Assembly (NCBI GenBank): GCA_030668705.1
Contig: DAOVFB010000007.1
Span: 1 to 33,275 of the forward strand
DNA from: Candidatus Stahliibacteriota bacterium
GTDB lineage: Bacteria; Hydrothermota; UBA3072
Reading direction: 5' to 3'
DNA length: 33,275 nt
The position numbers and the translations under genes are program-made. Each line of letters starts with the position of its first letter. The stretch's first letter is position 1. The notes under the pieces are model-generated. The model saw only the letters and a list, made by a program, of their open reading frames with translations, did not search any database and was not told where the DNA came from. This document shows, one piece after another, positions 1 through 33,275 of this stretch.

Positions 1-501
1 GTTTATTCTCTTCTTACCTTCGAGAAGAATTACCCCAGCCTCAAAGTCAGCTTTTTTCTTGCTGATTTTAAAATTATTTCCTTCCTTCTCGTTAAGAGAC
101 TTAACAAGGGTTTTAACCTCATCTTCAAACAGAGTTCCAGGGATAATCTCTTCATCCCTACTCTCCGACGCTTTTAGGATAAGATCTTCAATAAAAGGTT
201 TATACAAAGAAGACCAGTTAAGCTTTTTTATCTCCTCCTCTATTCGCTTCTTCAAATCATTCACAATTTCGTTCTTTACTTTAAGTTTTTCGGTCTTCAA
301 CATCAACCTGACCTGTGATAGATTTCTTTCGATTTCTCTTTTCTTTACCCTCTTGGCCTTCTCTTTTCCCTTAGTTTTTATCTCTTTGGCCTCCAAGGAA
401 ACCTCTTTCAATATCTCTTCCGCCTTCTTTTTGGCAGCCTTAATCGTATTTTTCTTTCTCTCGTTTGCTTCCGAGAGGATCTTTTCCGAAACCTTGCCCA
501 T
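1..501 (-). CDS. atpE/ntpE-like: V/A-type ATP synthase subunit E, C-terminus truncated by window edge
   Basis: Minus-strand reading frame with no stop from ATG at 501 to the window edge (MGKVSEKILSEANERKKNTIKAAKKEAEEILKEVSLEAKEIK...). Charged coiled-coil N-terminus, located directly after subunits G/H, I and K. Confidence 0.75.
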   Translation of the reverse strand, partial: MGKVSEKILSEANERKKNTIKAAKKKAEEILKEVSLEAKEIKTKGKEKAKRVKKREIERNLSQVRLMLKTEKLKVKNEIVNDLKKRIEEEIKKLNWSSLYKPFIEDLILKASESRDEEIIPGTLFEDEVKTLVKSLNEKEGNNFKISKKKADFEAGVILLEGKKRIN

Positions 502-506
502 TTATA

Positions 507-977
507 CTATCCAAGAGCGTTTATCATCAGGAAACTGGTGACGAAACCAAGAATAGCATAGGTTTCTACCATAACTGCAAAAATGACTACCCTCATTGTC
601 GCTTCAGGTTGCTTTGCAGCAAGTTCAACTCCAGATGTACAAACAAGTCCCTGATGAATTGCAGATATTAATCCAAGGATTCCAACGGGAAGAGCAGCCA
701 TCAGAAATTGAACCCCCTCTAATACGCTCATATCAAAGTTTATATCCCCTCCAAACATACCAACTTTCATCATCATAAACATAGCAGCGATAAACCCATA
801 AAAACCTTGAGTTGAAGGAAGCACTACAAGAATGAACACCCTTCCGAATTTATCAGGTTGCTCAGAGAGAACACCCGCTGCTGCCCGGGAGGGTATGCCA
901 ACACCAATAGATGATCCAATCCCTGCAAGAAACGCAGCAGAGCCAACACCAAACATTGCAATCCAGAAACCACTCAA
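507..977 (-). CDS. ntpK-like: V/A-type ATP synthase subunit K (rotor proteolipid, fused hairpins)
   Basis: Gly-rich hydrophobic hairpins; LPSTQGFYGF in the first half, SAIHQG and VMVETYAILGF in the second. Confidence 0.9.
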   Translation of the reverse strand: MSGFWIAMFGVGSAAFLAGIGSSIGVGIPSRAAAGVLSEQPDKFGRVFILVVLPSTQGFYGFIAAMFMMMKVGMFGGDINFDMSVLEGVQFLMAALPVGILGLISAIHQGLVCTSGVELAAKQPEATMRVVIFAVMVETYAILGFVTSFLMINALG

Positions 978-992
978 CTTATACCTCCTTTT

Positions 993-2924
993 TTAATCTT
1001 TTATCCTGGTATATGTACCAGCTAATCCGAAAGGCTCAAATTTCTCTCCACCGCCTTCGTAGAAGTATGAAAAGAACTCGGCAAATTGAAGCCTCATCGT
1101 ATGAACAAATCCACTTAAGGTATTTATTGCCAATGAGAATATATGCCCTCCAATGAAAACAAACACAGCAAGAACCGGGCCTATAACCGGGAATTCTTTA
1201 ACTAGTCCGGTCAGGACGTTAACAGACATTGCAAGTCCTGCCGTAACCAATCCAAGAGCCATTATTCTACTGTATGAGAGTATATCCCCCAGAAATCCAA
1301 CCAAACCCCTAAATAATCTAAAGCCACCCTTTGCTATCTGTTTAATCCAGGAATTACTCCTCCAGGAAAATAGGAGTATCATAAGTAAGGGTAAGGGAAT
1401 AAGATAGTTAAACATCTTTACACCAGTAGTACGGCTAATAATAATAAATATAAAGAATACAATCCAGGATATTTCATTGGCAAATGCATCTAAGTATTCT
1501 TTTTTTCTGAACTTTTCTTTCACTGATATCAAAAGGCCGGTTAGAATCTGGACTGCTCCAAAACCCAACGAAAGGTAGAGAAAATAAAGTGGATTCTCAA
1601 ACGGGTCAAAAATCATAAAACGATGTCTAAAGGGGGAAAGTGCTGGAAAAAGTCTATCGATATCTCCAAGCCAACCCCCTGTCATTGCTCCCGCAAATAC
1701 TGTGAAGATGCCACCTACAATGAATATCCAGAGATATTTCCTACCCTCTGGCAGTCTCGGCATTAAAATAATCCCTATAATTGCAAGAGCAAGACCGTAG
1801 ACAGCATCCGTTAAACAGAAAGCAAAAAATAAACCGAAGAATAAACCTACATACGGAGAGGGATCTATTTCATTTGATTTTGGGAGAGCATAGAGCCCGG
1901 TGAGCACCTCGTATGGTTCTGCTAATTTGTTATTCTTGAGTTTTACAGGTGGCTTTTCCTCTTTCCTTGTTTTACTCCATTTTAGATCAACACCAGAGTG
2001 GGATGAAACAAGGCTTTCTAAAACATGTTTGTCTTTCCTGTCTATCCAGCCTTCTATGAAAAAAGCCTGTCTGGTAGTGAGAGCTCTATTGAGCACATCG
2101 GTTCTTTTTATCCTTGAAAGAAAATAATCATACAACACAAGAAATCTATCAAATTCAACACTCTTCTCCGTTATCCAGTTAGATAATGTTGATATTTCTT
2201 TCTCAATTTTTTTTATTTCACTCTTGCATTTAGAAACAATTTCCCTCGGAACCCTTTTTTCTTCACCAAAATCAACTAACTCTGCATCGAAGTTCTGTAA
2301 TGTTTCCTCAAATTCCTGCTCAAATCCTTTATAAATTATAAATAGAACCCCGGTGGACATTCCATTTTCGAAAATGATAGTATAATCTACCGGAATATCT
2401 TTTATAGTCTCTTTTATTTCATCCTTCTTTGCCTTTATTTTATACACCTTGACTATTACATTTTCCAGCGCTTCTAATTCAGAAATGGGAACCCTGATTT
2501 TTATCCATACTTCATAAAAAGCTTTCTTTTCTTTGAGTTCGGTCAGCTTATTCTTTAGGTGATAACGGCGTTCATCACGAGTGCAAATATCCTTTATCTC
2601 AGCTCTTTTGAAACTTTTTACGGCAGAACGATACTCATCGGCCGAAAGAGCTGTCTTTAAATCAATAAATTGTCCAAGTAAACCCCTACCATCGGTATGG
2701 GGTTTGAGTATTTCAATAACCTTGCCCAATTCCTGAAATATCTCCTCTGCTTCTTCATCGATTTGTTCTCTCTCTGGTAAGAGATCGGGATATTCTTCCG
2801 CAAGAGATGAGAGGCGGGAATTTGCGATATGTAGAATTCCCATATCCTGAAGTTCTTCCAGGAATTCCTTCCTGTCATCTTCGTATAGGAGTAGCGTAGC
2901 CTTTTCTAGTGAAGCAAGTCCCAT
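993..2924 (-). CDS. ntpI-like: V/A-type ATP synthase subunit I (a-type stator subunit)
   Basis: 643 aa; soluble coiled-coil N-half and multi-TM C-half ending ...INTLSGFVHTMRLQFAEFFSYFYEGGGEKFEPF, typical of this family. Confidence 0.92.
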   Translation of the reverse strand: MGLASLEKATLLLYEDDRKEFLEELQDMGILHIANSRLSSLAEEYPDLLPEREQIDEEAEEIFQELGKVIEILKPHTDGRGLLGQFIDLKTALSADEYRSAVKSFKRAEIKDICTRDERRYHLKNKLTELKEKKAFYEVWIKIRVPISELEALENVIVKVYKIKAKKDEIKETIKDIPVDYTIIFENGMSTGVLFIIYKGFEQEFEETLQNFDAELVDFGEEKRVPREIVSKCKSEIKKIEKEISTLSNWITEKSVEFDRFLVLYDYFLSRIKRTDVLNRALTTRQAFFIEGWIDRKDKHVLESLVSSHSGVDLKWSKTRKEEKPPVKLKNNKLAEPYEVLTGLYALPKSNEIDPSPYVGLFFGLFFAFCLTDAVYGLALAIIGIILMPRLPEGRKYLWIFIVGGIFTVFAGAMTGGWLGDIDRLFPALSPFRHRFMIFDPFENPLYFLYLSLGFGAVQILTGLLISVKEKFRKKEYLDAFANEISWIVFFIFIIISRTTGVKMFNYLIPLPLLMILLFSWRSNSWIKQIAKGGFRLFRGLVGFLGDILSYSRIMALGLVTAGLAMSVNVLTGLVKEFPVIGPVLAVFVFIGGHIFSLAINTLSGFVHTMRLQFAEFFSYFYEGGGEKFEPFGLAGTYTRIKD

Positions 2925-3245
2925 TTATTTTTCTTTCTTTAAAATTCCACTTAAGACGAGTCTCACAGTGTCATCCATCTTCTTCTTAGCCCTTTCTTTT
3001 ATCTCATTAACTTCTTTTTTTAGGCCTTTTTCTAATTCTTTCCTTTTATCTATCGCTTCTTCTTCCCCCTCTCTTCTTTTCCCTTCTATTAATTTATCTA
3101 CTTCTTCTTCAGCCTCACTTGCAATGACCTTGGCCTTCTTCCTTGCTTCTTCTATTATCTCCCTGGCCTCGTCACTTGCTTTCTCCCCTATTTTCTTAGC
3201 TTTTTCTTCTGCCTCTTTTATTTCCTTTATTAAAGCTTCCGGCAT
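2925..3245 (-). CDS. V/A-type ATP synthase subunit G/H (coiled-coil stalk)
   Basis: MPEALIKEIKEAEEKAKKIGEKASDEAREIIEEARKKAKVIASEAEEE...; GGAGG RBS just before ATG at 3245. The longer ORF start (3401) lies in an intergenic repeat. Confidence 0.8.
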   Translation of the reverse strand: MPEALIKEIKEAEEKAKKIGEKASDEAREIIEEARKKAKVIASEAEEEVDKLIEGKRREGEEEAIDKRKELEKGLKKEVNEIKERAKKKMDDTVRLVLSGILKKEK

Positions 3246-3274
3246 TACACCTCCTTTTACGTGCCTTAAAATAT

Positions 3275-3298
3275 ATATAAAAAATCCCTTGTCAAGGA
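3275..3298 (-). promoter_or_regulatory. Candidate sigma70-type promoter of the V-ATPase operon
   Basis: Minus strand CTTGACAAGGGATTTTTTATATATATTTT: TTGACA followed about 16 nt later by an AT-rich -10, about 30 nt upstream of the G/H ATG. Confidence 0.5.
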
Positions 3299-3327
3299 GC
3301 TTTTTTGATTGTAAGATTAGACACAGG

Positions 3328-3420
3328 GATAGTCGCTTCGCTCCAATGCAAAATGCAGATTGCAAAGTGAAAAATGCAAAATTATTCCCTCCTCCACTCA
3401 CCCATTTTAGACACAGATTT
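3328..3420. repeat. Interspersed repeat copy A1 (93 bp, inverted relative to 12261-12353)
   Basis: Reverse complement is identical by eye to 12261-12353 (AAATCTGTGTCTAAAATGGGTGAGTGGAGGAGGGAATAATTTTGCATTTTTCACTTTGCAATCTGCATTTTGCATTGGAGCGAAGCGACTATC). Confidence 0.95.
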
Positions 3421-4040
3421 GAACTGATTAGTATAAACTAAGAACACTGAACTCAGAACTAAATTTTAGACACAGATTTACACTGATATCAATTGATTAA
3501 AAACACATCCCTACACCGGAACGAAACCGCAGATACACGCAGATTAACGCAGAGTAAAAAAGTTAAATAGTTGAGTCGTTGATTAGGAAAAACCCAATGA
3601 ACCCAACGAACCCTATCCACGCTATAGACGCAATAAACGCAGAGAAATATAGTTAAATAGTTGAGTAGTTGAATAGTTAAGTTGGCAAAAAAATAAAACT
3701 AAACCCTAAACCCTAAGACCGAACACCTAATAATGCCACAGAGACATAGAGAACACAGAGGAAGAAAAAATGGTTGTATTGAAAAGAAAAACCAAAAGGA
3801 TAGATAGATATAGCTTTGCTCCATTGTAAAATGCAAAATGTCCTGTTACTCCGTCCGTTTGTTTTCTCGTAAAGTTTGCAAAGACTGACAGCCTCAGCTG
3901 ACTACCGACTTTGGACATTGGACGTTGGACCTTGGACTGATGTTCCCATATCACATACCACATATCACTTATCACGATGATGTTCACTTATCACATACCA
4001 CGATAATCCTAACACGCCAACCGACAAACTGTCCAACCCT
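3421..4040. repeat. Block A of phrase-like intergenic repeats
   Basis: Successive motifs such as gttaaatagttgagtagttgaatagttaagttgg, cgcagattaacgcagag, cccaatgaacccaacgaaccc, ggacattggacgttggac, atcacataccacatatcac. Their reverse complements recur at 32640-33275. Confidence 0.85.
3614..3640. repeat. 9-bp tandem (RC unit GCGTYTATA), 3 units
   Basis: tatccacgc|tatagacgc|aataaacgc; the 32911-32964 counterpart has 6 units. Confidence 0.85.
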
Positions 4041-4044
4041 TGAC

Positions 4045-4072
4045 TTGACATACTTAGAATGGTTTATATACT
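4045..4072 (+). promoter_or_regulatory. Promoter of hutH
   Basis: TTGACA (4045-4050), 16-bp spacer, TATACT (4067-4072), 7 nt before ATG at 4080. Confidence 0.65.
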
Positions 4073-4079
4073 ATTTGAT

Positions 4080-5543
4080 ATGAAACTGGGTAAGAGAATA
4101 ACACTAAGGGATTTCGAGAAGATTGTTCTGAGAAAGGAACCAATAGAGATACCCTCTGAATCGTGGGAAAATGTAAAAAGAGCGAATAAAATCTTAAAAA
4201 CCTTCCTAAAAGGAGGTAAACCCTATTACGGAATTAACACAGGATTCGGAAAGCTCGCAAATACAAGCATTAAGAAAGAAGAAATAAATAAACTGCAACA
4301 GAATCTAATCCTCAGTCATGCTTCTGGGGTAGGGAATGATTTACCATTAGAGGTTGTAAAAGGTGCAATGTTACTTCGACTGCTCTGCTTCATAAAGGGT
4401 AGGAGCGGAGTACGAGAAGAAGTCCCGAAAATGCTCTATCTGATGCTCAAAAAGGGGCTTATACCAGCAGTTCCAGAAAAAGGCTCTGTTGGAGCCTCCG
4501 GGGACCTTGCTCCTTCGGCTCATTTAGCCCTGGTGCTTCTAGGTAAAGGTTTTGCTTACCTTGAAGGTAAAAGGATAAGTGGTAGTAAGGCATTAAGGAA
4601 AAGTGGATTAAAACCAATCAAGCTGGAGGCAAAAGAAGGATTATCACTTATAAATGGGACACAGTTTATGACTTCCATTGCTGCTCTTTCATTGATTCGA
4701 ATAAAGAAAATAATCGAATACGCCGACTATATTGCTACAGCAAGTATTGAATGTATTGGCGGGCGAAGGGAACCTTTTCAACCTGAGATTCATAGAGTTA
4801 GACCCTATAGAGGACAGATAAATTCCGCTCATAATATATTAAACTTGTTGAAAAAAAGCAAAATGGAAAAAAATCAAAGGGTTCAGGACCCTTATTCCTT
4901 TAGATGTTCTCCACAGGTTCATGGGGCAATAAGGGATGTTATATCCTTTTGCAGTGAAATAGTTGAAATAGAAATGAATTCTGTAACCGATAATCCCCTT
5001 TTATTTGAAGATAAAGTCTTATCGGGAGGCAATTTCCATGGTGAACCGGTCGCATTTGCGATTGACTTTATGAAGATAGCACTGACAGAATTATCTTCAA
5101 TATCGGAACGAAGAACAGCACACCTTATGGATTCAGAGATTACAAATTTGCCAAACTTCTTAACAGATAATCCTGGAATAAATTCGGGTTATATGATACC
5201 CCATACCACTTCTGCCTCTCTTGTATCGCGAAATAAGACCCTATCAACTCCTTCTGTAATCGATTCTATCCCCACCTCACTCAACCAAGAAGACCATGTC
5301 TCAATGGGTATGAATGGGGCTCTTTCTTTACTCGAAGTCACTCTGAACACCTCATATGTCATAGCAATTGAATTGATAGCTGCTACCCAGGGATTAAGAA
5401 TGAAAGGTCTCGATAAGCTTTCACCTCCCCTAAGGAAATTCCTGAAACCTATTTTAGATACCGTCCCACCCTATACAAAGGACCGTGAGCACTACAGGGA
5501 TATCGAAGGTGTAAAAGACTTAATATTAGAGGGAACATTATGA
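4080..5543 (+). CDS. hutH: Histidine ammonia-lyase (aromatic amino acid lyase family)
   Basis: GSVGASGDLAPSAHLALVLLG (ASG that forms the MIO cofactor), QDPYSFRCSPQVHGA, SGGNFHGEPVAFAID. Start moved to 4080 because the ATG at 4059 overlaps the promoter. Confidence 0.88.
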   Translation: MKLGKRITLRDFEKIVLRKEPIEIPSESWENVKRANKILKTFLKGGKPYYGINTGFGKLANTSIKKEEINKLQQNLILSHASGVGNDLPLEVVKGAMLLRLLCFIKGRSGVREEVPKMLYLMLKKGLIPAVPEKGSVGASGDLAPSAHLALVLLGKGFAYLEGKRISGSKALRKSGLKPIKLEAKEGLSLINGTQFMTSIAALSLIRIKKIIEYADYIATASIECIGGRREPFQPEIHRVRPYRGQINSAHNILNLLKKSKMEKNQRVQDPYSFRCSPQVHGAIRDVISFCSEIVEIEMNSVTDNPLLFEDKVLSGGNFHGEPVAFAIDFMKIALTELSSISERRTAHLMDSEITNLPNFLTDNPGINSGYMIPHTTSASLVSRNKTLSTPSVIDSIPTSLNQEDHVSMGMNGALSLLEVTLNTSYVIAIELIAATQGLRMKGLDKLSPPLRKFLKPILDTVPPYTKDREHYRDIEGVKDLILEGTL

Positions 5544-5752
5544 AAATGGAATCTCCATTGATTTTAATGGGGATTTTTCTGATAATTGCAGGGATCTTAA
5601 TAATACTATTTGCAAAGCTTCCCTTTTTGGCCAAATTCACGGGCAATATCCAACTGAGAAGGGATAATTTCATCCTCATTTTCCCTGTTACCTTGTGCAT
5701 TATTATCTCGATAACCCTAACGTTCATCTTAAATTTAGTTATGAGGAAATGA
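5540..5752 (+). CDS. Small two-TM membrane protein, DUF2905-like
   Basis: 70 aa; two hydrophobic helices around FLAKFTGNIQLRRDNFILIFPVT. Confidence 0.6.
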   Translation: MKMESPLILMGIFLIIAGILIILFAKLPFLAKFTGNIQLRRDNFILIFPVTLCIIISITLTFILNLVMRK

Positions 5753-6477
5753 TGGGGGTTGATTCCCTTGTAATTATACCCACCTATAATGAAAAAGAGA
5801 ACATCAAAGAACTTATTAAAGAAGTACTACATCAAGGAGATGAATTCGAGATACTTATCGTAGATGATAATTCACCTGATAAAACAGGAAATATAGTACT
5901 CGAAATATCCAAGAAAGACCAAAGGGTCCATCTTATAGAACGCAGAGACAAATTAGGACTTGGAACTGCGTATATAGAAGGCTTTAAGTATGCCCTGGAA
6001 AACGATTATGAATTCATTTATGAGATGGATGCTGATTTCTCGCACGATCCTTCCGTTCTTCCTGTCTTCAGGAAATATCTGAAAGAAGAAGGCTTTGATA
6101 TGGCAATAGGTTCTAGATATAAAGATGGAGTTAATGTAGTAAACTGGCCAATGTCAAGATTAATATTGAGCTACTGTGCAAATTTCTTTGCAAAAACTAT
6201 TACGGGAGCACCCATTTCTGATCTGACCAGTGGATTCAAGGGATTCAGAAGAAAAGTATTGGAATCCTTAAACTTTGATATAATTAAGGCTGATGGGTAC
6301 GGATTCCAGATAGAAGTTCATTTCTATTCCTACCGGAAGAACTTCAGAATTAAGGAGGTGCCAATTATATTCATCGATAGAAGATCAGGCCATTCCAAAA
6401 TGTCGAAAAAAATTGTATGGGAGGCCTTCTGGATCGTCTGGGGGCTAGGATTCCGAAGATTATTTAGAGTATCATGA
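5749..6477 (+). CDS. Polyprenol monophosphomannose synthase / DPM1-like glycosyltransferase
   Basis: VIIPTYNEKENI, ILIVDDNSPDKTG, EMDADFSHDP; ATGA overlap with the upstream gene. Confidence 0.9.
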   Translation: MMGVDSLVIIPTYNEKENIKELIKEVLHQGDEFEILIVDDNSPDKTGNIVLEISKKDQRVHLIERRDKLGLGTAYIEGFKYALENDYEFIYEMDADFSHDPSVLPVFRKYLKEEGFDMAIGSRYKDGVNVVNWPMSRLILSYCANFFAKTITGAPISDLTSGFKGFRRKVLESLNFDIIKADGYGFQIEVHFYSYRKNFRIKEVPIIFIDRRSGHSKMSKKIVWEAFWIVWGLGFRRLFRVS

Positions 6478-6794
6478 GAGTAATTATAAGGACAGCAAAT
6501 TACAATACTATCAATACACAATAACTCATCTTAAAATAACTATTTTCTTTCCGCTCTGTGAATTAAAACCAGTTAAGTTACTAATAGTGAAATATAACAA
6601 TTAGATAGGCGTCGGTTAAGTGAGGAACCCGTGAGGCTGAAACGGGCTAAACCTGAAAGTTAGGAATTAACAAAAAGGTCTTGCATAAGCCCGAATTTGT
6701 GATAAAATAGGCAAGGGAAAAGAGTAACCCTAATAGAAAAATGAACCGTCAGATTTCTTAACCTATTAAATGATTTTAGAAGAGGAGTTAAGCA

Positions 6795-7361
6795 ATGAAA
6801 ATTACCATTGAAGAAACGCCAATAAAAGATGTAATTGTCGTTGTTTCGGAAATTTCCAAAGACAAAAGAGGGTTTTTTTCCGAGGTCTACAAAAAGGACC
6901 AATTTAAAGAATTAGGTTTACCAGGTAACTTTGTTCAGTTAAATCACTCTGGTTCAGTAAAGGGTGTCATAAGAGGACTTCATTTTCAATGGGAACCACC
7001 CATGGGAAAATTAATGAGAGTCACACGAGGAAAAGCATTCCTGGTTGCAGTGGATATAAGAAAGGGCTCCCCAACACTCAGTGATTGGTTTGGAATAGAA
7101 GCTTCTGCTGAAAATAGAATACAAATGTGGGCACCCGCGGGTTTTGGGAGAGGGTTTTGCGTATTATCAGACTACGCTGAAATCCAATACCTATGCACTG
7201 GTATATATAACAATAAATGTGAATCAGGGATTCTATGGAACGACCCTGAAATTGGAATAGAATGGCCGGTTAAGAATCCAATTTTATCAGATAAAGATAG
7301 AAATGCGCAAGCCTTGTCAGAATGGCTCAAGAAAGAGGAATCAAATTATTTCATTTTTTAA
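6795..7361 (+). CDS. rfbC: dTDP-4-dehydrorhamnose 3,5-epimerase family (RmlC-like)
   Basis: KDKRGFFSEVYKKDQF, GVIRGLHFQ, GKAFLVAVDIRKGSPT; cupin-fold epimerase signature. Confidence 0.85.
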   Translation: MKITIEETPIKDVIVVVSEISKDKRGFFSEVYKKDQFKELGLPGNFVQLNHSGSVKGVIRGLHFQWEPPMGKLMRVTRGKAFLVAVDIRKGSPTLSDWFGIEASAENRIQMWAPAGFGRGFCVLSDYAEIQYLCTGIYNNKCESGILWNDPEIGIEWPVKNPILSDKDRNAQALSEWLKKEESNYFIF

Positions 7362-7399
7362 ATCTTTGTTTTATCATTATAAAACGGAGGTTAATTTAA

Positions 7400-7471
7400 A
7401 TGAAAATTATAGTTGCTGGTGAAACTGAATATTGGAAGAGTTTCAGTTTTAGATTATTCAATGTAATATGA
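7400..7471 (+). CDS. Putative 23-aa ORF translationally coupled (ATGA) to the next GT
   Basis: CGGAGG RBS, ATG at 7400, MKIIVAGETEYWKSFSFRLFNVI*, stop overlapping ATG at 7468. Confidence 0.35.
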   Translation: MKIIVAGETEYWKSFSFRLFNVI

Positions 7472-8337
7472 AACTCACTATAGGGATAGTGAATTATAAT
7501 ACAAAAGATGACCTAAAAGAATGCCTTACTTCAATAAATGAAAATGCGAAAGGTCTTGAGTACTCTATAATAGTGGTGGATAATAATTCAACCGATGGGA
7601 GTCAAGAGTTCATTAAAAGCTTAAATGGAAAAACGTTCAGTTTTATTATTTTGAACAAAGAGAATAAGGGTTTTGGAAGTGCCTGTAACCAGATTGCAAA
7701 AAAAACTCGCACTCCTTATCTTTTATTTCTTAATCCTGACGTACTGGTCACTAAGGGCTCCATTGAAAGATTGGACTCTTTCATGAAAGAACATCCTGAG
7801 GTTGTACTTGCTACCGGCAAATTACTAAATCTAAATGGCACGCTACAACTCTCCTGTAGACGATTCCCCACGATCCTTCGAGCCCTTTTTGGAAGGGCTT
7901 CCCTATCTCGAAAATTGTTCCCTGATAATCCTATAACCAGGAATTATATGCTCACTGAGCTTGATTACAATAGTATCCAGTACCCGGATTGGATAAGAGG
8001 GGCAGTTATGATGGTAAGAACTAAGTTATTCAGTGAAGTAAGGGGCTTTGACGAACAATTTTTTCTATATCTTGAAGATACGGATCTTTGTCTCAGGTTT
8101 CGCAAGAAGGGATACGAAATTGCATATGTTCCAGATGCCGTTTTTTATCACAAATTGGGTGGGAGCACAAAAAAGAAAGCATTAGAGACACAACTTATTC
8201 ACAATATTTCTATGTTCTACTACATCGAAAAGAATCTTGGTTATAACCAATTATCTTTATTCCTGATACGAATGGCACTATCTTTCAGATTATCACTGCT
8301 ATTCGGAGTCTGGATAATCAAGAGGATGAAAGAATGA
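7468..8337 (+). CDS. GT2 family glycosyltransferase (rhamnosyltransferase-like)
   Basis: IGIVNYNTKDDL, IIVVDNNSTDGSQEF, FLNPDV, GFDEQFFLYLEDTDLCLRFRKKGY. Confidence 0.9.
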   Translation: MKLTIGIVNYNTKDDLKECLTSINENAKGLEYSIIVVDNNSTDGSQEFIKSLNGKTFSFIILNKENKGFGSACNQIAKKTRTPYLLFLNPDVLVTKGSIERLDSFMKEHPEVVLATGKLLNLNGTLQLSCRRFPTILRALFGRASLSRKLFPDNPITRNYMLTELDYNSIQYPDWIRGAVMMVRTKLFSEVRGFDEQFFLYLEDTDLCLRFRKKGYEIAYVPDAVFYHKLGGSTKKKALETQLIHNISMFYYIEKNLGYNQLSLFLIRMALSFRLSLLFGVWIIKRMKE

Positions 8338-9674
8338 TTCAACAAAGAAAGAGTTTTAGCAGGTGGTTGATTACACTTATTGACATTTTGATAATAATAT
8401 TTACCTACTGGCTGGCTGTTCTCATAAGGATATATTTTGATCCTTCATACAACCAGATGGCAAACTGGTATTTTCCCCTTTATACAAGAATATTCCCTCT
8501 ATTCCTTGTAACCTTTATACCCATTATGATATTTAATAATTCCATCTTAGAGACTTTTCCAGTAGATAAATATAGGTTTTATACCAGAAGTATTACCTCC
8601 CTTTTCACTGCACTATTAATCTCGATTGCACTTCTGTTCTATTTCAAGTTATTCAATCAGAGCCGAATAGCTCTATCCCTATTCTTTATCATGTCATGCA
8701 TATTCATGCTATTGTCACGGGAATTTATCTCTAAGAATAAGGGAAATGCTATAAGAACACTCGTTCTTGGTACCCTGGATGAAGCAAAAGTCATACAGAA
8801 TTTTTTCTCCCTTCACGCCTTCTTCAGGATTGAGGTCCTGGAGGTATTGGAAAAAACTGATATGAATCTCCCGCAAAGGCTCAAAAACGAAGCCATTGAC
8901 TGGGTAATAATCACCAGGGAATCCTTTAAACCCTATATTTCAATCTGTGAAAACCTTGGCATAACGGTTTCGTACTACCTTAAAGAGGATTTTAGCGACA
9001 TTTCCCCATTCGTGAGTATTGAGAATACTTTTACATCGCCGATAATCACGTTTCACCCGGCGTCAACACAATATATACAACTTTTTATTAAATACACATT
9101 CGACCGTATCATCTCGCTTATTCTATTAATCTGCTTCTTTCCTCTTTACGTTGTAATACCTATCTTAATAAAGCTTGATTCCCGGGGTCCAGTTATATAT
9201 AAACACAAACGGGCTGGTCTCAACGGGGGAAGATTTGAAATGCTCAAATTTCGCACAATGTTTAAGAATGCCGATGAAACAAAGCTCTCTCTTGTGGAAA
9301 AGAATGAAATGGAAAAGGTTGTATTTAAAATTAAAAAAGACCCAAGGATTACAAAAGTTGGAAAGATACTGCGAAAGTTTAGTCTTGACGAACTCCCTCA
9401 ACTGATAAATGTTCTAAAGGGAGAAATGTCACTGGTTGGACCAAGGCCTCCTCTATCGGAAGAAATAAATAAATATGAAGGATGGGAAAGAAGGAGATTA
9501 TCAATGAAACCTGGATTAACCTGCCTTTGGCAGATTAGCGGTCGCAGCGAAATAGGCTTTGAGAAATGGATGGAACTTGACCTTGAATACATTGATAACT
9601 GGTCTCCCGGCCTCGATATTAATATATTAATCAAAACAATCCCTGCAGTATTATCAGGAAGAGGGGCCTATTAA
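8334..9674 (+). CDS. Undecaprenyl-phosphate sugar phosphotransferase (WcaJ/WbaP type)
   Basis: N-terminal TM helices; C-terminal KHKRAGLNGGRFEMLKFRTM, SLDELPQLINVLKGEMSLVGPRPPL. Confidence 0.93.
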   Translation: MIQQRKSFSRWLITLIDILIIIFTYWLAVLIRIYFDPSYNQMANWYFPLYTRIFPLFLVTFIPIMIFNNSILETFPVDKYRFYTRSITSLFTALLISIALLFYFKLFNQSRIALSLFFIMSCIFMLLSREFISKNKGNAIRTLVLGTLDEAKVIQNFFSLHAFFRIEVLEVLEKTDMNLPQRLKNEAIDWVIITRESFKPYISICENLGITVSYYLKEDFSDISPFVSIENTFTSPIITFHPASTQYIQLFIKYTFDRIISLILLICFFPLYVVIPILIKLDSRGPVIYKHKRAGLNGGRFEMLKFRTMFKNADETKLSLVEKNEMEKVVFKIKKDPRITKVGKILRKFSLDELPQLINVLKGEMSLVGPRPPLSEEINKYEGWERRRLSMKPGLTCLWQISGRSEIGFEKWMELDLEYIDNWSPGLDINILIKTIPAVLSGRGAY

Positions 9675-11743
9675 TGGGTCTTATTTTCCTCCTCGTATTT
9701 TCGACCCAGGTCCTGGATGAACTCAATAGGGCAAGAGATTCCTATCTTATACCTCTTAAATTAGAGCCAGCATATGTTGATAAAGGAGAATCCTACCTGA
9801 ATCTTTCAGTTATAGACATCAGGATAGGCAAGTTAGAAACAGCCCTGAGAGAAGCAAAGATGGCAGGGTTTTACGGACGGGTAAGCGAATCCCATTACCT
9901 CCAGGGAGTTATCTATTACCTACGGGGGGATACAAAAAAAGCCATTTCCCACTTTGAAAAGATTAACAGATGGCAATATCCCTATTTCCTTCAACAGATG
10001 TATGACTTTTCGCCGCTGAAAATAGATACACTATTAACGAATAAAATGATACCTGATTCGCTACGTTTTTATTTGATTTTCTATGAAACCGACACAACTA
10101 AAATAAGAAACCTGATTGATAAATCAAAACTCCCTGCCTGGCAGAAATGCCTTGGGGAAGGGTATCTTGCATATAAAAGCAGGCAATTTGAAAAAGCATT
10201 GAGCTTTTTCCTGGAATCTTATAGGGAAAAACCATCTGATTATACAGGCGTATGCATTCTTGCATCACAGTATTGGCTCGGAGAACTGGATAGTATTCTT
10301 TCTTTTCAGAAAAAATATTCTATTATTTCTCCTCTTGCTACATATCTCAAAGCAGAGGTGCTCTATTATAAGGATAGTATAGGCCTGGCAACAGAACTGT
10401 TTCTCTCTGATACAAATTCCACTTACAGAATACACGCTCTCTTTGGAGCAGCCTGGGGTAAGTATAGATTAGAAAATTATTCCGAGAGTGTAGATCTATT
10501 CCAACAATTCCTAAATATATACAAAGAAGGAGAATTAAGGCAGTACGCATTATACCGCCTGGCCCGTGCGTTATTAAAGCAGGGAAAACTGTCAAGCCTT
10601 GAGTATTTTGAAAAGATTGTAGGCGAATATCCTGATTCACCTATTATGAACGATACTTATCTCCTCCTTGGAAGGATACATTTCCTACTCAACCATCTAA
10701 AGGAAGCAACCTACTGGTTTAAACGGCTTCTCTCAGAATATCCTGATTCCAGATGGATTCCCTATTCGTATAGGTACTTAGGGATAATTGCTACAAGGAA
10801 AGATGAATTTGGGGAGGCACTTAATTGCTACCTCTCGATACTATCATTAGGAGGTGTATCAGAAGAGTTAATAGATGAAGCACATTACAGAATCGAGGAA
10901 ACCAAATGGAAAATGGGGAAATATCCAACAAAACTAAATATGTTCAAGGCATTCATCAGTAAGTATCCAGAAAGTCCAAGGACCCCCTCTCTAATACTCA
11001 GGATTGGGAATTACTATAAAGCAGCTGCCAGATACAAAAAGGCAGAAAGTTACTTTAAAAAAGCAATAGAGGATTACCCTAATTCTGAAGAAGCGGATGA
11101 GGCTGTTCTCACCCTTGGGAAAGTTTATCTGTCAATGGGCGAAGCTGAAAAATCAATAAAATTGCTTGAGGAATCACTCCAGAAAAGAACTTCCAGGAAA
11201 GAAGAGATATATCTTGAACTTGGTAACATATATTACGATATGGAAGACCTTGAAAAGGCAATTCAACATTACAGGGAGATATTCTCTCCCAGTCTTTTAC
11301 CTTATGCCAAGTACCAGATTGGCTTAATATATTTTGAACTTGGTCTATTCAAGGAAGCGAGGATACCTTTACGGAACATCATAGATGAATTTCCTGACTC
11401 TAAATTTCTTAGCAGCGCTTACCTTCTACTTGCAAAGACATTCATGCGTGAGGGTTCTCTTGAAGAAGCAATTTATGTGGTGGATCAAGGAACAAACAAA
11501 TTATCAGGCAAGATGAAAATCTCTTTACTTCAACTGAAGGCCAAAATATACTGTCAGATGCATAAAACAGAAGCACTGAACATTTATTTAAAAACTGCGG
11601 AGATGATGGGTGAAGATATAAATGGGACAATTAAAATTCTAAAAGAAGGCCTGAAGTGCGCAGAACTTCTTAATGAAACCGAAAAAATTGAATATTTTCA
11701 AAACCTTATTGAGGTCCTCGAAACCCATGAAGAAAGTGATTAG
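9674..11743 (+). CDS. TPR-repeat protein (BamD/YbgF-like repeats)
   Basis: 689 aa; many TPR units such as KKAESYFKKAIEDYPNSEEADEAVLTLGKVYLSMG and a hydrophobic N-terminus. Confidence 0.85.
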   Translation: MGLIFLLVFSTQVLDELNRARDSYLIPLKLEPAYVDKGESYLNLSVIDIRIGKLETALREAKMAGFYGRVSESHYLQGVIYYLRGDTKKAISHFEKINRWQYPYFLQQMYDFSPLKIDTLLTNKMIPDSLRFYLIFYETDTTKIRNLIDKSKLPAWQKCLGEGYLAYKSRQFEKALSFFLESYREKPSDYTGVCILASQYWLGELDSILSFQKKYSIISPLATYLKAEVLYYKDSIGLATELFLSDTNSTYRIHALFGAAWGKYRLENYSESVDLFQQFLNIYKEGELRQYALYRLARALLKQGKLSSLEYFEKIVGEYPDSPIMNDTYLLLGRIHFLLNHLKEATYWFKRLLSEYPDSRWIPYSYRYLGIIATRKDEFGEALNCYLSILSLGGVSEELIDEAHYRIEETKWKMGKYPTKLNMFKAFISKYPESPRTPSLILRIGNYYKAAARYKKAESYFKKAIEDYPNSEEADEAVLTLGKVYLSMGEAEKSIKLLEESLQKRTSRKEEIYLELGNIYYDMEDLEKAIQHYREIFSPSLLPYAKYQIGLIYFELGLFKEARIPLRNIIDEFPDSKFLSSAYLLLAKTFMREGSLEEAIYVVDQGTNKLSGKMKISLLQLKAKIYCQMHKTEALNIYLKTAEMMGEDINGTIKILKEGLKCAELLNETEKIEYFQNLIEVLETHEESD

Positions 11744-11959
11744 AACACAAATAAATAACTGACAACTATTTATTAAGGGTTTTAGGTTAGTAATTTTGAA
11801 TGTTAAATTTTAAATTATAGATTATCAACAGTTGTCAGCTTTTAGCAATCAGCTACTTAAGAAGGGTTTAATAAATTACGGAATTAGGAATGTGGATTGC
11901 GGACTTATTATAAATTAAACCTTGACAAAAAATGATTCCAGTATATGTTTTGTCCAGTT

Positions 11960-12034
11960 GGGGCCGTAGTTCAGTTTGGTTAGAACGCTGGCCTGTCAAG
12001 CCAGAGGTCGCGAGTTCAAGTCTCGTCGGTCCCG
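11960..12034 (+). tRNA. tRNA-Asp (GTC)
   Basis: GGGGCCGTAGTTCAGTTTGGTTAGAACGCTGGCCTGTCAAGCCAGAGGTCGCGAGTTCAAGTCTCGTCGGTCCCG: full cloverleaf, anticodon GTC, CCA not encoded. Confidence 0.97.
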
Positions 12035-12043
12035 TTTTCCTTC

Positions 12044-12071
12044 TTGACAATTATATTCTTTCCACTATAAT
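12044..12071 (+). promoter_or_regulatory. Promoter downstream of tRNA-Asp
   Basis: TTGACA (12044-12049), 16 bp, TATAAT (12066-12071). Confidence 0.7.
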
Positions 12072-12079
12072 AAAATTAT

Positions 12080-12392
12080 AAGACTCACAAGTACACAGAA
12101 GACAACAAGGGAGTACACGGGTTAAATTAATAAATGAAAATATACATTAGAAAATACCTCTCCTGTCTCTGTGGCATTATTTGGTCTTAGGATTTGGGTT
12201 TTGGTTCTGGGTTCTGAGTTCTAAGTTCTATGTTAAAGGATTGGACAGTGGAACAGTTGAAAATCTGTGTCTAAAATGGGTGAGTGGAGGAGGGAATAAT
12301 TTTGCATTTTTCACTTTGCAATCTGCATTTTGCATTGGAGCGAAGCGACTATCTCTGTGTCTCTGTGGCAAAAAATTAAAAAAGGAGGTAAA
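12080..12392. repeat. Block B of phrase-like repeats, including the 93-bp copy at 12261-12353
   Basis: ctctgtggcattatttggtcttaggatttgggttttggttctgggttctgagttctaagttc followed by the A1-identical segment. Confidence 0.9.
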
Positions 12393-12680
12393 TTGAAACT
12401 GAAAACTATCATCTGGTTAATTGTTCTGGTTCTTGTGGTTATATTTGCGATTCAGAATGTTCAAAGTGTAGAACTCTCGGTGTACTTCTGGAAATTTGAG
12501 TGTCCCAAAATCATTCTCATATTTGTCAGCTTGGTTCTGGGTTTCCTTGCAGGTATATTCCTGCGGAGCCTGAAGCGAGAAGAAAAGAAAAAAGAGACAC
12601 CAAGAAAAGAGGAAACAACCCCAAAGAAAGATACCGGAAAGAAGAGAAAAAAGGCTAAAAGAGTGGATAAAGAGGAATAA
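12393..12680 (+). CDS. LapA-domain (DUF1049) membrane protein
   Basis: TTG start at 12393 after AAAGGAGG; LKTIIWLIVLVLVVIFAIQNVQSVELSVYFWKFECPKIILIFVSLVLGFLAGIF plus a Lys/Glu tail. Confidence 0.75.
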   Translation: MKLKTIIWLIVLVLVVIFAIQNVQSVELSVYFWKFECPKIILIFVSLVLGFLAGIFLRSLKREEKKKETPRKEETTPKKDTGKKRKKAKRVDKEE

Positions 12681-12710
12681 AATGTAGGGTTCAAGGGGTC
12701 GAGGGGTCAT

Positions 12711-13889
12711 ATGAAGGTAGCGTTTCTAACGCTTGGCTGTAAGCTTAATCAGTACTATACAGATTGTATAGTACAAAAACATATAGAAGAAGGGGACAAG
12801 ATAATCCCACTTATAGATAATCCAGATATTGCTTATATCAATACTTGTTCGGTAACCACACATGCTGGACATAAATCGAGGAAGTTATTCAGAAAAGCAA
12901 AGAGATACGCAAAAGAAACAAGGATAATGGGATGTCATGCCAAACTTTTCCCAGAGGATTTCAAAGATACTATTCGTATTGACGAATCTGGATGGCTTGA
13001 ACACTTCCCTCTGTCACACCAGAGGAGAAAACGTGCTTATCTGCCAATTCAGGGAGGATGCAATGATTTTTGCACCTACTGTATTGTTCCATACGCCCGG
13101 GGGAAGAACTTTTCGCTTCCAAAAGACTTAATAATCAGATCTTTAAAGAAAAGAATCTCGGAAGGTTATAAGGAAGTTATTCTCACAGGAATACATATCG
13201 GAAGCTATGCATATGAGGGCATGGATTTAACTGCTTTGTTAAAAGAGTTATTGCAATTCGATATCAGAATACGGCTTACTTCCATAAGACCTGATGTGAT
13301 AGACAGGGGATTCCTTCAATTATTTCAGCATAAAAACCTCATGCCTCACATCCATCTTTCTCAGCAAAGTGGGGACAATTTGATACTTAAAAGAATGGGA
13401 AGAAATTACACCAGGGAAAAAACCTTATGGATTACAGAGGAACTACGAAAGATAAGAGAAAACATCCGCATAGCAGGGGATTTCATTGTGGGTTTTCCAG
13501 GAGAAAGGGATGAGAAGTTCCAAAATAGCATTAGTCTTATCAAAAAAGCCTATTTTTCGCACTTACATGTATTTCGCTATTCAAAAAGACCTTATACCCT
13601 GGCGTCATTATATCCTGATCATATAGAAGAAAAAATAAAAAAGGAAAGAAGTAACATTCTCATAAATTTAGCAAAAAAACAACGGGCAAATTTCATAAAA
13701 GAGCAAATCGGAAAAGAATATTATGTTATTACCGAAGATAAAAGTCAACTTGGAGATACCTGGAGTGCAGGTATCACTCCCAATTATATCAAGGTTCATT
13801 TCCAAAAAGATGGAAAAACAGGGGAGTTCATCCCGGTTCGAATCAAAGACTTTAAAGAAGGATATGTCTATGGAGAAGTTAGAAAATAA
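12711..13889 (+). CDS. mtaB: tRNA t6A methylthiotransferase MtaB-like
   Basis: FLTLGCKLNQYYTDC, GGCNDFCTYCIVPYARG (radical SAM CxxxCxxC), HLSQQSGDNLILKRMGR. Confidence 0.85.
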   Translation: MKVAFLTLGCKLNQYYTDCIVQKHIEEGDKIIPLIDNPDIAYINTCSVTTHAGHKSRKLFRKAKRYAKETRIMGCHAKLFPEDFKDTIRIDESGWLEHFPLSHQRRKRAYLPIQGGCNDFCTYCIVPYARGKNFSLPKDLIIRSLKKRISEGYKEVILTGIHIGSYAYEGMDLTALLKELLQFDIRIRLTSIRPDVIDRGFLQLFQHKNLMPHIHLSQQSGDNLILKRMGRNYTREKTLWITEELRKIRENIRIAGDFIVGFPGERDEKFQNSISLIKKAYFSHLHVFRYSKRPYTLASLYPDHIEEKIKKERSNILINLAKKQRANFIKEQIGKEYYVITEDKSQLGDTWSAGITPNYIKVHFQKDGKTGEFIPVRIKDFKEGYVYGEVRK

Positions 13890-15159
13890 GTTCTATATAC
13901 GGACATATGGTTGCCAGATGAACAAGTATGACTCCGATATAATTAAAGCCCTTCTATTAAAGGAGAATTTTAAGGAGGTATCTACCCCAGAAGAAGCAGA
14001 TTACATCTTTATCAACACCTGTGCTGTTCGGGAACACGCAGAGAAAAGAGCTATAGGCAGATTGAACTCCTTAAAAAGTTTAAAGAAGAACAAACCGGAA
14101 ACCATTGTTGGAGTAGTGGGGTGCATGGCAAAAAACCACCCCGATCTCATCCACCATTCAGTTGTTGATTTCCTGGCTCCTCCTGATTCGTACAGGAATT
14201 TAGCAAAATGGGCAATAGCAAAAAAATCGGGATATATCCCTGAGGACAAGAATGAGCAATATTCTGATATATTTATCTATCCTAATAAAATAAGCAGTTA
14301 TCTCTCAATAACGAGGGGTTGCAACTATTTTTGTTCTTATTGTATCGTTCCATACACCCGTGGATTGATCCGTTCAAGACCACCGAACAACATACTCGAA
14401 GAAGCAGAAGAGCTGATCGACGGAGGGATGAGAGAATTGACTCTCCTTGGACAGAATATTAATGCCTATTATTATAAGGGAGTGGATTTCCCTGAAATAT
14501 TAAAGAGAGTTGCCAACTTAAAAGGATTAAAACGTCTAAATTTCCTGACATCACATCCAAAAGATATACCTGATAATCTCTTTTCAGTTATGGCAGAACA
14601 CAACAATGTAACAAATTACCTCCACCTACCACTTCAGTCGGGAAAAGACAGTATTCTCACCCGGATGAATAGGGGCTATACCTTAAAGGATTATTTGAGA
14701 ATTATTGATAAAGCAAGACACCTTTTGGACGATCTTTACCTCTCAACCGATATTATCGTGGGTTTTCCCGGAGAAAAAGAAGAAGATTTTGAAGAGACTT
14801 TAAGGGCAGTAGAAAGGATACGCTTTGACCAATCTTATATGTTTGCCTATTCTGATAGGAAGGGCACGCTTGCCGCTCTATTAAAGGATAAAGTAGATGA
14901 AAGAATCAAAAAGCACCGTCTGCGTCGTCTGATAGAGATTCAAAACAGTATAACAATGGAAAAAGCGAGCGCTTTTAAGGGGAAGAAGATGGAAGTCTTA
15001 ATAGTGGGTGAAGCAAAAAAGGGGGGCAAAATTGGGAAAAATAGAAGCGGGAGAATAATTATTATAAATGGGGTTGCAAAAATTGGATCTATATATATTG
15101 TCAAGATAAATAGAATCAATGGTCGAGTCCCCATTGGGGAAATCGAAAAGGAGGTTTAA
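13870..15159 (+). CDS. miaB: tRNA i6A methylthiotransferase MiaB
   Basis: YIRTYGCQMNKYDSD, RGCNYFCSYCIVPYTRG, HLPLQSGKDSILTRMNRGYT, C-terminal TRAM region. Start moved from the ORF start. Confidence 0.92.
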   Translation: MEKLENKFYIRTYGCQMNKYDSDIIKALLLKENFKEVSTPEEADYIFINTCAVREHAEKRAIGRLNSLKSLKKNKPETIVGVVGCMAKNHPDLIHHSVVDFLAPPDSYRNLAKWAIAKKSGYIPEDKNEQYSDIFIYPNKISSYLSITRGCNYFCSYCIVPYTRGLIRSRPPNNILEEAEELIDGGMRELTLLGQNINAYYYKGVDFPEILKRVANLKGLKRLNFLTSHPKDIPDNLFSVMAEHNNVTNYLHLPLQSGKDSILTRMNRGYTLKDYLRIIDKARHLLDDLYLSTDIIVGFPGEKEEDFEETLRAVERIRFDQSYMFAYSDRKGTLAALLKDKVDERIKKHRLRRLIEIQNSITMEKASAFKGKKMEVLIVGEAKKGGKIGKNRSGRIIIINGVAKIGSIYIVKINRINGRVPIGEIEKEV

Positions 15160-15507
15160 ATGACATTTTTAGTTGCTCTGATATCAGGAATTATTATTAT
15201 TATTGGTATAATCATAGGTACGCAGAACGGAAATACTCTGGTTACCTTCTACCTGCTAAAATGGAGATTCGAAGATATTTCGCTAACTCTATTACTTATT
15301 GAAAGCTTGCTCGGAGGCATTGTTATAGCAGTAATTATTGCAGGGATAAATCAGATAAAATTGCGACTTCAGATGCACTCCCTCATAAAGGAGAATAAAA
15401 GCCTTGGGAAGGAAATTAAAGCTTTAAAGAATATGCCCTTTGAAGAAGAAGAGGAAAGGGAAGAAGAAATAGTAGAAAAGGAAGAAAAAGAAGAGGCATT
15501 AGAATAA
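15160..15507 (+). CDS. lapA: LapA-domain membrane protein
   Basis: Two TM helices plus coiled coil; immediately upstream of a LapB homolog, as in lapAB. Confidence 0.75.
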   Translation: MTFLVALISGIIIIIGIIIGTQNGNTLVTFYLLKWRFEDISLTLLLIESLLGGIVIAVIIAGINQIKLRLQMHSLIKENKSLGKEIKALKNMPFEEEEEREEEIVEKEEKEEALE

Positions 15508-16616
15508 TGGTCTACCTTGTCGGTATACTCATTTTCTTTATTCTCTTAATACTTGGGCTTTCTCTTTTTAGGGTTCCTAAAAAGAAGGTGGATCCAGCGA
15601 AATATATAAAGGGTCTTGAAACAATGGTTGATGGAAAAACAGATGAGGCAATCGACATACTTAAAAACGTGATTGAAAAAGATACATCGAATACGGGAGC
15701 CTACCTTCGTTTAGGAAACTTGCTAAGAGAAAAGGGACTTATTAGTTCCGCTATAAAGATACATAAGAACCTATCTGTGAATCCCGAATTATCTGCAAGC
15801 GAAAAGGAAGAGGTCAATAAGGCCTTAGTAAAAGATTATCTTGAATCCAAGGAATGGAGGAAAGCACTACCAATTTATGAGCCTTTATATAAAAAGAACC
15901 CGAAAGATAAAGAACTTGCTATTGGTTTGCTCCTGTTGTACGAAAAGCAAGAGAAATGGGATAATGCTTATAATATAGCAAAAAAAATATATACGAAGGG
16001 AAAGAGTCTTGCGAATTATGCCACTCATATAGCCTCTCTACTTATCGGAAGGGATAACCAGAAAGCGAGGAAATTTATCAACTTTGGGTTAAAGGCAAAC
16101 ATATCATATGCACATTTTTTATATGGAAAGTTGCTGATTGAAGATGGAAAAGAGAACAACGGTATCGAACATCTTGAGAAAAGCATTTCTATTGACCCGG
16201 AACGGGCGTATCTATACCTCCCCTTACTTGAAGAGTATATGTTTAAGAGAGGTGAATTCAGCATACTCGAACCATATCTGAAGAATCTTGTCTCGGAGAA
16301 TCCTGAAAACTGGGAAATTCTCAATTCTTATATATCCATCCTCAAGAAAAAGGGAGATAGCGACAGAGTAGAAGAAATCCTTGATGAGGCTATTCCAAAT
16401 CTCAATATAGACAGTCCAGAGGCACTTGGATCAATAGCATCTGCATATAGTGGAGTAGATACCGATAAGATGAGTGAATATGTATTAAAAATGCAGCGCC
16501 TTTTAACAAAAACTAAACGGTTTAAGTGTCCGGAGTGTGGCAATGAATTCAAAGAGTTTAGCTGGAAATGTTCTTCTTGCGGTTCTCTTGGGACTATCCA
16601 TCGGGTGTGGAATTAA
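15507..16616 (+). CDS. lapB: LapB/YciM-like TPR protein with C-terminal rubredoxin-type zinc ribbon
   Basis: N-terminal TM, TPRs, C-terminal FKCPECGNEFKEFSWKCSSCGSLGTIHRVWN. Confidence 0.88.
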   Translation: MVYLVGILIFFILLILGLSLFRVPKKKVDPAKYIKGLETMVDGKTDEAIDILKNVIEKDTSNTGAYLRLGNLLREKGLISSAIKIHKNLSVNPELSASEKEEVNKALVKDYLESKEWRKALPIYEPLYKKNPKDKELAIGLLLLYEKQEKWDNAYNIAKKIYTKGKSLANYATHIASLLIGRDNQKARKFINFGLKANISYAHFLYGKLLIEDGKENNGIEHLEKSISIDPERAYLYLPLLEEYMFKRGEFSILEPYLKNLVSENPENWEILNSYISILKKKGDSDRVEEILDEAIPNLNIDSPEALGSIASAYSGVDTDKMSEYVLKMQRLLTKTKRFKCPECGNEFKEFSWKCSSCGSLGTIHRVWN

Positions 16617-16995
16617 TAATCCAGAACCTGCTCCTGGAACTATCCTGGGCTCAGGACTTATAGAAGTTCCAAGTTATGAGTCTAGAGACTATTCTTTTTC
16701 TACAGGAGGGGAATCTTACGGTTATATAGAGTTCTCGTATGAGAAATATTCCACCTGGGAGAAAGTCGAAATATCTGCTCCCTATGGAATTCAATTTGGC
16801 ACTGGTAATACGGCTCCTGCAACCGGTTATGGGTTGTTTCCTCTGGATGTTAAACTTTCCTCTTCTTATTTCTTTATGCCTGATTCCACACATTATGGAT
16901 ATCTTGAGATAATCAGTCGCTCCACCAATTCATCCGCCACTATTGGTTTTGACTGGATAATTCAAACAGAACCGGGCAATAGAGAATTTTACTGA
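16543..16995 (+). CDS. Hypothetical lipoprotein
   Basis: MNSKSLAGNVLLAVLLGLSIGCGINNPEPAP: signal peptide and lipobox; overlaps the lapB 3' end out of frame. Confidence 0.65.
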   Translation: MNSKSLAGNVLLAVLLGLSIGCGINNPEPAPGTILGSGLIEVPSYESRDYSFSTGGESYGYIEFSYEKYSTWEKVEISAPYGIQFGTGNTAPATGYGLFPLDVKLSSSYFFMPDSTHYGYLEIISRSTNSSATIGFDWIIQTEPGNREFY

Positions 16996-17636
16996 TGAAA
17001 CTACTTTTTATTCTACTCCTAATAAGTAGCACGCCAGAGGCCGCAAGAATAAAATACCACAAAGCCATAAGAACCGAGAATCCTCTTGAAGCTATAGAAT
17101 ATTATCGTCAGATAATCAATGACGCACCCAAAACCTCCTATGCTGATTCGTCCCTCTTTAGAATTGGGATGTTTTATTATCTCATAGGCGACTATGACCA
17201 GACGATCAGCTCTCTGGAAATCATTTATAATAAAGGTCTTAAATCCTCCCTCTATAGGAAGGCTTGTTATTGGTTAGAGATAAGTTGGGAGAATTTGGGA
17301 GATACCACTAAAGCTTTAGAATTTGCTAAAATAGTTGAGAACTTAAAAGAAACAAAATCCATCAAAACTGACACTCTATTTAAATCTGAGAAAACAACAG
17401 TTAGCAATCAAGCGGCTTTATATACTGTTCAGTTAGGGGCCTATCGTGATATGGAATGGGCTGATTTATTCCTCGAACGATTAAAAGAACATAATTTAGA
17501 ATCCTATGTTATTGTGAAAGGTGAATATATACGGATCTGTTCAGGTAAATTTTCCACCAGAGCAGAAGCGGAAAGCTGGCTCATAGAACTTAATAATAGT
17601 GGATTTGACGGTTGGATTATCGAAGTTGAACCTTGA
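16995..17636 (+). CDS. TPR plus SPOR-domain protein
   Basis: YTVQLGAYRDMEWADLFLERLKEHNLESYVIVKGEYIRICSGKFSTRAEAESW. Confidence 0.85.
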   Translation: MKLLFILLLISSTPEAARIKYHKAIRTENPLEAIEYYRQIINDAPKTSYADSSLFRIGMFYYLIGDYDQTISSLEIIYNKGLKSSLYRKACYWLEISWENLGDTTKALEFAKIVENLKETKSIKTDTLFKSEKTTVSNQAALYTVQLGAYRDMEWADLFLERLKEHNLESYVIVKGEYIRICSGKFSTRAEAESWLIELNNSGFDGWIIEVEP

Positions 17637-20167
17637 CCCCACTCCTTAAACAATATCTCGATATAAAAAAAGAATATAACGATGCAGTACTATTTTTTCA
17701 TATCGGGGATTTCTATGAAACTTTTTACGACGATGCAAAAATCACCTCTAAAACACTTGATATCACACTAACATCAAAACCAATGGGTGAGGGGCTAAGA
17801 GTCCCCCTTGCCGGTATTCCAATAAAGGCAGCAAATACTTATATAGACAAACTTGTGAAGGCTGGAAACAAAGTAGCCATTTGTGAGCAGACAGAAGACC
17901 CAAGGGTATCAAAGGGTCTTGTAAAAAGAGAGGTAGTTGAACTAATAACATCAGGAACAGTAATGCGCCCTTCCCTTCTCGAGGAAAAGGATAATAATTA
18001 TCTTGCCGCTGTTATTAAGTCAGGAAATACATATGGAATTGCTTTTTCTGATATTTCCACTGGAGAATTCCAGGCAGGAGAAGTCAAAAATATCCAGGAT
18101 GAACTAATCAGACTCGCCCCGAGGGAAATAATAATACCTGAAGGTATGGATATACCATTACCCAATGGAATACCAACAACAAAACTGGAAGCATATAAAT
18201 TCGAGATAGAATATGCCTTAAACACCATAAAAGAACACTTTGGCGTCATCACTACTGATGGCTTCGGACTCATAGAAGATTCTCCGGGTATAATGTCCGC
18301 TGGAGCACTTCTCTCCTATTTTTATGAAAATCAGAAAAGGGCTTTAAAACATATAAGTAAAATGTCCTTATTCAGCCCTCTAAGTAGTATGTTCCTCGAT
18401 GCAGCAACAATCAGAAATTTAGAGATAACTCAAAAAATGGGTGGGGAAAAGAAAGGTTCATTACTCTATACAATAGACACGACCATCACACCCATGGGGG
18501 GACGCCTTTTGAAAAAATGGATACTCTACCCTCTGATTGATATAGAAAAAATTAAAGAACGGCACGACGGTCTAGACGAATTAATATATAGGAGAGATAA
18601 GTTAAAACAAATCCGGGAAACTCTAAAAGAAGTTTATGATATTGAACGCATTACTGGACGTATATCTACAGACAGGGTTACTCCGAGAGAGCTCTTATCC
18701 CTGAAATATTCCCTCGTCGCCTCAAATAAATTAAAACGCATTCTCCATGACATCAACTCATCAATATTCGAGAGACAGGGTAATAAAATTAAGGAAATGG
18801 ATAGGATTATAAAACTCATAGACGAATCTATTGTTCCGGATCCACTGGTTAAGATAACTGAAGGCGGTATATTTAAAGAAGGATACAACAAAGAGCTGGA
18901 TAGAGTAAGAAATATTGCATCGCAGGGGAAAAAATGGGTCGTAAATCACGAGAAAGAACAGAAGAAAAGAACGGGTATTGATTCACTTAAAACCGGATAT
19001 AATTCAGTTTTCGGATATTATATCGAGGTTACTAAAGCAAACCTCAACAAAGTCCCTCCGAATTATATAAAGAAACAAACATTAACTAATTCTGAAAGAT
19101 TTATAACCGAGGAATTAAAAGAATTTGAGTCAGAAATACTCTCTTCAGAAGGCAAACAAAAGGAGATAGAATATACCCTCTTTAAGGATTTACAAAAGGA
19201 ACTCCAAAACTACATGAACGATTTTGAATCAATAGCAGATGCCATAGCCGTAATTGATATTATATGCGGATTCACGGAATTTGCTTTGAAAAATAATTAC
19301 AATCGGCCAGAAATAAATAGCGATAAAGGAATCTATATAAAGGATGGAAGACATCCAGTAGTAGAAATTCTATTGCCAAACCATGAGTTTATACCAAATG
19401 ATACTGAATTAACAGAGAGTGAACGAATTGTAATACTTACGGGTCCCAATATGGCAGGCAAATCAACCTACCTCCGACAGATAGCCGAGATAGTATTACT
19501 CGCACAGATAGGTTCTTATGTGCCAGCCGATGAATCAAAAATCGGTATAATTGATAGGATATTTACCCGGATTGGAGCCTCCGACGATCTCACCCGAGGG
19601 GTCTCAACCTTTTTAGCGGAAATGAATGAAACTGCTAACATTCTTAACAATGTTACGAGTAGAAGTCTTGTTCTCCTGGATGAGATTGGAAGGGGAACAA
19701 GTACTTATGATGGACTCGCAATTGCCTGGTCTGTTGTCGAATACCTCCACTCCCTACCAGAACCTCCCCTGGTTCTTTTTGCCACTCATTATCATGAGTT
19801 AACAGAATTAGAAGAGTTTTATGGAGAAGTGGTTAATTACAATGTAGCAGTAAGGGAAACTGAGGATGAAGTAATATTCGAAAGAAATGTGAAAAGAGGG
19901 TCTTCTGATAGGAGTTATGGTGTTGAGGTTGCAAGACTTGCTGGTCTACCAAAGGTGGTTATAGAAAGAGCAAAGGAACTTCTTGAAGACCTTAAGGAAG
20001 ATGAAAGAATAATAAGAAAACATCCACCAAAACAAAGACAATTAGAACTATTCGATAAAAATATCATACTTCTGGAAAAGATTCGCTCTCTTGACCCGGA
20101 AAGTATAACCCCGCTGGATGCTATCAATTTCCTGTATGAATTAAAAAAAACTTATGAGAATAACTAA
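17633..20167 (+). CDS. mutS: DNA mismatch repair protein MutS
   Basis: FHIGDFYETFYDDA, TGPNMAGKSTYLRQIAEI (Walker A), DEIGRGTSTYDGLAIAW; TTG start overlapping the upstream TGA. Confidence 0.98.
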   Translation: MTPLLKQYLDIKKEYNDAVLFFHIGDFYETFYDDAKITSKTLDITLTSKPMGEGLRVPLAGIPIKAANTYIDKLVKAGNKVAICEQTEDPRVSKGLVKREVVELITSGTVMRPSLLEEKDNNYLAAVIKSGNTYGIAFSDISTGEFQAGEVKNIQDELIRLAPREIIIPEGMDIPLPNGIPTTKLEAYKFEIEYALNTIKEHFGVITTDGFGLIEDSPGIMSAGALLSYFYENQKRALKHISKMSLFSPLSSMFLDAATIRNLEITQKMGGEKKGSLLYTIDTTITPMGGRLLKKWILYPLIDIEKIKERHDGLDELIYRRDKLKQIRETLKEVYDIERITGRISTDRVTPRELLSLKYSLVASNKLKRILHDINSSIFERQGNKIKEMDRIIKLIDESIVPDPLVKITEGGIFKEGYNKELDRVRNIASQGKKWVVNHEKEQKKRTGIDSLKTGYNSVFGYYIEVTKANLNKVPPNYIKKQTLTNSERFITEELKEFESEILSSEGKQKEIEYTLFKDLQKELQNYMNDFESIADAIAVIDIICGFTEFALKNNYNRPEINSDKGIYIKDGRHPVVEILLPNHEFIPNDTELTESERIVILTGPNMAGKSTYLRQIAEIVLLAQIGSYVPADESKIGIIDRIFTRIGASDDLTRGVSTFLAEMNETANILNNVTSRSLVLLDEIGRGTSTYDGLAIAWSVVEYLHSLPEPPLVLFATHYHELTELEEFYGEVVNYNVAVRETEDEVIFERNVKRGSSDRSYGVEVARLAGLPKVVIERAKELLEDLKEDERIIRKHPPKQRQLELFDKNIILLEKIRSLDPESITPLDAINFLYELKKTYENN

Positions 20168-20229
20168 ATAAACACTTTAGTTTTACTTATATAATCTCCT
20201 GATATCCAACAAGTAGGCATATTGAAGTT

Positions 20230-20589
20230 CTATCTAGGTGTTAATACTACCAGAGCTATGCCCAGATCCTTGGTGTGGGATATTGAAAGGTTTATTTTAT
20301 ATTTCTTGATTTCTTTCTTCAGTCTTTCATCTATTATGCGGATACTTGGTTTTCCCCCTGACACAACCTCCAGGGCCTTCCATCCATAGGTGTGATTGTA
20401 GGATTTATAAAAGGATTCCTTTGCGGCAAATCTAACCGCGTAGCACTGATTTTTATTTCCTTTGCTCTCGCAGTATTCCTGTTCATCCTGGCTAAATACT
20501 CTATCAACAAATGTCTCCCCCCATCTATCAATCATTTCACCCATCCTCTCAATATCTACAATATCTACCCCTATCATCTTACTTCTCAA
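20230..20589 (-). CDS. acpS: Holo-[acyl-carrier-protein] synthase
   Basis: IGVDIVDIERM, FAAKESFYKSY, LSISHTKDLGIALVVL. Confidence 0.93.
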   Translation of the reverse strand: MRSKMIGVDIVDIERMGEMIDRWGETFVDRVFSQDEQEYCESKGNKNQCYAVRFAAKESFYKSYNHTYGWKALEVVSGGKPSIRIIDERLKKEIKKYKINLSISHTKDLGIALVVLTPR

Positions 20590-20905
20590 TCTCTAAAATT
20601 ATGGTATCTCCTGGCTTCATCATACCCAATTTCTCGCGTGCGAATTTCTCAAGGAGAAAGGTATCCTGCTTTATCATCGAAAGTGAATCAGTCAGTGCCA
20701 TCCTTTCTTTTAAGAGTACCCTTTTCTCCTTTCGGAGAAGCACCTCTTTCCTTTTCAATCGAGTAATATTTATAAAACCATAGGAACCAAAAAGGAGATA
20801 ATAGAGATAACCCAGAAGAGCAAGGATTAGCAATAATTTCTTAATGTGTTTTTTCCACCAGGGTTTTCTACGAGAAAACTTCCTTGCCTCTGAAGACCGC
20901 CGCAT
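20579..20905 (-). CDS. ftsB-like: FtsB/DivIC-family septum formation initiator
   Basis: Single TM followed by coiled coil and [22 protein letters not shown]. Confidence 0.85.
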
Positions 20906-22139
20906 CTCCTAATTCCTCTTCGATTCTGAGTAACTCGTTGTACTTTTCCACCCTTTCACTCCTTGACAGTGAGCCACTTTTTATCTGGCCGGTATTCAAT
21001 CCTACTGCAAGATGAGCTATGGAAACATCTCCGGTTTCCCCTGAACGATGAGAGACCACCACTGTCCAACCATTCTCTTTTGTCATCATAATCGCCTCTA
21101 TTGTCTCTGTTACTGTTCCAATCTGGTTAAGTTTTATAAGAACTGAATTGGCAACATTCCTTTTTATTCCCTCTTTTATGATGGAAGTGTTAGTAACAAA
21201 GATATCATCCCCTACAATTTGTATTTTATTACCTAACTCCTCTGTGAGTAGTTTCCATCCATCCCAATCTCCCTCAGAAAGTCCATCCTCAATTGAAACT
21301 ATTGGATACTTTTTGACCCAGTCTTTATATATAGATATAAGGTTTTCTGAAGATATTTTACTACCTTCAAATTTATAATTCCCACCGTCGGAAAATTCGG
21401 ATGCAGCAGCATCAATAGCTATACCCACTTCCTCTCCAGGCTTATAACCCGCATCCTCTATAGCCCGACTAAGGAGATCGAGTGCCTCTTGATTAGAAGA
21501 AAGGTCGGGAGCAAAACCTCCCTCATCCCCCACTCCAATTGATAATCCTCCACTGGAGAGATTCTTCTTAAGTGTGTGGAAGATTTCACTGGCACATCGG
21601 ATTGAGTCTCTATAAGAGGAAAACCCAAAGGGCATTATCATAAATTCCTGAATATCGAGATTATTACCAGCATGTGCTCCACCATTTATGACATTACATT
21701 GAGGAACGGGGAGTACTACTGCATATACACCTCCTAAATATCTATATAGAGGTATTCCCAGAGAGTTACAAGCTACTTTTGCAACCGCAAGAGATACAGA
21801 AAGTATCGCATTAGCACCAAGTTTCTCTTTATTCTCTGTCCCATCCAGTTCACACATAATTTTATCAATCAACGCCTGATTTATGCAATCCTCTCCTATT
21901 ATCTCCTGTGCTATTATGTTATTGACATTGTTTACGGCTTTTAGAACTCCCTTACCTCCAAATCTTTTATCATCGCCATCCCTTAGTTCAAGTGCTTCCC
22001 TACTCCCCGTAGAGGCGCCTGATGGCACAGCTGCTCGTCCGATTATACCTGATTCTAACCTACATTCCGCTTCTATAGTTGGATTACCCCGAGAATCAAG
22101 GATTTCTCTTGCCTTTATGTCAACAATTATGTTTCCCAT
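20868..22139 (-). CDS. eno: Enolase
   Basis: [51 protein letters not shown]. Start at [10 protein letters not shown]. Confidence 0.98.
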
Positions 22140-22159
22140 CTCATCCTCCTTAAAACACA

Positions 22160-22233
22160 TACGCCCGAAAGGATTCGAACCTTCAACCCGCGGATCCGAA
22201 GTCCGCTACTCTATCCAGTTGAGCTACGGGCGC
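22160..22233 (-). tRNA. tRNA-Arg (TCG)
   Basis: Minus strand GCGCCCGTAGCTCAACTGGATAGAGTAGCGGACTTCGGATCCGCGGGTTGAAGGTTCGAATCCTTTCGGGCGTA; anticodon loop CTTCGGA. Confidence 0.97.
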
Positions 22234-22407
22234 ACATATCTAATTGATAATGTTATCAACCGTCTTGTCTGTCAAGGGTTCTGTAAATACAAAATACTAT
22301 GTTCTCTTCCCTTTAGAAAGGCATTTGTTTTCCATTTATTTAAGGTATATCTGTAAGGAACTTGTTCCAATCCAGAAGGAGTTTTACAATCCAGCCGTTC
22401 TGCAAAG

Positions 22408-22548
22408 ATTAATAGATTTTGCTTTCTTCGACCAGTCTGTTATTTGTGCAAGAAAACGATATTCTCCTTTTCCTTCACTATTTACTATTTACACTTCCCT
22501 TGACAAATTGCCTTTAACCTGTCTGCTGACAGATAGATATGTGTTAAG
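22408..22548. repeat. 130-bp direct repeat, copy 1
   Basis: ttaatagattttgct..cagtctgttatttgtgcaagaaaacgatattctccttttccttcactatttactatttacacttcccttgacaaattgcctttaa, matching 25913-26047. Confidence 0.95.
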
Positions 22549-22592
22549 CGACTCGAAGAGCAAGGTTACGAAGCAACCGCAGAGTCGTTAAC
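22543..22592. repeat. Imperfect inverted repeat / hairpin with one extrahelical G
   Basis: GTTAAGCGACTC ... GAGTCGTTAAC with inner GGTT/AACC; the unpaired G (22548) is the only asymmetry in the outer stem. Confidence 0.8.
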
Positions 22593-22610
22593 AAAGGGCG
22601 CTTTTTTAGT

Positions 22611-23285
22611 TTATTTTCCTAATTTTTTATGACAGAGCCACCAGTCAAAACATTCAAACTCGCCTGCCTTGGCTTTTTCCAGTCTCTCTTTAGCGGTTTT
22701 TGCATCAGTTGCGGGCGGTATAATAACGTGATCGCCGACTATCTCATTATTGGGCCAATTTGCTGGCATGGCAACTTTGTTCTTATCAGATATCTGCATA
22801 GCTTCCACTACTCTTAATATCTCATCCATGTTCCTACCTAATTCTTGTGGATAATAGAGAATGATCCTTATCTTTGCCTCGGCATCTACCACAAATACTG
22901 CCCTCACAGTATTGGTTCCTTTTCCAGGATGAATAAGACCAAGTTTCTCAGCGACCGAACCAGTATCGGCAATTATTGGGAATTGAATTTCAACATCCAT
23001 ATTCTCTTTTATCCATTCTTCCCATTTGATATGAGCAAATACTTGGTCAACGCTGAGGCCAATTAAATCGCAATTCATAGCTTTGAACTTGTCGTATCTC
23101 TTTTGAAAGGCCACGAATTCAGTAGTGCACACGGGCGTGAAATCAGCTGGATGACTGAACAAAACAAACCACTTCCCTGCAAAATGGTTGGGGAGTTCCA
23201 TTTGTCCACGGGTTGTCTGCACTTTCATTTCTGGGAACTTATCCCCCAGAAGGGGGATACCTTTTTTTTCTATTGTGTTTTCCAT
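22611..23285 (-). CDS. 1-Cys (Prx6-type) peroxiredoxin
   Basis: [19 protein letters not shown]; start [24 protein letters not shown]. Confidence 0.93.
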
Positions 23286-23354
23286 ATTATTCACCTCCAC
23301 TATCAAGTGATTTTATTCTTTTTATAGTATATCATTATGCCGCCCGTAGTCAAC

Positions 23355-23450
23355 GATTTCATATAACACCCCTGGGGTAAAAGAAGTTCGGTGTAGGGAA
23401 TTTGGATGGAGCGAAGCATAGTCCTTTACACCGTGGTAGCTGAAGTTGAG
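23355..23450 (-). other. Candidate attC-like structured site 1
   Basis: Minus strand CACGGTGTAAAGGACTATGCTTCGCTCCATCCAAATTCCCTACACCGAACTTCTTTTACCCCAGGGGTGTTATATGAAATC; self-complementary CGGTGTA/TACACCG; parallels site 2. Confidence 0.4.
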
Positions 23451-23515
23451 TAAAGAGCCGTATTGTATATCCATCGCGTATGTAGCAAGCAACATTTTAC
23501 TTGCATCATGAATTT

Positions 23516-24175
23516 TTATTTCAAAAAACTAATAGAAAATGCTGGAGAAAAATTCCCACGATTTACAACAAGAGAAAAGCAACTATTGAACCATTTGTAT
23601 TGAAAATTAATTCCCGAAATTATTTTTGGCGAGAATCCTAATAAAGCATTTGAAGAAATATTTTCAGGGAAACCACAATGCCCTATTTCACCCTGTATGC
23701 CGATATATGGCTGAAAATATTTCCCCCAGTGAAAGGGTTTGAGGATTTCAACATTTATATTTGTGAATGTATATTTATCAGATAATTCATAATAATACAT
23801 ATAGGAAAAAGAAAATCTCATCCTGAAATCTTTATTCTTCCATTCAAAATATTTTCCTATACCTAAACCTAAAAAAGTAAGACTATAGGGTTGCTTTTCG
23901 TCAGATAGGTCGGCAATATTGATTTCCCCAAAATATCTTTGGGGCAATCTGAATTTTAAAGAAAAGTTAGCCGTCGCCCCAATCCCTAACTCACCGAATC
24001 TGCCAGAAGACACTTTTAGACCCGTGCCGAGTTCTACCTTTCGTTTATCATTTTCACACAACCCTAAAGAACCGGAAGGCAGAGATAAACTACCAAGGTG
24101 ACTCAAATAACTGTGATGCGGCTCGGGATTTAGTATCGTAAACCATATCATTAATGCATTAAATAATCCCCACAT
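23516..24175 (-). CDS. Hypothetical beta-rich outer-membrane-like protein
   Basis: Amphipathic strand pattern, many aromatic residues, C-terminal ...FSPAFSISFLK. Confidence 0.5.
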   Translation of the reverse strand: MWGLFNALMIWFTILNPEPHHSYLSHLGSLSLPSGSLGLCENDKRKVELGTGLKVSSGRFGELGIGATANFSLKFRLPQRYFGEINIADLSDEKQPYSLTFLGLGIGKYFEWKNKDFRMRFSFSYMYYYELSDKYTFTNINVEILKPFHWGKYFQPYIGIQGEIGHCGFPENISSNALLGFSPKIISGINFQYKWFNSCFSLVVNRGNFSPAFSISFLK

Positions 24176-24176
24176 A

Positions 24177-25103
24177 TTATCTCCAGGCTGGATACTCGTC
24201 GGTAAAATAACTGTATGTAACTTGTAAAGGATTTGAGCCGTCGGAGTTCATTATCCAGATATCTGTATTACCCGACCTTGTTGAACAAAATGTAATCTTT
24301 AAACCATCTTCCAACCACGATGTATACCAACTATCTCCTGATTTTGTCAGATTTGTCTGTTTACTCCCATCAGAACTCATTACCCATACATTTGAGCCCC
24401 TCCCTTCAATATATCGCAAGAACGCAATTTTCTGCCCATTTGGGGACCAGTCAGGGTCGTGGTCCGAATACATGTCATTAGTTAGTCTTACGATATTCTC
24501 CCCTGTTGTGTCCATTACAAAAATTTCATAGTCAGAATCGAGCATCTCATCTGAACTTTCATTCGAATATGCCCTTATCGACTTGAAGGCGATTCTCGAA
24601 CCATCTGGTGACCAATCCGGATCATTATCATTAGTTGGATTATTGGTAAGTCTCCTTTGATTGCTTCCATCTGTATTCATAGTGTATATTTCCTCGTTTC
24701 CATCCCTCCATGAAGCAAAGACTATTTTCTTGCCATCAGGTGAAAAATCCGGATGTCCATCAGCTTTATCGTTATGCGTTAATTGTTTCAAATTTGAACC
24801 ATCCGAATCCATTATCCATATTTCAAATGAATCAAAATTACGAAATGTCCCACGCGTAAACGCAATTCTTTCTCCATTGGATGAAACAGTGCACAGCCAG
24901 TCATCGGTATCACGACTATTAGTAAAATTCTTTATATCTGTTCCATCTGGATTCATCACATATATTTCACAATCTCCTGTTCTGCTGGAAGTAAAGTAGA
25001 TATTGCCTGGAAGGTTCCCCAAATCCTTTTCAGGAAGGAAGGGAGACGAACATCCTGAAAGCAGCAATATAATTATTATAGATAATATTTCTATTTTTCT
25101 CAT
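24177..25103 (-). CDS. TolB-like PD40 beta-propeller lipoprotein
   Basis: Lipobox LLLSGCSS; repeats such as PDWSPDGSRIAFKS and EIYTMNTDGSNQRRLTNNPTNDNDPDWSPDG. Confidence 0.9.
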   Translation of the reverse strand: MRKIEILSIIIILLLSGCSSPFLPEKDLGNLPGNIYFTSSRTGDCEIYVMNPDGTDIKNFTNSRDTDDWLCTVSSNGERIAFTRGTFRNFDSFEIWIMDSDGSNLKQLTHNDKADGHPDFSPDGKKIVFASWRDGNEEIYTMNTDGSNQRRLTNNPTNDNDPDWSPDGSRIAFKSIRAYSNESSDEMLDSDYEIFVMDTTGENIVRLTNDMYSDHDPDWSPNGQKIAFLRYIEGRGSNVWVMSSDGSKQTNLTKSGDSWYTSWLEDGLKITFCSTRSGNTDIWIMNSDGSNPLQVTYSYFTDEYPAWR

Positions 25104-25152
25104 TTAAAACCTTCTTTTCACCTTAAGTAGTTTGATTCCAATTGCTTTACTT

Positions 25153-25187
25153 GATTTCGTATAACTTGTTTTTGTGCGAAGGCCATG
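25153..25187 (-). other. Candidate attC-like half-site
   Basis: GATTTCGTATAAC (25153-25165) matches GATTTCATATAAC (23355-23367) at 12 of 13 positions; followed by GTGCGAAGGCC. Confidence 0.3.
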
Positions 25188-25198
25188 ATGAAATATTA

Positions 25199-25717
25199 CT
25201 AAATAAAATCCTCTTTTAATAATCCAAATACTAATATGTCACGGTAATTATTTCCATCAAAATGAGCTTTTCTTTTCACACCCTCTATTTTAAACCCTAA
25301 ATATTTTAACAGATTAATACTTTTTTCATTATATTCATATGTCTCCGCTTCAATCCTATGAAGTCCACTTAAAAATAAATGTTTCAATAATGCAGACAAG
25401 GCATCCTTCCCAAACCCTTTGCCTCTTGCCTCGCCAAGTGCAAAACGCAACCACGCAATAGTCTTTCTATTGTCCATCCAATTCAAACGAATATACCCTA
25501 TTGGATCAGTCCCATTATTTGGAGTAATCATTAAATATATTTGATTATGGGATTCTATTGCTTGCTTTATATCATTCCTCTGATTTTTTAAAGTGATTTT
25601 TGAGTCGTGATCTAATGCCATGTGTTTAATGAAATGATCCTTTTTCCATTTAGTTATTATATTCGCATCAGATAATTTAACACTTCTTAAAGTAACCTTA
25701 TCACCACAGACATACAT
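25199..25717 (-). CDS. GNAT acetyltransferase (RimJ/RimL-like)
   Basis: LRSVKLSDANIITKWKKD, ARGKGFGKDALSALLKHLFLSGLHRIEAETYEYNEKSINLLKYLGFKIEG. Confidence 0.92.
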   Translation of the reverse strand: MYVCGDKVTLRSVKLSDANIITKWKKDHFIKHMALDHDSKITLKNQRNDIKQAIESHNQIYLMITPNNGTDPIGYIRLNWMDNRKTIAWLRFALGEARGKGFGKDALSALLKHLFLSGLHRIEAETYEYNEKSINLLKYLGFKIEGVKRKAHFDGNNYRDILVFGLLKEDFI

Positions 25718-25745
25718 AATCCCTCCAAAATTTTAAGTGGCTTTT

Positions 25746-25825
25746 GCACAACGGTTTGCGGACATGAAAAGTTGCCGAAGGCATTTGGGTGAAGGTGCGA
25801 AGCACCGAAGCCACAACAACCGTGA
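25746..25825 (-). other. Candidate attC-like structured site 2
   Basis: GCACAAC...; outer arms ACGGTT/AACCGT, inner hairpins TGCCgaaGGCA and GGTGCgaaGCACC. Confidence 0.45.
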
Positions 25826-25870
25826 TAATAATTAAAAGGCTTTTGATAGGTAACATTTAACATATGTATA

Positions 25871-25899
25871 TTTATAGATTACAAATTGGTGTTTGTCAA
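25871..25899 (-). promoter_or_regulatory. Promoter upstream of GNAT
   Basis: Minus strand TTGACA-17-TATAAA. Confidence 0.6.
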
Positions 25900-25912
25900 C
25901 TTCATAAAAAGA

Positions 25913-26047
25913 ATTAATAAATTTTGCTCTAAGGCCAGTCCGTTATTTATGCAAGAAAACGATGTTCTCCTTTTCCTTCACTATTTACTATTCACCATTT
26001 ACTATTACACTCCCCTTGACAAATTGCCTTTAATATGTGTGTTAGGC
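25913..26047. repeat. 130-bp direct repeat, copy 2
   Basis: Matches 22408-22548; ends in GTTAGGC (26041-26047). Confidence 0.95.
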
Positions 26048-26065
26048 GAAGTGTCGATCATCTTC

Positions 26066-26311
26066 TCATTTTCCTTTGTACCTTAAGTATAACTCTAAAA
26101 ATTCTTCTAAACTTATTTCCAAGTCTTCTCTGATTATTTTACGCAAAAGCCCTTTGGGTATGTCCTTGTTTCCATGCACAGGAACGGTGGTTACCCTTCC
26201 ATCTTCTGATCTCAACCTTACATGAGAACCTTTTGTCCTGGTAACCCTAAAGCCCATGGATTCCAAAAACTTTACAAGTCTTCTGCCTTTGATTGCGGGA
26301 AGTTTAGACAT
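26066..26311 (-). CDS. hicA: HicA-family mRNA interferase toxin
   Basis: LPAIKGRRLVKFLESMGFRVTRTKGSHVRLRSEDGRVTTVPVHGNKDIPKGLLRKIIRE. Confidence 0.93.
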   Translation of the reverse strand: MSKLPAIKGRRLVKFLESMGFRVTRTKGSHVRLRSEDGRVTTVPVHGNKDIPKGLLRKIIREDLEISLEEFLELYLRYKGK

Positions 26312-26525
26312 TCCGAGCTACTTCCAGTTCTCTAAATCCTACGAACTTATTAAGCTCCTCGACTTTTGTCTCCTCGAGGCACATCTCTATGACTTCCCTT
26401 ATATTTTCCAGTGCCTCATCTATAGTTTTGCCGTAAGAATGACAACCCCTGAACAGCGGGCAACTTACTATGTAATACTCATCTTCGTCCATCTCAATGA
26501 TTATGGGCAGATGTAATTTTTCCAT
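26304..26525 (-). CDS. hicB: HicB-family antitoxin
   Basis: MEKLHLPIIIEMDEDEYYIVSCPLFRGCHSYGKTIDEALENIREVIEMCLEE; overlaps hicA; upstream gene of the pair. Confidence 0.9.
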   Translation of the reverse strand: MEKLHLPIIIEMDEDEYYIVSCPLFRGCHSYGKTIDEALENIREVIEMCLEETKVEELNKFVGFRELEVARNV

Positions 26526-26527
26526 TT

Positions 26528-26650
26528 TTAACACCTCCAATTGGATATATATGTCTCATATATTAAAGACATTTCGGCTAACTCGTTAATATATGACATA
26601 GAGTTGTATATACCTCCAATTTTGGTTATTTTGACTGTATTATCTTTCAT
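26528..26650 (-). CDS. Putative 40-aa ORF between the hicBA promoter and hicB
   Basis: MKDNTVKITKIGGIYNSMSYINELAEMSLIYETYISNWRC*; ATG 11 nt after the -10; stop precedes the hicB ATG by 2 nt. Confidence 0.4.
   Translation of the reverse strand: MKDNTVKITKIGGIYNSMSYINELAEMSLIYETYISNWRC
26551..26599. promoter_or_regulatory. Inverted repeat upstream of hicB (candidate operator)
   Basis: Perfect 11-bp arms TCATATATTAA (26556-26566) and TTAATATATGA (26586-26596), extended by ATGTC/GACAT. Confidence 0.55.
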
Positions 26651-26661
26651 CTTGATATTCT

Positions 26662-26690
26662 ATTATATAATAAAATATTGGAAAAGTCAA
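26662..26690 (-). promoter_or_regulatory. Promoter of hicBA
   Basis: Minus strand TTGACT-17-TATAAT. Confidence 0.75.
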
Positions 26691-26793
26691 GAAAAAGATT
26701 GAGTCTACCACTCAGGTTTAAGTAAATCGCTTAATGTCAAAAAGTTTACCCGCTTGCCCTATGAATGTTTTCTATTACACTATTACATCGGGG

Positions 26794-26855
26794 TGGAATG
26801 TATAACTATTCCATATGGGCTTGCCCCGTGAAATGTATAACTATTTCACTGGGGC
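26794..26855. repeat. Twin hairpins with identical GTATAACT loops
   Basis: TGGAAT-GTATAACT-ATTCCA (26794-26813) and GCCCCGTGAAAT-GTATAACT-ATTTCAC-t-GGGGC (26823-26855). Confidence 0.85.
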
Positions 26856-27052
26856 CAACCCCCATCTCCCCTATTTTGAACTCGATTCGTATATATTGCC
26901 AAAATGGAGGTATATCTAAAGGTATTTTTCATAATTATAAATATTGATAACCATTTTGTTATACCACGTTATTATCATCAATCATTCTTTATATAAACTT
27001 TCATTTTTTAAAAATTATCATATCAGTCCTCACTAACCCGAATAATTGCAGG

Positions 27053-28342
27053 CTAAAAAAAGAATTTTGCATTTAATTCAGTTTTTAACTCTGATATTTT
27101 TGAACCAAACTCACTGTTAGTTTTTCCATATAAACCAATCAGTTTCATATTAAAACTGACTGCATTAAAACGTTTGTAATTCATGTCCAGACCACTAAGA
27201 AAACTTTTATCATCCACATTAAAAAGAAGATATAAAGACGGAGTAAAATAGAGAAAATAAAATGGCTCAGGATACTGGATTTTAAAATAAAGATAATGGT
27301 TCATTATAAATTGTTCGTTCAGATTTAAGAACCACTTTTTACGCACAAGATCAATTGCCTGTGTATTTTGGGAATCAAATGCATTTTGTGCTGTTGTATA
27401 CCAATCTTGCATTTCCTGTTTACTTAATCCAGCACCATTGTAAATATATTCCAGATAAAAAGTTGCATTAAAGGGTGAAAGATACCGTGTCCCGACAATT
27501 GATTGTACAGTGTTCTTTTCGGCATGTAGTTCAGGATAGCCATTCTCTGCTATCAGCATTTTATCTGTTTCAGGCAGAAATGAGAGTTCGCCATGTATTT
27601 CCCAGTTTGTTAAGATGTTGTGTGCTGCAGCAACACCGATTTTGTAATCAAAATCCTCAGAAACAGTAAAAAAGAGTTCATAATCTGTATTAACAATTAA
27701 AAAATATGTGCGGAATAAGAACCAGTGTTTGTCACCTGTGTCATAATCATCATTCAGTTCTTTATAAACAGGTATAACGACAATTTCCTGTGAAAGATTC
27801 TTGAGTACTTTTGAAGAGAAACTTTTAACATATTCTACGGAAGCTGAGTAATATCCTTCTAAAGAGGCATCAACATTATTAACATCCTTCTGACGACCTG
27901 CATAGGAAACTGGATTATAGATATATCCTTTGCCCCATTTATACAGTTTTTTCCCAAGAAGAACACTCCATCTTGGATTAAACTCATATTTACAATATCC
28001 TTCTAACAGGGAAAGGTCAAAATCAAGAAGCTTTTCAGGATTATTGTATATAATATGTCCGTCACCTGATGAATAAACTGATAATCCGTTTTTTATAAAT
28101 TTTGCACTTGGTACAACCAGTAACAAATAGGTATCCATAAGATTGGGTGTGCTGTTTTTATCAAAATATTTAAGTTTCCAGGACAGACTTTTCTTTTCCG
28201 GAATAATGAGAGATGGTCTAAATTCAGTAGTACCTGAAAACTCAAATGGTTTTTTCTCAAATTCAGACACATCAAAATCATAGTACTGGGAAAAAACAGG
28301 AGATATTATGAAAAGTAAAAGAAAAATCAGGATTTTTGTCAT
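27053..28342 (-). CDS. Predicted outer membrane beta-barrel protein, hypothetical
   Basis: Signal peptide MTKILIFLLLFIISPVFSQ; aromatic-rich strands; C-terminal ELKTELNAKFFF; last gene of the ABC operon. Confidence 0.6.
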   Translation of the reverse strand: MTKILIFLLLFIISPVFSQYYDFDVSEFEKKPFEFSGTTEFRPSLIIPEKKSLSWKLKYFDKNSTPNLMDTYLLLVVPSAKFIKNGLSVYSSGDGHIIYNNPEKLLDFDLSLLEGYCKYEFNPRWSVLLGKKLYKWGKGYIYNPVSYAGRQKDVNNVDASLEGYYSASVEYVKSFSSKVLKNLSQEIVVIPVYKELNDDYDTGDKHWFLFRTYFLIVNTDYELFFTVSEDFDYKIGVAAAHNILTNWEIHGELSFLPETDKMLIAENGYPELHAEKNTVQSIVGTRYLSPFNATFYLEYIYNGAGLSKQEMQDWYTTAQNAFDSQNTQAIDLVRKKWFLNLNEQFIMNHYLYFKIQYPEPFYFLYFTPSLYLLFNVDDKSFLSGLDMNYKRFNAVSFNMKLIGLYGKTNSEFGSKISELKTELNAKFFF

Positions 28343-28349
28343 ACATAAC

Positions 28350-29105
28350 CTAATTTCTCAAATCAGGTATTTTCGGCATATACTGCATTGTAAATACCTC
28401 ATCAGGAAATTCACGAATTGTCATTTTTGAATAGACCATGACTGACCTATACCCCTCATGAAGAGGACTGTCTGTTTCAATAACTGCGGGTCTTTTAATA
28501 CCTTCACTCATAGTCTTTATTTCTTTAAAATAGAGAGTTTTTATCAACATATCAGAAGCTGTATAACACTCTATCTGTGTTGGTACACTATTTTTAACAT
28601 CAACCTTAAAAAGAAGTTTATCATAAGCAACATTACCGGTTTTCGCTTTCAGTGTCATTACATATTCTTCACTGCTTTTATCAAGTTTTACACAATCATA
28701 TTCTTCACTATAGTCCAGACGCATAATATCAGAGTTGTTAAAAATCCCTCCGGTTACAGACTGCATACTTGTAATACGCACTGGTTTACCTACATTGGGA
28801 ATATAGAGCCACATGTTATCGCCAAGTCTTAGTGTAGATCTGCCAACCTCAGTTTTAGGTGACAAAAAGGTTGTTACCATTTTATCATTCCCTTTTTTTG
28901 CAGTATAGAGGACAAACTCTTTTTTCTTTCCATCCGGTTCAATATTAATAAGTTTTCTGTATGATTCAAACGAGACCGGTGTAAGATTACGATCTATTTT
29001 TTTTAGCAATTCATTACCTTCAGTATCAATTTTGCTTGTTTGTGCAAAAAGTATCGATACACACCCTACAAAGCAAAAAAACAATATCTTTTTTATTAAA
29101 TTCAT
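28350..29105 (-). CDS. Outer membrane lipoprotein-sorting (LolA-like) protein
   Basis: Signal peptide; LYTAKKGNDKMVTTFLSPKTEVGRSTLRLGDNMWLYIPNVGKPVRITSMQSVTGGIFNNSDIMRLDYSEEYD. Confidence 0.85.
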   Translation of the reverse strand: MNLIKKILFFCFVGCVSILFAQTSKIDTEGNELLKKIDRNLTPVSFESYRKLINIEPDGKKKEFVLYTAKKGNDKMVTTFLSPKTEVGRSTLRLGDNMWLYIPNVGKPVRITSMQSVTGGIFNNSDIMRLDYSEEYDCVKLDKSSEEYVMTLKAKTGNVAYDKLLFKVDVKNSVPTQIECYTASDMLIKTLYFKEIKTMSEGIKRPAVIETDSPLHEGYRSVMVYSKMTIREFPDEVFTMQYMPKIPDLRN

Positions 29106-29130
29106 AATAACCTCCGTAAAATCCCTTTCT

Positions 29131-30381
29131 TTAACTATAACGCAAAGCTTCTATTGGATCCATATGTGATGCTTTTATTGCTGGTTGTAATGATGCTAAA
29201 ACAGCAACAATTGTTGATACGAGTGTAATCAGTGCCATTTGATCAAATGGTATTGCTGGATCTATCAGAATATTTTCATTTCTTCCAAATGCTATAGTTA
29301 TATGAGCAAATTTTGTGGCAATTATTAATATAACACCAATAATCGAACCAGCAACAGAGCCAAAAAATCCAAGAAAAAGTCCTTCCATAAGAAACATGGT
29401 ACGGATCTTACCAGGCAAAGTACCAATAGCTGTAAGTGTACCGATTTCCTTTATTCTTTCATAAACAGCCATAATCATGACATTGAGAATACTAATAAGT
29501 ACAATGGCTACAAGAAGAATATTAATAAAAAGAGACATAAGATCTATCATTTTTGCGATATTATAAAAAGGTGATAGTTCCTGCCAAGAATGAACTTCAA
29601 AAATAGGTTCTCCCTCCTTGTTCTTCATTTCAACAATTTCAAGAGAAATCTGTCTGGTAACCTTATCCAGTGAACTGATTTTATTAAGCCTTATCGCAAT
29701 TTCACTGAATTCAGGTTCATCCATTCTCAGAACAGTTACTGCATCATCAATATGAATATATCCATATTTACCTGTAGGTCCGACAACTGATTCAACTATT
29801 CCTGCAATTTTAAGATTCTGTCCATTAACAGAGCCATCTACATTATTAACTATCAAAACAATCGATTGCCCGACTTTAAGATTCATACCCTTTGTTACAA
29901 GTTCAGGAAGAAGTATTTCACCTTTTTTTAACATTTCTCCTTTTTTAATACGGGAAGTTAAAAGAGGTGTTACAATAGATTCATCCTTTGGATTGATTCC
30001 GGCTACTTTGATGTTTGTAGTTTCCATATAATTACTAAGCATACCACCCATAAGAATTCTTTTTGAGTATGCTTCAACCCGAGGAATTCTATCAAGTATC
30101 TCTCCCATTTTCTTCATCTGTTTTGCATCTATTGTCTTGTCAAGAGGCAGATTGTCTAAAGAGCTGACATAGCCTTTTCTATGTATCTGCATATGTCCGA
30201 GCATGGAATCCGTTATCTGACCAACCATCATATTTTTAAACGCACCTGATAGTGCAGAAAACAGTAACACTGCTATAACACCAACACTGATTATTGCTAT
30301 AGTAAGTAATGTTCTTCTTTTCTGGCGATAGAGGTTCCTGAATGCGATTTTAATAAGATTACCCATGTGTGACTTCCTCAC
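29131..30381 (-). CDS. FtsX/LolE-type ABC transporter permease
   Basis: IAFRNLYRQKRRTLLTIAIISVGV; C-terminal ILNVMIMAVYERIKEIGTLTAIGTLPGKIRTMFLMEG. Confidence 0.92.
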   Translation of the reverse strand: MRKSHMGNLIKIAFRNLYRQKRRTLLTIAIISVGVIAVLLFSALSGAFKNMMVGQITDSMLGHMQIHRKGYVSSLDNLPLDKTIDAKQMKKMGEILDRIPRVEAYSKRILMGGMLSNYMETTNIKVAGINPKDESIVTPLLTSRIKKGEMLKKGEILLPELVTKGMNLKVGQSIVLIVNNVDGSVNGQNLKIAGIVESVVGPTGKYGYIHIDDAVTVLRMDEPEFSEIAIRLNKISSLDKVTRQISLEIVEMKNKEGEPIFEVHSWQELSPFYNIAKMIDLMSLFINILLVAIVLISILNVMIMAVYERIKEIGTLTAIGTLPGKIRTMFLMEGLFLGFFGSVAGSIIGVILIIATKFAHITIAFGRNENILIDPAIPFDQMALITLVSTIVAVLASLQPAIKASHMDPIEALRYS

Positions 30382-31057
30382 TTTTCATAATAATACCATC
30401 TTCCAGAGTATGAATTATATCAACTACACCAACAATTTTGGGATCATGAGTGGAGAAAATAAAGGTAACTCCACTCTCATCACGCATTTTTTTCATAAGA
30501 CTAATAACCATGAACGCAGTATCATGGTCAAGATTCGCAGTCGGCTCATCAGCAAGTACAATACGGGGTGATGTTGTTAAAGCACGTGCAACGGCAACTC
30601 TCTGCTTTTGTCCTCCAGACAGTTGAGAAGGATATTTAGCTTTCTGATCAAGCATACCTGTTTTTTCAAGTAGTGCGTTAACAATTTTCACACGCTTTTC
30701 CCTTGGAGTCTCTTTTACCATAAGCAGGGGATATTCAACATTTTCATATACCGTTAAAACAGAAATTAAATTAAAATCCTGGAAAATAAATCCAATGTTT
30801 TCTCCTCTGAATATAGCACGTTTTTTAGTTGAAAGTCTGCCTGTCTCTGCACCATCAACCTTCAAAATACCACTTGTTGGTGTATCAAGAGCACCGATAA
30901 GATTAAGCAGTGTCGTTTTTCCACTGCCGGATGGGCCAATAAAAGAGACAAATGTCCCTTTGTTAATATCAACAGTAATATCCTTTAGAGCAGGTACATC
31001 AACTTCTCCAGCCCTGTAGATTTTACTGATATTTTTCATTTCAATAATCTTGTTCAT
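30359..31057 (-). CDS. ABC transporter ATPase (LolD/MacB type)
   Basis: GPSGSGKTTLLN, LSGGQKQRVAVARAL, VLADEPTANLD. Confidence 0.95.
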   Translation of the reverse strand: MNKIIEMKNISKIYRAGEVDVPALKDITVDINKGTFVSFIGPSGSGKTTLLNLIGALDTPTSGILKVDGAETGRLSTKKRAIFRGENIGFIFQDFNLISVLTVYENVEYPLLMVKETPREKRVKIVNALLEKTGMLDQKAKYPSQLSGGQKQRVAVARALTTSPRIVLADEPTANLDHDTAFMVISLMKKMRDESGVTFIFSTHDPKIVGVVDIIHTLEDGIIMKSEEVTHG

Positions 31058-31070
31058 ATGTCCTCCAGAA

Positions 31071-31208
31071 TTAATGTTGGATGTAAATATTAAATTGTGC
31101 GGGGTAAATTTCCGTCGTTTTTGAGCTCTTATGCCCTAAACATCCTTGCTTGCGTTTTAAACCTATTACGAACCACTTACTGGTTATTTTGATTGTATCA
31201 TTCTCCAT
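31071..31208 (-). CDS. Putative 45-aa ORF carrying a tyrosine-recombinase C-terminal-like fragment
   Basis: MENDTIKITSKWFVIGLKRKQGCLGHKSSKTTEIYPAQFNIYIQH*. LGHKSSKTTEIY (31104-31139) resembles the LGHxSxxTTxIY box holding the active-site His and Tyr. Confidence 0.55.
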   Translation of the reverse strand: MENDTIKITSKWFVIGLKRKQGCLGHKSSKTTEIYPAQFNIYIQH

Positions 31209-31219
31209 TTCACTTATCA

Positions 31220-31247
31220 ATAATACGAAGAAATCAAACGAAGTCAA
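31220..31247 (-). promoter_or_regulatory. Promoter of the ABC operon
   Basis: Minus strand TTGACT-16-TATTAT. Confidence 0.6.
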
Positions 31248-31289
31248 GAAAGGTTATAAAGTCAAGAAATCAACCTCCGTCCCCCCTAT

Positions 31290-31353
31290 TTTCTGCGAAG
31301 CCACCAACGGCGGATTTGGGTGAGCAAAGCGGACCGCAGACACGATGTTGTGC
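31290..31353 (-). other. Candidate attC-like structured site 3
   Basis: TCTGCG...CGCAGA stem, GGATTTGGGTGA shared with site 2 (GCATTTGGGTGA), terminal GTTGTGC heptamer. Confidence 0.4.
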
Positions 31354-31381
31354 AGGTATATGAAATTGCACCCACAATCAT

Positions 31382-31744
31382 TCATTCTACCAGTTTTTCG
31401 TCTTCAGGTTTCCAAGGCGGGTCCACAATACACAAAAAGACCAAATCATTCATCCCGGTGTTTTTTATTCTCTGAACCGAGCCCGGAGGAATGTAAATTA
31501 CTTGACCAGCAAATACTTTTTCTTTTTCGTCATATATATACATTTCTCCTTCCCCTTCTAATATGTAGTAAACTTCTGAACTCTTCAACCTATGTGCATG
31601 AGTAATCTCACCAGGCTTAACCTTTGCATGAGCAAGACTATACCTTGTAATAATGTCTTCCTTTAACGGATTTACCAATTCTCTTAAGGCGGTATTGTCG
31701 CCTGCAATTATTTCCCTACATTTTTTCAAATCTTTTATAAACAT
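31382..31744 (-). CDS. Cupin-domain protein
   Basis: AHAKVKPGEITHAHRLKSSEVYYILEGEGEMYIYDE...GQVIYIPPGSVQRIKNTG. Confidence 0.9.
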   Translation of the reverse strand: MFIKDLKKCREIIAGDNTALRELVNPLKEDIITRYSLAHAKVKPGEITHAHRLKSSEVYYILEGEGEMYIYDEKEKVFAGQVIYIPPGSVQRIKNTGMNDLVFLCIVDPPWKPEDEKLVE

Positions 31745-31769
31745 GGTCTTTCCTCCAAATTAGCAATTT

Positions 31770-31802
31770 GGCCTAATGTTCCCAGCATAAAAGAAGTTGC
31801 GA
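31770..31802 (-). other. Candidate attC-like half-site 4
   Basis: Minus strand CGCAACTTCTTTTATGCTGGGAACATTAGGC shares AACTTCTTTTA and a similarly placed core with site 1. Confidence 0.3.
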
Positions 31803-31807
31803 GATTT

Positions 31808-32374
31808 TCATTTTAGTTTTCTTAAACCTTTAAAAACATTCCACATAGGAACTTTATTCATGTATTCTTCGTAATCTGCTCCAAACTTCTTTATATTATT
31901 GGCCACATCTTTTCTAGCAGCTAACCAGAAACATACTGCTGATGGCACACAGAGGATTACCGAAAGTATTGACTGGAAAACCAGGATTAATGCAATAGAC
32001 CAAATAGCCATACCTAAAGTCATCGGCTGGCGAATAACACCGTATATCCCAGTAGTTATTATGACGGTAGATTCAGTCAGTTCACCTGTTGGCTTACCCT
32101 TGTGCTGTAAAGTAGCGATTGCACCGAAGACCAAAAAAGCCGCAGGTGCATATAAAATCCAGCCAATAATCTCTAACCACTTAACATTAGAGTGCGACCA
32201 TGCACCATGCATGCCGATGGTCAATTCAAGTACTAACAGTGTTAAAAATGCACCCAGTCCTATATGAGTATAAATTTCGCTCGTGACATGTTCTTTTATT
32301 GATTCCAATAACCATCTACCATTGATAATCCATATTACAGCGCAAATAACGATACAAAGTATATACCTATACAT
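31808..32374 (-). CDS. ICMT/PEMT-like membrane methyltransferase-family protein
   Basis: Multiple TMs; GIYGVIRQPMTLGMAIWSIAL ... AARKDVANNIKKFGADYEEYMNKVPMW. Confidence 0.75.
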   Translation of the reverse strand: MYRYILCIVICAVIWIINGRWLLESIKEHVTSEIYTHIGLGAFLTLLVLELTIGMHGAWSHSNVKWLEIIGWILYAPAAFLVFGAIATLQHKGKPTGELTESTVIITTGIYGVIRQPMTLGMAIWSIALILVFQSILSVILCVPSAVCFWLAARKDVANNIKKFGADYEEYMNKVPMWNVFKGLRKLK

Positions 32375-32389
32375 ATTATTTACCTCCTC

Positions 32390-32524
32390 TTATACTTTTG
32401 GGAGAGCAATTTCATCTAATACCGCATATCCGAATAGTTCGGACATTCCTCCAATCTGGCATATATGCAAATGGTTCAAATACACATCCCTATAATTGCT
32501 CTTTTTCTCATCTTCTTGACCCAT
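32390..32524 (-). CDS. Putative 44-aa ORF between promoter and methyltransferase gene
   Basis: MGQEDEKKSNYRDVYLNHLHICQIGGMSELFGYAVLDEIALPKV*. Confidence 0.35.
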   Translation of the reverse strand: MGQEDEKKSNYRDVYLNHLHICQIGGMSELFGYAVLDEIALPKV

Positions 32525-32544
32525 CACTCTTATTGTCCTTATTG

Positions 32545-32574
32545 AGTATATAATGGAAATAGAAGAAAAGTCAA
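32545..32574 (-). promoter_or_regulatory. Promoter of the methyltransferase unit
   Basis: Minus strand TTGACT-18-TATACT. Confidence 0.55.
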
Positions 32575-32734
32575 GAAAAGGTTCTTAAGGAGTTTCATCA
32601 TTTTTACGGAAAAAGATCGAGGCTGGAAAACCTCTCCCACAAGGGGTTTGGTATGTTAGGACTATCGTGGTATGTGATAAAGGATACGTGATATGTGGTA
32701 TGTGGGGATTAGTCAAGAGTCGAAAAAAATTGGA

Positions 32735-32762
32735 GTAGGGGCAATTCATGAATTGCCCCTAC
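32735..32762. repeat. Perfect 28-bp palindrome
   Basis: GTAGGGGCAATTCATGAATTGCCCCTAC. Confidence 0.97.
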
Positions 32763-32910
32763 AAGTTTCGCGCAAAACAACGCAGAGCAAGCTCTGCTAC
32801 TCCAGGCTATCAGCAAAATAGCTATAAGTATATAAGTTGGTCGGTTGGTCAGTGTTCTTTTCCAACCTAATCAACGACTCAACTACTCAACTATTTAACT
32901 ATATTTCTCT

Positions 32911-32964
32911 GCGTTTATAGCGTCCATAGCGTTTATTGCGTCTATAGCGTCTATAGCGTGGATA
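32911..32964. repeat. 9-bp tandem (GCGTYYATA), 6 units
   Basis: gcgtttata gcgtccata gcgtttatt gcgtctata gcgtctata gcgtggata. Confidence 0.93.
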
Positions 32965-33275
32965 GGGTTCGTTGGGTTCATTGTGTTTTTCCTATTCAAC
33001 GACTCAACCACTTAACTATATCACTCTGTGTCTCTGTGGCATTATTAGGTCTTGGGTCTTGGGTTTTTTACCAACTTAACTATTCAACTACTCAACTATT
33101 TAACTTTTTTTACTCTGCGTGTATCTGCGGTTTCATTGGACTTTGGACATCGGACATTGGACTAATAACTCTGTGCCCCTGCGGCATTATTAGGTGTTTG
33201 GTTTTGGGTCTTAGGTCTTAGTTTTATTTTCCTACCAACTTAACTATTCAACTACTCAACCACTTAACTATATCA

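Follow-up and report, generated by a model that had tools for sequence, protein, structure and literature searches.

A likely decayed cassette array of an integron-like system without IntI in a Candidatus Stahliibacteriota genome

Within a 33,275-nucleotide stretch of a Candidatus Stahliibacteriota genome (the window), the block at 22.4-32.6 kb is likely what decay has left of a cassette array belonging to an integron-like system without IntI. On our best reading, this non-IntI system occurs in many uncultivated lineages. A first-pass annotation had proposed a decayed or divergent integron-like array; this is supported, with the correction that the system is not a classical integron, since the recombinase that goes with it is missing the domain specific to IntI. 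The features of the block are collected in Table 1.

Table 1. Features of the 22.4-32.6 kb block (window coordinates)
Feature	Position	Strand	Remarks
Repeat, copy 1	22404-22525	minus	Second copy 25928-26041; element also in relatives' cassette arrays
Hairpin GTTAACGACTC...GAGTCGCTTAAC	22538-22595	minus	After peroxiredoxin gene
Peroxiredoxin	22611-23306	minus	AhpC/TSA + 1-Cys Prx C-term
Site A, attC-like	23361-23441	minus	R' core GTTATAT; best-preserved site of window
Outer-membrane-like protein	23516-24175	minus	Pfam: no match
PD40/TolB-like lipoprotein	24177-25103	minus	
CACAAAAACAAGTTATACGAAATC, 3' end of attI-like/attC-like site	25153-25176	minus	AACRAG/GTTRYRCGAAAT; remainder lost
GNAT acetyltransferase	25199-25717	minus	
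Site B, attC-like	25746-25830	minus	R' core GTTGTGC
Long repeat	25808-26052	minus	Begins GCCTAACACACATATTAAAGGC
HicBA toxin-antitoxin pair	26066-26540	minus	
attI-like remnant (iii)	26570-26614	minus	GGTATATACAACTCTATGTCATATATTAACGAG/TTAGCCGAAATG; ahead of HicBA
First codons of deleted recombinase	26624-26650	minus	MKDNTVKIT
Promoter of the same	26662-26690	minus	TTGACT-TATAAT
ABC-LolA-OMP operon unit	26985-31093	minus	
Recombinase remnant (ii), MENDTIKITSKWFVIGLKRKQGCLGHKSSKTTEIY	31104-31208	minus	rec start joined to rec C-terminal motif LGHKSSKTTEIY
Promoter-like element of deleted recombinase	31220-31247	minus	TTGACT
Site C, attC-like	31284-31353	minus	R'' core GCACAAC; R' half decayed
Cupin	31382-31744	minus	Relatives 63-73%
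3' half of further attC-like site	31770-31798	minus	AACTTCTTTTATGCTGGGAACATTAGGCC; just before cupin gene
PEMT/NnrU-type methyltransferase	31808-32374	minus	
attI-like remnant (i)	32409-32489	minus	Two hairpins, then GGTATTAGATGAAAT; resembles G015 attI-like site
Promoter-like element ahead of remnant (i)	32547-32574	minus	TTGACT...TATATA

As the first-pass annotation had stated, every gene call between 22.6 and 32.4 kb lies on the minus strand, the cargo is functionally unrelated (peroxiredoxin, PD40/TolB-like, GNAT, HicBA, LolA-like plus ABC operon, cupin, PEMT-type methyltransferase), and several genes have promoters of their own, with TTGACT elements ahead of them. The spacing of these unidirectional genes is cassette-like, and an Rfam search of the window returned nothing beyond two tRNAs. 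The gene-order comparison that had been advised revealed that the order of the block is not kept beside tRNA-Arg/enolase in relatives. Could this be ordinary chromosome, or a transposon or phage island with a few recombinase relics? The promoters would fit such an origin, as would the peroxiredoxin, whose family is ordinary for the phylum (58-82% identity in relatives), but the tRNA-Arg/enolase locus of relatives lacks the block, three site matches and three recombinase-platform remnants lie within 10 kb, and one unit is 98% identical in another genus. We therefore regard this reading as highly improbable. The unit concerned (ABC-LolA-OMP) is 98.4% identical over 4110 bp to positions 3401-7510 of contig C531 of genome G003, and the HicBA unit (26155-26748) is 97.1% identical to G003:C251, whereas the enolase region matches this other genus at 74% only. 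These identities are evidence of a recent exchange of the two units with that genus. A relative of the cupin gene is found on G003:C525, where attC sites are present as well.

Three covariance models (R1, R2 and R3), none containing window sequence, were applied to the window; R3 was built solely from sites adjoining the recombinase in other genomes. They called exactly three sites, A, B and C, all on the minus strand. By E-values that are rough owing to a short calibration, site A scored 1e-6 (R1), 3.5e-8 (R2) and 4e-12 (R3), site B 0.003, 1e-5 and 2e-4, and site C 0.018, 7e-4 and 3e-3, where the R1 values of B and C are flattered since some R1 contigs had been chosen for their resemblance to window segments, R3 being the cleaner test. 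The pairwise similarities A-B and B-C were significant in the shared orientation only (p ~0.002), and an apex motif present at A and B had no further occurrence among 199 genomes. The GNAT gene starts 29 bp past the GTT core of site B, which is a cassette-like geometry. A fourth junction (31771-31846) was borderline (E 0.28 with R3); the half-site within it is 94% identical to G002:C36:825-859, itself part of an intact site.

The five core-like heptamers reported at first pass are present: GCCTAAC (26047-26041), GCACAAC (31353-31347), GTTATAT (23367-23361), GTTATAC (25165-25159) and GTTGTGC (25752-25746). Their deviation from GTTRRRY, also reported then, is shared by all but GCCTAAC and falls at the same position (GTTRTRY / RYAYAAC). 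A scanner with canonical GTTRRRY cores was silent in the window at score >=21, so a canonical-core search would miss the window sites. The claim that the heptamers mark related sites held for three of the five, namely A, B and C. The GTTATAC core near 25165 is a bare 3' end, identical in type to the 3' end found behind the recombinases of relatives, and GCCTAAC at 26047 starts the long repeat, which is common to relatives' arrays and contains a sigma70-like promoter (TTGACA-17-TATAAA, 25871-25899). This repeat is 76% identical to G003:C531:1924-2173 and also present in G003:C306 and G002:C1; the copy at 22404-22525 is 75% identical to G003:C531:1941-2065. The hairpin at 22538-22595 was not called as a site by the covariance models, and the candidates site D and core E fell outside the site family. 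BLAST of site B against plasmids gave a single meaningless partial match, and a scan for a repeat pattern in 85,000 genomes and viral contigs produced chance matches inside coding genes only.

In relatives, the sites come after a tyrosine recombinase gene, here called rec, on the same strand. With scoring limited to about 11 first-look candidates in each genome, sites were found at 12 of 13 testable rec loci, and 29 site matches were obtained in 314 kb around 28 rec loci, compared with none near 20 Xer genes, for which 323 kb was covered. The orientation was that of rec in 28 of these 29 matches, with a GTT core ending the sites at a fixed distance. Almost all recs of this group have an attI-like hairpin and a GTT core downstream, as a candidate attI site; the window has remnants of such elements. 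Five rec contigs break off not more than 200 bp from the stop codon of rec and one is gapped directly after GTT. No site was found in the 9 kb covered downstream of rec in G307, nor in G084, where rec is present; some site-bearing genomes have no rec, and these MAGs are incomplete.

Hairpin folding and recurrence at gene boundaries, on which the first-pass proposal had been made to depend, were both observed. The sites fold as long hairpins kept by compensatory change: 92% of cells in the family are paired, with 103 double-change cells versus 34.7 in shuffles, and pairing drops to 28-57% when the partner is slid. In an independent set of rec-adjacent sites, 91% of cells are paired, with 76 double-change cells versus 27. 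The sites recur between genes or operons in relatives, multi-cassette arrays included. Canonical RYYYAAC / GTTRRRY cores occur in G002 and G003, where the canonical-looking attC sites score like class 1 attC and shuffles yield none at that score; the sites of the window are decayed, with GTTRTRY cores. Hairpins of the d(GCGAAGC) type are common and stable, and some sites occupy terminator-like positions, as would be expected if these were dispersed REP- or terminator-like repeats with chance cores and without gene capture, linked to rec because both gather in variable regions. Such repeats are nevertheless a very unlikely explanation, given the fixed distance of the GTT core, the shared orientation with rec, the placement between genes or operons in arrays, the absence of matches around the 20 Xer loci and the attI-like site behind rec.

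A region of ~41 residues specific to IntI is missing from 13 of 13 aligned recs (reference IntI1), and a PDB alignment of rec to IntI4 has a hole matching it. Against TIGR02249, recs scored 207-228 bits, below the cut-off of 265, with the match split at 180/234. They lie outside the Xer clade (100/100 support) and score 214-244 bits against NCBIfam NF040815 (cut-off 220). Sub-threshold Pfam matches to HARP occur at the same N-terminal place in five recs (E 0.0015-0.075), which we treat as a lead. The additional domain that marks IntI (patch III region) was found neither in the own genome nor in the aligned recs of relatives, and the recombinases of the own genome are Xer-type plus one short recombinase of 200 aa. 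The best recombinase match of G003, on C319, proved to be an IS91-like element rather than an array recombinase. A TIGR02249 search of the own and 59 related genomes gave nothing above cut-off, only fragments, some of which are rec. An ordinary CALIN, that is, the attC cluster of a classical integron with its IntI either lost or located in the 7% that the MAG does not cover, would agree with the perfect GCCTAAC/GTTAGGC cores of relatives' sites, and CALINs are common in MAGs (PMC9668308, PMC9024848). We consider it unlikely, however, because none of the 60 genomes has an above-cut-off IntI, none of the matches listed spans the IntI-specific stretch, class 1 attC are unmatched by R3, and it is rec with which the sites and attI-like elements are associated.

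The first-pass annotation found no intact integrase in the window, which is correct for intact genes, but it missed recombinase wreckage. Remnant (ii) was detected by tblastn with rec queries (E=3e-4) and has a parallel elsewhere in the own genome (G000:C144). Promoter and attI-like remnants span 32409-32574 and 26570-26690. What precedes the ABC operon, HicBA and the methyltransferase is in each case a promoter together with a broken recombinase and/or attI-like remnant, not attC alone.

The intact form of the system, observed in other genomes, comprises rec, a tyrosine recombinase of the IntI/XerA neighbourhood, followed ~60-160 bp on by a same-strand attI-like site (hairpin, then AACRAG/GTTRNGCGAAAT) and, behind it, same-strand genes, each with a hairpin site ending GAAC/GTTRRGC. 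By analogy with integrons, rec may join cassette sites, folded as single strands, to the attI-like site by crossing over at the GTT core, and new genes would thereby be inserted downstream of the promoter of the recombinase. In the genome studied here, what is left of the recombinase genes is promoter, first codons, last codons and attI-like pieces; the sites have drifted, and self-mobility of the array has probably been lost. We lean towards the broader view that many uncultivated bacterial lineages have a second integron-like capture system, with an IntI-neighbour recombinase that is devoid of the IntI domain (in many cases a HARP-like domain at the N-terminus may bind folded DNA instead), and with an attI-like hairpin and an attC-like family of its own, which spawns recombinase-deleted mini-platforms of promoter and attI-like site scattered in cassette arrays. 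Since the IntI additional domain is taken to define integrons and is a selection criterion in surveys (PMC2426708, PMC9668308), these would overlook a system that lacks it. If rec does recombine these hairpins, folded-DNA cassette capture predates IntI or arose more than once, and what the additional domain is needed for could be tested directly. Phyla known mainly from metagenomes would also gain a further route of gene exchange.

Among known systems, IS91-like elements with an Xer-like recombinase (e.g. G003:C319) have recombinases of the same broad branch but, unlike rec loci, a transposase gene follows and there is neither an attI-like site nor a nearby site match. Rec scores around the cut-off of the XerA-type family NF040815, whose name, 'site-specific tyrosine recombinase/integron integrase', serves as a label for annotation; the literature examined describes neither a cassette array nor an attC partner for this family. 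The IntegronFinder model defines a CALIN as at least two attC sites <4 kb apart without intI. The block resembles this in that our own covariance models place two or more attC-like sites less than 4 kb apart (A-B spacing 2.3 kb) and that no integrase gene is intact; it differs in that the linked integrase of relatives is non-IntI and platform remnants of that recombinase are present. Unlike textbook attC, these sites have an asymmetric unpaired spacer (~1 nt vs 5 nt), and their CCCAAAT apex is conserved. Integrons (IntI-attI-attC) of the sedentary chromosomal type share with this system a recombinase gene, an adjoining attI-like site, the GTT core, and one-directional genes with folded hairpin sites and variable, unrelated cargo. 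Unlike in integrons, rec lacks the additional domain, often has an extra N-terminal domain and is codirectional with the array, and its attI-like site itself forms a hairpin.

All convincing gene calls between 22.6 and 32.4 kb of the window (contig G000:C136 of a genome of 1.89 Mb in 174 contigs, 92.8% complete) lie on the minus strand and are functionally unrelated. The first-pass annotation, which had proposed a possible decayed or divergent integron-like array for this block, was correct as to a decayed one. The five core-like heptamers that it listed are all present in the sequence at their positions, and four of them share the core GTTRTRY / RYAYAAC. Pairwise comparison of the sites revealed significant similarity for A-B and B-C alone (p about 0.002; see the table for these attC-like sites), restricted to the common orientation. 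The apex motif GCTTYGC..YCAYCCAAATNCC was present at A and B, with no other occurrence in the 199 genomes scanned.

Features of the window and of related loci (window positions unless a contig or extracted locus, L, is named)
Feature	Position	Strand	Remarks
attC-like site A	23361-23441	minus	
attC-like site B	25746-25830	minus	
attC-like site C	31284-31353	minus	
attC-like site, own genome	G000:C75:400-475 (L157)		well preserved; 66 bits
Canonical-core hairpin, example	G002:C36:67-142		GCCTAACAGCGTGTTTGC...GCAAACACGCAAAACGTTAGGC
Remnant (i)	32574-32409	minus	before methyltransferase; promoter and two attI-like hairpins
Remnant (ii)	31208-31104	minus	before ABC operon; encodes MENDTIKITSKWFVIGLKRKQGCLGHKSSKTTEIY; tblastn E 3e-4
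Remnant (iii)	26690-26570	minus	before HicBA; promoter, MKDNTVKIT, attI-like end with GTTAGCCGAAAT
rec inside an array	G039:C25 (L142 12800-13852)		flanked by two attC-like sites
Longer shared unit	26985-31093		98.4% identity to G003:C531:3401-7510
Shorter shared unit	26155-26748		97.1% identity to G003:C251
Promoter-bearing intergenic element	25808-26052; L047 1924-2173; L092 7485-7663		
Tandem 35-nt hairpin pair	26793-26862		GTGGAATGTATAACTATTCCAT... / GTGAAATGTATAACTATTTCAC...; between ABC operon and HicBA
AT-rich composite repeat clusters	3404-4020; 32648-33273		inverted, about 29 kb apart
102-nt inverted copies	3319-3420; 12261-12362		99% identity; two intergenic regions

When used as DNA queries, the window junctions retrieved contigs of two genomes of the same family (G003 and G002) and two of the same phylum (G015 and G017), on which hairpins with canonical cores separate one-directional genes. 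A simple attC scanner, which never reached a score of 23 or more on shuffled sequence (about 250 kb in all), gave 24-29 for class 1 plasmid attC sites and 22-28 for the G003/G002 sites. A covariance model built from nine sites of relatives, window sequence excluded (R1), found A (E 1e-6), B (0.003) and C (0.018), and nothing else in the window up to E=10; it also located the site on G000:C75. Since the R1 contigs had been chosen partly for their likeness to the window, a further model (R3) was built from 23 sites, all within recombinase loci. R3 matched A (4e-12), B (2e-4) and C (0.003), while class 1 attC sites, negative-control contigs and Xer controls gave no match. A third model, R2, had matches in 94 of 390 genomes within and beyond the phylum, which is a lower bound because about 11 candidates were scored per genome.

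Over 31 sites, 91.9% of cells were paired versus 66.7% in shuffles, with 103 versus 34.7 double-change cells and a covariation score of 0.71 versus 0.25. Model-fitted alignments are biased towards the model's own structure, but the structure first put in was the consensus that RNAalifold gave for nine sites, and a one-base slide lowered pairing to about 33-35%, a very large contrast. The covariation test on rec-adjacent sites agreed. The attC-like sites are under selection as folded structures, and the hairpin folding on which the first-pass annotation had made its reading depend is borne out by pairing and covariation above shuffles.

Several R2 matches adjoin earlier IntI-like matches belonging to one gene group, a tyrosine recombinase of the IntI/XerA neighbourhood (rec), for which further loci were gathered by protein search. 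Sites were found downstream on the same strand in 12 of the 13 rec loci having at least 1.8 kb downstream. With the five loci that prompted the idea set aside, the tally is 7 of 8, including one locus with weak matches (E 0.003-0.006). Near rec there were 29 site matches in 314 kb, whereas the 323 kb surrounding 20 Xer genes contained none. Cassette-like genes and sites follow rec in G048, G015, G039, G233, G076 and G063. The rec of G039:C25 is placed as if it could itself move as a cassette, judging by its position between two sites.

Directly after the stop codon of nearly every rec lies an attI-like site: a hairpin, at its best a stem of 9-10 bp closed by a 3-nt loop, the sequence of which varies between recs while its form is kept, and about 16 nt further on AACRAG|GTTRNGCGAAAT. 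Five rec contigs end less than 200 bp past the stop, and one is interrupted by an assembly gap exactly behind the attI-like GTT, as would be expected if the sequence there varies within the population.

No intact rec was found in the own genome or in same-family genomes. Arrays of the CALIN type are frequent in MAGs. The window carries three remnants of the recombinase platform, and the peptide of remnant (ii) is a rec start fused to the rec C-terminal motif. On G000:C144, a parallel remnant (DTIEINSKWSIANYRYIQELLGHKSSKTTEIYTR) is followed by an attI-like site and then a methyltransferase gene. G003 carries many mini-platforms of promoter, deleted rec and attI-like piece; its contig C531 (L047) is a 20 kb one-directional array with mini-platforms each ahead of different genes. 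Against 74% identity to G003 in the enolase region, the near-identity of the two shared units shows recent exchange with G003, a genome of another genus. The longer unit has one end immediately behind remnant (ii) and the other, in G003, beside GTTATAT. Past tRNA-Arg/enolase, gene order differs in every relative examined; its conservation had been named as an argument against an array.

Other repeats were also observed. The promoter-bearing element begins at the GCCTAAC core, contains a near-consensus sigma70 promoter and recurs in G003 and G002 arrays; it is possibly an ORF-less cassette. The tandem hairpins fold strongly and to our knowledge have no known match. The AT-rich clusters share pieces of up to 105 bp at 81-94%, with similar words near 12.2 kb and in relatives, and the 102-nt copies overlap apparent N-terminal extensions of two ORFs.

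The rec proteins scored 214-244 bits against NF040815 (cut-off 220) and 207-228 bits, in two pieces, against the integron integrase model TIGR02249 (cut-off 265). Alignment to IntI4 (2a3v) skips from residue 178 to 239, where rec has 19 residues, and 41 residues of IntI1 are missing in all 13 aligned recs. An N-terminal domain (YNPxFVEKIKTIRGHRWHPEEKYWSFP) has a below-threshold likeness to HARP. In a tree, rec, IS91-type recombinases and IntI1 stood apart from Xer with 100/100 support, with no resolution of the order among these three. IS91-like elements (L059, L166, L171, L172) pair an Xer/IntI-like recombinase, from the broad branch shared with rec and IntI, with a transposase. IntI is defined by its additional domain, which surveys demand (PMC9668308, PMC2426708), and a search of the open-access literature brought up no account of a cassette array whose recombinase lacks it. 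In layout the present system, which we infer to recombine, is like an integron, but by the defining test of the additional domain it falls outside that class.
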